Virus record (IMG/VR): IMGVR_UViG_3300012353_000004 | Coordinates: 1-45,512 of that record | Source: a virus | Length of the DNA: 45,512 bases | Reading direction: 5' to 3' (one strand) | Part shown: one piece after another, positions 1 to 45,512 of the stretch | Layout: the number at the start of each line of letters is the position of its first letter | Position numbering within the stretch: position 1 is the first letter of the stretch | Notes under the pieces: generated by a model | Told to the model about the DNA's origin: nothing | Seen by the model: the letters and a program-made list of their open reading frames with translations, nothing else | The model's database searches: none | Translations under genes and position numbers: made by a program

Positions 1-439
1 TCATGAGAAGAGCACCACTCTTGAACTCGTCGACTACCGTAGGATAGAACTCAACAACAGAGTTGCTGCTATGAGACCATGCATCCTCGACAGTCTCGAC
101 AGTCTCGACAGTCTCGACAGTATATGTCATGTTGTCTAGAGATTCAGCAGTTGGTTTAGCCACATCCTCTTGGTAACTAGCTTCTTCAGAGTTAACTGAA
201 CCGTGAACAACTTCAGACTTGGGTTTGATTTCCAGCCAGAAGTCATCTGCGATTTTACCGAATTGCTTTGCAATTTTGTCGACTGTCTTTGGATTCGGGT
301 TTGTAGTAACCCCAGTCTCTAGATTGACAATAGTTCCTTGTGTCAATCCTGCTGCTGATGCAAGTTGCCGTCCTGTTAACTTATGCAACTTCCGCAAATT
401 AACCAAGTACTCCTTGTGAAAGACTTTATTAGCAGCCAT
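1..439 (-). CDS. XRE-family HTH regulator (5' part, crosses window edge)
   Basis: Leftward frame from ATG at 439 that stays open to base 1. The N-terminal ~65 residues form a Cro/C1-type helix-turn-helix: LRKLHKLTGRQLASAAGL then TQGTIVNLETG, the usual 'Q-x-A-x-x-x-G-[LV]-[ST]-x-x-x-[IV]-x-x-x-E-x-G' pattern. The C-terminal part is acidic and holds a Thr-Val-Glu repeat. If the window is circular, the frame continues at 45512 and gives 161 residues in all. Likely a transcriptional repressor or activator; the palindromes at 4718-4992 are candidate targets (inference). It is not in the six-frame list only because it lacks a stop in the window. DNA-binding call is strong; target is unknown. Confidence 0.85.
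   Translation of the reverse strand, partial: MAANKVFHKEYLVNLRKLHKLTGRQLASAAGLTQGTIVNLETGVTTNPNPKTVDKIAKQFGKIADDFWLEIKPKSEVVHGSVNSEEASYQEDVAKPTAESLDNMTYTVETVETVETVEDAWSHSSNSVVEFYPTVVDEFKSGALLM
86..121 (-). repeat. 9-bp tandem repeat, four perfect copies
   Basis: CTCGACAGT on the plus strand occurs at 86-94, 95-103, 104-112 and 113-121. In the XRE gene it encodes (Thr-Val-Glu) repeats, so copy changes keep the frame. This is a likely site of slippage between related phages. Confidence 0.95.
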
Positions 440-442
440 TAT

Positions 443-838
443 CTAATCCTTACTAATCTTCTTTTCAACTTGGGTAACACAGTCTCTTGTATAACCTTCC
501 TCTACAGGAAGATCACACCGGACATCAGAACACCATTGACATAAACCCCTGGTAAATCCGTCTTCGTACACATGCACAGGTTTATTGCAATGACAGACAT
601 TTGTGTCATACAAATCTAGACATGCTTCAGGGTCTAAGCAGATCTCCATTAATCCTTTGTTTTCAGGCCAAATTGAGTTATCAATATGAACACGCCACAG
701 AGGATCAGGGATAGGTTCAACTGTGTTGATTACTTCACAGTCTATCTGTGCTTGTTGCTCTGTTCGATAAGGTCCTACCCAATCAACTAGTCGTTCGTCC
801 TCCGCTGTCTGTTCATACTGCACTATGTAATAGAACAT
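443..838 (-). CDS. cysteine-rich hypothetical protein, 131 aa
   Basis: Starts with MFYYIVQYEQTAEDERLVDW, a short beta-rich N terminus. The C-terminal half has cysteines arranged like a small metal site (CHCNKP, then CQWCSDVRCDLP). Stop lies 3 bp before the XRE start, so the two are probably co-transcribed. I do not recognise the family. The clean frame, neighbours on the same strand and near-absence of intergenic space support a real gene. Confidence 0.75.
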   Translation of the reverse strand: MFYYIVQYEQTAEDERLVDWVGPYRTEQQAQIDCEVINTVEPIPDPLWRVHIDNSIWPENKGLMEICLDPEACLDLYDTNVCHCNKPVHVYEDGFTRGLCQWCSDVRCDLPVEEGYTRDCVTQVEKKISKD

Positions 839-850
839 TATCTAACCTAA

Positions 851-985
851 CTAGTAGGTTCTAATCCAATTGCCACAACGAGTACAACGACTATGTACCC
901 AGTAGTCATTACTGTAATTAACGTCGGGACAATTGTGGCCGCCTGTTAGAATGCACCACAGTCTAGCCCAGAGTCTTCTCTTCAT
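851..985 (-). CDS. small zinc-ribbon-like protein, 44 aa
   Basis: ATG at 985, TAG at 851-853. Basic start (MKRRLWARLWCILTGGHNC) followed by a C-terminal CTRCGNW knuckle; together C-x-n-C and C-x2-C could bind one metal ion. Very small zinc-ribbon proteins of this layout are common in actinophages. Too short for most gene finders. Function unknown. Confidence 0.65.
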   Translation of the reverse strand: MKRRLWARLWCILTGGHNCPDVNYSNDYWVHSRCTRCGNWIRTY

Positions 986-1015
986 GGTCGACCCTCTTGC
1001 TCTGCTGTTATCTTT

Positions 1016-1183
1016 TTAGTGTGCGTGAAAGTCGAATTGAAGTTTCAACTCTTCAACTTTCGATTGAAGTGCATCAACAAAGAAATTGGCTCTATTAGCT
1101 TTGTCTAATGCTGAAATCAAACTGGCTTCAAGAAACTCAATACGGCTTCTGAGTTCCTTAATCTCTGCATTAGTGATTATCAT
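1016..1183 (-). CDS. small coiled-coil protein, 55 aa
   Basis: ATG at 1183, TAA at 1016-1018. It begins inside the end of the next upstream gene (14-nt overlap), with GAGGAC about 10 nt before the start. The sequence is almost wholly helical with heptad-like leucines (IKELRSRIEFLEASLISAL, then LQSKVEELKLQF). Such short coiled coils usually oligomerise; no function can be assigned. Confidence 0.6.
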   Translation of the reverse strand: MIITNAEIKELRSRIEFLEASLISALDKANRANFFVDALQSKVEELKLQFDFHAH

Positions 1184-1619
1184 CAGACTTAGTCCTCATC
1201 ATTGCTTGTGCCTGGACAGTTTCTACTATGTGCATGACATGTCTGACACTTAGGGCCTCAATTTTAGGCCAATTCCCATGACGAAGACCATCGAGCAAAG
1301 CACTAGCCAGCTCCTGGACAAACGCTGCGAGTTCCACTCGGTTCACACGTAGCATAATGAACAACTTAGTGAACTCATTTCGCACGTCATCAGATGGAGA
1401 CAACTCATAGCACACAGCTAGCTGCTTCGTAGCAATCATCCGCTGATCAAAAGTCAAGTAGTCATCCAACGAGTTAAACAAATCAACTTGCGGAAACTTA
1501 TCAGCACTCACATCTAATCCATTCTTAAATAGAAGCCCTGCTAGGGCGAGGTCCGAAGACCCCACCCTAGCATGCTCGTGAGATTCACAGCTCGTAGTCC
1601 AACGTCCCGTTCGCCACAC
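1170..1619 (-). CDS. hypothetical protein, up to 149 aa
   Basis: Open frame ending in TAA at 1170-1172. The start is uncertain: GTG at 1619 has AAGG five bases upstream but overlaps the preceding gene by 35 nt; a later GTG at 1565 would avoid the overlap and give 131 residues. Body is mostly helical (e.g. LFIMLRVNRVELAAFVQEL). No recognised motif. The base composition is somewhat GC-richer than most of the genome. Confidence 0.65.
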   Translation of the reverse strand: MWRTGRWTTSCESHEHARVGSSDLALAGLLFKNGLDVSADKFPQVDLFNSLDDYLTFDQRMIATKQLAVCYELSPSDDVRNEFTKLFIMLRVNRVELAAFVQELASALLDGLRHGNWPKIEALSVRHVMHIVETVQAQAMMRTKSDDNH

Positions 1620-1734
1620 CTGCCTTGAGCTGTACCTTGGACTTGTCGTCTAGCTGTTGCCAGTCCTTCTTGAACATGGTCAGGGTGTAGCCGTTGGTCT
1701 TGTTGTCGGACAAGAACTCGAACACCTTTACCAT
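1585..1734 (-). CDS. small hypothetical protein, 49 aa
   Basis: ATG at 1734 behind a good ribosome site (CAGGAG, six-base spacer), TGA at 1585-1587. Starts MVKVFEFLSDNKTNGYTL and continues with a lysine/aspartate-rich helix. Codons are GC-ended (AAG, CTG, GAC), as in the gene upstream, which hints at good expression. Family unknown. Confidence 0.65.
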   Translation of the reverse strand: MVKVFEFLSDNKTNGYTLTMFKKDWQQLDDKSKVQLKAGVANGTLDYEL

Positions 1735-1783
1735 TAGTTGCTCCTGCTATATTTAAAGTGGTCCTGGATTAGACCGGGAAGAA

Positions 1784-1811
1784 TCTCTCTACACCCCAAT
1801 TTGCAGAGAGA
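1784..1811 (-). terminator. hairpin downstream of the 265-aa gene
   Basis: TCTCTCT at 1784-1790 pairs with AGAGAGA at 1805-1811 across a 14-nt loop, followed on the minus strand by ATTCTT. With the 1821-1857 hairpin just upstream it may end the transcript of the gene starting at 2626. There is no long U tract, so this is tentative. Confidence 0.35.
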
Positions 1812-1820
1812 CTCAACCCT

Positions 1821-1857
1821 AGACTGAATCAGGCAGCCTCAGTGTCTGATTCAGTCT
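1821..1857 (-). terminator. 12-bp hairpin across a stop codon
   Basis: AGACTGAATCAG (1821-1832) and CTGATTCAGTCT (1846-1857) are perfect inverted repeats with a 13-nt loop. The stop codon of the 265-aa gene lies inside one arm, so translation to the end would melt the stem. It could be a terminator or a 3'-end stabiliser. Confidence 0.5.
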
Positions 1858-2626
1858 TAGACTCTGGCTGTTCAACGGCATTGGTCTGGCCAGCAGTCTT
1901 AGGCTTCGGACCAGTCTTAGCACGTTCCTTAGGTCGTGTCACCAAAGTATACGTGGCGCCGTTCTCCTTAGGCTGGAACGTGAAACTCACAGACTTGTCC
2001 ACAGTCTTGATGTCCCCGTGCTTCACACCAGCAGCGTCAGCGAAAGCGATTTGAACGTCCTTCACTTCAGCATTCAATGCCATAGCGACCTTGGAGAATG
2101 AATCAAACTCTTGAGGACTCTCGAAATTGCCGCCAGTCACAGTAACATAAGCACTGACACGTGGGAGACTAGAACCCACAGTAGTACCAGGCTTACGGCC
2201 ACGCGTCCCAGCGAACACATTCGGAATAGAATCCAGAGCCTTTTCCACATTCTCAGGGTCCGGAGAAACATCCCTGATCAAACGCCGGATAACATCCCGA
2301 GCAGCCTTACCCTGAGTCTTCAGAGTCTCCAGTTCAACATTGAGCTTAGTCTTGTCCTCCTCAGACAACTCCTCGACATTAGCGTTCTTCTCCGCCAACT
2401 CACGGAGTTTAGCTGTAGCAGTCTCGATAGTCTGCCTCAACTTCAGCGCCTGCGGGTAATCCGTAGTTTCCATCCAATTAGTGATGGCAGCATCCTTGTC
2501 GCCATCCGCAGCCGCAAGCTTGGTTTCCAGAGACGAGTACTTGCTCGTAGTGTCGTTCAACTGGTTGAGCATGACCTTGGACATCTCATCGATGCCTTCG
2601 TACGGGCTCTCAGTGTAAGTAGCCAT
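1829..2626 (-). CDS. abundant-type hypothetical protein, 265 aa, coiled-coil N-terminus
   Basis: ATG at 2626 (MATYTESPYEGIDEM) is preferred over an in-frame upstream ATG at 2656 because GAAAGGACTACAG directly precedes it. Residues ~10-110 are long charged helices (coiled coil); the middle has a basic RGRKPG stretch; residues ~155-235 look like beta-rich repeats; the tail is Lys/Pro/Ser-rich and acidic at the end. Codon choice is GC-rich and regular, unlike most genes here, which suggests strong expression. The basic patch could touch DNA, but I cannot name a family. Confidence 0.8.
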   Translation of the reverse strand: MATYTESPYEGIDEMSKVMLNQLNDTTSKYSSLETKLAAADGDKDAAITNWMETTDYPQALKLRQTIETATAKLRELAEKNANVEELSEEDKTKLNVELETLKTQGKAARDVIRRLIRDVSPDPENVEKALDSIPNVFAGTRGRKPGTTVGSSLPRVSAYVTVTGGNFESPQEFDSFSKVAMALNAEVKDVQIAFADAAGVKHGDIKTVDKSVSFTFQPKENGATYTLVTRPKERAKTGPKPKTAGQTNAVEQPESKTESDTEAA

Positions 2627-2733
2627 CTGTAGTCCTTTCTCTGCTTCTAAGGTCATGCTATCACCAAGGAGTTAGACTATGCAAGCATTACTTTGTGTAC
2701 TAGAGTCGTTGCTCTCTGTGTACATAGTTTAGA

Positions 2734-2928
2734 TCAATTCAAGGAGGCATGAGCCTCCCGAACAAGCTCCAAGACGTTGTGAGTGTCCATCTCACTCTCT
2801 CCCAGCATGAGCTTGCGTGAATGACACACACTATTCTCAGTACCTGATAGAAACTTATCCAGGTGGTGGATATGATAGTGTTCACAGACAGAAATCATGA
2901 GTCCATGGTCTTGACACACAGGAATCAT
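2734..2928 (-). CDS. small Cys/His-rich protein, 64 aa
   Basis: ATG at 2928 overlaps the stop of the winged-helix gene by the ATGA tetranucleotide, so translation is probably coupled. Cys and His cluster at the start (VCQDHG, VCEHYHIHH, VCHS), compatible with a metal site. No family recognised. Confidence 0.6.
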   Translation of the reverse strand: MIPVCQDHGLMISVCEHYHIHHLDKFLSGTENSVCHSRKLMLGESEMDTHNVLELVREAHASLN

Positions 2929-3536
2929 AGTTTCAGCGCTCCACTAATATTACGTGCTGTCTCGATGTACTCTAATGGATTATCTAAACCATCCAATACA
3001 AACTCTGCTGAACGCCGAGCATCCCAGATTTGAGTCGTGGCCAACAGTGTGTCGTAGAACTCAGCGAACTTGAATGCTTTATCTCTAGCACTCATCAATT
3101 TAGTTTTGAGATGATCCAAATCCCCTTGGTCTACAGGGAGGCCCCGTTCAATAGATAACCAGTAAAACTGAAAGAGCTGCCCCAGAGCTGTCAGAAGTAT
3201 TTGTGCTGCCTCAATAGTCGCCGGCGTCCATCCATTATTAACCCAGTTCAGAGAGATAGCCTGAAGTTCAGATGGAGCAATTGGCTTAGCTTCGTACTGT
3301 CTGGTATCAGTCTTTTTTTTATTGAGTACAGCATAGGATTTAAACTCATAAAGAAATGAGTGGCCTTGTCCAGCGCTTTTACTTACTCGTTTCTCTTTAG
3401 CTAATTGAGCTATCACACGAGCTACAGAAGGATATGAGATTCCAGTCTTTTCTACTATTGATTTAGTAGAATGTAGTCCAGGGTTGCGTTCTAAGTAACC
3501 GAGGATCAATTTGTACACGTATGCTTCACGTGGCAT
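2925..3536 (-). CDS. winged-helix DNA-binding protein, 203 aa
   Basis: Residues ~5-65 form a winged helix: ILGYLERNPGLHSTKSIVEK, then TGISYPSVARVIAQLAKEKR (recognition helix) and a wing ending in FLYEF. This resembles MarR/IclR-type or phage replication-initiator heads. The rest is helical with Trp/Phe-rich segments and no known enzyme motif. Its promoter region (3575-3630) and the repeats at 3626-3780 lie directly upstream, so it may regulate itself or bind those repeats. Regulator or replication-origin binder are both possible. Confidence 0.75.
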   Translation of the reverse strand: MPREAYVYKLILGYLERNPGLHSTKSIVEKTGISYPSVARVIAQLAKEKRVSKSAGQGHSFLYEFKSYAVLNKKKTDTRQYEAKPIAPSELQAISLNWVNNGWTPATIEAAQILLTALGQLFQFYWLSIERGLPVDQGDLDHLKTKLMSARDKAFKFAEFYDTLLATTQIWDARRSAEFVLDGLDNPLEYIETARNISGALKL

Positions 3537-3574
3537 TTTTATTCTAACTCGCCCTTAGTGTAAACGATCATGGG

Positions 3575-3630
3575 TGACCTGCGATTTCATTGTATCACAC
3601 TCGACATTTTTAGGCTAAAAGCGCAGGTCA
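3575..3630 (-). promoter_or_regulatory. candidate leftward promoter inside a 9-bp inverted repeat
   Basis: TGACCTGCG (3575-3583) and CGCAGGTCA (3622-3630) are perfect inverted repeats, 38 bp apart. Between them the minus strand reads TACAAT (complement of 3589-3594), a good -10 hexamer; no clear -35 is visible. The gene at 3536 starts about 45 nt downstream. The arrangement looks like an operator pair around a promoter. Confidence 0.5.
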
Positions 3631-3780
3631 GAGGCAGTGTCCTTTGTGTACTGATAGAGACGTTGATGTCTGACAAAATGATCTTGTGGCAGTGCTGGTC
3701 AGAGCCTTGATTTCGCGATTCGTTGATGATCTTTATATACAAGTAATGGAATGCCTGTTATCCCAGGTCAGAGCGTTGAT
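3626..3780. repeat. spaced GGTCAGAG repeats (iteron-like)
   Basis: GGTCAGAG occurs at 3626, 3697 and 3766, spaced 71 and 69 bp, with GTTGAT at 3662, 3722 and 3775. Two copies are followed by AT-rich TATATA/TATAAC stretches. No coding frame covers 3537-4039. Spaced direct repeats plus AT-rich DNA fit an origin or a set of operators; the sequence alone cannot decide. Confidence 0.55.
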
Positions 3781-3801
3781 CTTCATATAACACCTCGATG
3801 A

Positions 3802-3833
3802 CCAGGCAATATAAAGCGAAGCGTATTGCCTGG
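3802..3833. repeat. 10-bp perfect inverted repeat
   Basis: CCAGGCAATA (3802-3811) and TATTGCCTGG (3824-3833), 12-nt spacer, in the non-coding stretch between the terminator and the winged-helix gene. There is no U tract; operator or RNA hairpin. Confidence 0.7.
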
Positions 3834-3966
3834 CATCATTCGAGCACAATTTAAATAAGACACGTCAAACAGGGATCATTTATCTAGACTAGCCCTCATT
3901 AAGTTGTCCTGGTCACTAAGGGGTTGATTTCCACTCAGTTCAACTTGGCAAGTACCTTGGACACAA

Positions 3967-4031
3967 GAAAACCCCCGACCTGTTGTCCATTGAACAGTAT
4001 TGTCCATTGAACAGACAGGCCAGGGGTTTTC
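3967..4031. terminator. bidirectional-type terminator with a tandem repeat in its loop
   Basis: GAAAACCCC...CCTGT at 3967-3983 pairs with ACAGG...GGGGTTTTC at 4015-4031 (15 of 17 positions). Both ends carry A4/T4 runs, so it can work in either direction; leftward it closes the transcript of the 4590 and 4174 genes. The loop holds two copies of TTGTCCATTGAACAG (3983-3997 and 4000-4014), an unusual insert for a terminator. Confidence 0.8.
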
Positions 4032-4039
4032 GTTGGTAG

Positions 4040-4174
4040 TTATTTACTTACGAGAAGTAGTAGCCAGACAATTGTGAGAAGTCCCCCGTGCAACAACAAG
4101 ATGTAGACCAGTAGCTGCAACGCTTGCATCTCGTCATTGCTGTTGGAATTACCGTTGGAATTACCGTTGGACAT
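4040..4174 (-). CDS. small membrane protein, 44 aa
   Basis: ATG at 4174 shares one base with the stop of the upstream gene (TGATG), implying translational coupling. N-terminus is a Ser-Asn-Gly-Asn repeat (residues 2-13), then a hydrophobic segment, residues ~19-42 (LQLLVYILLL, LLTIVWLLLLV), ending in SK. One or two membrane passes. Function unknown; an early host-membrane effector or superinfection factor is conceivable but unproven. Confidence 0.65.
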   Translation of the reverse strand: MSNGNSNGNSNSNDEMQALQLLVYILLLHGGLLTIVWLLLLVSK

Positions 4175-4590
4175 CAGGGTCTCCGGGTCAAGTCATACAA
4201 GGGGTGAACAGTCGCACCACGAACACTGTTGTACTTTGTCTGAAATTCAAACAAAGCAGAGTCAACGCCGTAACTGTTTGCGGGGTAGAACTCACGCGCC
4301 TTAATGTTTCCCAGTGGCAAGTAACCCTCAACAACTAGCCACTCCGGCATTAACATCAGACCAGCTTTGAAATCTATCGGTCGAGGTAGATCCCCAAGAC
4401 GAGATGGATTGAATTCTCTCGTCTCTTTCTCCCACGCCATAGCTGGACCGCTGGTGTCTTTGCCCTCCCAGTACACCGGGTTGCTGGTTCGCCTGTCCTG
4501 GTGGACCTCAGCGTGCTCTAACGCTGCCTCAGCAAGAGCCGCGTTCACGATCTTTTCAGTCTCTGAACTCACCGTGCATTCCTTTATCAT
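4174..4590 (-). CDS. hypothetical protein, first gene of the leftward arm
   Basis: The frame opens at ATG 4602, but I prefer ATG 4590 (MIKECTVSSETEKIVNAALA, 138 aa) because a TTGACA promoter places the start site there. A GTG further in (behind AAAGGA) is a third option. Residues 10-35 are helical and acidic; the C-terminal half has aromatic strands (LPEWLVV-like, EFYPANSYG). No family recognised. Being first in the arm suggests an immediate-early role (inference). Confidence 0.7.
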   Translation of the reverse strand: MIKECTVSSETEKIVNAALAEAALEHAEVHQDRRTSNPVYWEGKDTSGPAMAWEKETREFNPSRLGDLPRPIDFKAGLMLMPEWLVVEGYLPLGNIKAREFYPANSYGVDSALFEFQTKYNSVRGATVHPLYDLTRRP

Positions 4591-4596
4591 AGGTGG

Positions 4597-4625
4597 ATTC
4601 ATTACTTAAAATATTCAGTTGTCAA
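4597..4625 (-). promoter_or_regulatory. leftward TTGACA promoter, apparently leaderless
   Basis: On the minus strand TTGACA (4625-4620), 17-bp spacer, hexamer ATGAAT (4602-4597, weak -10), six bases, then ATG at 4590. The spacing matches the promoter before the whiB-like gene exactly. The weak -10 keeps confidence moderate. Confidence 0.5.
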
Positions 4626-4717
4626 GTTTCATGTGCTGCTGTGCTGCATCTATTACATCGTCTGTGCCCTAGTCTTTGTTACCGCCGAATGGTCTAATTC
4701 TGAGTTTAGTTTCAGAT

Positions 4718-4992
4718 GTTAGTGACTAACTAGATCAGGTGTTGGTTTAAACTAGGCTAGTTGGTTTAACTAGACGTGAACGTTCGTTAACCTTACAGTC
4801 TTTAGTCCTAATAGACCAGACACAGTGTATACACAAAGGACTGTCCTACTTGGATGTCTACATTGGATTAGTTATTTTCTGGTCTACTGTGGACGTTGGT
4901 GAATAACTAACTGTGACTCAAGATCATGTTGTCCAGGTTTTCCGGCCAGATAGTTTGGGACATGGTACCTATCCGAAATATTTTTGGTACCA
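4718..4992. promoter_or_regulatory. divergent control region dense in palindromes
   Basis: The 455-bp gap 4603-5057 has no credible gene. It holds GTTAGTgACTAAC (4718-4730), AACTAGgCTAGTT (4750-4762), CTAGTT/AACTAG (4757-4762 and 4768-4773), GAACGTTC (4778-4785), GTGTATACAC (4825-4834), AGGACtGTCCT (4837-4847), TTAGTTATT/AATAACTAA (4868-4876 and 4902-4910) and TGGTACC/GGTACCA (4963-4969 and 4986-4992). TTGGTTTAA is also directly repeated (4742, 4761). These are operator-like sites between the two arms. A TACGAT at 5034-5039 may be the -10 of the late promoter, with no good -35. Confidence 0.7.
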
Positions 4993-5057
4993 GTCTCAAT
5001 AACTAGATTCAAAGACCCCTTGACCTCTTCCAATACGATAGAAGTTCGGGAGGTCTC

Positions 5058-5687
5058 ATGGCACTAAGTGTTTTAGAGTTGAAGGTAGTGAATTGGATTG
5101 AGGAATGGTGGTTGAGGAGACATCAATTCCCCCCTGTAGACCAGTTGAAGAATTTGTTTCCTGATTTTAATCTTGATCAATCATTAAAGAATGAAGTATT
5201 TTTGGCTTCATTAGATAATAGAGGAATTAAGTTACCAAGTGTTGACTCTGTCTTGACTAACGAGCAGTTAGCTGGGATAGCTTTAATGGCCAACTTTAGG
5301 GATGGACGCTCCCCTACCGCTAAACTGAGGTCCATTGGAGTGTCCTGGACCAAGTGGCATGGTTGGATGCGCGACAAGCATTTCAAGGAATATTTACAGG
5401 ACCTGTGTGCTGTTAACTTTAATGACTCATTAGATGTAGCTCAACGAGGGCTACTTCAGTCTGTTGAAAAAGGTAATGTCGATGCTGTTAAATTTTATCT
5501 TGAGGTAACTGGTCGATACACTCCTCAATCTACTGAACTAGCTAATATTAAATTAATCCTTGCTAAGATTCTGGAGGTTATACAAATTCATGTCAAAGAT
5601 CCAAATACTCTTAGAGCGATTTCAGCAGATTTTGAAAAAGTTCTACAAGGTGGAACACCAGCAGAACCTAAGGTACTTCAAATTTGA
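5058..5687 (+). CDS. terS: terminase small subunit-like protein
   Basis: Starts behind GGGAGGTCTC. Residues ~65-110 (LTNEQLAGIALMANF, SIGVSWTKWHGWMRDKHFKE) form a homeodomain-like HTH of the phBC6A51 type used by small terminases to bind packaging sites. Residues ~130-150 match the family's usual 'Gly-Asn-x-Asp-Ala-x-Lys-Phe-Tyr-Leu' segment, here GNVDAVKFYLEVTGRY. It is the first late gene and sits upstream of the large subunit, as usual. The C-terminal tail is helical. Confidence 0.8.
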   Translation: MALSVLELKVVNWIEEWWLRRHQFPPVDQLKNLFPDFNLDQSLKNEVFLASLDNRGIKLPSVDSVLTNEQLAGIALMANFRDGRSPTAKLRSIGVSWTKWHGWMRDKHFKEYLQDLCAVNFNDSLDVAQRGLLQSVEKGNVDAVKFYLEVTGRYTPQSTELANIKLILAKILEVIQIHVKDPNTLRAISADFEKVLQGGTPAEPKVLQI

Positions 5688-5706
5688 ATGGAGAAGGGCT
5701 ACTTAA

Positions 5707-6048
5707 ATGACTAATCCAGAACAACCGCTCAATGAAACAGTTATACCCGGAGATCCGTTTGGTCTTATCAAACAGGATGCTAAGCCTGCTACACCATCAC
5801 CTAGACAGGTTAATGAGTTTCATGCACGGAGTGATGTGGATTCATCTGTTTTATCACAGCATCACACTTTAGGTATCAAGCATAATCAGGCATCGACGGG
5901 AGATCATGTTCATGATGGCACGTCATCTAGAAAGATCGGACAGGGACTTAGTTTAGTTGTGACTGGAGCAAAAGGTGGTAACGTGGCGCTCACTAATCTA
6001 ATTAACATGCTCAAGAGTGTTATTGACTTCACAGACACCACTACATGA
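5707..6048 (+). CDS. hypothetical structural-type protein, 113 aa
   Basis: Between the terminase genes. A His/Gly-rich core, HHTLGIKHNQAS followed by GDHVHDGTSSRKIG, resembles short motifs seen in many phage virion proteins (often 'HTHDG-x-x-S'). The N-terminus is proline-rich. Function unknown; it may be a minor head protein or a terminase accessory. Confidence 0.7.
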   Translation: MTNPEQPLNETVIPGDPFGLIKQDAKPATPSPRQVNEFHARSDVDSSVLSQHHTLGIKHNQASTGDHVHDGTSSRKIGQGLSLVVTGAKGGNVALTNLINMLKSVIDFTDTTT

Positions 6049-6049
6049 C

Positions 6050-7600
6050 ATGCCTCGTAAGAAAGAGATGTCTCACGGTGACATGGTCAACTTTTTTGCG
6101 GACGGGTTGACAAGGATCGTCAGTAGGCCCTCTATACATGGTTATATTCCGCATGAAAAGCAAGTGGAATTTCACTCGGCAGTCGAGAAAGGGAGACTCT
6201 ATATTGGAGGTAACCGATCTGGTAAAACTGTTGGTGGAGTAGTTGAGAACGTATTTAGAATGAGAGGCCAGCATCCCTATCAAGCTGTTCCTCCCCCACC
6301 AACTAAAGGTCGTATAGTAACGGTGTCATATCTAGAAGGTATACAGCTGATTATTATACCTGAGTTGGCAAAGTGGATTCCTCCTAGTGATCTCATTAAT
6401 GGATCGTGGGAAGACTCCTACAATAAACAACTCAGGACGTTGACACTCTCTAATGGTTCGACATGTGAATTAATGTCCTATGATCAGTCTGTGGAGAAAT
6501 TTGCTGGTACCTCACGACACTGGACTCATTTTGACGAAGAGCCACCGAAAGCTATATTTAATGAATGTAGAATGCGTCTCGTTGACACTGGTGGCTGTTG
6601 GTATATTACCATGACACCAGTAAATGGTATGACATGGGTTTATGATGATGTTTACTTGGTGGGGCTTGCACCTGGCGGTAACATCAGAGTAGTTGTGATT
6701 GATTCCGCTGAGAATCCTTATATTTCTACATCAGAGCTTGAGCTTGTTATTGCTGACCTTGATGAAAATGAAAAGAAGGCTCGGCAAGGCGGCAAGTTTG
6801 TTCAAATTGGTGGATTGGTTTTTGGTAAGTTTAGTAGAGAGAATGTTATCCCACCTCTCAGCCCTGAACAACTTATTAAAATAAGAGGTTGGACGCACTA
6901 CGCTAGTATGGATCATGGTCTCAACAATCCTACAGCGTGGTTGTGGCATGCAGCATCACCTAATGGTTTAGTGATAACGTATGACGAAATTTATAAAAAT
7001 GAAACGCTCATTAATCAATTTGCGAGGGAAATACATGAACGAAATGCGTTTGAAGGACGGCAGGCTCCTCAGATTTATGTCGGTGACCCTGCTATCTCAC
7101 AAAGGAATGCCCAGACAGGCGATTCTGTACAAATTACGTATTCTCGCGCGGGTATTCCGATTGTTTTAGGTAATAATAATGTCACTATTGGTGTAGATAA
7201 GATGAATCGCTATCTGGAGAATAAGAAGTGGTTTATCACGGAGAGCTGTCCTAATCTTATCAGAGAGCTTCAGCGGGTTAGATGGAAAGTTTATGAGAAC
7301 GCTAAGAAACGCCACGATAATAATCCTCGTGAAGAAATTCATAAGAAAGATGACCATGCACCTGACTCAGCTCGATACTTCTTTAGCCTTTTACCTGACT
7401 TGTACATTCCTGAGGGTTCTCCTAAGGAGAAGACTCAAACAGCCAATGAGATTGTACAGAGTGCTTTAGCACCAGTAACACCCCCTGTAGGTCCGTACTA
7501 TTATGATCGGGGATTGAGTGCTAGTTTAGCTAAAGCAGGTCAGAATCAGAATAATACAGAGTGGTATCATATTGATGAGCATATGGGAGGGATTTGGTAA
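6050..7600 (+). CDS. terL: terminase large subunit (ATPase and nuclease)
   Basis: DNA-packaging motor. ATPase: Walker A GNRSGKT near residue 50, Walker B THFDEEP near residue 155. Nuclease (RNase H fold): MDHGLNNPTAWLW with its Asp near residue 285, a second segment YVGDPAI, and a final KKDDHAPDSARYF with the third acidic site. ATG at 6050 overlaps the previous stop region (ATGACATG) and is preferred over an in-frame GTG at 6017; a further ATG at 6068 is possible. Length (about 516 aa) is normal for the family. Confidence 0.95.
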   Translation: MPRKKEMSHGDMVNFFADGLTRIVSRPSIHGYIPHEKQVEFHSAVEKGRLYIGGNRSGKTVGGVVENVFRMRGQHPYQAVPPPPTKGRIVTVSYLEGIQLIIIPELAKWIPPSDLINGSWEDSYNKQLRTLTLSNGSTCELMSYDQSVEKFAGTSRHWTHFDEEPPKAIFNECRMRLVDTGGCWYITMTPVNGMTWVYDDVYLVGLAPGGNIRVVVIDSAENPYISTSELELVIADLDENEKKARQGGKFVQIGGLVFGKFSRENVIPPLSPEQLIKIRGWTHYASMDHGLNNPTAWLWHAASPNGLVITYDEIYKNETLINQFAREIHERNAFEGRQAPQIYVGDPAISQRNAQTGDSVQITYSRAGIPIVLGNNNVTIGVDKMNRYLENKKWFITESCPNLIRELQRVRWKVYENAKKRHDNNPREEIHKKDDHAPDSARYFFSLLPDLYIPEGSPKEKTQTANEIVQSALAPVTPPVGPYYYDRGLSASLAKAGQNQNNTEWYHIDEHMGGIW

Positions 7601-8106
7601 TGACTGACGTTAGTCTAGACAAGATTAGAGTAATTAAGGGTACTCCCCCGTGTGCTCCTGGTCAGTGTGTTATTTGTTGTACACCAGGAGATCAAAATTC
7701 TAAGTTCATTGACTTTGGATTTGATATTGATTTTTATGGTTCAGTGTACTTTTGTGAGAATTGTATCAGTCAGACTCTTGCACTTTTAGAGTACGTGCCA
7801 GCAGATAAACTTGATGTTGCTTTACTTAAGTTGACAAAGGCTCAGGCTGAGTTAGATTCTATTAAAAATAAGTATGAGGAGGTTGCTGGTGTTATTCAAC
7901 ATATTCGTGATCTCGACATTGTTGGGCTTGATAGTACTCAGCAACCTGATGTGGTGGTTCCTGTACCACAAGTCTCAGAAGTCGCCAAGTCAGCTAATAG
8001 AAAAACTTCTTCAACTAAATCAAAATCTTCTCGATCGACTCATGAGTCAGGACCTACAGGCGTACACAACAATGACAGCACTGCGACAGACAAATTCGAA
8101 CTCTGA
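7600..8106 (+). CDS. zinc-binding hypothetical protein
   Basis: ATG overlaps the terL stop (TAATG). Residues ~15-60 have CAPGQCVICC and later CENC, fitting a zinc site; residues 75-105 form a coiled coil; the C-terminus is Ser/Lys/Thr-rich and disordered. Proteins of this type often lie between terL and portal in actinophages; role unknown. Confidence 0.75.
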   Translation: MTDVSLDKIRVIKGTPPCAPGQCVICCTPGDQNSKFIDFGFDIDFYGSVYFCENCISQTLALLEYVPADKLDVALLKLTKAQAELDSIKNKYEEVAGVIQHIRDLDIVGLDSTQQPDVVVPVPQVSEVAKSANRKTSSTKSKSSRSTHESGPTGVHNNDSTATDKFEL

Positions 8107-8269
8107 GACTCCTTACTATTCTCAACACGACCAAGCAGTAGTAGAAAGATTAAGAAATTTTGCATCTAATCAAGGTCTAGGTGATGAGATTTACTATGCT
8201 GATGAAGAATTGACTGGGATGCTTCAAGACTTTGGCTATAAAGTACCAGGACCTGAAGAAGGTAAATAA
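8042..8269 (+). CDS. small hypothetical protein before portal, ~75 aa
   Basis: The frame is open from 7874, but its upstream part overlaps the previous gene in another frame and translates into an unlikely hydrophobic stretch, so I start at ATG 8042 (MSQDLQAYTTMTALRQ); ATG 8072 is an alternative. The C-terminal half (VVERLRNFASNQGLGDEIYY, then ELTGMLQDFGYKVPG) looks protein-like and ends directly at the portal start. No strong ribosome site. Role unknown. Confidence 0.6.
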   Translation: MSQDLQAYTTMTALRQTNSNSETPYYSQHDQAVVERLRNFASNQGLGDEIYYADEELTGMLQDFGYKVPGPEEGK

Positions 8270-10357
8270 ATGGCTGATAATAGTGGTGAGACTGAGGTTA
8301 TTGACCTTTCATCGTCAAGAGCTGCACGAGAAGAATATAATAAGATTTGTTCGTGGACTAAAGAACAGTTCGCGAAAATTAAGAATGCTCGTGTAACAAC
8401 TGAGAGGCAGTGGTATCTTAATCTTGCCATGTATTTTGGTAAACAAAATATTGTACCGATTAACAGTAATACACCTGGTATAGCTACTACAACTCGATTT
8501 TGGGTACCTCCAGCTCCTTACTGGCGTGTCCGTCCTGTTATTAATAAAATTAGACCTACTATTAGAACAGAACTTGCTCAGCTGACCAATAATAAACCTA
8601 ATGCTAGTATTGTTCCTGCGTCAGCTGAAGATCGTGATATGTATGCTGCAATGGCTGGTGAACAGATTTGGGAAAATTTCTACACCGATAAAAAGATAAA
8701 GAAGACAATTCGTGATGCTTTGTGGTGGACGTTGATCTGTGGTAATGGGTATATTAAAACTTACTGGGATTACAGTGTCGGCCCTGTAGATCCAATGAGT
8801 CAAGCACCTCAGGGTGATGTGATATTCCAACATGAGACTCCTTTTCATATCTTCTGTCCTGATTTACTAGAAAGTAATATTGAGAGTCAACCTTATTTAA
8901 TTCATGCTCAGGTACGGTCTCCTGAGTACGTTCAGATGAGATTTAAAAAGGCTATTGATGGTAGAGACATCAACCCAAATTCTCAGGATGCAACAAGAAT
9001 TCTTGAAGAGAGTTTTCTTAATTTAATTGGTACTCAGGAGCTTGATAAGCAACACAGTGTCATGGTATTAGAAGTATGGATTAAACCTGGTGCTGTTCCA
9101 ATGTTCCCTCAGGGTGCGTTTTTGACAATGGTAGGTGATCAAATTGTTCAAGGCTTCCAGGGTTGGCCGTATAAGCACGGTAAGTTCCCGTTTGCTAAAT
9201 TTGACCACATTCCTGGTGGTAAGTTTTATTCATCTTCTGTTATTGAAGATCTTATTCCATTACAGAAAGAATATAACAGGACTCGTGGTCAAATTATTGA
9301 GGCCAAGAATAGAATGGCCAAGCCACAGTTAGTTGCACCACGAGGTTCAGTTGATCCATCAAAGATGACTACTGAACCAGGTCAAGTTATTGAATTTACT
9401 CCTGGATTTGAGCCTCCTACTCCTTTGCCACTGCAAGCACTTCCTGCTTATGTGATTCAAGAATTGGATAGAATTCAGGCTGATTGGAATGATATTTCTG
9501 GTCAGCATGAGGTAACACATGGCCAGGTTCCTCCAGGTGTGACAGCAGCGACGGCTATTTCATTTCTACAGGAACGTGATGAATCTAAGCTAAGTCCTAC
9601 ATTTGATTCTCTTGAAGAAGGTATAGAAAAGACAGCTCAAATGGCTTTAAGTTATGTTAATCAGTTCTGGTCTACAGAACGCATGATTCGTGTAACTGGA
9701 CCTGAAGGCTCTTTTGATACTCTTGCTATGAAAGGCTCTGATCTAGACAATGCTTTAGACATTAGAGTTGAGGCTGGAAGTGCTTTACCTGTCAGTAAAG
9801 CTGCTAAGCAAGCGCTTATCATGGATCTTATGAAGATGGGATTTATTGATCCTCAACAGGGTCTTGAAGTAATGGACATGGGTGGAATTAATAAACTTTA
9901 TGAGCAGATTCAAGTAGATCAGCGACAAATTCAGCGCGAAAATCTACGTATGAGTAAAGTCGACGTTGCTATGCTTCAACAACAGAATCAACTTAATATG
10001 CAGATGATGCAAGCTAACCCAAATGCTTTTGACGGAGCAATGCCTCCATTAATTATTCCAGTTAATACATGGGATAATCATAAATTACATGTAATGCATC
10101 ATAATAACTATCGTAAAAGTCAGGCGTTTGAAGTACTTCCTAAGGAGGTAAAAGCTTTATTTGAGGCTCATGTACAACAACACGTTGCTGCTTTGGGTAT
10201 TGAAACAGAATCTATGAACCCACGAGATGCAGCGGGCTTGCCTCCTGATCCTATGATGGATGGCGGAGGTAGTGGAGGACAACAACAGATTCAGGACCAA
10301 ACTCAAAGTAACCCAGGGCCTGAACCTATGCCGCAACTATCAGGAGGGGCACCCTAA
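8270..10357 (+). CDS. portal protein
   Basis: 695 aa, the normal size for podovirus-type portals. The N-terminal third has the conserved wing/stem features (RQWYLNLAMYFGKQN, RPTIRTELAQLTNNKP, DALWWTLICGNGYIKTYWD). Residues ~330-400 contain KEYNRTRGQIIEAKNRM and a P-rich GQVIEFTPGFEPP segment typical of the family. The Gln/Pro/Gly-rich tail is probably flexible. It forms the dodecameric DNA channel at the capsid vertex. The position between terL and scaffold/capsid agrees. Confidence 0.9.
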   Translation: MADNSGETEVIDLSSSRAAREEYNKICSWTKEQFAKIKNARVTTERQWYLNLAMYFGKQNIVPINSNTPGIATTTRFWVPPAPYWRVRPVINKIRPTIRTELAQLTNNKPNASIVPASAEDRDMYAAMAGEQIWENFYTDKKIKKTIRDALWWTLICGNGYIKTYWDYSVGPVDPMSQAPQGDVIFQHETPFHIFCPDLLESNIESQPYLIHAQVRSPEYVQMRFKKAIDGRDINPNSQDATRILEESFLNLIGTQELDKQHSVMVLEVWIKPGAVPMFPQGAFLTMVGDQIVQGFQGWPYKHGKFPFAKFDHIPGGKFYSSSVIEDLIPLQKEYNRTRGQIIEAKNRMAKPQLVAPRGSVDPSKMTTEPGQVIEFTPGFEPPTPLPLQALPAYVIQELDRIQADWNDISGQHEVTHGQVPPGVTAATAISFLQERDESKLSPTFDSLEEGIEKTAQMALSYVNQFWSTERMIRVTGPEGSFDTLAMKGSDLDNALDIRVEAGSALPVSKAAKQALIMDLMKMGFIDPQQGLEVMDMGGINKLYEQIQVDQRQIQRENLRMSKVDVAMLQQQNQLNMQMMQANPNAFDGAMPPLIIPVNTWDNHKLHVMHHNNYRKSQAFEVLPKEVKALFEAHVQQHVAALGIETESMNPRDAAGLPPDPMMDGGGSGGQQQIQDQTQSNPGPEPMPQLSGGAP

Positions 10358-10358
10358 A

Positions 10359-10853
10359 ATGCCATCTCATCAGATTGGTAATTCAGTAGCATTAGGATTT
10401 GTGGATAAAAGACGGACTTCATTAACTCCTGATTTTAATACTCGTACTACTCGTGGAGTTGCCTTATTTACCGCGAATGGAGCAGGGACAACGACTACTA
10501 TCGTTGGTGCTAATGCTGTCCCCAATACCGATGATACTAATGTGATTCGTCGTGGAGAAAAGTTTAGACTGTTTACTTCTGCTGGAGTACTAAAGCAGGA
10601 AACTGTGTTTACTGTGTCGAATATTGCTGTAGGTGCTTCAACTACAGTTACCTTTACTCCTGCCGCTACTGGTGCAACTGCTTCAGGTGATGTTGCTCGA
10701 CAGGTAGGTGTTTCTGATTTAGTTAGTCAACTTAACTTAGAAACTAGATTATTGGCAGCTGGAGGTTATACTCAGGCACAGCTAGATCAGATGACAGAAA
10801 ATGATAAAGTTTTTGCTTTGAGGCAAAAAGATGATCCAGGAGGTATTATCTGA
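10359..10853 (+). CDS. small virion protein sharing a domain with the major capsid protein
   Basis: ATG at 10359 follows AGGAGGGG. Residues ~38-111 resemble residues ~142-214 of the capsid protein: TANGAG-x-TTT at the start, TTVTFTPAA in the middle and a closing GATA[ST]GD. In this protein the segment is flanked by a short N-terminus and a helical C-terminus (LVSQLNLETRLLAAGGYT). A decoration or head-fibre role is plausible, because the shared segment could be a surface or trimer-forming beta domain. This is inference from similarity; the family name is unknown. Confidence 0.7.
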   Translation: MPSHQIGNSVALGFVDKRRTSLTPDFNTRTTRGVALFTANGAGTTTTIVGANAVPNTDDTNVIRRGEKFRLFTSAGVLKQETVFTVSNIAVGASTTVTFTPAATGATASGDVARQVGVSDLVSQLNLETRLLAAGGYTQAQLDQMTENDKVFALRQKDDPGGII

Positions 10854-11032
10854 TGCCTGAGAAATTAGAAAAGCAGCTGAGACAAGAGGCGATTAAAAAG
10901 AGACTACACGGTAAGCGTGCAAATGCTTATATCTACGGTACCTTGAGAAAGACTGGTTGGCGACCGTCTCAAGAAATGCAGCAAACACAGGGAACACAAG
11001 GAACAGGTAGTAATGGGAACAACAACTCCTAA
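10853..11032 (+). CDS. small basic protein, 59 aa
   Basis: Start shares a base with the previous stop (TGATG). N-terminal basic helix (KLEKQLRQEAIKKRLHGKR), then YIYGTLRKTGWRPS and a Gln/Gly/Asn-rich tail. The 'YxYGTLRKTGW+PS' motif recurs in small proteins of phage head operons as I recall it. It overlaps the next start by 20 nt. Likely virion-related. Confidence 0.65.
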   Translation: MPEKLEKQLRQEAIKKRLHGKRANAYIYGTLRKTGWRPSQEMQQTQGTQGTGSNGNNNS

Positions 11033-11603
11033 CTATGGTTTATTTAAACCTGATCCTGATCCTGTGACAGGTGACTTTGTTAATGTTGTCACCGATATTA
11101 ATGGAAATATGGATACTATCGATACGTCTCTAAAAGCTGTATCCGATAATATTGCTACAATACTGAAAATTAGAAAAACAGCTGACCAAGCTGTGACAAA
11201 TAGTGTAGTATTAGTACCTGATAACCACTTATTCCTTCCTGTAATTGCTAATAGTTTTTATATTCTTCTTTCTTGGCTTAAGTATACAGGGCCAGCGGAT
11301 CCAGCAGGCGGTATTAAATTTGACTGGACTGGACCAGCAGGTTTTGCAGTTGACTGGTCTAGTGCTGGTGTTCGTGGAGTTGGTGTTGGTGCATTAACTG
11401 ATTATGACGTTATTGTTGAAGCGGCAGCTGGTACACGAAATCATGGAACTAACGCTGGTAATGGTATGACTTTACGACCATCCGGTATTGTTTCTACTGC
11501 CGGTGTAGCTGGTACTTTAACCCTTCGTTGGGCTCAAGCAGCGGCTAACGCAACACCAACTAACTTGCTTACTAACTCATGGATCATGCTTATTAAATTC
11601 TAG
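11013..11603 (+). CDS. fibre-like structural protein, 196 aa
   Basis: Starts MGTTTPNYGLFKPDPDPVTG with VNVVTDINGNMDTID, a segment found at the N-terminus of many phage tail/head fibre and minor structural proteins. The rest is beta-rich, Gly/Ala-rich. It could be a head fibre, since it lies between portal and scaffold rather than with the tail genes. Receptor or surface role is inferred. Confidence 0.7.
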   Translation: MGTTTPNYGLFKPDPDPVTGDFVNVVTDINGNMDTIDTSLKAVSDNIATILKIRKTADQAVTNSVVLVPDNHLFLPVIANSFYILLSWLKYTGPADPAGGIKFDWTGPAGFAVDWSSAGVRGVGVGALTDYDVIVEAAAGTRNHGTNAGNGMTLRPSGIVSTAGVAGTLTLRWAQAAANATPTNLLTNSWIMLIKF

Positions 11604-11611
11604 GAGGGGAG

Positions 11612-11974
11612 ATGGCTTTTAAGTCATTCGACGAGCTAATTAATATGGCTAATCAAAATCCTAAGATGGCTAAAATCTATGTAGCTCGTGCTAAGAAAAT
11701 TGGCCGACCAGTAGTTAGTTCTAATAATCCTGGCTATAGTGGTGTGGGTGACACTAATAGTAATAACACTAGTGACAGCTCCGCTTACAGGACCAAGGCT
11801 ATCGAAAATAGACTAGGCAAAGAAGTACAGGATACAAAAAAGAACGTATCTGAACGTCTTAACAGTGCAGTAAAGAGAAGAATGAAGAATAAATATCCTC
11901 CTATGACTGATCAGAATTTATCTAGTACTACAGAAGATGCCATTGTGACAGCCCGCAAGAAAGTTGGATACTAG
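11612..11974 (+). CDS. basic hypothetical protein, 120 aa
   Basis: Good ribosome site (AGGAGGGGAG). Lys/Arg-rich with a Ser/Asn linker (residues ~35-58) and a helical basic C-terminus (VSERLNSAVKRRMKNKYPP). No family recognised; position suggests a head-assembly accessory or DNA-binding virion protein. Confidence 0.65.
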   Translation: MAFKSFDELINMANQNPKMAKIYVARAKKIGRPVVSSNNPGYSGVGDTNSNNTSDSSAYRTKAIENRLGKEVQDTKKNVSERLNSAVKRRMKNKYPPMTDQNLSSTTEDAIVTARKKVGY

Positions 11975-12204
11975 TGGCTGAAGTAAAAGTTAATATTCAA
12001 GGTTATCGACAACTTACTAGAGATGAGCAGGATATCATTAATGAGATTAAGAGAACTGAAATGTATGTAGCTAGTGTGTGGTTAGCTACTGCTGATGTAG
12101 AAGATATAGATAAGAGATGGCTTAGCATTGCTAAAACACACTTTCAAGAAGGCTTTTCTGCATTGGTTCGTAGTATCGCCCAACCAGAAGATCCCTTTAA
12201 ATAG
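11974..12204 (+). CDS. Acb2/Tad1-type hairpin-domain protein (candidate anti-defence)
   Basis: GTG start overlaps the previous stop by one base. 76 aa made of two helices: IQGYRQLTRDEQDIINEIK, then DKRWLSIAKTHFQEGF and ALVRSIAQPEDPF. The pattern 'G-Y-R-x-L ... E-x-x-x-[IM]-N-x-I-K ... R-W-x-x-I-x-x-T-x-[LF]-Q-x-G-F ... [AS]-x-x-R-x-[IV]-A-x-P' is that of small phage proteins grouped with Acb2, which sequester cyclic nucleotide signals of CBASS defence. Function here is inferred from the pattern only; it sits within the late operon, whereas an anti-defence gene would usually be early. Confidence 0.6.
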   Translation: MAEVKVNIQGYRQLTRDEQDIINEIKRTEMYVASVWLATADVEDIDKRWLSIAKTHFQEGFSALVRSIAQPEDPFK

Positions 12205-12262
12205 TATTTAGACTAGTTGCCAGGGCCTGTGAAAAGGTACAGCAGAAAGAAGTTGATTTACA

Positions 12263-13108
12263 ATGAGTGGACCTATTGACGGTGGTATTGACAGTGGCGG
12301 TTATGCTGGTGGCAACACTGGTAATGGTGTCACGGGACAACAGGGAACTGACGCTGGTGGCTCTTCAGGAGGAGTTAATCCTTCTTGGCAAGAGTACTTA
12401 AATGAAGTTCCCCAGGAGTTGCATGACAAAGTTATTCCAGCTTTTCAAAAGTGGGATCAAGGGGTACAGAATAGGTTCAATCAGGTACACCAGCAATACC
12501 AACAGTATGAATCATGGAAGCCAATTGTTGATGCAGGAGTTGATGCAGAAACTGCTAGTTTTGCTCTAAGGCTTTTAGGAGCAATTGAGCAGGATCCAGC
12601 AACTGTCTACGAAGCAATTGGTAACTTCTATAAACTTAATAACGGTTCAGATAACACTGGTGGTAGCGGGCAGGGCCAAGACGGACCGTCGAACAATACA
12701 ACAGAGGATCCATACGCTTCCAGATTCAGTGAACTTGAACGACAGAGTCAAATCATGGCTCAAGCTCTAGTTCAAAATAGGCAGAACGAGCTACAGGCAC
12801 AGGCAGAAGCACAATTAGACCAAGAGCTGTCACAGATGCGTGAAAAGTACAAGTCTCAAGGTGATTTTGATGAGAAATTTGTACTAGCTTATATGTCTAA
12901 TGGTATGCCTGCTGAAGATGCTGTAAAAGCATTCTATGAATTTAGAGATGGAATGCTTGATAAGCATGGTCAGAAGCCTCTGATTATGGGTACTGGTGGC
13001 GGAGTTCCTCAGTTTAATAATACTGATGTTCGTAAATTGAGTGACAAAGATACAAGGAATCTTGTTGTTCAATTTTTAGAGCATGCCGCAGCGGAGAGAC
13101 GACGGTGA
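12263..13108 (+). CDS. capsid scaffolding protein
   Basis: Directly before the major capsid gene, where scaffolds sit. Acidic and Gln-rich: disordered Gly-rich N-terminus (1-40), amphipathic helices (residues ~45-115), a coiled coil rich in Gln/Glu (~155-200) and a C-terminal helix ending in AAAERRR, the usual basic capsid-binding end. No protease gene is seen nearby, so the scaffold may leave intact. Confidence 0.8.
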   Translation: MSGPIDGGIDSGGYAGGNTGNGVTGQQGTDAGGSSGGVNPSWQEYLNEVPQELHDKVIPAFQKWDQGVQNRFNQVHQQYQQYESWKPIVDAGVDAETASFALRLLGAIEQDPATVYEAIGNFYKLNNGSDNTGGSGQGQDGPSNNTTEDPYASRFSELERQSQIMAQALVQNRQNELQAQAEAQLDQELSQMREKYKSQGDFDEKFVLAYMSNGMPAEDAVKAFYEFRDGMLDKHGQKPLIMGTGGGVPQFNNTDVRKLSDKDTRNLVVQFLEHAAAERRR

Positions 13109-13114
13109 GGTCCA

Positions 13115-14338
13115 ATGGCTACTACTACACTTGCGACAGTTGATGCTTTACTTAAGGAAGTCTATGAGCCTAGATTAAGGGATCAACTTCAGTCTGATAC
13201 TATTACTTTGAGTAGAATCGAATCTACTTCGGAGGGTGTCACTTCAGAAGTTGGCGGTAAGTATGTAGTGTTCCCTATTAGAACACAGCGAAACCATGGT
13301 ATCGGTGCTCGTGCAGAGAATACAGTTCTTCCTGTTGCACAGAGTCAGCAGTATGCAGCAGCGCGCGTTAGTTTGACATATCTCTATGGTGCGGTTGAGT
13401 TAACTGGTCAAACAATGGAACTGGCAGACAAAAATTTTCAAGCGTTTACGTCTGCCATGGAACAGGAGATGACTGGTCTTCGCCAGACTCTTGCTAAAGA
13501 TATGAACCGGCAGACTTATGGTACAGCTGCTGGAATTCTGGCAACTGCTAACGGTGCAGGTTCTACTACTACTTTTGTATGTACTGATGCTCAGGCACAG
13601 TATCTTGAAGTAGGTATGGTTCTTGATATCTTTGATACTTCTGCCGCTGGTCTCATGGCTAACGCACCGTTTACTATTACTACTCTTGTTTCTGCGGGTG
13701 GTAATACTACAGTGACATTTACACCTGCTGCTGGTGCTGCTACCGCTACTGGCGACACTCTGCATAGATTCGGTTCAAGAAACCTAGAAACTATTGGTTT
13801 TAAGGATATCATTAATACTGGTAACACCTTGTACAATATTAACCCTGCTACAGTTGCTTTGTGGCAGTCGGTAAATAATAATAATGGTGGTACTGTTCGT
13901 GCCTTGTCCGAAGGTATTATGACTAAAGTTGCCGATGATGTTCGTAAGAACGGTGGTAAAACTACAGTCATCTTTACTACTATGGGTGTCCGTAGAGCTT
14001 ATGCTGCATTATTACAGCAGCAGAGACGTTATACAAACACTGTTGAGTTTAAAGGCGGATTCAAGGGTCTTGCTTTTACAACTGATGCAGGAGACATTCC
14101 ATTAGTTGCTGACTGGGATTGTCAGGCTAACCGTCTTTATTATGTCAACGAAGGTGAGATTAAACAATATCAAGAAGGCGACTGGTCCTTTATGGATAGA
14201 GATGGTTCTAAGTGGCAACGTAAGATTACTTCTGCTGGTAACTTCGATGCCTATCAAGCTACTATGTACAAGTACTGTCAATTAGGTACACATAGACGTA
14301 ATTCACATGCACTTCTTGACGATATTCAGGAGGCATAA
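13115..14338 (+). CDS. major capsid protein, HK97-type fold
   Basis: 407 aa. The N-terminal arm (MATTTLATVDALLKEVY) and the E-loop/spine region (TSEVGGKYVVFPIRTQRN, RARAENTVLPVA-like) fit HK97-fold capsids of podovirus-type phages; YLYGAVELTGQTMELA marks the spine. Residues ~142-214 form an inserted beta domain that also occurs in the small protein at 10359. The C-terminal half has TTMGVRRAYAALLQQQRRY and ends with a helix. Expected to be the most abundant virion protein. Confidence 0.9.
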   Translation: MATTTLATVDALLKEVYEPRLRDQLQSDTITLSRIESTSEGVTSEVGGKYVVFPIRTQRNHGIGARAENTVLPVAQSQQYAAARVSLTYLYGAVELTGQTMELADKNFQAFTSAMEQEMTGLRQTLAKDMNRQTYGTAAGILATANGAGSTTTFVCTDAQAQYLEVGMVLDIFDTSAAGLMANAPFTITTLVSAGGNTTVTFTPAAGAATATGDTLHRFGSRNLETIGFKDIINTGNTLYNINPATVALWQSVNNNNGGTVRALSEGIMTKVADDVRKNGGKTTVIFTTMGVRRAYAALLQQQRRYTNTVEFKGGFKGLAFTTDAGDIPLVADWDCQANRLYYVNEGEIKQYQEGDWSFMDRDGSKWQRKITSAGNFDAYQATMYKYCQLGTHRRNSHALLDDIQEA

Positions 14339-14341
14339 ATC

Positions 14342-14653
14342 ATGGGTGCACCTGGTGGTTACCACGTTACTCCTGGGTTATACAGAGTCCCTGATCTTTT
14401 AACTGAGGAACAGTTTGTCGCGTATATGAAAGGCACGTATAATAGAACTGTTGAGTTTACTGATACAGAGAATTCAGTAAATCCCAACCGTGCCCTTGGA
14501 AGAACAGTTCCTATGGGTGTACTCAGTGAAACTGACGATGACAGTACACCTGATCATCCTGATCCTGTTCTTAAGAGAATTAATGAAATGTTTCCTAATC
14601 CTCCGGTGGAGGAGGAAAAATCCGCTAAGACTACAAGTAAGTCGACTAAATAA
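14342..14653 (+). CDS. hypothetical head protein, 103 aa
   Basis: Immediately after the capsid gene. Starts MGAPGGYHVTPGLYRVPDLL; acidic middle (ETDDDSTPDHPD) and Lys/Ser/Thr tail. Overlaps the next gene by TAATG. A head-completion or decoration role is likely from position alone. Confidence 0.7.
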   Translation: MGAPGGYHVTPGLYRVPDLLTEEQFVAYMKGTYNRTVEFTDTENSVNPNRALGRTVPMGVLSETDDDSTPDHPDPVLKRINEMFPNPPVEEEKSAKTTSKSTK

Positions 14654-14961
14654 TGCCTATCCAAGACCCTACTCGGTTATTGAATGCTGCTATTGGGACA
14701 GGAGCTGGGAACACTTATAATCTGTATGAAACATATGTAACGTTTACATTTAATAAGTTGATTGTAGGAGTGTTCTCAGCTTTAGTGGTTAACTATGAAG
14801 GTTCTCTCAATGGTACTGATTGGTTTCAGTTAGGCACAGACAATACCTTGGTAGCTGGACCAACCTTTGTAGTTGATAAACCGTGTCGATATGTACGTGC
14901 TAACGTAGCTACATTTACTGGTGGTACCAATGTTACAGTAGACATGATGCCTTCCAAGTAA
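14653..14961 (+). CDS. beta-rich virion protein, 102 aa (decoration-like)
   Basis: ATG overlaps the previous stop. Nearly all beta strands with Gly/Thr/Asn turns (VVNYEGSLNGTDWFQLG, PCRYVRANVATFTGG), typical of capsid decoration or head-closure proteins. Followed by a hairpin at 14961-14985. Exact role not established. Confidence 0.65.
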   Translation: MPIQDPTRLLNAAIGTGAGNTYNLYETYVTFTFNKLIVGVFSALVVNYEGSLNGTDWFQLGTDNTLVAGPTFVVDKPCRYVRANVATFTGGTNVTVDMMPSK

Positions 14962-14985
14962 CTGCTATCGTCCACCTATAGCAGT
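14961..14985 (+). terminator. 8-bp hairpin between head and tail gene blocks
   Basis: ACTGCTAT (14961-14968) pairs with ATAGCAGT (14978-14985), 9-nt loop, just after the beta-rich protein gene and before a GGGG ribosome site at 14987. There is no U tract: more likely a partial terminator, pausing or mRNA-processing site that lowers expression of the tail genes. Confidence 0.45.
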
Positions 14986-14997
14986 TAGGGGAATAGA

Positions 14998-15456
14998 ATG
15001 GGTGTTTACATACCAGATAGTAACAATATTGACGGATGGATTTCATCTAAATTTGCCACTCTAGCAGAGATACTACATGACTATGATCCATACCTAGAGT
15101 TGCGCTGGATCCCTCCTGATAAACGTACACGCGAGGATAAAAAGCCGTACGTAGTTATAGACACCCGTTCTAGTACTCCTGTCGTCTATGCCAGTGAATT
15201 AGACGTACCTGAACATTTGCTTGCTCATGTAATTAATGTTGATAACAAAACCGGCTCAGTCCTTTCTAAACTAGAGTCTTATGAAGCTGCCTACAAGTTA
15301 TTCCAGCAAAAGGAATTTCTTATTAGGATGGAGGAGGCTGCTGACGAAGCTCAAGCCTTAAAACAGTCTCCCTTGAATCGGTATCGCTTTAAAGGTAAAG
15401 TCCTCGATGATCAGCGTCGTGAAATAGGTACTGTTAAAGAGAAGAAAAACCTATGA
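14998..15456 (+). CDS. hypothetical neck-type protein, 152 aa
   Basis: MGVYIPDSNNIDGWISSKFA opens a protein with a beta domain (PYVVIDTRSS, PVVYASELDVP) and a charged coiled coil (residues ~100-130). It lies between the capsid and adaptor genes and overlaps the adaptor start by four bases, as do head-completion proteins; no named family recognised. Confidence 0.65.
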   Translation: MGVYIPDSNNIDGWISSKFATLAEILHDYDPYLELRWIPPDKRTREDKKPYVVIDTRSSTPVVYASELDVPEHLLAHVINVDNKTGSVLSKLESYEAAYKLFQQKEFLIRMEEAADEAQALKQSPLNRYRFKGKVLDDQRREIGTVKEKKNL

Positions 15457-16103
15457 ACGTTGGTGAGATTCAGACATACATTAAACGTCAGTTTGGTGAT
15501 GAATCTGGCGTCCAAGTAACAGATACTGACATTTTGCGATGGATTAACTCAGCTCAAAAACAGATTGTTTTACAGAATGAATCTCTATTAGAAGAAACAG
15601 CAGTAACCAACTCAGTAATAAGTCAACAAGGTTACAGTCTCCCTGTAGACTTATTAAAGTTGCGTGGTATTCAATATAGGAATGCTACTACTTCAGCTTA
15701 CTTTAGACTAAAAGGATACTCTTTAGCAGAATTTAATGAAAAAATAGATGGATGGGATGGAGCAGTCGATACAGGGTCACCTTTCTGTTACACTATATAC
15801 GATAATCAAATTCTTGTATTTCCAATCCCTAATACTGTTATAGTTTCAGCATTTAAAATTTACTATAATAGAAAACCTGTTGTAGTTTCTTCAGCACTAG
15901 ATATTCCGGAACTTCCGGAGTTATACCACGATACTATTATTAAATTCTGTTTACAGCAAGCTTATGAAGTAGACGAAGACTGGGATGCTGTGGGAAATAA
16001 AGCTCAAGAATTTGATAGAGAGCTGAATCTACTTCGTGGTAAAGATGAGTGGAAGGTACAGGAGTTTTATCCCATGATTACGATTAACAATGAGGATTTA
16101 TAA
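15453..16103 (+). CDS. head-tail adaptor (gp11/tail tubular A-like)
   Basis: 216 aa. Start MNVGEIQTYIKRQFGDESG, with TDTDILRWINSAQKQIV (helical start) and a beta core (YSLPVDLLKLRGIQYR, FPIPNTVIVSAFKIYYNRKP), then a C-terminal helix (YHDTIIKFCLQQAYEVDED). This is the layout of adaptor proteins that bind below the portal in T7-like tails. Overlap with the next start (TAATG) joins it with the nozzle gene. Confidence 0.8.
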   Translation: MNVGEIQTYIKRQFGDESGVQVTDTDILRWINSAQKQIVLQNESLLEETAVTNSVISQQGYSLPVDLLKLRGIQYRNATTSAYFRLKGYSLAEFNEKIDGWDGAVDTGSPFCYTIYDNQILVFPIPNTVIVSAFKIYYNRKPVVVSSALDIPELPELYHDTIIKFCLQQAYEVDEDWDAVGNKAQEFDRELNLLRGKDEWKVQEFYPMITINNEDL

Positions 16104-18274
16104 TGGCAGGTGGTCAGCCTCTGAGACTAGGGCCATTTACAGGTGGTCTTAATACAGCAAGTGATCCGACTGCAATTGCAGATGCGGAGCTTATTGAGCT
16201 GACCAATTTTGAACTTGACATCGATGGTTCTCTGATCTCTCGTACCCCTGTTCAAGAGTTACAGGGTCATATTGACTGGTCTGAACGTATTGTGTGTATT
16301 GGTGAAGGTATCTTTAGTGGTAATCACTATTTAATTGGCTCTAATATCAGTGGTGTATACTATTACTTAAACGGTTCTTGGACTCTTATCACTAGTACTT
16401 TTCAAGCAGCAGCAGCGGCACAATATGCTGACAAAGTATACTTGGTAGCCCATCCTAGTTCTGTTAATCCTGGTGGTAAATGGGATCCTTCAGGTGGCTT
16501 TGTAGCAGTAGCTGCAATGCCTAAAGGGCAGGCTGCTGTAGTGCACAAAGAGAGGCTATTCGTTTGTCCAGGTACTAATTCTCTCAACAATACCAGTCGT
16601 TTAACTTTCTCTGATCCTGGTAACCTGGATTCATGGCCTGGGATCAATTTTATTGATATTGGTCAGGGTGACGGTACAAAACTAATTGACTTGACTATTT
16701 TCCAGGATAACTTGCTTCTGTTCAAAGATCAGTCGACGTATGTGTTGAGTTATGATATTAGACCAGCCGATGCGACTGTCCGTAAAATCTCTAGTACAAT
16801 TGGAACGGACGGTCAGTTTTGTGTAGCTAACTATGAGAACCAGGTTTATGTGTTTCACGGAGGATGGGTCTATGAAATCATTAATTTTGATTTCAATAGA
16901 TTAAATACTAAAGTTCCTTTTGTGAGAGATGAGACAATACCTTCTGCCTTTGCTCCAGAAAAAATTTTTCTTTCAATTTTAGAAGATAGACTTTTTTGTA
17001 GATTCTACAGGAAGGTCTACATCTATGGTTTGAGAACAAGGACATGGTCTGAGTGGGAATCTAACTCGGAAAATCTTCAATTCTTTGGTCCTATCTTTAC
17101 TATTCGTCCTGATACTGGAAACGAATATTATGCTGGATCTAGCATTTTAGAGAAGCGTAGTGTTATTAAACTTCTTAGTCAACACACATCAGCAGATCGG
17201 GAAAGAGCCTTTAACACTGTTGTCACTCAATCAGATGATTTTAATGAAGTTACTTCTAATGGGTGGGGAAATACTGACCAAGGCACAGCATGGACAATTA
17301 ATGGCGGTGCTGCTTCTGACTATGCAAAAACAGGTACAGAAGGTACTCAAGTTCACACTGCTGTTAACACATTTCATGAGACACACTACGGTAATTATCT
17401 TGATTCTGATCAAAGGATTTTTGTTAAGACTGGTGCTGTAGCACTAGGTTCCAATGTGTTTGCAGATATTACTGCTAGAAGAAATCTAGGAACAAATACA
17501 CACTATAGTGCTCGTTTAATATTTAATACTACTTTGACAATGGACGTTAGAATAACTAAATCTATTGCTGGAGTAGTGACAAATATTATTACAGTAACAA
17601 CTGGGCTCACACATCTTGCCAATACCAAGTATGGATTGCGGTTCAGGGTTCAAGGATCGCAATTACAAGTACGAGCATGGCTTGCTTCTAGTCCTGAACC
17701 TACTGCTTGGCAAGCTGTTGCAACAGATACAGATATCATTGTCAGTGGAGAAGTAGGAATACGGACTCTTCTGACAACAGGCAACACTAACGTCCTTCCC
17801 TTTACTTTTACATTTGACGATTATCGTCTTATTGATTTAGTACAGACTAGTTATACCATTAACTGTTCAACAACAACTAAAAACTTTGACATGGCTGTGT
17901 CTCATCAATTTAAGAGGCTATGGTGGTGGGGTGTTGATGTTTCAACTCCTAATGATATTATTGGCACAGCAACTCCTATTATTCTAACATTTAGTGTACG
18001 CTGGGGACAGCTTACTACTACTAGATGGGGTCAACTCTCTGGTAATAAATGGGGCCAGGTCTTAACGACACCCTTGACAGTGGTTACTACAATAGTAGGA
18101 CAAGGTGGATTAGCGCGTAGATTTGCTAAATTTGAAAAGTCTCTTCGATACAGACAGATTAATTTTAGAGTACAGCTAGAAACGAATGGATCTACAACTG
18201 AAGGACCTGCTCGAATATTCACAATGACTATTGTTACTGAAACTAAAGCTGTGGTAACAAAGGCTGTAAACTAA
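16103..18274 (+). CDS. tail nozzle (tubular B-like) with inserted lectin-type domain
   Basis: 723 aa. Residues ~1-360 begin RLGPFTGGLNTASDPTAI and repeat beta-propeller-like strands with Trp/Gly turns, as in nozzle proteins. Residues ~374-578 (DDFNEVTSNGWGNTD, then TDIIVSGEVGIRTLL and FTFDDYRLI) form a concanavalin-like jelly roll, a probable sugar-binding unit. After it come three short repeats RWGQL, RWGQL and KWGQV (residues ~631-652). The insert could touch the host surface; binding is inferred. Confidence 0.8.
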   Translation: MAGGQPLRLGPFTGGLNTASDPTAIADAELIELTNFELDIDGSLISRTPVQELQGHIDWSERIVCIGEGIFSGNHYLIGSNISGVYYYLNGSWTLITSTFQAAAAAQYADKVYLVAHPSSVNPGGKWDPSGGFVAVAAMPKGQAAVVHKERLFVCPGTNSLNNTSRLTFSDPGNLDSWPGINFIDIGQGDGTKLIDLTIFQDNLLLFKDQSTYVLSYDIRPADATVRKISSTIGTDGQFCVANYENQVYVFHGGWVYEIINFDFNRLNTKVPFVRDETIPSAFAPEKIFLSILEDRLFCRFYRKVYIYGLRTRTWSEWESNSENLQFFGPIFTIRPDTGNEYYAGSSILEKRSVIKLLSQHTSADRERAFNTVVTQSDDFNEVTSNGWGNTDQGTAWTINGGAASDYAKTGTEGTQVHTAVNTFHETHYGNYLDSDQRIFVKTGAVALGSNVFADITARRNLGTNTHYSARLIFNTTLTMDVRITKSIAGVVTNIITVTTGLTHLANTKYGLRFRVQGSQLQVRAWLASSPEPTAWQAVATDTDIIVSGEVGIRTLLTTGNTNVLPFTFTFDDYRLIDLVQTSYTINCSTTTKNFDMAVSHQFKRLWWWGVDVSTPNDIIGTATPIILTFSVRWGQLTTTRWGQLSGNKWGQVLTTPLTVVTTIVGQGGLARRFAKFEKSLRYRQINFRVQLETNGSTTEGPARIFTMTIVTETKAVVTKAVN

Positions 18275-18284
18275 GGCGGTAACT

Positions 18285-18506
18285 ATGGCCTATTCACCAA
18301 GGTCTCTGAGTGGGGTTGCACCTTACTCAGTAGGGGATAAGATTTATGGTGGAGGTCGTATGTTTCCTACTATAGGCCCTGTAGATAAACTTGGTTATTA
18401 TGAACGAGATGCTAAAACTAAGGCTAGACGTAATGCTATTCTTAAAAGAATGCAGGCAGATCAAAATGCTAAGTATGCTTCCTCTGACGCAATGCGTATA
18501 GTCTGA
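18285..18506 (+). CDS. small basic virion protein, 73 aa
   Basis: Starts after AAGGCGG. Sequence is Gly/Tyr-rich at the start (PYSVGDKIYGGGRMFPTIGP), then a basic helix (KTKARRNAILKRMQADQN). Lies among the tail and internal virion genes, so it may be ejected or cap the nozzle. No family recognised. Confidence 0.65.
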   Translation: MAYSPRSLSGVAPYSVGDKIYGGGRMFPTIGPVDKLGYYERDAKTKARRNAILKRMQADQNAKYASSDAMRIV

Positions 18507-18524
18507 GTTTAAGGCAGGTTAGAA

Positions 18525-19148
18525 ATGCCCAACAGTCCAAATGCAAGTCGTAATGCAGCATTAAGTCGAGCTGTAGCCTCAGCAAAAGCAGTAGGAGCTA
18601 CATATCGAACAGCAGCTCAAAATAAACTGAGGAATAGTACTGCTGTTAGATACACAGGACGCCCCACTGTTAAAGCAAATGGTACAGGACAATACGGTGC
18701 TACTCCGGCTGTTCCTGCTGCTGGTCCTGGAAATATGAATGATATCAATGCTTATCTTGGTGGAGATAGTGGTTATCAGGATCAGTTAAGACAGCTTTCA
18801 AAAGCTCTTGGTGATTTTCAAGCTGATGTTGGACGTCGAAGAGGAACATTAGATACAGAATACGGAGTGTCTCAGAAAGCTCTTAATGATCAAAAGGTTC
18901 AAGACTTACAGTCTCTACAAGAAGATTATGCCTCTCGTGGTCTTCTTAAATCTGGCGTTTATGCTGGTGCTGTTGGTGATTATAATACAGAGTTTGGCAA
19001 TAGAATGTCTGATCTTAATAGACAGCAACAGCAAGCTTTACAGCTCTTGTTACAAGAGCAGGGACAGTATGAGTCACAGAATTCTCTAGAACAGCAACGG
19101 GCTAGAGAAGAAGCAATCCGTCGTAGGGCAGAACAGTATGGGATTTAG
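18525..19148 (+). CDS. internal virion protein-like, 207 aa
   Basis: Disordered Ala/Lys/Asn N-terminus (1-70), then long helices (LSKALGDFQADVGRRRGTL, LQSLQEDYASRGLL) and a Gln/Glu-rich coiled coil to the end. T7-like phages carry two or three such proteins after the nozzle; they are ejected to form a channel through the envelope. Low sequence identity is usual, so the call rests on composition and place. Confidence 0.65.
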   Translation: MPNSPNASRNAALSRAVASAKAVGATYRTAAQNKLRNSTAVRYTGRPTVKANGTGQYGATPAVPAAGPGNMNDINAYLGGDSGYQDQLRQLSKALGDFQADVGRRRGTLDTEYGVSQKALNDQKVQDLQSLQEDYASRGLLKSGVYAGAVGDYNTEFGNRMSDLNRQQQQALQLLLQEQGQYESQNSLEQQRAREEAIRRRAEQYGI

Positions 19149-19150
19149 TC

Positions 19151-20461
19151 ATGGGATTCTGGGATAATCTTGGTAATTTGTTTGATCAAATTGGACAACC
19201 TAGACAAATCTCTGGTACTCCTAACCCTATAAGAAGATATTTAGGTAAAGGGAGTAATCGCAATCCCTTTGATATTCTTACAGACTATACTAAACAGCAG
19301 CTTAATCCTGATCCTACACGAGTCTATGGTCACTTTAATCCTACTGACTCTAATAGATTTCATAATGCTCAGCAGAACTTAGTAAGAACTCGTGTTAATA
19401 GTTTACTGGAACGACTCAACGCTCCTCCTACCACTGCTGATATTCTTGCTCAATTACAACAACTCCAAGATCCTAGTCGTTATATGACTGACCCTGGAAG
19501 TCTAGAACAGATGGCGAGAGATCAAGCAGCTGCTCAGTACGACCCAGTTATTGCACAGCTAGAATCACAGATGGGATCAGCACAAACACGAGCAGCTCGT
19601 AATAAAGATGAACTAGGTAGAATGTATAGTGGACTTTCTGCTAGTCTACAGGGTGATGTCCCTGGTATCCAGCAAATGTATTCTGAAGATAAAGCACAGT
19701 CTCAACAGATGTATGACCAACTTCAACAGCAAACTCAGAACCAATATAATCAGTCCTCAAATGAACAGCAGCAAATGATGGATAGATTGAATATTCAGGC
19801 TGCTGCCCCAGAAGCATTAGCGGCGCAGCAAAGAGATAAGGATTATTTTACACAACTTGCCGCACAAAATGCTGCGACGGAACAGACTGCTCTGGGTAAA
19901 GAAGAAAGAGGAGCAGTTAACTTTACTAATCAGGGCTCTCAAATTGCTCGGTCTGAAGGAACGAGTAAACAAGCTGATTTGATGGCTCAATTAGAAGATT
20001 TACTTGGACAATATTCCAGTCAGATTGGTGCACAGCAAGTTGCCAAGAGTAATACTTATCAGTCTCTTCTGGGTCAGTTACAGTCTGATTCTCAACAATC
20101 CGCAGTGCAAAATGCACAGAGAGATTTTGAGAATTATATTTCAATGATTCAATTGGGTAGAGCACTAGATAAAGATAAAACAACTGGACAGGTCGGTCAA
20201 GTAAAATCTCCTGCTGATGTAGCTGGTCGAGCAATGGGACTGGGACTAGATCAGAATAGAGCACAGAATGTTCAAGATGTCTTTATGACAGCTATTAGTT
20301 CTGATCCACAAATTCTTAATGGAACCAATGTATTCGGCCAAGCTGCTTCTAAGGAACAGATGGCAAGTAGAATTGTTGACGCAGGAAAGAAGGCAGGACT
20401 CAGTGGTGCTGATTTGAATGTTCTTCGTACTGTTGCATTAGAATACTTTGGGAGAAGATAG
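19151..20461 (+). CDS. Gln-rich internal virion protein, 436 aa
   Basis: Helical and Gln-rich throughout (QQMYDQLQQQTQNQYNQS region, residues ~175-210), with an N-terminal domain (GQPRQISGTPNPIRRYLGKG) that may be folded. Stop overlaps the GTG start of the giant gene. Coiled-coil internal proteins of this kind assemble around the ejected DNA in podoviruses. Confidence 0.65.
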   Translation: MGFWDNLGNLFDQIGQPRQISGTPNPIRRYLGKGSNRNPFDILTDYTKQQLNPDPTRVYGHFNPTDSNRFHNAQQNLVRTRVNSLLERLNAPPTTADILAQLQQLQDPSRYMTDPGSLEQMARDQAAAQYDPVIAQLESQMGSAQTRAARNKDELGRMYSGLSASLQGDVPGIQQMYSEDKAQSQQMYDQLQQQTQNQYNQSSNEQQQMMDRLNIQAAAPEALAAQQRDKDYFTQLAAQNAATEQTALGKEERGAVNFTNQGSQIARSEGTSKQADLMAQLEDLLGQYSSQIGAQQVAKSNTYQSLLGQLQSDSQQSAVQNAQRDFENYISMIQLGRALDKDKTTGQVGQVKSPADVAGRAMGLGLDQNRAQNVQDVFMTAISSDPQILNGTNVFGQAASKEQMASRIVDAGKKAGLSGADLNVLRTVALEYFGRR

Positions 20462-23400
20462 TGCCTACTCCTGAGGAAACTCTGTTAAAGTATTTTAGTG
20501 GACCACTAAAGGGACCTCGATCTCTTGATGTGGCTAAATTTATTCTGCTAAATGCTTCATCAGACTTACCTTTAGGTCCAGGTACTGAATCTAATGGCGG
20601 TAACTCGCCATCTCTCATGGGTCGAATCTTTGATATTCTCTCTCGACCTAATTACGCAGTAGCTGAAGGTGTCCGAACGATGAGTCCCAGAGGTGTATTA
20701 GAAGGGCTGGCTGGGACTAAAAAGACAACATTCTCTGATGTATTAAAAGACTATGGAGTTAAAGATCCTCGTATTCAAGGTTCTGTTGGACTACTGTTAG
20801 ACATTGGTCTTGATCCTACAACTTATATTCCTGGAGGTGCTATTGCTAAAGGTGCTACTAAGGCTGCTAAAGCAATAGGCGTCGGTGAAAAGATCACGAG
20901 AGCTGCAACTGAAGTTGCTCATGATAAAACCCTAGCACAGAAACTCCTTACTCATGGTGAACCTATTTACCCTGAAGCCTTCGGTCTTCCAAAAGCTACT
21001 TCACAAATACCAGAAGCTCTACGACGCCCAATCGCGTCTTCTACTTCTTCTGTCCCTAATGTTACTAGAGATGTATTAGGGCCTAACTTCCCTGTAGACC
21101 CTCGTACAATTTCTAGATTAAGTGATGTACTTCCTGGTCAATTGGAATTACCATTAGAAGGTGTACCAAAGAATCTTCCTGGTAGATCTCCTATAGAGAA
21201 GACTCCCGTAGAACCTCAGGTCAAATCCACTGTTACTCAAACAGCGACTAAAGGTCAGATACCTCTTAAATATCCTAACTTTTCACTTAAAGGTGCACGA
21301 GCTAGTTCTGCCTTAGATAAAGCTGAACAAATTGTTCAAAAAGCAGTAAATGGAGACCCTGAAGCTTTTCTTCGAGTAGCCCCACGACCACAATCTAAAA
21401 TTGGACCACGAGAGACTAAATTAGCTTCAGAGTTAGTTGCTCAATGGGATAATACTAAGTCTACTGCTAAATTAAATCAATTATATCCTGAGTCTCTTAA
21501 TGCGCGGCAACAGGTAAAACTATTCTATCAATCTATCACACAAGCTAGTAAGAGATTTAAAAAGCCTAATGCAGCAGTAAATAAGCCCAGAATTTTATCT
21601 GATGCTTACAAGATTTATAGGGCCGCTGAGAAGGGCTTGGAGGCCAAAGGACTCGTCCCACGCATCGGTACAGGCGAGAACGTGCGTCTCTCCGACGTCA
21701 TCGACCAGGTGGGAGGGTCCCGGAAGGCACAGGAGGTACTCAATGAATTTGGTAATGAGATTAAGCAAGGTAGTTCAACATGGCAGGCTATTCAAGCATT
21801 ACGAGCTGCTGGAGCAATTGACGAAACAAAATCTGTTAAACTAATTGTAGATAAGATTCAGGAAGCTCATGATATTACTAAGTCCAGTAAATTAGTTTCT
21901 GATGGATTCATTGAACAGTTTGATAAAGTTATTAAACAAATAGGTACAGCAACAGCTCGAAGTGCTAGTCTCAGTCCCGCAAGTATTAAAGCCACAGATA
22001 AACTTATTGACTATACTTTAAAAACTGGTAAATCTCCTGCTCAAGTAGCTATTGAACAAAAGAAAGCTATTCTTAATGATATCATTGCACGAGGGAAGTC
22101 TAGTCCAGAGTTAAACGGAGTCGTAACGCGTGCACTAGAACAAAACCTCGGTAAGATTCCTCAATGGGCTGTTTCTGATAATAAAGCTATGGAATTTCTG
22201 ATGGGTCGTGTCGCTACATGGTGGGGACAGAATGACTTACGACCTATCTCTTTGAATAATATCGGTTCTGCTTTTGCTACTGCAACTGCTCGTGGGCATG
22301 CATTAGATAACTTATTTGATCCTTTTACTGTGGATCAAAGACACGAAGCTATGAGACTAGCCCAAGGACTTGGTGCTGCTAGTACTCCTGAGACAGAGCA
22401 ATTAGCGACTCAAGTTGTCAGGTTAATGGATAACTTAACTGGTCAAGTAGCTGGACATTCTGTTCTGACTCGTTCAGCTGTTAACATGGATTTACTGAAT
22501 AAATGGATGGCTCATTATAAGGTAGGATTCTACTTTACTAATAGAGCAGCCAAGGCTATCACTGGTCAATCAGTAGACTTTTCTAAAGGAACGGATTGGC
22601 TGAAGAGTTGGAAAGTTGCTGAGGTTAAAGAAGACCCTAAGATCTTTATGTTTAAACTTCAGCAGGCGATAGAGCAAGCAACTCGTGAAAAGGCTCTTTT
22701 TGATGAGATAGGGGAGAGGTTTGGAGTAAAAAGTCCCGGTAAAGCATTTAAAACTAAAATAGAGGGTTATCCGTACTTGGAAGGTTATTATTTCCCTGAA
22801 GATATTGCTAAACAAATACCACGAGTCGTTAAAGACTGGTCTCTTCCAGGTTGGAAACCACAAAGTCCAGTAGTAAAACTTTATGATAGAGTTCTTTCAA
22901 TGTGGAAAGCTGGAGTTACGATCTACAGGCCGGCACACCACATTAGGAACATGGTTGGTGATGTCTATCTTGGTTGGATGGATGGTGTTAATTCTGTTCG
23001 ACCTTATGTTCTAGCTGCAAAAGTACAGCGTACCATGCGTGGCGCTTATGATACACTAGAAAATGTTGATAATTTAGTACGAGCTGGTATCTTAGGTCAG
23101 GCTTATAAAACACCACTTCCTGGACAAGTACTATTTAAAAATAAAAGCGGTGTTGGATTTACTGCCGAACAAGTTGGGGCAGTTGCACATCAGAAGGGTT
23201 TATTAGAACATGCTAAGTCTCTAGAAGATATTATTGACTTAGGTGAACACTCTAAATTTAAGCCTCTCGGTGGTCGTGCTCAACAAATAGCCAGAGGTGC
23301 TTCTGAATTACAAAACCATAATGCTCGATTGGCACACTTTATTGATAAGATTCAAAAGAGTCGGGGGAGTGACTTAGAGCAAATTTTTGAACAAGCAGCA

Positions 23401-24180
23401 CGTCGTGCTAGGAAATGGCATCCCTCTGGTCTAGATCTAACAGAATTTGAACGAACCGTATTGCGACGTGTTATTCCTTTCTATTCTTGGATGCGTAAGA
23501 GTCTTCCGTTGCTTATTGAGGGTCTCGTGATGAATCCTCAGAAGGCTCTAATACCATCTAAGATTTATGGCTCTATTCAAGACATGCAGGGAATAGACAC
23601 ACCTGGCCGAGCAGATCCCTTCCCTGTAGACCAAATGTTCCCGGCATGGATTAGAGCTGAGGGTGTAGGACCTATTTCTGGTCCTGAAGGATTTTTAGGT
23701 GGAGTAAGCGATCAGATGCCACCTGGTTATGTCATGGGTGGTGTTGGTCTTAATCCATTATCTCAGCTGATATCACAGATTGAATCACCAGGAAGAACTC
23801 TTACTAGTTCATTGACTCCAGCATTAAAAATTCCAATTGAACTAATGACTGGATCTAAACTGTTCACTGGTGAACCTATTTCTGGACCAGAAGCGAGACC
23901 AGGTGCTTTTGGACAGTATGTTGGTGAAAATATTCCTATTTATAATATGATTCAAGGTATATCGGGTATTACACCTTTTGGTGGAGAAACGAAGAGATCA
24001 GCACGTAGTAGTCAGGCAGGTACTGAATCTTTTATAAATTGGTTGACAGGAGCTGGTATAAAAGGAACAGGACCTTATGTTCGACAAGGTCAGTATGAAA
24101 GAATAGCTCCTTTGAAAGCACAACAGCGAGCTGATAAAGATGCATTTATGAAATATCTTAGAGGACAGATAGGAGGTTAG
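20461..24180 (+). CDS. giant internal virion protein, 1239 aa
   Basis: GTG start behind GGGAGAAGATA, directly after the previous stop. Residues ~100-150 contain LLDIGLDPTTYIPGG and AIAKGATKAAKAIGVG, an Ala/Gly-rich helix of the membrane-active type; much of the rest is long helices. A late aromatic segment, ~residue 1000 (RRVIPFYSWMRKSLPLLIEG), recurs in very large ejection proteins of this kind. No lysozyme or polymerase motif seen in it. The size and place match the largest ejection protein of T7-like phages. It holds a GC-rich patch at 21620-21740. Confidence 0.75.
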   Translation: MPTPEETLLKYFSGPLKGPRSLDVAKFILLNASSDLPLGPGTESNGGNSPSLMGRIFDILSRPNYAVAEGVRTMSPRGVLEGLAGTKKTTFSDVLKDYGVKDPRIQGSVGLLLDIGLDPTTYIPGGAIAKGATKAAKAIGVGEKITRAATEVAHDKTLAQKLLTHGEPIYPEAFGLPKATSQIPEALRRPIASSTSSVPNVTRDVLGPNFPVDPRTISRLSDVLPGQLELPLEGVPKNLPGRSPIEKTPVEPQVKSTVTQTATKGQIPLKYPNFSLKGARASSALDKAEQIVQKAVNGDPEAFLRVAPRPQSKIGPRETKLASELVAQWDNTKSTAKLNQLYPESLNARQQVKLFYQSITQASKRFKKPNAAVNKPRILSDAYKIYRAAEKGLEAKGLVPRIGTGENVRLSDVIDQVGGSRKAQEVLNEFGNEIKQGSSTWQAIQALRAAGAIDETKSVKLIVDKIQEAHDITKSSKLVSDGFIEQFDKVIKQIGTATARSASLSPASIKATDKLIDYTLKTGKSPAQVAIEQKKAILNDIIARGKSSPELNGVVTRALEQNLGKIPQWAVSDNKAMEFLMGRVATWWGQNDLRPISLNNIGSAFATATARGHALDNLFDPFTVDQRHEAMRLAQGLGAASTPETEQLATQVVRLMDNLTGQVAGHSVLTRSAVNMDLLNKWMAHYKVGFYFTNRAAKAITGQSVDFSKGTDWLKSWKVAEVKEDPKIFMFKLQQAIEQATREKALFDEIGERFGVKSPGKAFKTKIEGYPYLEGYYFPEDIAKQIPRVVKDWSLPGWKPQSPVVKLYDRVLSMWKAGVTIYRPAHHIRNMVGDVYLGWMDGVNSVRPYVLAAKVQRTMRGAYDTLENVDNLVRAGILGQAYKTPLPGQVLFKNKSGVGFTAEQVGAVAHQKGLLEHAKSLEDIIDLGEHSKFKPLGGRAQQIARGASELQNHNARLAHFIDKIQKSRGSDLEQIFEQAARRARKWHPSGLDLTEFERTVLRRVIPFYSWMRKSLPLLIEGLVMNPQKALIPSKIYGSIQDMQGIDTPGRADPFPVDQMFPAWIRAEGVGPISGPEGFLGGVSDQMPPGYVMGGVGLNPLSQLISQIESPGRTLTSSLTPALKIPIELMTGSKLFTGEPISGPEARPGAFGQYVGENIPIYNMIQGISGITPFGGETKRSARSSQAGTESFINWLTGAGIKGTGPYVRQGQYERIAPLKAQQRADKDAFMKYLRGQIGG
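21620..21740 (+). other. GC-rich patch inside the giant virion gene
   Basis: About 64% GC by my count over 120 nt, against roughly 40% in the bases before and after. The frame is unbroken, but codons switch to GC-ending types (GTC, CTC, GAC, CGC, ATC) and then back. It encodes GLVPRIGTGENVRLSDVIDQ and its flanks. Looks like a short recombined or foreign segment. Confidence 0.85.
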
Positions 24181-24181
24181 T

Positions 24182-25033
24182 GTGGCTGTCTTAAGACCTA
24201 TGCTTACTCCAACAGTAGGGATACCTCAGAGTGTTGTAGCATCTCGTCGTCCAAAGACAATGAGTCAGAGAGAATTTTATTCTCTTCCTGCTAAGCAAAG
24301 CCAAACTCCACAAAATCAAGTTGTGCAGGACTATTCTCAGACCCAACAAGATAACACAGCTCAACAAGGAAATCAAGTTTTTGAACAGGCTCCTATGACA
24401 GGAGACTTTATTGCAGCACAGTTAGATAAATTAAGAAATAGAGAGCCACCGCCATCATTGGATCCAGCTACCAGAGTTAAATCACCTGAGGCTGAATTAG
24501 TACAGCCTTCCAATTTTCAAAGTTATTATGAGCAGCTACAAACTATTAGAGATGCATCACAAGCTATTACTGGAGCTGCTTCTGCACGAAATTCATTTCA
24601 ACAGCAGCTTAGCTCTTCTGATGCTCTTGGTTTAATGGGTGGACTTCCGTACACAGGATTTAGAACTACAGGTGGTTCTCTTCCTGGAAAAAATCTTACT
24701 AAAGGAGGGGGTGGGGGAGTACCTTCTAATCCTGCTACTAACTTTAAGTTTGCTCAGGATGTTGCTGGGCAGTTTGGTTGGAATAATCCAGGTGAACTAG
24801 GTGCCTGGTATGCTTTAGGGATGAAAGAATCTGGTTGGAGAAATACTGCTCAAAATCCAACTAGTACAGCCTTTGGTATTGGACAATTCTTGGATTCAAC
24901 ATGGGGTGGTACCGGTATTGGAAAAACTAGCGATCCGCGACAGCAAGTTCTTGCTATGGCCAAGTATATTGCAAGAAGATATGGCTCACCTTCTGCTGCC
25001 TTAGCATTCCATAAAGCCCATAACTGGTATTAA
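24182..25033 (+). CDS. lysozyme/transglycosylase-domain protein
   Basis: GTG start behind AGGAGG. Residues 1-180 are Gln/Pro/Ser-rich and disordered. Residues ~185-283 are a lysozyme-like domain: NPGELGAWYALGMKESGW with the catalytic Glu in KESGW, then STAFGIGQFLDSTWGG and SPSAALAFHKAHNWY, as in SLT and Rpf-like folds. Acts on cell-wall peptidoglycan. It is followed by three membrane-protein genes, so it may be the endolysin as well as, or rather than, a virion-borne enzyme. Confidence 0.8.
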   Translation: MAVLRPMLTPTVGIPQSVVASRRPKTMSQREFYSLPAKQSQTPQNQVVQDYSQTQQDNTAQQGNQVFEQAPMTGDFIAAQLDKLRNREPPPSLDPATRVKSPEAELVQPSNFQSYYEQLQTIRDASQAITGAASARNSFQQQLSSSDALGLMGGLPYTGFRTTGGSLPGKNLTKGGGGGVPSNPATNFKFAQDVAGQFGWNNPGELGAWYALGMKESGWRNTAQNPTSTAFGIGQFLDSTWGGTGIGKTSDPRQQVLAMAKYIARRYGSPSAALAFHKAHNWY

Positions 25034-25034
25034 T

Positions 25035-25433
25035 ATGAACAAACAACAGATATTTGTATTAATAGAATCACGGAATCCATTTCAAGTATTCATGTTTATT
25101 GCGTGTATCTTTAGCGGATTATCTGGTTTATTTATACCTAATAGATTTTCTAGTTCTTTTCAAAGTACTTTGCCCCACAGTATACAGTTAATATGGTACA
25201 CTGGACTTATTGTTGGGGGAGTAGTTGCATTCTATGGTACACTAAGAAATATATTTATTGAGAGGATTGGAATTACAATATTAACAGGCATAATATTAGG
25301 ATTCACTATAGTGATTATTAGTCACGCTTCTCGATTTCTTAATGCTTCGTTCTTCTTAACTATTGCTTTTTTAATTGCCTGTATAATTAGGATTATTCAA
25401 ATAACAAGGTACATTAAAAAAGGATCCACATGA
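25035..25433 (+). CDS. multi-spanning membrane protein, 132 aa (lysis candidate)
   Basis: Three or four hydrophobic helices: VFMFIACIFSGLSGLF, LIWYTGLIVGGVVAFYG, GITILTGIILGFTIVII, FFLTIAFLIACIIRII. No signal sequence is needed for such a holin-type protein. Follows the lysozyme gene, overlaps the next. Holin or holin partner is likely; function not proven. Confidence 0.7.
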   Translation: MNKQQIFVLIESRNPFQVFMFIACIFSGLSGLFIPNRFSSSFQSTLPHSIQLIWYTGLIVGGVVAFYGTLRNIFIERIGITILTGIILGFTIVIISHASRFLNASFFLTIAFLIACIIRIIQITRYIKKGST

Positions 25434-25777
25434 AATTAGAAACTGTAGTCTTACTTTTGGGGGTTGGTACTGCATTTATTGCTCTTTTTCAAGGTTATGA
25501 CTGGTGGAAGAATAAACAGTCTAAATCATCAATTAATATAGTAGATTCAGCTATACAATTACTTAAACCTTATCAACAAGAAGTAGAAGAGCTGCGAGCA
25601 AGTCTGCAGAAAGCAAATACTCAAATCTATGATTTAACTCAAACGCTCAACGCAGCTGAGACTAGAGCAAACATACTCAATAACAGACTTGCTGACGCTC
25701 AGTCAGAGGTGGGGTACTTACGGACTCAAGTTAAAATTCTTTCTCAACAATTAGGAGATGACAGTGGTAGAGATTAA
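25430..25777 (+). CDS. membrane-anchored coiled-coil protein, 115 aa
   Basis: N-terminal helix LETVVLLLGVGTAFIALF anchors it; residues ~45-110 are an uninterrupted coiled coil (LRASLQKANTQIYDLTQTL, LNNRLADAQSEV). In phages such proteins occur in lysis cassettes as anti-holin or wall-contact factors. The next gene starts inside it (20-nt overlap). Confidence 0.65.
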   Translation: MKLETVVLLLGVGTAFIALFQGYDWWKNKQSKSSINIVDSAIQLLKPYQQEVEELRASLQKANTQIYDLTQTLNAAETRANILNNRLADAQSEVGYLRTQVKILSQQLGDDSGRD

Positions 25778-25985
25778 AGTAGCTATGTCTACAATAGGGT
25801 CAGCAGCTGCTAGTATTGTAATAGCCATCCTCAATCAAGTTACAACCAATGCATCTATGCTAGGAGCAATACCAGCCTGGTTGCAGTTTGTTTTAATAGT
25901 AGTTATTCCTCCTCTGGTAACTTGGCTTGGAGGCTATGCTATGCCTTCACCAACTTCTAGTGTCAGTAAAGGATTCAATAAATGA
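25758..25985 (+). CDS. two-helix holin candidate, 75 aa
   Basis: Two hydrophobic helices: IGSAAASIVIAILNQVT and WLQFVLIVVIPPLVTWLGGYA, separated by a short loop, then a short charged tail. This topology and size, with the nearby lysozyme, fit a class II-type holin. It overlaps the next start by ATGA. Confidence 0.65.
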   Translation: MTVVEIKVAMSTIGSAAASIVIAILNQVTTNASMLGAIPAWLQFVLIVVIPPLVTWLGGYAMPSPTSSVSKGFNK

Positions 25986-26281
25986 AGGACTTGATCCTAG
26001 CACGTGAGGTTGATGGAACTATTTGGGTCGGTAATGGTGTACAACGCCGACATATAGAGGACACTGGAGAGTTAGGAGGTCTTCAGTATTGGATTAGTCA
26101 AAAAGGTGGAGATTCTACTCTTCACGATGGTTGGACAGATATTCGTGTACTCGGTCAAGATGTTAACAAAGTCTCTTCGATCCCAGTAAACATTGACTAC
26201 GAGAAATTTGTTACTGATGTTGTTGATAGGTTATCTGAAAAACTCCATACATTACGGTTTGACTCAGTACAGAGTAATTAA
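25982..26281 (+). CDS. hypothetical protein with short beta motif, 99 aa
   Basis: KDLILAREVDGTIWVGNGV with RRHIEDTGELGGLQYWI: a short beta/turn module that recurs at the end of various actinophage lysis or tail proteins in my recollection. The second half is helical (VDRLSEKLHTLRF). Role unknown; last gene before the whiB promoter. Confidence 0.6.
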   Translation: MKDLILAREVDGTIWVGNGVQRRHIEDTGELGGLQYWISQKGGDSTLHDGWTDIRVLGQDVNKVSSIPVNIDYEKFVTDVVDRLSEKLHTLRFDSVQSN

Positions 26282-26286
26282 GAAAT

Positions 26287-26315
26287 TTGACATTTGAGTT
26301 AACGTGTGTTAACAT
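26287..26315 (+). promoter_or_regulatory. leaderless promoter and operator of the whiB-like gene
   Basis: TTGACA (26287-26292), 17-bp spacer, TAACAT (26310-26315), six bases, ATG at 26322. The +1 predicted 7 nt after the -10 is the ATG itself, so the mRNA would lack a leader. GTTAAC at 26298-26303 and 26308-26313, 4 bp apart, overlaps the spacer and -10: an operator that would block RNA polymerase. Confidence 0.75.
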
Positions 26316-26321
26316 TACTTC

Positions 26322-26681
26322 ATGGAAAGTATTTTTAAATGGGCCAAGAGAGCCAAATGTAGAAATGAAGGTATCTTACAAGAGAAGCTAAGTAAAAAGT
26401 ACTGCACAGACTGTCCTGTCATTGGTCTGTGCAGTACTTATGCAATTGTACATAACGAAGAAGGAATTTGGGGTGGTATGTCAGAGAAGGATAGAAAGTG
26501 TTTATCTCCTGATTTTGTATCTATTCTGACGAATCAGTATCAGAAGGAAGGTCTTCTTGAAAACCGTTCAATTGATCCTTTAGAATCTCTAATGCACCTG
26601 GCGGTACCACAGCTGGCGCATATTTACCCCAGCGTTCAGACTGATCCTTATCAGGACTCCACTTTATCCCAATCTGCTTAA
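26322..26681 (+). CDS. whiB: WhiB-family transcription factor
   Basis: 119 aa. The four Fe-S cysteines are C13, C28, C31 and C37 (C-x14-C-x2-C-x5-C), followed by GIWGG (48-52), the turn of WhiB proteins that contacts sigma factor. Actinobacteria and their phages use these Fe-S proteins with sigma-A to control transcription. The conserved domain ends near residue 65; residues 67-119 are antisense to the convergent gene and probably carry little function. It could reprogram host or late phage transcription, or mimic host WhiB to block superinfection (inference). It has its own promoter. Confidence 0.9.
   Translation: MESIFKWAKRAKCRNEGILQEKLSKKYCTDCPVIGLCSTYAIVHNEEGIWGGMSEKDRKCLSPDFVSILTNQYQKEGLLENRSIDPLESLMHLAVPQLAHIYPSVQTDPYQDSTLSQSA
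26394..26439 (-). terminator. leftward intrinsic terminator embedded in whiB
   Basis: AAGTACTGCACAGAC (26397-26411) and GTCTGTGCAGTACTT (26425-26439) are perfect 15-bp inverted repeats, 13-nt loop, covering the Cys28-Cys37 codons. On the minus strand the stem is followed at once by TTTTTACTT, the classical U tract. It lies just past the stop (26521) of the last leftward gene. Confidence 0.85.
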
Positions 26682-26985
26682 GTGATTCAGCAGCACAACC
26701 TATAGAACAAAAAGAAATACTGTCAACATTCCATGAATATGCAAAAATTTTGTGACACCATTTACATTCTTTTTCTTTAAAACCAGCTCCATTAGTACTA
26801 AAATAGATGTGGACACTCTCAGCTTCTCTTAGCTTATCGTCCCTAGTTTCAGCTGGTTTTTCACTTGAGGCAGCTTGCAAATCAGCTACTTGTTCAGCTG
26901 ACACACCCATTGCTGCTAGTAGTTCAGCAGCTTTGTCGAGAGTCCGTTTCCTGACGGTCTCCTGACTTAGTTTGCCTCGTCCCAT
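26521..26985 (-). CDS. hypothetical protein with CxxC zinc site, 154 aa (last leftward gene)
   Basis: N-terminal helices (VRKRTLDKAAELLAAMG, AEQVADLQAAS) suggest a DNA- or protein-binding unit. Middle: ECKWCHKIFAYSW and FCSIGC form a C-x2-C ... C-x3-C site. C-terminal GIKWSPDKDQSERWGKYAP and PPGALEIL recur in actinophage proteins. Its 3' 161 bp overlap the whiB tail in the opposite strand, a tail-to-tail overlap that is common in convergent phage arms. Function unknown. Confidence 0.75.
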   Translation of the reverse strand: MGRGKLSQETVRKRTLDKAAELLAAMGVSAEQVADLQAASSEKPAETRDDKLREAESVHIYFSTNGAGFKEKECKWCHKIFAYSWNVDSISFCSIGCAAESLKQIGIKWSPDKDQSERWGKYAPAVVPPGALEILKDQLNGFQEDLPSDTDSSE

Positions 26986-27094
26986 AATTTCGTACCCTTA
27001 AATGTTGACAATCGCAGTATGTTTTACCTGGACATTGCCTATGTAAATGCTGATTCTTGGTGTCAGCTGCTAGTTTACATGAGTTACATATCAT
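26924..27094 (-). CDS. small zinc-ribbon protein, 56 aa
   Basis: ATG at 27094 behind AGGAG (8-nt spacer), TGA at 26924-26926; overlaps the next start by 62 nt. CNSC, then HRQCPGKTYCDCQH: two C-x-C/C-x2-C pairs for one zinc ion. This pattern (CxxC...C-x-G-x-x-x-CDCQH) is frequent among tiny actinophage proteins. The overlap means the C-terminal tail may be non-functional. Not listed by long-ORF criteria. Confidence 0.65.
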   Translation of the reverse strand: MICNSCKLAADTKNQHLHRQCPGKTYCDCQHLRVRNYGTRQTKSGDRQETDSRQSC

Positions 27095-27096
27095 CT

Positions 27097-27543
27097 CTAT
27101 ACTCCTGTACTACCGTGGCCTTGATCTCCTCTCTCAGTCTGTGTGAAGTACTCATAATCCGCAAGCCAATCAAGATTAACTCGATGGTAGGGGAGTATCA
27201 CTAGTTGAGCAATACGATTACCTACATATAATGTAATTCCACGGTTACCGAGATTAGCTAGAGTTACAACAACCTCTCCACGATATCCACTATCTATAAC
27301 ACCCCCAAGAACAGTCAGTCCCCAGTTCCGTGCTAATCCTGACCGCGGTAAAACTAGACCAAAAGTAGCTTCTGGAAATTCAATAGCAATTCCTGTGGGA
27401 AAACTAGTGTATCCATCTACAGGGAGGCTCTGAGTTTCACAAGCTATTAAATCTATACCGACATCATCAGCATTTGCATACCTAGTTAACTCTTGTATGT
27501 TGATACCTTTATGAGATAAATCTCTTAGTTGCTTAATCTTCAT
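27097..27543 (-). CDS. dut: dUTPase (deoxyuridine triphosphatase)
   Basis: 148 aa, trimeric all-beta type. All five motifs are visible: ADDVGIDL (motif 1), PRSGLA (2), GVIDSGYRGEV (3, catalytic Asp and Tyr), NRIAQLVI (4) and the C-terminal ERGDQGHGSTG (5, nucleotide lid). It hydrolyses dUTP to dUMP and pyrophosphate, keeping uracil out of DNA and supplying dTMP synthesis. Start at 27543 overlaps the preceding gene by 11 bp. The nearby uracil-DNA glycosylase acts in the same pathway. Confidence 0.95.
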   Translation of the reverse strand: MKIKQLRDLSHKGINIQELTRYANADDVGIDLIACETQSLPVDGYTSFPTGIAIEFPEATFGLVLPRSGLARNWGLTVLGGVIDSGYRGEVVVTLANLGNRGITLYVGNRIAQLVILPYHRVNLDWLADYEYFTQTERGDQGHGSTGV

Positions 27544-27940
27544 GCTTACCGTCCATAACAGGTTTAAAGGGTGCCCTTAATTCTAAATGATCGTAGGATA
27601 CAACTGGTCGATCTGTGGCAATCCCAACAGGTAAACCTAGCCACACACAAGGCATTCTACAATCAGCACAGCAGAGTTGAATATCACAGGTATATCCTAT
27701 AGCTTTATCTATCCTTCCCTGTTTTGGTTCATCTTGAACTAGTCTATTAACTACTGCAACAATATCAAAGTTAACATGCGGACAACTCTGCATTATGCCC
27801 TTAGCCTGTTCTTTAATCAAAAAATTAATACCATCCTGGAATGTATGGCAATTCCCACAATACTTGTTGAGAACATCTTGTGGATTGTAGCTAGTGAGTC
27901 CACAAAAACGACAAGTAATGCTTTGTGGTGATTCTGTCAT
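27533..27940 (-). CDS. zinc-ribbon hypothetical protein, 135 aa
   Basis: ITCRFCGLTSYNPQDVLNKY then CGNCHTF: two C-x2-C pairs 17 residues apart, a classical zinc ribbon of the kind common in actinophages. A second cysteine cluster (LCCADCRMPCVW) lies at ~90-100. Could bind nucleic acid or a host protein; unknown. Confidence 0.7.
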   Translation of the reverse strand: MTESPQSITCRFCGLTSYNPQDVLNKYCGNCHTFQDGINFLIKEQAKGIMQSCPHVNFDIVAVVNRLVQDEPKQGRIDKAIGYTCDIQLCCADCRMPCVWLGLPVGIATDRPVVSYDHLELRAPFKPVMDGKHED

Positions 27941-28162
27941 TTATAACCACTCAATTCCGTCAGGTTCCCATGATGGATTCTCATCTGCATGATCCAAATA
28001 TGAATTCAAGTGCCTTTTACATACATAGATATTTAATTTTCTATGGGTCCAACAAAAGATCCTAGCAATAGCAGGCTCAAATAGTGCTTTTGGATAAATA
28101 TACTTATAGTCTGTGTATCCGTGACTATGTTGTCCCGCGTAACACACCATTTTGTGAGGCAT
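27941..28162 (-). CDS. hypothetical protein, 73 aa
   Basis: Starts at ATG 28162 (AGGAT ribosome site) right below a strong hairpin. Aromatic and His-rich (MPHKMVCYAGQHSHGYTDYK, IARIFCWTHRKLNIYVC) and ends EWL. The Cys/His spacing may bind metal. No family recognised. Confidence 0.6.
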   Translation of the reverse strand: MPHKMVCYAGQHSHGYTDYKYIYPKALFEPAIARIFCWTHRKLNIYVCKRHLNSYLDHADENPSWEPDGIEWL

Positions 28163-28182
28163 CTATTTCATCCTAGGGGAGG

Positions 28183-28213
28183 GGTCGGAGCCCTCTGATC
28201 CAGGGCTCCGACC
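28183..28213 (-). terminator. 12-bp perfect hairpin upstream of a gene
   Basis: GGTCGGAGCCCT (28183-28194) pairs with AGGGCTCCGACC (28202-28213), 7-nt loop, very GC-rich. No U tract follows on either strand, and the next leftward gene starts 21 nt later. Best read as an attenuator or mRNA-processing site. Confidence 0.6.
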
Positions 28214-28246
28214 AGGTTACTTAACATAAGGTAGGTTATCGCATTA

Positions 28247-28546
28247 TCACTGTGCAGGTGGAACAGTTTCGTCACCGTGACGTATTTCCTTGTTCACAGG
28301 ACTTGACACTAGGTCAGGTGTTGGAGTCAATGCAGGACGACGCAGCTCGATATAGCCGAGGACATATTCCATATCTGGCCATCCGTCCATGTTGAGGGTT
28401 CTACTGTCAGTTAGAAAGGCCTCCCTGTAGACACATCCTTTTCTATTCCCCTCTTGCCTTCTACAGCTTTTAGGGTCTTCACAAATAACCCTGAATCGAG
28501 GTCCTTGTGTCTTGTTGATATAAGCCTCTAAGAAGTGCCTACTCAT
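28247..28546 (-). CDS. hypothetical protein, 99 aa
   Basis: Starts MSRHFLEAYINKTQGPRFR with a basic, Cys-containing core (CEDPKSCRRQEGNRKGC) that could bind zinc, and a Pro-rich tail. Overlaps the RuvC-like gene by 8 bp. Family unknown. Confidence 0.65.
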   Translation of the reverse strand: MSRHFLEAYINKTQGPRFRVICEDPKSCRRQEGNRKGCVYREAFLTDSRTLNMDGWPDMEYVLGYIELRRPALTPTPDLVSSPVNKEIRHGDETVPPAQ

Positions 28547-28985
28547 TGTAGTCCTCTAATACTTTAGGTTTGATGAGTCCTTTATTAAACAGATAGTAGT
28601 AACCGTGTAAGTATGCTGATATGTAGTCTGGTAAGTGTTTATTCGATTTTAAATTGACTTGAGCCCACATAGCAGCGATACTGAGTATTGTACTAGGTTG
28701 TTCAACTATTTGTATATCATGTCGTCTCGCATAACCTTTAATATCTCCTATGAGCTGTGCTGTGAGTAATCTATTTCCTATGTGGCTGATACGTCTAGGG
28801 ACATACTCCTCTAGAATAAATGTTTTTACTGTGTTAGGAATATGCTCGATCTCATAGTCAAACTCCTTCTGACCAATTATCTTTAGGTCTAGCACGTTAG
28901 CTTCCTGGTCCCAGTAACACAGACCAGTTGTTCTTCTTTTAGTTGAACCTCCTGGATCCCAGGAAGCATACGTAGCTACACCCAT
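28539..28985 (-). CDS. RuvC-like Holliday-junction resolvase
   Basis: 148 aa, RNase H fold. First acidic site: SWDPGGSTK (Asp10); second: TFILEEYVPRR (Glu near 59-60); third: KHLPDYISAYLHGYYYL (Asp near 122). The catalytic Asp, Glu, Asp order of RuvC is therefore present. It would cut four-way junctions left by recombination or replication before packaging. Fits with the Sak4/SSB/Cas4-like set in the same arm. Confidence 0.8.
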   Translation of the reverse strand: MGVATYASWDPGGSTKRRTTGLCYWDQEANVLDLKIIGQKEFDYEIEHIPNTVKTFILEEYVPRRISHIGNRLLTAQLIGDIKGYARRHDIQIVEQPSTILSIAAMWAQVNLKSNKHLPDYISAYLHGYYYLFNKGLIKPKVLEDYNE

Positions 28986-29006
28986 TTATTATCCTTGTTA
29001 AGATCC

Positions 29007-29486
29007 TTAATGATATTCGATAAGCCAGGTGAATACTCGAAAATTCCAGATAGCGTCAGCTAGTGCATTATGTTCATTCTCGTTATCATAAGGAATGTCG
29101 TCCCTTGTTACACCAAGATGCCACATATATTGTCTGATATCTAGACAATTCTGTGGCCAATCCTGAGGCTGCTCAACAAAAGATCCATACAATTGACCAA
29201 GTATTACCCAATCATAACTTGCATAGTAAGCCCAGAATTCAGGATTTGGTCCCACGAATTGTACAATTTCTTGAGCAATCTGTTCTTTGGGCTTAATCAA
29301 CTCAGGAGATTTTCCTATATTAGGCTTAATGTTTTCCAGAACCCATGAGTTAGCTTTAGACCAATCTACACCTTTGAATTCAGCATAATAGTTATCTCCA
29401 TCTTCCTTAACTAATCCAATGGAGACAGGAATAATAGGATGTCTGTCTCCGTTTTCAATAAACTCTGTATCAAAGAAGGTTCTCAC
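29007..29486 (-). CDS. 3'-5' exoribonuclease, DEDD (Rv2179c-like)
   Basis: 159 aa. The motifs FFDTEF (Asp6, Glu8), YYASYDWVIL (third acidic site) and EHNALADAIWN (His and last Asp) fit the DEDDh exonucleases of the Rv2179c type, common in actinobacteria and their phages. Digests RNA from the 3' end; in phages it may serve RNA turnover. The start MRTFFDTEF puts the first motif at once. Confidence 0.8.
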   Translation of the reverse strand: MRTFFDTEFIENGDRHPIIPVSIGLVKEDGDNYYAEFKGVDWSKANSWVLENIKPNIGKSPELIKPKEQIAQEIVQFVGPNPEFWAYYASYDWVILGQLYGSFVEQPQDWPQNCLDIRQYMWHLGVTRDDIPYDNENEHNALADAIWNFRVFTWLIEYH

Positions 29487-29501
29487 TACTTATTCCCCTT
29501 A

Positions 29502-29795
29502 TCAGTGCAAATTAATAGCTATGTTAGGCCATCTATCTTTTAGAACTGTTTTATAGGATTCAACTTCTTTTTCTGTCATATCTGCTAATTCTTTCCAATA
29601 TTCTTCTTCAGTAATAACTCCTTTATCCAAAAGTAGCTTAGCTAGTACACCTTCACCTATTAAAGCATTATTAACACCTACTCTTAGATGCTTTGGTGTA
29701 GTTTCATTTGGATCAAGTCCCATTAAAGTTGCTACACCTGTTTGCATAGCGTGTGCCGCTGCTTGATAACGTATTTTATGCTCTTCAATACTCAC
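29502..29795 (-). CDS. helical hypothetical protein, 97 aa
   Basis: Mainly helical: HKIRYQAAAHAMQTGVATLM, LGVNNALIGEGVLAKLLLDKG-like and EEYWKELADMTEKEVESYK. The segment with Gly-rich turns, then the acidic EEYWKEL helix, is seen in small actinophage proteins. No function. Overlaps the next gene by one base. Confidence 0.65.
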   Translation of the reverse strand: MSIEEHKIRYQAAAHAMQTGVATLMGLDPNETTPKHLRVGVNNALIGEGVLAKLLLDKGVITEEEYWKELADMTEKEVESYKTVLKDRWPNIAINLH

Positions 29796-30262
29796 TACCT
29801 ACTCCCCTGCTGTTTCCTGCGCAAAAGCTCTGGAATTGATTCTAGATGTTTCTTATCCTCTCCCATAATCATAGCAGCTAATCTATCAAACTTAGCGAAG
29901 ATCCTACTTGAAGCTTCCTTCATAGCTTTACTTAAGGTTTCTTCATAGTGGTCAAGACCAGCCCTTACTTCAAGAGCTATTTGATGATCTACCTTATCTC
30001 TCCAATTCTTTGCTATTTTGTTGTACTCTTTTCTCATTTCATTAAAGTCTTTGAGGCATTCTCTGGCTTCTCTGATTGCTTCTTTCAGTTCAGCTAGAGT
30101 CTGCTCTTCAGGGTTAGTTTTAACTGGCCAGTCCACATCACATGCATAATTATAGTGGTTTTCATCTGTGTGATTGTCTTTAAGTTGACATTTTAACCAT
30201 CCGTAGTAACTGTGCTTAAAATGAGAAAAACATTCCTTTGTAGCTTTATCTTCAGGACTCAT
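29795..30262 (-). CDS. coiled-coil hypothetical protein, 155 aa
   Basis: N-terminal ~40 residues contain Cys/His (ECFSHFKHSYYGWLKC) that may bind metal; residues ~50-150 are an extended charged coiled coil (LKEAIREARECLKDF, SKAMKEASSRIFAKF). Not recognised. Confidence 0.65.
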   Translation of the reverse strand: MSPEDKATKECFSHFKHSYYGWLKCQLKDNHTDENHYNYACDVDWPVKTNPEEQTLAELKEAIREARECLKDFNEMRKEYNKIAKNWRDKVDHQIALEVRAGLDHYEETLSKAMKEASSRIFAKFDRLAAMIMGEDKKHLESIPELLRRKQQGSR

Positions 30263-30359
30263 CCTGTAACTCCTGATAGGTCTTTTTAAATATTCTCTTT
30301 TGATGCATAGCTTCTTTAGTTAAATGAACTAATGCATCTTGCCAGCCTTGATTATACAT
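30252..30359 (-). CDS. very small protein, 35 aa
   Basis: ATG at 30359 (MYNQGWQDALVHLTKEAMHQ), TGA at 30252-30254; overlaps the ends of both neighbours by 8-11 bp. One amphipathic helix. Coding likelihood is fair because of the perfect overlap at both ends, but it is short. Confidence 0.45.
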   Translation of the reverse strand: MYNQGWQDALVHLTKEAMHQKRIFKKTYQELQDES

Positions 30360-30585
30360 CGCTAACATGAGGCGGAGTGTCTGAAGTTGTTCCTTCGTCA
30401 GTTCGGGTTTCGTCATAAGCTTCTCGCATAACTAAAGATAAATCAGCAATTGAGATAGCTGACTCAGGCAAATCTGCTAAACTACACAATTCAGTTGCAA
30501 TAAGATATTCAGGTACTCCAACTCTGTACATAACCTTAGCAATATCTTTGAGTGTGAAAGTAGCTTTTTCAAGGTTGTGGTTCAT
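30352..30585 (-). CDS. hypothetical protein, 77 aa
   Basis: ATG 30585 (MNHNLEKATFTLKDIAKVMY) lies inside the end of the polymerase gene (17-nt overlap). Helical: VMYRVGVPEYLIATEL, SIADLSLVMREAYDE; Thr/Asp tail. A longer frame reaching back to 30723 overlaps the polymerase in another frame and is rejected. Function unknown. Confidence 0.6.
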   Translation of the reverse strand: MNHNLEKATFTLKDIAKVMYRVGVPEYLIATELCSLADLPESAISIADLSLVMREAYDETRTDEGTTSDTPPHVSDV

Positions 30586-32320
30586 ATGCTTGGTTCGTTC
30601 CCCACTTATGGACATCAACTCTGAATTTGACTCCAAAGTCTTTGTCTTCTTCGACATTCTCCATAACGCGTTTAATCTCAGGGATGTACTCGTGCTCTTT
30701 TCCATTTTCAATCTCAGTGACAATAGAATCGTGAACTTGAAGATTGAGAATACAGGAAGGCGTAAACAGTCCTGCCTTCTTGACAGCTAAGGTCCGTCGC
30801 TTAACAATTTCGAAGGCCCCTCCTTGCATAGCCGCATTACCAGCTTTGTGCAACTCTGAAGCCCATGGGAAGTGCCTACGCCTGCCTGTCCAGTATTTAA
30901 TATATCCATTCTCTCTGGCTTTTCGTTCAGCAAGTCTATCAAGTTCTAAGAATCCTGGATACTTCCTGAAATAGTTATCAATAATAACTTGCGCTGCAAC
31001 ATCACTCACACCAAAGACAGTAGAAACTCTATTCTTTCTACCTCCATAAGAGATAGTATAATTAAGAGTCTTGACTGGATCTCTTTGCATCCCGAGATCA
31101 GCAGCCATCTCATTAAAAATATCCCGTGATTCATCGTTAAAAATATCAATCAGGTTTTGCTGGTTAGCATACGCTGCCTTCAGTCTAAACTCAAGCTGAG
31201 AAAAGTCAAACTCCCAGAGCGTATAACCTGGCCGAGCAATAAATGCTTGCTTAAGTTTACCGTTCCAGTCCTTCTCAGATGTTTTAGGAATCTGGTGTAA
31301 GATAGACGCGGACAGCCGACACGTTTTAGTACCATGCTGTTTGAATGAGGTTCGGAACCGGCCGTCGTGACTAAGCTTTTCTAGATACGGTTTATAGTTA
31401 GAGCTAGTTGTTTTTTGCCAACCCCTGTAGGCCATAATTTGCTTAGCTCTATGATCATTATTTCTTTCTAATAATTCATCATAAATGGCCATATGTTCTT
31501 TATCAAAAGAATAACGACCAGATTTCCCCTTTCGACCTACAGGGGGTAGTTTAAGTTCCTCTAGAAGGAACTTACCTAGTTCATTAGGAGAACCAGGATT
31601 AAAGCCGAGACCTTTCTTAATGTCTGACATGATATGGAGACCGCGCTCCAATTCATGTTCACAGAAAGACTGATCAATCAGAATCCCATTATCTTCCATC
31701 TCCCCCAATAACACAGCAAAGTCTTGTTCAACACCCCAGAGTTCTCCATCAAAGTCTTGTTCTTGAAATTCAGGGAGAAGTTTGTGGAAAAGTTCTTCAG
31801 TAATAAATGCATCGTTCTGACCATAAGGTCTAATTATTTCAACAGGTACAAAATCCCAGCCAAATGCCAGGATAATTTTATTCATCAGTTCAGAGGAGCG
31901 TTTAGGTTCTCCCCCACTAAACTTACTCAACCAATCTAACTCTTTGCTAGGAAGATTCTCATTAACCATGTGAGCCATAAGCTGAGTATCATAAAATTTA
32001 CCAGTATAGTTAATATCTAGGTTATTCAAAGACCGTAGATCGTGCTTAGCGTTATGAAATACTAAACAAGAATGGTTCTCAATAACATTCTTTATCTGAG
32101 GGAACCATTCTTGAGGTAGATTATTTCCAAATCGTTGATTGAAGGCATAGTAATCACCTACTCCCCCAGCACTGATAGACAAACCCCAGGTAGTACTAAA
32201 AGGATGGTTCAGGGTGCCTTCAGTGTCCACTGTAAGATACTCAGATTCTTGAGCTTGCTTACAGTGTTTGTCGAACTCTTCCTTACTGAGGTAGCTCAAC
32301 TTGTTCCCAGGCGGGTTCAC
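30569..32320 (-). CDS. polA: family A DNA polymerase with 3'-5' exonuclease
   Basis: 583 aa. Exonuclease: VDTEG (Asp32, Glu34), FHNAKHD and YGQNDAFI. Polymerase: motif A EFDFSQLEFR, motif B RDPVKTLNYTISYGG, motif C LQVHDSIVTE. In the O-helix the residue equal to Phe762 of E. coli Pol I is Tyr (K-T-L-N-Y), as in T7 polymerase. No 5' nuclease domain. This would replicate the phage genome with the primase-helicase gene just upstream. A 38-nt overlap with the 93-aa gene fits. Confidence 0.95.
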   Translation of the reverse strand: MNPPGNKLSYLSKEEFDKHCKQAQESEYLTVDTEGTLNHPFSTTWGLSISAGGVGDYYAFNQRFGNNLPQEWFPQIKNVIENHSCLVFHNAKHDLRSLNNLDINYTGKFYDTQLMAHMVNENLPSKELDWLSKFSGGEPKRSSELMNKIILAFGWDFVPVEIIRPYGQNDAFITEELFHKLLPEFQEQDFDGELWGVEQDFAVLLGEMEDNGILIDQSFCEHELERGLHIMSDIKKGLGFNPGSPNELGKFLLEELKLPPVGRKGKSGRYSFDKEHMAIYDELLERNNDHRAKQIMAYRGWQKTTSSNYKPYLEKLSHDGRFRTSFKQHGTKTCRLSASILHQIPKTSEKDWNGKLKQAFIARPGYTLWEFDFSQLEFRLKAAYANQQNLIDIFNDESRDIFNEMAADLGMQRDPVKTLNYTISYGGRKNRVSTVFGVSDVAAQVIIDNYFRKYPGFLELDRLAERKARENGYIKYWTGRRRHFPWASELHKAGNAAMQGGAFEIVKRRTLAVKKAGLFTPSCILNLQVHDSIVTEIENGKEHEYIPEIKRVMENVEEDKDFGVKFRVDVHKWGTNQAYEPQP

Positions 32321-32564
32321 TAACCATTTTTTCTAGCTTGATATTACGTACAAAATCTTTATCTTGATCAGCCCACATTTTTAAGACCTTAGCCTGATCC
32401 CAAGGGTTGTCAGTTTCTCTAGTAACTAAATGCCAATCTTCATCTGGAATCTGAGAATTAGGTGTTATTTGAGTTACATTTTTGTAGAACGCTGGATCAG
32501 CATTACAGTACTTGTGTAATGCTGATGTGTATACAGTTTCAAAACTTAGCCTATAAGTACTCAT
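32283..32564 (-). CDS. hypothetical protein, 93 aa, between primase-helicase and polymerase
   Basis: Sits between the primase-helicase and polymerase genes, overlapping both (ATGA with the former). Starts MSTYRLSFETVYTSALHKYC and contains EDWHLVTRETDNPWDQAKVL. A small replication-associated protein is likely from position only; its own function is unknown. Confidence 0.65.
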   Translation of the reverse strand: MSTYRLSFETVYTSALHKYCNADPAFYKNVTQITPNSQIPDEDWHLVTRETDNPWDQAKVLKMWADQDKDFVRNIKLEKMVSEPAWEQVELPQ

Positions 32565-34333
32565 AGTTCGAATTTATCCTCAATACTTTGAGTGTTCTTC
32601 TTACTGATCCCTGCTCCCCCACCAAATATAGATCCCCGTCCTAGTTCTTGACCGTTAAATACTTCAAAGTCTAGGTCTGTCATTCGTTTAATATAAAATG
32701 TATCAAAGTGCTTAGCCATACGTAACTTGAGACAGTTCACTTCAATAGGGCCACCTGGTTTGGTAGGCCAGAGACCAATACATGTCGTAATAGCTGCACC
32801 GATGTACTGGGAACCAAATAAGTCATCTAGTTTTTTTGGGGCTTTGTTGCCTATCTGACCTTTTCTATTATGGTGGATAAACCAAACAAAACAACCATAA
32901 GCCCCGCGAAGAGTTTTATGTATAAAGTCAAAAGAATCAAGAATAATTTTTTCAGAATTGATGTCATCACTAAGAGCAACACCAAGAGAATCGAAGATAA
33001 TACCATCAGGTTTAAACTCTTCTACTACACTAGCAAGTTCGGCTTGTGCTGCTTTATTACCAAGCCGTATGGAATAACCTAAAGGAAGTATAAATAAATT
33101 CTCACTAAGTAGGGGGTCTTTGCTAAAGTTCATCCCTTCCATAAGATAAAGTAATTCCTCGTGTGGCATCTCCATAGACACAAGAAGTATCTTGAGTGGT
33201 TTAACAATAGGCCACTTTAAAAAAGGTACTCCTAAAGCAAGTTTTTGAGCAAACCTGATGGAAAGTTGAGATTTGCCTACATCAGGTGGGCCAGAGAGTA
33301 CTACAAAACCTTTCTTGTGTATGAATCCTTCAATAACCCACTCAAGTCTAAGATTAGTATTCATAAACTCATCGTATGTAAATACTCTGAGTCTTTGTTT
33401 ATTTTCTTCTTCAGGCTGATCAGTTGGTTCTACAGGGTGGCGGCTCCGACAATAATTAATAATCCCTAGAAGTCGAGCCTTCTGATCGCGGCGTTTAGAG
33501 AACTTGCCCCAGCGTCCATCAGCATTATAAAGAAGAGAAAGGGTTTCAGCATTAGTCATACCCAACTCAATACAGATATGTCCTAGTTTAGTCAAAGCTG
33601 ATGATCTATGACCCTGTTCAATCTTAGGAGTCATGAAGAATTTGAAGTCTTCTTCTTTGTCTGCCCATGAGTACTTAGCAATTACTTCAAGAGGTGGCGG
33701 AACATAGTGTATATCGTTTTCTTGAAGTACTTTTACCGGAACAGTGGGAAGCTCATTAAACTGATGTATAGAGACTGGTTCAGGGTCCCACGTCAACGTC
33801 GTTACCGTGAGACCCGACTCATGATGCCGTGTTCCTGGTGGTCTGAGAACCCTATTAGCGTTCCAAGCTCCCATGTCGGCGTTTAAGTGATATGTCAATC
33901 TCTGGGTAACGTCTTCTAGTTTCTCCATATCATCAACAAAAGAATCAAGCTTCCAATACCAGTGTTCATGTTTATCTGTGCTTGATTTAATCTTAACATT
34001 CGGTGGAGGTACATCTGTTACATTAGCTGGATCATTGCCATCGAACTCAACCCATACTACACGAGTTGTTTTAAAGTCATCCTTCTCTGCACTCTTATTA
34101 TTCTTATATAGTGCAGGACCAATGTAAACTTCGTTACGTTCAGATTGTATTTTAATATGATTTATCAGCCTGTCTTTCCCTGTAGGCCACTCAAAAAAAT
34201 ACTGCTTCCAAACAGGATTTTCAGGGTCAGGATTTTTAGTAGGGCTATAAGCATAACCAGCCTCATCCCCAAATATAAATTCAAGGAATGTCAGTAGATC
34301 CTGTTTTGGATCTAGACTGGTTACTGATCCCAC
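32561..34333 (-). CDS. primase-helicase fusion (prim-pol plus RecA-fold helicase)
   Basis: 590 aa. N-terminal half (to ~residue 240): archaeo-eukaryotic-type primase features VVWVEFDGND, HEHWYWKLDS and NRVLRPPGTRHH (the His and acidic sites). C-terminal half: RecA-like ATPase with Walker A LSGPPDVGKSQLS and Walker B DGIIFDSLG, as in RepA/Gp4-type helicases. One chain that can unwind and prime DNA. The frame ends in EDKFEL; next genes overlap it, so it belongs with polymerase. Confidence 0.85.
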   Translation of the reverse strand: MGSVTSLDPKQDLLTFLEFIFGDEAGYAYSPTKNPDPENPVWKQYFFEWPTGKDRLINHIKIQSERNEVYIGPALYKNNKSAEKDDFKTTRVVWVEFDGNDPANVTDVPPPNVKIKSSTDKHEHWYWKLDSFVDDMEKLEDVTQRLTYHLNADMGAWNANRVLRPPGTRHHESGLTVTTLTWDPEPVSIHQFNELPTVPVKVLQENDIHYVPPPLEVIAKYSWADKEEDFKFFMTPKIEQGHRSSALTKLGHICIELGMTNAETLSLLYNADGRWGKFSKRRDQKARLLGIINYCRSRHPVEPTDQPEEENKQRLRVFTYDEFMNTNLRLEWVIEGFIHKKGFVVLSGPPDVGKSQLSIRFAQKLALGVPFLKWPIVKPLKILLVSMEMPHEELLYLMEGMNFSKDPLLSENLFILPLGYSIRLGNKAAQAELASVVEEFKPDGIIFDSLGVALSDDINSEKIILDSFDFIHKTLRGAYGCFVWFIHHNRKGQIGNKAPKKLDDLFGSQYIGAAITTCIGLWPTKPGGPIEVNCLKLRMAKHFDTFYIKRMTDLDFEVFNGQELGRGSIFGGGAGISKKNTQSIEDKFEL

Positions 34334-34379
34334 CTACTTCTCCTTATAATATGTTGTGTAATTGATTGTACAATTCACG

Positions 34380-34453
34380 CATCCTCGACAGGACTCGAAC
34401 CTGCAACCTGGAGCTTAGAAAGCTCCTGCTCTATCCAATTGAGCTACGAGGAC
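34380..34453 (-). tRNA. tRNA-Arg (anticodon UCU)
   Basis: Minus strand, 74 nt. Acceptor GTCCTCG/CGAGGAT (one G-U), D-arm AGCTCAATTGGATAGAGC, anticodon arm GGAGC TTTCTAA GCTCC with TCT in the loop, T-arm with GGTTCGAGTCC and discriminator G; CCA is not encoded. Reads AGA, frequent in this AT-leaning phage. Placed between primase-helicase and the small gene at 34465. Confidence 0.95.
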
Positions 34454-34464
34454 TTTCGTGTTAA

Positions 34465-34563
34465 CTAACCTTTATCTGTTTGTCCGCCTAAGTTCCTCCT
34501 TGTCATATCCTCTGCTATTTCTACTGCATCCTCGTACTCATTGATTTCTTCTTCAGTTGGCAT
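34465..34563 (-). CDS. very small acidic protein, 32 aa
   Basis: ATG at 34563 shares a base with the uracil-DNA glycosylase stop (TAATG); stop TAG at 34465-34467. Acidic helix MPTEEEINEYEDAVEIAEDM then TRRNLGGQTDKG. Coupled by overlap; coding status moderately likely. Confidence 0.45.
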   Translation of the reverse strand: MPTEEEINEYEDAVEIAEDMTRRNLGGQTDKG

Positions 34564-35132
34564 TAGGCAACTTTCATTGTCAGATATGCTGCTAATCTAA
34601 TATAACCTTCTTTAACTAAATGTTTCCGCATAGGTTGATAGCTAATAAAAGCAGGATGGTACAAGGGAACAAACCGGCCCTCCAGTAAGTCTCCATGAAA
34701 TTGGGTTACGTCAGTAATGTCTGGAAACACTGCATGAATAGCTGTACGTCCACATAAGCCGATGATTACAGGCTCTACGATATCAATCTCTTTAAGAAGA
34801 TATCCTCTACTATCTTCTATTTCCTCTTCTGTCGGTGTAACACTACCTCCTATTTGCTCCGGCATGTACTTGACTACGTTGGTAAGAAATACATCGTCTG
34901 AGGCAATCTTAACATCTTGAAGAATGTTATTAAGATTCTCTCCTGAACGTCCAACAAATGGTACACCTTTTGCATTTTCAAGTTTACCGGGAGCTTCACC
35001 AACAAGCATGAGATTAGCCTTAAGCGGACCGGCTCCTGGTACAAACTTCCTTCGTAAAGCGCGTAAATGGCTAAACTTCTCATCTACAACGTAGCTATCA
35101 TAAAGAGCCTTTAACTCTTCCATTTTACCCAT
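34563..35132 (-). CDS. uracil-DNA glycosylase (family 4-like)
   Basis: ATG 35132 (MGKMEELKALYDSYVV) has GGAG nine bases upstream; the longer frame to 35363 runs across the tRNA gene and is rejected. Motifs: LVGEAPGKLENAKG and GVPFVGRSGENL (uracil-binding pocket), VVKYMP, and YHPAFISY near the end. About 189 aa. The N-terminal C-x2-C of family 4 enzymes that holds the Fe-S cluster is absent here, so it may be a cluster-free variant. It removes uracil from DNA and complements dUTPase. Confidence 0.85.
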   Translation of the reverse strand: MGKMEELKALYDSYVVDEKFSHLRALRRKFVPGAGPLKANLMLVGEAPGKLENAKGVPFVGRSGENLNNILQDVKIASDDVFLTNVVKYMPEQIGGSVTPTEEEIEDSRGYLLKEIDIVEPVIIGLCGRTAIHAVFPDITDVTQFHGDLLEGRFVPLYHPAFISYQPMRKHLVKEGYIRLAAYLTMKVA

Positions 35133-35168
35133 CCGCACTTCTCCTATAATCTGCACCCGATAAATAAG

Positions 35169-35243
35169 TACCCTAGGAGGGATTCGAACCCTCACTGTAC
35201 TTCCTTTTAAGAGAAGCTCCTCTACCATTTGGGATACTAGGGT
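35169..35243 (-). tRNA. tRNA with anticodon UAA (Leu) and short variable loop
   Basis: Minus strand, 75 nt. Acceptor ACCCTAG/CTAGGGT, D-arm with GG at the usual place, anticodon stem CTTCT/GGAAG (one U-G), loop CTTAAAA giving UAA, T-arm GAGGG TTCGAAT CCCTC, discriminator A. By anticodon it reads UUA (Leu). Bacterial Leu tRNAs have a long variable arm; here it is only 6 nt, so the charging enzyme or isotype may differ. CCA not encoded. Confidence 0.85.
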
Positions 35244-35269
35244 GGCTCTGTGGTTGCTTATTAATGGAT

Positions 35270-35331
35270 GAGCTGATTCCCCATCAGCTCGCTGTAGCTC
35301 CCAATTTAGGATACGCGGGGATTCTATCCTA
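35270..35331 (-). other. two RNA hairpins between SSB and tRNA genes
   Basis: GAGCTGAT/ATCAGCTC (35270-35290, 5-nt loop) and TAGGATA/TATCCTA (35307-35331, 11-nt loop). No credible protein frame in 35244-35366. Could guide processing of the tRNA transcript or be a decayed third tRNA; I could not fold one. Confidence 0.5.
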
Positions 35332-35366
35332 GGCTGGCCCTCTATAAACCACATCCCGCCCATTAA

Positions 35367-35876
35367 TTAGAGACTTGAACCAAGACCGAGAGAACTAGAG
35401 ACACTGTCCTTGGTGCCGTTTTCCTCTTCATATAGACGCTTCGATAGTGCATCAAATATGTTAATGAACTTCTTACCAGCATTTGCTGTGCCTTCCTTAC
35501 CTTCACTCTCACGAAGAGTAAGAAAAGCACCTTTGCCCTGGAGTTCGGAACACTCAACAGCATCAATCTCAGACTCAGACAAATCAAAAGCACGACGAAG
35601 GCGACGCTTCAACCATGAAGTTGCCTCTTTTTCTTGAGCAGAATACTTGTCCCATTCTCCTTCGTGCTCAGGGAATAGACTAAACCATTCTTGCTTAGTC
35701 TTGTGGTGGTAATCACTGTCCGGTTCATCGATTGTCCAGGTCAAGACAAGTTGAGTTCCGCCGTCCTTTGTTTCCTTTACAACTGCATCAGTACAGAAAG
35801 ACCAGTAAGTACCAGGCTTGATGTAGAACGGATCATCAGGAACTTTAGTTGTATCAAGACTACCGAAAATAGACAT
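35367..35876 (-). CDS. candidate single-stranded DNA-binding protein, 169 aa
   Basis: ATG 35876 (MSIFGSLDTTKVPDDPFYIK) follows AAGGAG; an upstream frame to 36083 overlaps the ATPase gene in another frame and is rejected. Residues ~20-80 are beta-rich with GTYWSFCTDAVV and VLTWTID, like DUF669/OB-type proteins that accompany Sak4. It then has basic helices (ATSWLKRRLRRAFDL). SSB role is inferred from company with Sak4 and Cas4-like genes. Confidence 0.55.
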   Translation of the reverse strand: MSIFGSLDTTKVPDDPFYIKPGTYWSFCTDAVVKETKDGGTQLVLTWTIDEPDSDYHHKTKQEWFSLFPEHEGEWDKYSAQEKEATSWLKRRLRRAFDLSESEIDAVECSELQGKGAFLTLRESEGKEGTANAGKKFINIFDALSKRLYEEENGTKDSVSSSLGLGSSL

Positions 35877-35929
35877 TTTAGTTTTAGCTCCTTTTTTATT
35901 TTCGGTTTGAGTTTCGAATTTAGTTTCAG

Positions 35930-36712
35930 TTAGCCGTTCACGTACTTCGCTAGTAGTCCCGGTACGTCCTGTGTTTTGTACGTCTTCTCTTCGATCGTGG
36001 GTATCTGTGTTCCCGCTGTCTCCTGAAGTGTCTGGTTGAACTGGATTTGCCTTTGTAGCTCTTTTCCTTCTTTGTACAGCCATCCGATTAAGTTCGCCTC
36101 CTGTGCAATAACCCGATAGGTGGCTTCGGGTCCCGCAGGTCTAATAGAGAACCGTTTCTTTTCCTTATCATCTTTGTTAGGATCTCTAACATGTGCTAAA
36201 TAGAACACATGCATATCAGATCTAGTTAATACATCCACAGTATCTTTCATAGCAGACTCTACCATACGATAGTGACCCCATCCTTCTACAGAAGGGTGAG
36301 GCTGCTCTTTAGGTAGAGGTCGTTCCTTCACTACAATCCGAAGCATATTATTCACTTGCGTGGAAACAGTGTCCAATACAATCGCATTGTGGTTACAGAA
36401 AGGTTCATACCCTTCTTCTCTAGCTTTAACTAGTAGTCTAATCTGTGCAAAGCTATCGAAGGGGATAAACGATGTACGGTCTGCTACGTCAGGGTACTTG
36501 AGTACAGTAGAACGACCTGAGTCTGAGTAGATCCACATCGGACTCAAGTTAAGTTCTTGGCAAATTCGAGCTACGAGGTCAGTTTTACCTACCTTAGGAT
36601 CTCCATAGATAAACGGTCTGAGTAATCGTGGCACATCGGCAGCTGTCATCGGACCACTCATAGACCGAAGAATATCCAGGTCCGCTTCACTCAAAGAGGA
36701 TGGGTCACTCAT
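35930..36712 (-). CDS. Sak4-like RecA-type ATPase (recombinase)
   Basis: 260 aa. Walker A GDPKVGKTDL (residues ~38-47), then YSDSGRSTVLKYPD and Walker B HNAIVLDTVS. RecA-fold with few extra domains, as in phage Sak4 proteins that anneal or exchange strands with SSB. ATGA overlap with the Cas4-like gene upstream. The trio Cas4-like, Sak4-like and SSB-like looks like one recombination unit. Confidence 0.75.
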   Translation of the reverse strand: MSDPSSLSEADLDILRSMSGPMTAADVPRLLRPFIYGDPKVGKTDLVARICQELNLSPMWIYSDSGRSTVLKYPDVADRTSFIPFDSFAQIRLLVKAREEGYEPFCNHNAIVLDTVSTQVNNMLRIVVKERPLPKEQPHPSVEGWGHYRMVESAMKDTVDVLTRSDMHVFYLAHVRDPNKDDKEKKRFSIRPAGPEATYRVIAQEANLIGWLYKEGKELQRQIQFNQTLQETAGTQIPTIEEKTYKTQDVPGLLAKYVNG

Positions 36713-37593
36713 GCTGCATCACTCACATCAGCTTTTCTTAAAGGTGAGTTTGTCTCTTTATAGTTAGCAATCAAATATGAGGATATATCAGTGCCATCCA
36801 GTTCTGCCTTACATGGCCCCTGGAATGCACAAAACCTACATACCTGATAGTTCATTGTACGAACAGGCACATAGGCTGGATTCGAGTCATTATCTTGAAT
36901 TTGGAGAGCAACTAGTTCTTGCTCATACCAAATTCTATCAATTTCTTCTTTGGTCGGCTTGATCCAAGAACGCTTATAGACAGACTCAGAGGTAGGATAC
37001 TTCAAATCACGAGTACGTATTTGATTAAACATACCCTTTGTTACAAAATACCCGTTGTCTTTGAGTACTTTGATGTACTTAGGTAGTTGAGCATCCATTT
37101 GAATATCGGAGACACTCTTAAAGTTATGGACAAACTTATGATCTACAACTACTAGGTCTCCCCGGTACTCCCCTGCTGTCATCTCAACTAAGAGATCAAG
37201 ACGCAGTACATAGTCTATGTTTTGATTGACAAGTATCTTATAATCCTGCTCAACAGCCAATACTTTAAATGATTCCTTCCTGTAGATCTCAGAATATACT
37301 TCAATGAGCTTTCGAAGCTTCATAACCATGAGAATAATCTGAGAATCTTCAGGAGAAGTCTGAATAATTCTCGCAATCTCTTTATCCAGGATGTTAAATG
37401 CGCTTAGACGAGCTTCTTCCGTTAGGCCACCATTTTTCAGCACAGTATAATATGCCTCTAAAGCAGAGTGTCCGAGCACACCCCTATAGAGAGCTGGAGC
37501 AAGTTTCTTGGGTTCACGCTTTAATGTGTAACGAAAGTGGTGGGCTTTGTCACACAGTAACTTAGTCGATATCTGGGCATTTGATATAATCAT
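36709..37593 (-). CDS. PD-(D/E)XK nuclease, Cas4/RecB-like
   Basis: ATG 37593 (MIISNAQISTKLLCDKA) lies 31 nt behind the promoter start site, so an upstream TTG at 37623 is unlikely. Nuclease: RGVLGHSALEAYY (His), VLRLDLLVE (Asp), DLVVVDHKFV (acid and Lys) and QLPKYIKVL (Gln-x3-Tyr). An N-terminal Cys (residue 14) and a late C-x2-C...C (QVCRFCAFQGPC) fit a 4Fe-4S cluster, as in Cas4/AddB. It would resect DNA ends. Not a CRISPR gene here: no array is present. Confidence 0.8.
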   Translation of the reverse strand: MIISNAQISTKLLCDKAHHFRYTLKREPKKLAPALYRGVLGHSALEAYYTVLKNGGLTEEARLSAFNILDKEIARIIQTSPEDSQIILMVMKLRKLIEVYSEIYRKESFKVLAVEQDYKILVNQNIDYVLRLDLLVEMTAGEYRGDLVVVDHKFVHNFKSVSDIQMDAQLPKYIKVLKDNGYFVTKGMFNQIRTRDLKYPTSESVYKRSWIKPTKEEIDRIWYEQELVALQIQDNDSNPAYVPVRTMNYQVCRFCAFQGPCKAELDGTDISSYLIANYKETNSPLRKADVSDAA

Positions 37594-37630
37594 ATAAGTA
37601 CCCTTAATAATAAATGTACCCAAGAACTAG

Positions 37631-37659
37631 AGTATAACACACTCTAAGGTGGTTGTCAA
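37631..37659 (-). promoter_or_regulatory. strong leftward promoter for the recombination operon
   Basis: On the minus strand TTGACA (37659-37654), 17-bp spacer, TATACT (37636-37631). One mismatch from consensus in total. Start site near 37624, 31 nt before ATG 37593 with AAGGG in between. It lies just past the stop of the 121-aa gene and should drive genes from 37593 leftward. Confidence 0.85.
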
Positions 37660-37665
37660 GTCTAG

Positions 37666-38031
37666 TTATGCAGACTTATGTTTAAACTTTCTAGTTTTTG
37701 TTATATGAAAGACTGCATACTTTGAGTGTTTATAGCACTCATACACCCTGTAGGTTTTCCCTTCTGCTTTATGCATTCGTTTTGCTTCTTCGGCTGCTTG
37801 TTCATGAGTCTCGTGTATACGTTTTGTACAAGTTCTTAATGCAAAATATTGATCTCTATAGAAATCTCTTTCTCTTGCTAAAGTATTAAATTCATTTTGT
37901 CTATTCAGGTTAACTTCTCTTAATCTGACATTGCGTTCTTTATTAGATAGACACTGTGCTTCAAACTCACCACGTAAGCCAACATACTTTTTGACTATAC
38001 TGTAGTATGCTTCAAACCAAAAGTCTGACAT
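37666..38031 (-). CDS. charged helical hypothetical protein, 121 aa
   Basis: ATG overlaps the previous stop (TAATG). Coiled coil rich in Arg/Glu/Asn (residues ~15-65: ERNVRLREVNLNRQNEF) and a basic tail (TKTRKFKHKSA). The tail and Cys/Tyr residues (YRVYECYKHSKY) may bind nucleic acid. Not recognised. Confidence 0.65.
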   Translation of the reverse strand: MSDFWFEAYYSIVKKYVGLRGEFEAQCLSNKERNVRLREVNLNRQNEFNTLARERDFYRDQYFALRTCTKRIHETHEQAAEEAKRMHKAEGKTYRVYECYKHSKYAVFHITKTRKFKHKSA

Positions 38032-38279
38032 TACTTATCCTCAGAAGGATTTATCCCAATCAACTGCTGTACGATATCATCTATACTCTTATGCCACTGT
38101 GAATGTTTTAGTAGACCATCATAACTAATAGTTGCACCACATGTACTACAGTTATGGTAGTGTACCGTTCCTAACTCTCTAGTTACTAATTCAATTTCCT
38201 CATATACAACAAAATACCCTCCACGAAAACAACCTTCAAAGTACTCACTTATAGGATTACTGTTTTCTTCTTTTGACAT
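38031..38279 (-). CDS. C2H2-like zinc-finger protein, 82 aa
   Basis: NCSTCGATISYDGLLKHSQWHKS: C-x2-C then H-x4-H about 12 residues on, a zinc-finger arrangement. A similar finger is in the next upstream 59-aa gene. Single-base overlap with it (TAATG). May bind DNA or RNA. Confidence 0.7.
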   Translation of the reverse strand: MSKEENSNPISEYFEGCFRGGYFVVYEEIELVTRELGTVHYHNCSTCGATISYDGLLKHSQWHKSIDDIVQQLIGINPSEDK

Positions 38280-38458
38280 TATCTACTCTTTCTAATGGCT
38301 GGCTTACGGACAACCACACTCTCGTGCCAACTAATGTGCCTTTGAGTATGCTCATCAAGAACCAGGTTGCCACAAACTAGGCATGGCTTAACAGTCAAAG
38401 TACCGATTAAATCTGAATGACTGAGTTCAGAAGTTTCGTCATTAAAGTAATTAACCAC
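38279..38458 (-). CDS. small C2H2-like zinc-finger protein, 59 aa, GTG start
   Basis: GTG at 38458, 8 bp inside the HNH gene end. CLVCGNLVLDEHTQRHISWH: C-x2-C, then H-x3-H and His, closely like its downstream neighbour, so a paralogous pair. C-terminal basic end (VVVRKPAIRKSR). Too short for standard gene calls. Confidence 0.65.
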   Translation of the reverse strand: MVNYFNDETSELSHSDLIGTLTVKPCLVCGNLVLDEHTQRHISWHESVVVRKPAIRKSR

Positions 38459-38957
38459 TCTTATAAGCTCCAGACTTCCACTTTATCTCATTATTAGAGC
38501 ATTCTTCAATGGTTGCTGGTACAGGAATATGCGGTAAAGACTCATTTACTTCTTCGTCATAGTCTTTATCGTTTAGCGTATGCCAGCGATTGTGACAATT
38601 AGTACAGATTAGATGGACATTCTTTACTTCGTTACGAGATGTATTCTTTATAGGACCGTGGTGCCTAGCCTCTTGAAGCCCTGCTAAACAGCCAATAATA
38701 GGGTGTTGTCCTCCCCCGCAATTCTTCTTCCATCTCCATTCACAGGATCGTTCAGGATCTATTTCATGAAGTACTGCCGCACGTTTTCTTCCAGCCGATA
38801 CTGTAATTTCATCATCAGGCTTATAGTTTTGTCCAGTTTTAGGGGTAGAAAAGACTGAGACAGATGGTGTCTCTTGTTGACAGCAACACTTTTTATCTTT
38901 AGGTACTTGCTGCTGACATTCATCGTGAAGGTCACGACCACAAGAGACGCAACTCAT
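38451..38957 (-). CDS. HNH endonuclease
   Basis: ATG 38957 (MSCVSCGRDLHDECQQQ) gives 168 aa. N-terminal C-x2-C (zinc) plus CCCQQ; the HNH core is CEWRWKKNCGGGQHP, QEARHHGPIKNTSRNEV (HH pair) and VHLICTNCHNRWHTL. Actinophage HNH proteins of this form are common and can assist terminase or act as free-standing nucleases. It is far from the terminase genes, so the role is open. Confidence 0.8.
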   Translation of the reverse strand: MSCVSCGRDLHDECQQQVPKDKKCCCQQETPSVSVFSTPKTGQNYKPDDEITVSAGRKRAAVLHEIDPERSCEWRWKKNCGGGQHPIIGCLAGLQEARHHGPIKNTSRNEVKNVHLICTNCHNRWHTLNDKDYDEEVNESLPHIPVPATIEECSNNEIKWKSGAYKSG

Positions 38958-38962
38958 ACTAC

Positions 38963-39070
38963 TTACTTCTTCCAAAGATAGCCGGTCTTCAAGTATTGAT
39001 CAATCAAATACGTACCAAGTGTAATATTACCTACGACACTCACTAGGAGTATCAGAGTAGAAATTATCAT
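38963..39070 (-). CDS. very small membrane protein, 35 aa
   Basis: ATG at 39070, TAA at 38963-38965; begins inside the previous gene (44-nt overlap). MIISTLILLVSVVGNITLG is one membrane helix, then TYLIDQYLKTGYLWKK. The layout 'hydrophobic helix, then QYLKTGY+W' recurs among actinophage mini-proteins as I recall. Confidence 0.55.
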   Translation of the reverse strand: MIISTLILLVSVVGNITLGTYLIDQYLKTGYLWKK

Positions 39071-39248
39071 GATTAATACCCAACATACTAAGTAGCATAC
39101 GACAATCATCTAAAGACTTAGAATTAGCTGCAATAACTAGAGCAGCACGTCTTATCTGGTCTACAGAAGGTGGAGCGTTAATAAACTTACCCAGTCGTCC
39201 GACCTGATCTAACCCATCGTAGGGTAGTTGCTTTTTAATGGGAGGCAT
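39027..39248 (-). CDS. hypothetical protein, 73 aa
   Basis: ATG 39248 (MPPIKKQLPYDGLDQVGRLG) behind AAAAGAGAG; a TTG two codons earlier is less likely. Helical with DDCRMLLSMLGINHDNF near the end. Followed by a gene that starts inside its end. Family unknown. Confidence 0.65.
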   Translation of the reverse strand: MPPIKKQLPYDGLDQVGRLGKFINAPPSVDQIRRAALVIAANSKSLDDCRMLLSMLGINHDNFYSDTPSECRR

Positions 39249-39266
39249 GTACAACTCTCTTTTCTC

Positions 39267-39323
39267 ATCTGGTGGGGCTACCCCTTGGAGATGTGAAGTG
39301 TCAACGACGCAGCCCCACCAGAT
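39267..39323. repeat. 13-bp perfect inverted repeat upstream of the 73-aa gene
   Basis: ATCTGGTGGGGCT (39267-39279) and AGCCCCACCAGAT (39311-39323), 31-nt loop, ends 19 nt before the ATG of the 73-aa gene. GC-rich, no U tract: an RNA leader structure or protein-binding site. It belongs to the structured stretch 39267-39472. Confidence 0.75.
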
Positions 39324-39509
39324 TCAACTCACCACCTGCTCCGGGCGTACTAGGTGAGTGAGCCTTGCTTGACCAGGGCAGAGTGTCGCTCTGCACATCA
39401 GGGCTCGACTACTGATCCACCTAAAACAGCAGGAACACGGAATGGTGGCCTTTACACATCTGCCCTGGTCAAACTCTATGGTGTTGTACCTAGTACTAGT
39501 AAACCACAT
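39324..39509 (-). CDS. Cys-rich small protein, 61 aa
   Basis: ATG 39509 has GGAGG eight bases upstream. CVKATIPCSCCFRW then MCRATLCPGQ: cysteines spaced as a small metal site. This frame coincides with a 14-bp inverted repeat (39369-39472), so RNA structure and coding overlap. Coding status is good because of the ribosome site; function unknown. Confidence 0.55.
   Translation of the reverse strand: MWFTSTRYNTIEFDQGRCVKATIPCSCCFRWISSRALMCRATLCPGQARLTHLVRPEQVVS
39369..39472 (-). ncRNA. long-range hairpin: 14-bp stem enclosing 76 nt (structured element A)
   Basis: TTGACCAGGGCAGA (39369-39382) and TCTGCCCTGGTCAA (39459-39472) are perfect inverted repeats 76 nt apart. A nested hairpin GCAGAG/CTCTGC (39378-39394) sits at one edge, overlapping the outer arm, so the two folds compete. 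Either a structured RNA or an mRNA fold inside the 61-aa gene. Confidence 0.5.
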
Positions 39510-39530
39510 GACCCACCCTCCTGTCCAATC

Positions 39531-39707
39531 CTACTTCTTCAAGGTGATCTTGCCCACGTCAGGTCTAATTTTAAACTTTCGTGGTGCAAGGTTTAAGTGA
39601 TAAACCTTGGCTCTGCACTTATCACAAACTAAATTTGTAAGAAGGCCGATAGATGAAGTTATGTCACACCACACATAACCTCCGCCAAAATTATAGTGTG
39701 AATTCAT
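39531..39707 (-). CDS. small zinc-site protein, 58 aa
   Basis: ATG at 39707, TAG at 39531-39533, 17-nt overlap with the frameshifted gene. MNSHYNFGGGYVWCDITSSI and LVCDKCRAKVYHLNL: C14 plus C-x2-C, then a basic tail. Not a long ORF, but composition is protein-like and context fits. Confidence 0.6.
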   Translation of the reverse strand: MNSHYNFGGGYVWCDITSSIGLLTNLVCDKCRAKVYHLNLAPRKFKIRPDVGKITLKK

Positions 39708-39871
39708 GACTACACTCTCCGTTTGAACACTTAATAGCTTCTCTTAAATTGGAGTGTACACAATGAATTAAATCTAGCGGATTGAGAACCCAGAATCTCC
39801 CAGGTGTTACAGGCGATTCTTTGACGTGGTATTCATGGATGAAAGTGCTGCCTTGACCTAACAGCAGTCAT
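39691..39871 (-). pseudogene. frameshifted small gene (single extra base)
   Basis: ATG 39871 begins MTAVR but soon stops (MTAVRSRQHFHP). The +1 frame has no start codon yet encodes a clear protein: QGSTFIHEYHVKESP, RFWVLNPLDLIHCVH and REAIKCSNGECSHEF. Dropping one T (minus strand, base 39856) joins them as MTAVRQGSTFIHEY... to TAA at 39691-39693, about 59 aa with Cys/His. So either a recent frameshift or a sequencing error. Confidence 0.75.
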
Positions 39872-39889
39872 TTCATCATCTTCTTTCAA

Positions 39890-40399
39890 TTACTCAAAGT
39901 CTGGGTCTGCGTATGAATAGCAGCTACACGGACAACTCTCTTCTGAAGTATTATCTTCGTTCAGAATCTTACTACATTCTCCCCTTTCACTGTGTTGGAG
40001 TTTGGGATGTTCACAGTTCGCACAATACTTGATCGCATCCTCTCCCACAAGCCCCAATGCATACATAGCTTGTCGAAGTTCTCGGTAAGTAACGTAAAGA
40101 GGTCTCCCATTACTACCAGCATCGAAATAAAACTCGTCAAACTTACGAGGATGCTTACTAGTGACAGCAAACCCTTCCCAGCTCTTTATTCCAAAAGTAC
40201 GCCGGCTGTAACACATGTGAGTCAAGTAACCAAACTGGTCACAAATACCAAATAGGGTTTCAGGAATATCAGAATCAACCCATTCTTCATCAACAAGTTT
40301 AGGTTGCATTCTCTTTATATAACCTACATGCCTCTCCGCAAGTTCTCCTTTAAAGTTGACTTCAACTCTGATGTGAGCTTCGCACTTACCGTATCCCAT
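39890..40399 (-). CDS. hypothetical protein with C-terminal zinc site, 169 aa
   Basis: N-terminal beta-rich domain (MGYGKCEAHIRVEVNFKGEL), middle with FGIKSWEGFAVTSKHPRKFD, and a C-terminal YCANCEHPKLQHSERGEC ending CPCSCYSY, a probable zinc site. Such a C-terminal Cys/His segment is common in small actinophage proteins. Not recognised otherwise. Confidence 0.65.
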   Translation of the reverse strand: MGYGKCEAHIRVEVNFKGELAERHVGYIKRMQPKLVDEEWVDSDIPETLFGICDQFGYLTHMCYSRRTFGIKSWEGFAVTSKHPRKFDEFYFDAGSNGRPLYVTYRELRQAMYALGLVGEDAIKYCANCEHPKLQHSERGECSKILNEDNTSEESCPCSCYSYADPDFE

Positions 40400-40551
40400 T
40401 AATCATCCTTACTAGTAATCAAGACGACTGACTTTTCTTTTCCTATTACAATAGGAGAATGGGCCCATCTGTAACAGTCACAGCCTTCAACTTTAACCTG
40501 TAGATCTAGAGGCATTACCTTAAGTTTATTAATCAATTCCTCAACAGTCAT
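40399..40551 (-). CDS. small hypothetical protein, 50 aa
   Basis: ATG at 40551, TAA overlapping the next ATG (TAATG). MTVEELINKLKVMPLDLQVK then VEGCDCYRWAHSPIVI: beta/alpha, with CDC. The pattern 'LP-x-[DE]-[LA]-x-V-x-[VL]-E-G-C-D-C' is typical of tiny actinophage proteins. Function unknown. Confidence 0.65.
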   Translation of the reverse strand: MTVEELINKLKVMPLDLQVKVEGCDCYRWAHSPIVIGKEKSVVLITSKDD

Positions 40552-40560
40552 AATTAATCA

Positions 40561-40803
40561 TCATCCTCTGTATTTAACGTAGGAACCTTTACCATGGAGA
40601 GTGATTATTAATCCTTCTTTCCTTAGTAGACTATAAGCAGATTTAACTGTATTTTGAGCCACCCCACAGATACGAGCTGTATAACTAATAGAAGGTATCA
40701 ATGCGCCAACCCTGTAGTCACCCTCTAAAATACCTTCACGTATCTGTTGTGCTATTTGTTTGAATGGAGGAGTATCATCTTCATAATCAATACTTCGAAG
40801 CAT
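40561..40803 (-). CDS. GntR-type winged-helix regulator, 80 aa
   Basis: Nearly the whole protein is the GntR DNA-binding head: IAQQIREGILEGDYRVGALI, PSISYTARICGVAQNTVKSA, YSLLRKEGLI and HGKGSYV (wing). The ligand domain of host GntR proteins is absent, so it works as a bare repressor or activator. The 39-aa gene's stop overlaps its start codon (TAATG). Its targets may be the palindromes at 4718-4992 (inference). Confidence 0.8.
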   Translation of the reverse strand: MLRSIDYEDDTPPFKQIAQQIREGILEGDYRVGALIPSISYTARICGVAQNTVKSAYSLLRKEGLIITLHGKGSYVKYRG

Positions 40804-40922
40804 TAATCGTCATCTCCATCATAAGTTCCTCCACAAGTCCCACAACCACCTTTTCCTGGTGAACCATGACACGCTACACAGTCAGGGTCACCGTCTGGCT
40901 TCGGGATTACTAATAGGATCAT
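40803..40922 (-). CDS. very small zinc-binding protein, 39 aa
   Basis: ATG at 40922 shares a base with the LuxR-like stop (TAATG). MILLVIPKPDGDPDC, then CVACHGSPGKGGCGTCGG: C-x2-C twice, one zinc knuckle, acidic end. Coupled to the regulators on both sides. Confidence 0.6.
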   Translation of the reverse strand: MILLVIPKPDGDPDCVACHGSPGKGGCGTCGGTYDGDDD

Positions 40923-41287
40923 TAGTAGTACCCAGCCCTAGCCAGTATAACAGCCAACTCTGTTCTATTTCTAGCCTTTGTCTTCTTCATGATGTGTCTG
41001 AAATGAGTTTTTATAGTATCTTCAGACAACTGTAGCTTATCACCTATCTGCTGATTGCTAAGACCTAGCGGCAAGCACAAGATTACTTTTACTTGCTGAC
41101 TACTGAGACCGTAGTCCGGTGAATATTTATCTGAACGTGGTTTTTCAACTACTGGTTGTACATAGTAAATATGAACTTCAGTAAATCCCTTCCCTAAATC
41201 CTCAGTTTCAGCACTAATTATATGACTACCTGATACAATCTTAGATGGACTGGGCCAGTTTCCTGCAATTTCGTATCGAACAATCAC
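40922..41287 (-). CDS. LuxR/GerE-type HTH regulator, 121 aa
   Basis: GTG at 41287. Residues ~58-119 are a LuxR DNA-binding domain: LSSQQVKVILCLPLGLSNQQ then IGDKLQLSEDTIKTHFRHIM and KTKARNRTELA. The N-terminal ~50 residues (YEIAGNWPSPSKI, VHIYYV) form a small beta domain that is also the whole of the next upstream protein (41291-41473). No phosphoreceiver; it probably acts as a constitutive or protein-controlled regulator. Confidence 0.8.
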   Translation of the reverse strand: MIVRYEIAGNWPSPSKIVSGSHIISAETEDLGKGFTEVHIYYVQPVVEKPRSDKYSPDYGLSSQQVKVILCLPLGLSNQQIGDKLQLSEDTIKTHFRHIMKKTKARNRTELAVILARAGYY

Positions 41288-41290
41288 TAT

Positions 41291-41473
41291 TCACCAAGCA
41301 TCTATTATAGTAGGACTAAAATTAGTCTCACCTAAGACACCGAGGTAAGTTATCTCTATATTAATTACCTCGCCGTCTATTTTAACTTCTTGTGAAACTA
41401 AATACTGTTTAGTAGGATCAAGTTCTCCAGGCTTAGGCCACTCTCCCACAAGTAAGTAATTAATCTCTGTCAT
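41291..41473 (-). CDS. stand-alone paralogue of the LuxR N-terminal domain, 60 aa
   Basis: ATG 41473 (MTEINYLLVGEWPKPGELDP) or GTG 41482. It resembles the N-terminus of the LuxR-like protein: Y-x-x-x-G-x-W-P-x-P followed by [IV]-x-[IV]-x-Y-[LY]. Without the HTH it could pair with, and titrate, the regulator (inference). Ends in SPTIIDAW. Overlaps the gene upstream by 14 bp. Confidence 0.6.
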   Translation of the reverse strand: MTEINYLLVGEWPKPGELDPTKQYLVSQEVKIDGEVINIEITYLGVLGETNFSPTIIDAW

Positions 41474-41732
41474 GAGACTCACTCATTGCTAGATCTAGTG
41501 CAGTAAAAAACTCACTGCTGAACAACCGTACATCAGACGGCATATTAGTTGATTTATTCTGCATAGATGCTAGCAGCATTCTAGTTTCTTTTTCAGTTAA
41601 AGTAAATGTAAATGTCCTAGTAGTGTTAGTTTGAATCTGCACTTTTATATCTTTCTTTAAAGGACAACATTGAGTATAGGGCCAACCACAGTCATAAGAC
41701 TCTTTACAGTCTGGATTAGAACTCACTATCAT
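41460..41732 (-). CDS. hypothetical protein, 90 aa
   Basis: Starts MIVSSNPDCKESYDCGWPY; C9, C15, C22-C23 form a possible Cys cluster. Beta strands with Thr-rich TNTTRTFTFTLTEKE, then LLASMQNK and FFTALDLA helices. Family unknown; overlaps both neighbours. Confidence 0.6.
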   Translation of the reverse strand: MIVSSNPDCKESYDCGWPYTQCCPLKKDIKVQIQTNTTRTFTFTLTEKETRMLLASMQNKSTNMPSDVRLFSSEFFTALDLAMSESHDRD

Positions 41733-41994
41733 CGATAATATCTTCGAACTCAGCTACTACATAAGTAATAAACTTCTGTACTGTCTTGTGGTATACCTTT
41801 CTGGCCATTTTTAATTTAGTTACATATACCTCTACAGGAGTGTCTTTATGTCTAGATACAGAGACCACTGTACCTTCAGATATACAGTGAAGTGGACCAG
41901 TGATATACCACTTACCAAGCAACTCACAAAATCTAATGTCAGTAGGATTAATACGGATATACTTAGGCATTGGAGGAAGGTCAGGGGTTTTCAT
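41716..41994 (-). CDS. hypothetical protein, 92 aa
   Basis: MKTPDLPPMPKYIRINPTDI opens; the core strands IRFCELLGKWYITGPLHC and EVYVTKLKMARKVYHK suggest a small SH3-like barrel; acidic C-terminus. Shares one base with the helicase stop. No family recognised. Confidence 0.6.
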   Translation of the reverse strand: MKTPDLPPMPKYIRINPTDIRFCELLGKWYITGPLHCISEGTVVSVSRHKDTPVEVYVTKLKMARKVYHKTVQKFITYVVAEFEDIIDDSEF

Positions 41995-43976
41995 TAGATT
42001 TCACCTTCACGGAGGGCACGCAAAACTTCTTGATAGAGATCAGCCTTCTCGGCGAAGCCACTAATAATTTCTTGCTTCTGTTCAATGAGTTGTTTCATCC
42101 ATGTGTCAATAGTTCCCTCAACCATGATACGATGGATGTAAGTGTCCTGCTTGGTACCGATACGATCAACGCGACCTTCTGCTTGCTCTTCTCCAGCCGG
42201 ATTCCAAGGTCTATCTAGCATGATCTCATGAGTAGCTCTATTGAGGTTCAGACCTGTTCCCATAGCTTTATAGTTACCAAGAAGAATATCCCACTTAGGA
42301 TTCTTCGGTGCAGTCTTAGGGTCGAAGTCTAGTTGAGCATCGTTCTTGAGATAGCTAGGTGTATTCCCAGTATACGCTAGAGATCTGCTGCCTAGTCTTC
42401 GCTGTAGTTCATAAAGAGGATCATTGAACATAGAGAAGGCAAGAGATGCTTCACCTTCTTCTTGAATCTCTCGCAGTAATTCTTCAGCCTTATCTACTTT
42501 AACTGATTCATGTACATTGAGACGGGCAACATGATACTCATTGCCATACTCATCTTTACGTTTGAGTTCAATACCAGCTGGCCATACGAGAACCTGACGT
42601 AAACGCATGAGTACAACAATCATGTATTGCATAGCCATAATACCGTCAGCACCCTTTTCAGGGTCTAATACTAACTGTGCATACTGACGTACTTGGTTAT
42701 AAGCCTTGAACTGTTCTTTATAGTTCTCTTTGAATTCATCAAGACTGATGACATGATCGATAGGTGTAGCAGGTGGAATGATAATACCTGCTGCCTTACG
42801 ATCACGAGCAACAAATCGAGGACCAATCTTTTGAACTAGTTTATCCTCAGCTCCCCATGTCCACACCCAACGACCAGACAGAGACTTTCGACAAAAGTCC
42901 CGCAAGTAAGTCTTCTCATCTGTGAAGTTTTTGGGATCAATAGCACGAAGATGTGGGAACAATTCTTGAGGCTTATTAATAATAGGTGTACCTGTCATAG
43001 GCAATACATTCTTCACTGAACAGAACTCAGTAATAAATGCTTCGTGCCCACAGATTTCACAGGTACCATAATTGAAATCTTCAATAGACACAGAGTCTAC
43101 AGGTAGTGGCTTTTCTGGACTACAGGAAGGACAGATGTTCAGACCGAATCGGAGTGATTGAATCCCGCGGCTGATACTTGTAGTCCATGTCATAGCTTTA
43201 TGAGCTTCGTCGTAGACAAGAGTATCTGGAAGCAATTCATTCAAGCTTGCAATAAGACTTGAGTCTCGCCGCCATGCCTCATAATTGAGAACGAGATTGA
43301 AGGCAGTGAGATTCTTTAATGGACCAAATACAAAATCCCGCTCGGCTCTCGTCATCTTGCCAATCTTTAGAATTGGTCGATGAGGAGTCCACATCTTGAT
43401 CTCACGAATAAAGTTATCCATTGTGTCAGACGGACAAATGAAGATAACCTTCTGTGCATCAAGGAGATCACAGTAGATAAGACTGGTGAGAGACTTACCG
43501 AGTCCTCTCTTATCCCCTAGTAAACCAGTCTTCGCAGCAGCTAGTTGTATGGCACCATCAATCTGATATTCGAAAGCTCCCATGTCATCTGTACGATTTT
43601 CTTTACGCCATGGAGCTTTAAGACAGGCTTCTCTAAAGGCTTCAAGTTCAGCTAGATACTTGGCTTGAACTCTCTCGGCGTCCTCGGCACGAGAGAGTTC
43701 ACGTCTCAGTCTAGCTAGCTCATCGAGATAGTCTCTATTGCGCCGTGAGATATCTCTTACAGCTGCATCGGCTGTTCTGAAATTTTGGGCAGCATCAGAC
43801 AAACCCTTGGCGATTAAATCTAATTGCTGTCTGAGGTCATCATAAACCTTTTGATGCTGGTTCATGACGTCTTTATTTATTTTAGCTGCATCTTTTGCTA
43901 GTTTACTTTGTTCATTATTAATTTCAATTTCAGACTCTAGCTTAACTATTTTATTTATAATCTCATCTTTATTCAT
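41994..43976 (-). CDS. SNF2-family DNA helicase/translocase, 660 aa
   Basis: N-terminal coiled coil (residues ~1-118). Helicase core: Walker A GDKRGLGKS (154-162), DEAH box VYDEAHKA (256-259), MTGTPI (motif III), and C-terminal GLNLNRATHEIML then EGRVDRIGTKQ (motifs V and VI). A C-x2-C ... C-x2-C segment near 280-310 (CPSCSPEK, CEICGHE) is a zinc-like insert. SNF2 translocases move on duplex DNA; phage copies may help replication, recombination or remodel host nucleoids. Next to a promoter-led early block. Confidence 0.9.
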   Translation of the reverse strand: MNKDEIINKIVKLESEIEINNEQSKLAKDAAKINKDVMNQHQKVYDDLRQQLDLIAKGLSDAAQNFRTADAAVRDISRRNRDYLDELARLRRELSRAEDAERVQAKYLAELEAFREACLKAPWRKENRTDDMGAFEYQIDGAIQLAAAKTGLLGDKRGLGKSLTSLIYCDLLDAQKVIFICPSDTMDNFIREIKMWTPHRPILKIGKMTRAERDFVFGPLKNLTAFNLVLNYEAWRRDSSLIASLNELLPDTLVYDEAHKAMTWTTSISRGIQSLRFGLNICPSCSPEKPLPVDSVSIEDFNYGTCEICGHEAFITEFCSVKNVLPMTGTPIINKPQELFPHLRAIDPKNFTDEKTYLRDFCRKSLSGRWVWTWGAEDKLVQKIGPRFVARDRKAAGIIIPPATPIDHVISLDEFKENYKEQFKAYNQVRQYAQLVLDPEKGADGIMAMQYMIVVLMRLRQVLVWPAGIELKRKDEYGNEYHVARLNVHESVKVDKAEELLREIQEEGEASLAFSMFNDPLYELQRRLGSRSLAYTGNTPSYLKNDAQLDFDPKTAPKNPKWDILLGNYKAMGTGLNLNRATHEIMLDRPWNPAGEEQAEGRVDRIGTKQDTYIHRIMVEGTIDTWMKQLIEQKQEIISGFAEKADLYQEVLRALREGEI

Positions 43977-43985
43977 AATAGATGT

Positions 43986-44324
43986 TCAGCTCACCTTAGG
44001 GTTAACCATTCCAATGTGTCGTACATTATTACTGTGAGAAGATTTAGCCATGCCATTAGGGTGATCATCACACCAGAGAGCGGCCTCAACAGGTCTGTAA
44101 CAGTTGTCGTAATTACAGAGCGCTGTCTCAAGCTCTGTGTACGTCGCTCTCACTTTCATATAGACAAGCTGTCCACCGAACGCAACAGCTATCTGCTTCA
44201 ACTGATCCTTGTCTAGCTTCTGCATCTCTGGTTTGAGAAGTTCAACTTTCCCCGCACTGACTATAGCTGGTAGTTGAACAATCTCCTCAACTCTGTCGGA
44301 AATGGCCATGACTTTAAATCCCAT
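43986..44324 (-). CDS. hypothetical protein, 112 aa
   Basis: ATG 44324 (MGFKVMAISDRVEEIVQLPA) has GGGG 8 bases upstream; GTG 44333 is an alternative. Helical N-terminus, then LDKDQLKQIAVAFGGQLVYM and Cys pairs (NYDNCYRPVEAALWCDDHP). It has its own promoter (44408-44437), about 77 nt upstream, so the leader is long. Family unknown. Confidence 0.65.
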   Translation of the reverse strand: MGFKVMAISDRVEEIVQLPAIVSAGKVELLKPEMQKLDKDQLKQIAVAFGGQLVYMKVRATYTELETALCNYDNCYRPVEAALWCDDHPNGMAKSSHSNNVRHIGMVNPKVS

Positions 44325-44407
44325 CTTTAACACCCCGAGCCCTGTCTCGTCATAAACATTTATCTTTTCTCAGAACCTTATTTTAAAGTTAACTTGTCCA
44401 ATACCCC

Positions 44408-44437
44408 ATTCTACCACACTACTATGACCTTTGTCAA
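44408..44437 (-). promoter_or_regulatory. leftward promoter for the 112-aa and SNF2 genes
   Basis: On the minus strand TTGACA (44437-44432), 18-bp spacer, TAGAAT (44413-44408), one mismatch from TATAAT. Start near 44401 gives a leader of about 77 nt. Strong by sequence. Confidence 0.8.
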
Positions 44438-44453
44438 ATAAACTAATTATTAC

Positions 44454-44543
44454 TCAGTACCGCCTGTTCTCCCATTTAAAGAACACAACAAAGGCTAAAA
44501 CTACTAATAGAATCCATTGTAAGGTTTCGTTATATAACATCAT
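44454..44543 (-). CDS. very small membrane protein, 29 aa
   Basis: ATG 44543 or 44540; stop TGA at 44454-44456. MMLYNETLQWILLVVLAFVV is one membrane helix, followed by FFKWENRRY, basic. It ends 17 nt before the promoter -35. Confidence 0.5.
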   Translation of the reverse strand: MMLYNETLQWILLVVLAFVVFFKWENRRY

Positions 44544-44592
44544 AAGCCTGCCACCACGTTAAGTCATCAACACCTTCACAAACAGTATACAT
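44530..44592 (-). CDS. possible 20-aa peptide
   Basis: ATG 44592, TAA 44530-44532: MYTVCEGVDDLTWWQAYDVI. The start follows AAAGAGATGTAAATC, and its end overlaps the next start. Too short to be sure, but the Trp-rich sequence looks deliberate. Confidence 0.3.
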   Translation of the reverse strand: MYTVCEGVDDLTWWQAYDVI

Positions 44593-44595
44593 GAT

Positions 44596-44922
44596 TTACA
44601 TCTCTTTATCTACTATGATAAAATTACTTAATGTAGCTGACAAGTTAACTACTGCTTCTGTATGACCTTCTTTGGCTCCTTTTTCAGTTGCATAACGATA
44701 TATATCCATCTCAGTATAGTCATTCTTAAAAACCAGAGTTTCAAAGATAATTGGAATTCCTTCAAGAAATGAGTAATCTATTCCTAACCAAACAGTAGAT
44801 ACACAATAAGTATCTTCTCCCGAAATTACGTCAGTTTTAGCAACTTGTCGATACAAAAAATCTTTAAACAGTTCACTAAATCTATCAGCAGAGATAGGTA
44901 TACCTTCTTTGTCATAGTACAT
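44596..44922 (-). CDS. conserved phage hypothetical protein, 108 aa
   Basis: ATG 44922 behind TTTGGAG. MYYDKEGIPISADRFSELFK, then QVAKTDVISGEDTYCVSTVW and IIFETLVFKNDYTEMDIYRY: this 'YYD++G-x-P[IL]S ... V-x-T-V-[WF]-L-G-x-[DN] ... IFETMVF' pattern is widespread among phages and bacteria as an unknown-function family. Downstream of the structured element B. Confidence 0.7.
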   Translation of the reverse strand: MYYDKEGIPISADRFSELFKDFLYRQVAKTDVISGEDTYCVSTVWLGIDYSFLEGIPIIFETLVFKNDYTEMDIYRYATEKGAKEGHTEAVVNLSATLSNFIIVDKEM

Positions 44923-44956
44923 TATATCTCCAAAAAATTAGATAAAACTAAACAGG

Positions 44957-45054
44957 TCTACAGGGGTGATCAGAGACAAGCAGTCATTTCTCAACATCCG
45001 ATCAGCTCGATGTTCTATCTCTGATTCTTACCTAGCTGCCAAGACCCCTGTAGA
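44957..45054 (-). ncRNA. structured element B: nested inverted repeats in a 251-bp non-coding gap
   Basis: Three nested perfect inverted repeats: TCTACAGGGGT/ACCCCTGTAGA (44957-44967, 45044-45054), ATCAGAGA/TCTCTGAT (44969-44976, 45018-45025) and AACATC/GATGTT (44993-44998, 45009-45014). On the minus strand a T-rich run follows the last arm. The outer arms are two opposed copies of the genome-wide motif CCCTGTAG. No convincing ORF in 44923-45173. Riboregulator, terminator or DNA site. Confidence 0.6.
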
Positions 45055-45173
45055 TCGTGTAGGTTCAAGCTTGGATCAGCTATCTCGGTGGACTGTTCCT
45101 GTTGTCATTCCGATAGACACAGTTCGGATTAAAACAATTTCCGTTGGAGTTAGCCCTGTGACCGTTCGGGCAT

Positions 45174-45473
45174 TCATTCGTCGTGTTGGTCGCCTTCAAC
45201 CTTACTTTTCAACTCCTCAACCTGTGTTTCTAGTTCAAGGATACGAATAACAGCACAACACAGTGTTGGAACAGCAAAATCACCTACCTTGAACTTAAGT
45301 AATTCACCAGACTTCTCTACTGCAAATAAGACGCGCTCCCAGCTCTGTTGTTTATTGAGTCCTTTATCCTTGAGTTGGTGCATCGCACTCACGAGTGCTT
45401 CGAGGTTTGTATCGAATCGCTCACGGGTTCCGATGAGAATCTCATCGAATGCTTTATCTAGTCTGTCAGCCAT
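45174..45473 (-). CDS. hypothetical protein, 99 aa
   Basis: MADRLDKAFDEILIGTRERF opens; its start overlaps the end of the wrapped XRE gene by 8 bp. Helical throughout, with a C-terminal coiled coil (LELETQVEELKSKVEGD). Function unknown. Confidence 0.65.
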   Translation of the reverse strand: MADRLDKAFDEILIGTRERFDTNLEALVSAMHQLKDKGLNKQQSWERVLFAVEKSGELLKFKVGDFAVPTLCCAVIRILELETQVEELKSKVEGDQHDE

Positions 45474-45512
45474 TGAGCTGTTCCGCTCTGTAGAATTTAC
45501 CTTGATACTTCA
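45466..45512 (-). CDS. XRE-family HTH regulator (3' part, if the molecule is circular)
   Basis: Continues the frame of 1-439 past base 1: MKYQGKFYRAEQLNG, then TGA at 45466-45468. The segment is protein-like and the stop overlaps the ATG of the next gene (45471-45473), an arrangement repeated throughout this arm. Without circularity these 47 bases would hold only a stray gene end. Confidence 0.85.
   Translation of the reverse strand, partial: KYQGKFYRAEQLNG

Follow-up and report, generated by a model that had tools for sequence, protein, structure and literature searches.

A predicted intrinsic terminator of a leftward phage operon lies within the cysteine-cluster codons of the convergent whiB gene

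A perfect 15-bp hairpin lies within the whiB gene of the virus described here, where it spans codons 26–40 of 119 and takes in the codons for the Fe–S cysteines C28 and C37, with that for C31 at the edge of the loop. Judging from the sequence, we consider it likely that this hairpin is the Rho-independent (intrinsic) terminator of the leftward replication (early) operon, situated inside the convergent whiB coding sequence. The window, by which we mean the whole stretch of DNA analysed, is a 45.5-kb virus record of 41 % GC, and together with two relatives, G002 (locus L002, 47,954 bp) and G019 (locus L003, 23,122 bp), it makes up the set of records that carry the stem, all three phages being known from metagenomes alone. 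Features at this locus are listed in Table 1.

Table 1. Features of the window at the convergent junction
Feature	Position	Strand	Comment
Last gene of rightward late operon	25982..26281	+	Ends 40 nt upstream of whiB
whiB promoter	26287..26315	+	TTGACA-17-TAACAT, TGT before -10; promoter-like
whiB	26322..26681	+	119 aa, PF02467; C13/C28/C31/C37, GIWGG
T run (TTTTT)	26394..26398 (read 26398-26394)	-	Lys25-Lys26 codons on the + strand
Predicted intrinsic terminator of leftward (early/replication) operon	26394..26439	-	From whole-record terminator scan
Stem arm 1, AAGTACTGCACAGAC	26397..26411	both	Encodes WhiB K26-Y-C28-T-D30 on the + strand
Loop, 13 nt	26412..26424	both	C31 P V I codons; varies among relatives, arms kept
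Stem arm 2, GTCTGTGCAGTACTT	26425..26439	both	Encodes WhiB G35-L-C37-S-T39 on the + strand
Last gene of leftward operon	26521..26985	-	CxxC..CxxxC, putative zinc-binding protein
Antisense overlap of whiB and leftward gene 3′ ends	26521..26681	both	161 nt

The packaging, structural and lysis genes are oriented rightward and occupy approximately 5.0–26.3 kb of the window, and the replication genes run leftward from 45.5 to 26.5 kb, such that the two sets meet near 26.5 kb; the hosts of the phage group carrying the whiB-embedded stem are probably actinobacteria. There is almost no non-coding space where the two sets meet, and the stop codon of the last leftward gene lies inside whiB, 81 nt before the stem. 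Since no non-coding DNA is free at the junction, a terminator here must sit inside a gene. The antisense overlap is kept in all three records, being 155 nt long in both G002 and G019. The leftward operon also encodes a LuxR/GerE-type helix–turn–helix protein (40922–41287, − strand; PF00196, E-value 8.8 × 10−15). We note in addition that the N-terminal part of the ORF at 34563–35363 (− strand) crosses a tRNA-Leu gene (35168–35243), and the true start of this ORF is thus probably downstream of the tRNA.

The original prediction described a perfect 15-bp stem with five Ts on the minus strand among the cysteine codons of whiB, and this structure is real, although two of the five Ts are inside the stem. 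The arms are 100 % complementary, and the minus-strand sequence following them is TTTTTACTTAGC, in which only three unpaired Ts lie past the full stem (TTTACTTAGC) because the other two pair in its base. The stem is just 47 % GC and the loop is long, both of which count against a terminator. The minus-strand RNA is more stable than its composition predicts, with a folding energy of −23.6 kcal/mol and a z value of −4.9 in the window; the corresponding z values are −7.0 in G002 and −6.6 in G019. Chance and codon bias were considered as origins of the stem and are ruled out by shuffling and recoding: no stem of at least 13 bp appeared in 10 dinucleotide shuffles of the whole window, and a best stem of 12 bp arose a single time in 4000 synonymous recodings of whiB and one of 15 bp not at all, perfect pairing in the observed register being expected in approximately 2.5 × 10−6 of such recodings. 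A search of Rfam gave no known structured RNA family at the hairpin, two tRNAs being the only matches.

The whiB product is a member of the WhiB family, with a Pfam profile match to PF02467 (E-value 2.2 × 10−10; 41.4 bits against a cut-off of 23.6), four cysteines (C13, C28, C31 and C37) that are invariant among seven homologues, and the GIWGG motif. Its ATG sits 6 nt past the −10 element of a promoter-like sequence, and the whiB mRNA is therefore predicted to be leaderless. This promoter (TTGACA-17-TGnTAACnT-ATG) is conserved in the window, G002 and G019, and is the sole site of its type in the window and in G019, G002 having one other. A similar arrangement is seen in Arthrobacter phage Jasmine, and the window copy (26287–26321) also contains GTTAAC-GTGT-GTTAAC. 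The stem begins at nt 76 of the whiB ORF and overlaps neither the start codon nor a ribosome-binding site. It had been suggested that a hairpin over the start-proximal part of the whiB mRNA could control its translation, but beginning 75 nt into a message that is predicted to lack a leader it could not mask initiation, and we do not retain this proposal.

An indication that the stem is itself under selection comes from the comparison of the three records. The WhiB proteins of G002 and G019 are 64 % and 53 % identical to that of the window, and both relatives preserve the gene order and place the stem at the matching codons of the alignment. In G002 the arms are identical to those of the window and the loop differs; at residues shared by these two proteins the codons are identical at 10 of 10 positions in the arms, compared with 19 of 33 elsewhere in the non-overlapping part of the gene. 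In G019 the arms (AAATATTGCACTGACTG and CAGTCAGTGCAATATTT) form 17 bp and three of the 15 pairs are altered in both arms. Pairing is complete over all 15 positions in each of the three sequences and falls to 18–53 % when the partner arm is slid out of register. The left-arm changes in G019 are synonymous third-position substitutions (AAG to AAA, TAC to TAT and ACA to ACT), while the matching changes in the right arm are amino acid replacements (ACT to ATT, T39I; AGT to AAT, S38N; CTG to CAG, L36Q), and a further replacement, G35S, lengthens the stem. Arm 2 is the side on which relatives exchange amino acids with pairing kept. This compensatory pattern is as expected if selection acts on the stem itself; in a covariation test, which is small because the whiB-embedded stem is limited to three records, 17 of 500 shuffles reached the observed value. 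The T run comprises five, six and six Ts on the minus strand of the window and the two relatives respectively, beginning in the last stem pairs, but because it coincides with conserved Lys-Lys codons, its conservation cannot by itself be counted as independent evidence. Searches of viral_contigs with WhiB, leftward-protein, resolvase and terminase queries yielded no carriers of the whiB stem beyond G002 and G019, and no prophage or host-genome relatives were confirmed in genome_contigs.

The viral_contigs scans also gave a further record, G003, whose TerL is 61 % identical to that of the window and in which the leftward gene is present and WhiB was not found. G003 has a 17-bp hairpin of unrelated sequence in the gap of approximately 50 nt between the same two operons, and in the window, G002, G019 and G003 alike the longest perfect hairpin is located at the convergent junction. 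These observations bear on the reading that the palindrome is a feature of the DNA that plays no part in transcription, either a site for protein binding or a quasi-palindrome that template-switch correction keeps perfect as the DNA is replicated. A change in one arm can be transferred to its partner by template switching, which thereby mimics compensatory change, and the paired changes could in principle be explained in this way. Mutation alone does not, however, maintain perfect stems, since the five other long stems in the window have no counterpart of at least 10 bp in G002, and neither the match to the convergent junction in four records nor the unrelated sequence in G003 favours this reading, which we regard as very improbable. 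These five stems, each a perfect 12 bp (1821–1857, 28183–28213, 32067–32113, 32496–32526 and 43666–43701; approximately 0.1 expected), are mostly in coding sequence and without T tails.

The hairpin might alternatively act on the whiB mRNA, as a translational pause, an RNase site or a stability element, with the T run being incidental to the Lys-Lys codons. The stem is within the whiB coding frame, and in the window folding is slightly more favourable for the + strand RNA than for the minus strand (−27.1 versus −23.6 kcal/mol) owing to G–U pairs, both of which are consistent with such a role. In G002 and G019, however, folding is almost as favourable on one strand as on the other, and with three sequences only the G–U asymmetry gives no choice of strand; each of the three records has its T run on the minus strand, and a comparable junction hairpin in G003, where whiB was not detected, is not predicted for a whiB-specific element. 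We therefore consider an action on the whiB message improbable.

The case for a terminator of leftward transcription is strengthened by a d'Aubenton-Carafa-type scan of the whole of the window, G002 and G019 records. G002 and G019 have one positive site each (scores 10.5 and 8.2), in both cases the whiB stem, and the window has two, the whiB stem (1.4, a marginal score) and a site at 3971 (11.6). All of these positives are on the minus strand, with the whiB stem ranking best or second-best in each record, and no better leftward terminator was found at the junction. The top-scoring window site (3967–4031, − strand, leftward) has a long apical part containing two direct copies of CTGTTCAATGGACAA. 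The distances from the leftward stop codon to the stem are 81, 96 and 87 nt in the window and the two relatives, and the element combines a stable hairpin, a T-rich tract 3′ of the stem and a position after the last gene of its unit, as intrinsic terminators do. A leftward terminator in the cysteine-cluster codons of whiB, as originally proposed, is thus well supported as a predicted element by its conservation and compensatory changes, by the polarity of the T run, by its genome-wide rank and by the intergenic hairpin of G003.

The signal is one-sided. The + strand tails are ATGCAATTGT in the window, ATGCGATTGT in G002 and ATGGAATTGT in G019, none with a T run, so that the T tracts on both strands that mark a bidirectional terminator are not present; the whole-record scans gave no + strand positive anywhere in the three records, and no rightward terminator for the late genes or whiB was found in the window. 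The lack of a positive rightward site in any of the three can be accommodated if the stem is a shared two-way terminator gated by translation, which always ends leftward RNA and also ends + strand read-through from the late operon when the whiB start is unused, with ribosomes protecting the leaderless whiB mRNA. In its favour, the + strand forms the hairpin with equal stability, the intergenic hairpin that separates the two operons in G003 is symmetric, and in Streptomyces clavuligerus many structured 3′ ends are without U tracts (PMC8269248). Against this, the + strand has no T run (ATGCAATT, ATGCGATT, ATGGAATT), and the whiB start codon might still work within a long late mRNA; we consider a gated terminator rather unlikely. 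Were it to be correct, the mode of initiation on the RNA would decide whether a single DNA element terminates.

Among more distant phages the junction is organized differently. It had been proposed that relatives that keep WhiB and lose the stem would speak against its role, and the outcome is divided: G002 and G019 keep both, whereas the stem in whiB is absent from five distant WhiB-bearing relatives, namely Jasmine, Cellulosimicrobium phage DS1 (in its cysteine codons), ctEqG8, G006 and G012. Another terminator hairpin is present at the junction in three of these five and none was found in the other two. In Arthrobacter phages Jasmine, Casserole and Adat and in DS1, whiB is at the same junction and overlaps an orthologue of the leftward gene with the motif CxxC...CSxxC...W...W; an antisense overlap is present in the annotation of Jasmine and its relatives too. 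These four phages have intergenic hairpins upstream of whiB, and strong rightward terminators lie on the + strand inside the leftward gene, at codons ~34–49, in Jasmine (L010, 1279–1307; score 16.5) and DS1 (L006, 3579–3623; 25.6), with equivalents of the Jasmine element in L051 and L052. In ctEqG8 whiB is followed by a terminator in intergenic DNA. In G006 and G012 (L040, 3559–4032, and L041) whiB is convergent with, and overlaps, a resolvase-like gene, and no terminator was found at that junction, which weighs against the terminator reading. Over the wider comparison the junction thus usually holds a strong hairpin, the place of which has shifted between an intergenic position, whiB and the gene opposite.

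Under the preferred reading, that of an intrinsic terminator acting on leftward transcripts, RNA polymerase moving leftward would complete the last leftward gene, at whose stop codon the ribosomes would leave, and after a further 81 nt of whiB-antisense RNA the 15-bp hairpin would fold and the U run would free the transcript near 26394–26398. Such a stop would spare the 5′ part of whiB, its promoter and the late operon from antisense transcription. Polymerase on the + strand would be expected to read through, there being no T run after the stem, and ribosomes would hold the hairpin open on that strand, given the predicted translation of whiB from a leaderless message. We infer the stopping of polymerase at the whiB stem, the efficiency of termination and the shielding role.

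Terminators inside opposite-strand ORFs are a class already known: in S. clavuligerus 49 of 1,427 transcript 3′ ends are antisense and inside ORFs of the opposite strand (PMC8269248), and bidirectional terminators at convergent units have been described (Ju et al., 2019, as cited in PMC10503654). The whiB stem resembles the intrinsic terminators of convergent bacterial operons in being a stable hairpin with a U run that is placed between convergent units and would halt convergent transcription, but it differs from them in lying deep in the opposing gene and not near intergenic 3′ ends, and from bidirectional terminators in that its T run is confined to a single strand. It is also unlike the S. 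clavuligerus antisense ends, which are enriched in weakly structured sites (PMC8269248), in being a perfect conserved stem with compensation at the amino acid level. Jasmine, Casserole, Adat and DS1 share with the window the same convergent pair and an intrinsic terminator inside the opposing gene, although in these phages it is the rightward (whiB) terminator that is in the leftward gene and in the window the leftward terminator that is in whiB. What is new is the deep coding position over Fe–S ligand codons, the compensation at the amino acid level and the reciprocal arrangement across the group.

The RNA signal of one strand and the Fe–S ligand region encoded by the other thus appear to constrain each other, providing a compact natural case in which amino acid replacements in WhiB preserve the predicted terminator of the opposite strand. 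It serves as a warning that antisense signals can drive protein evolution in compact phage genomes, and that real terminators will escape programs that look for them in intergenic DNA alone. In orthologous convergent pairs each member may contain the terminator of the other, and the whiB and CxxC-protein pair offers a small comparative test system.
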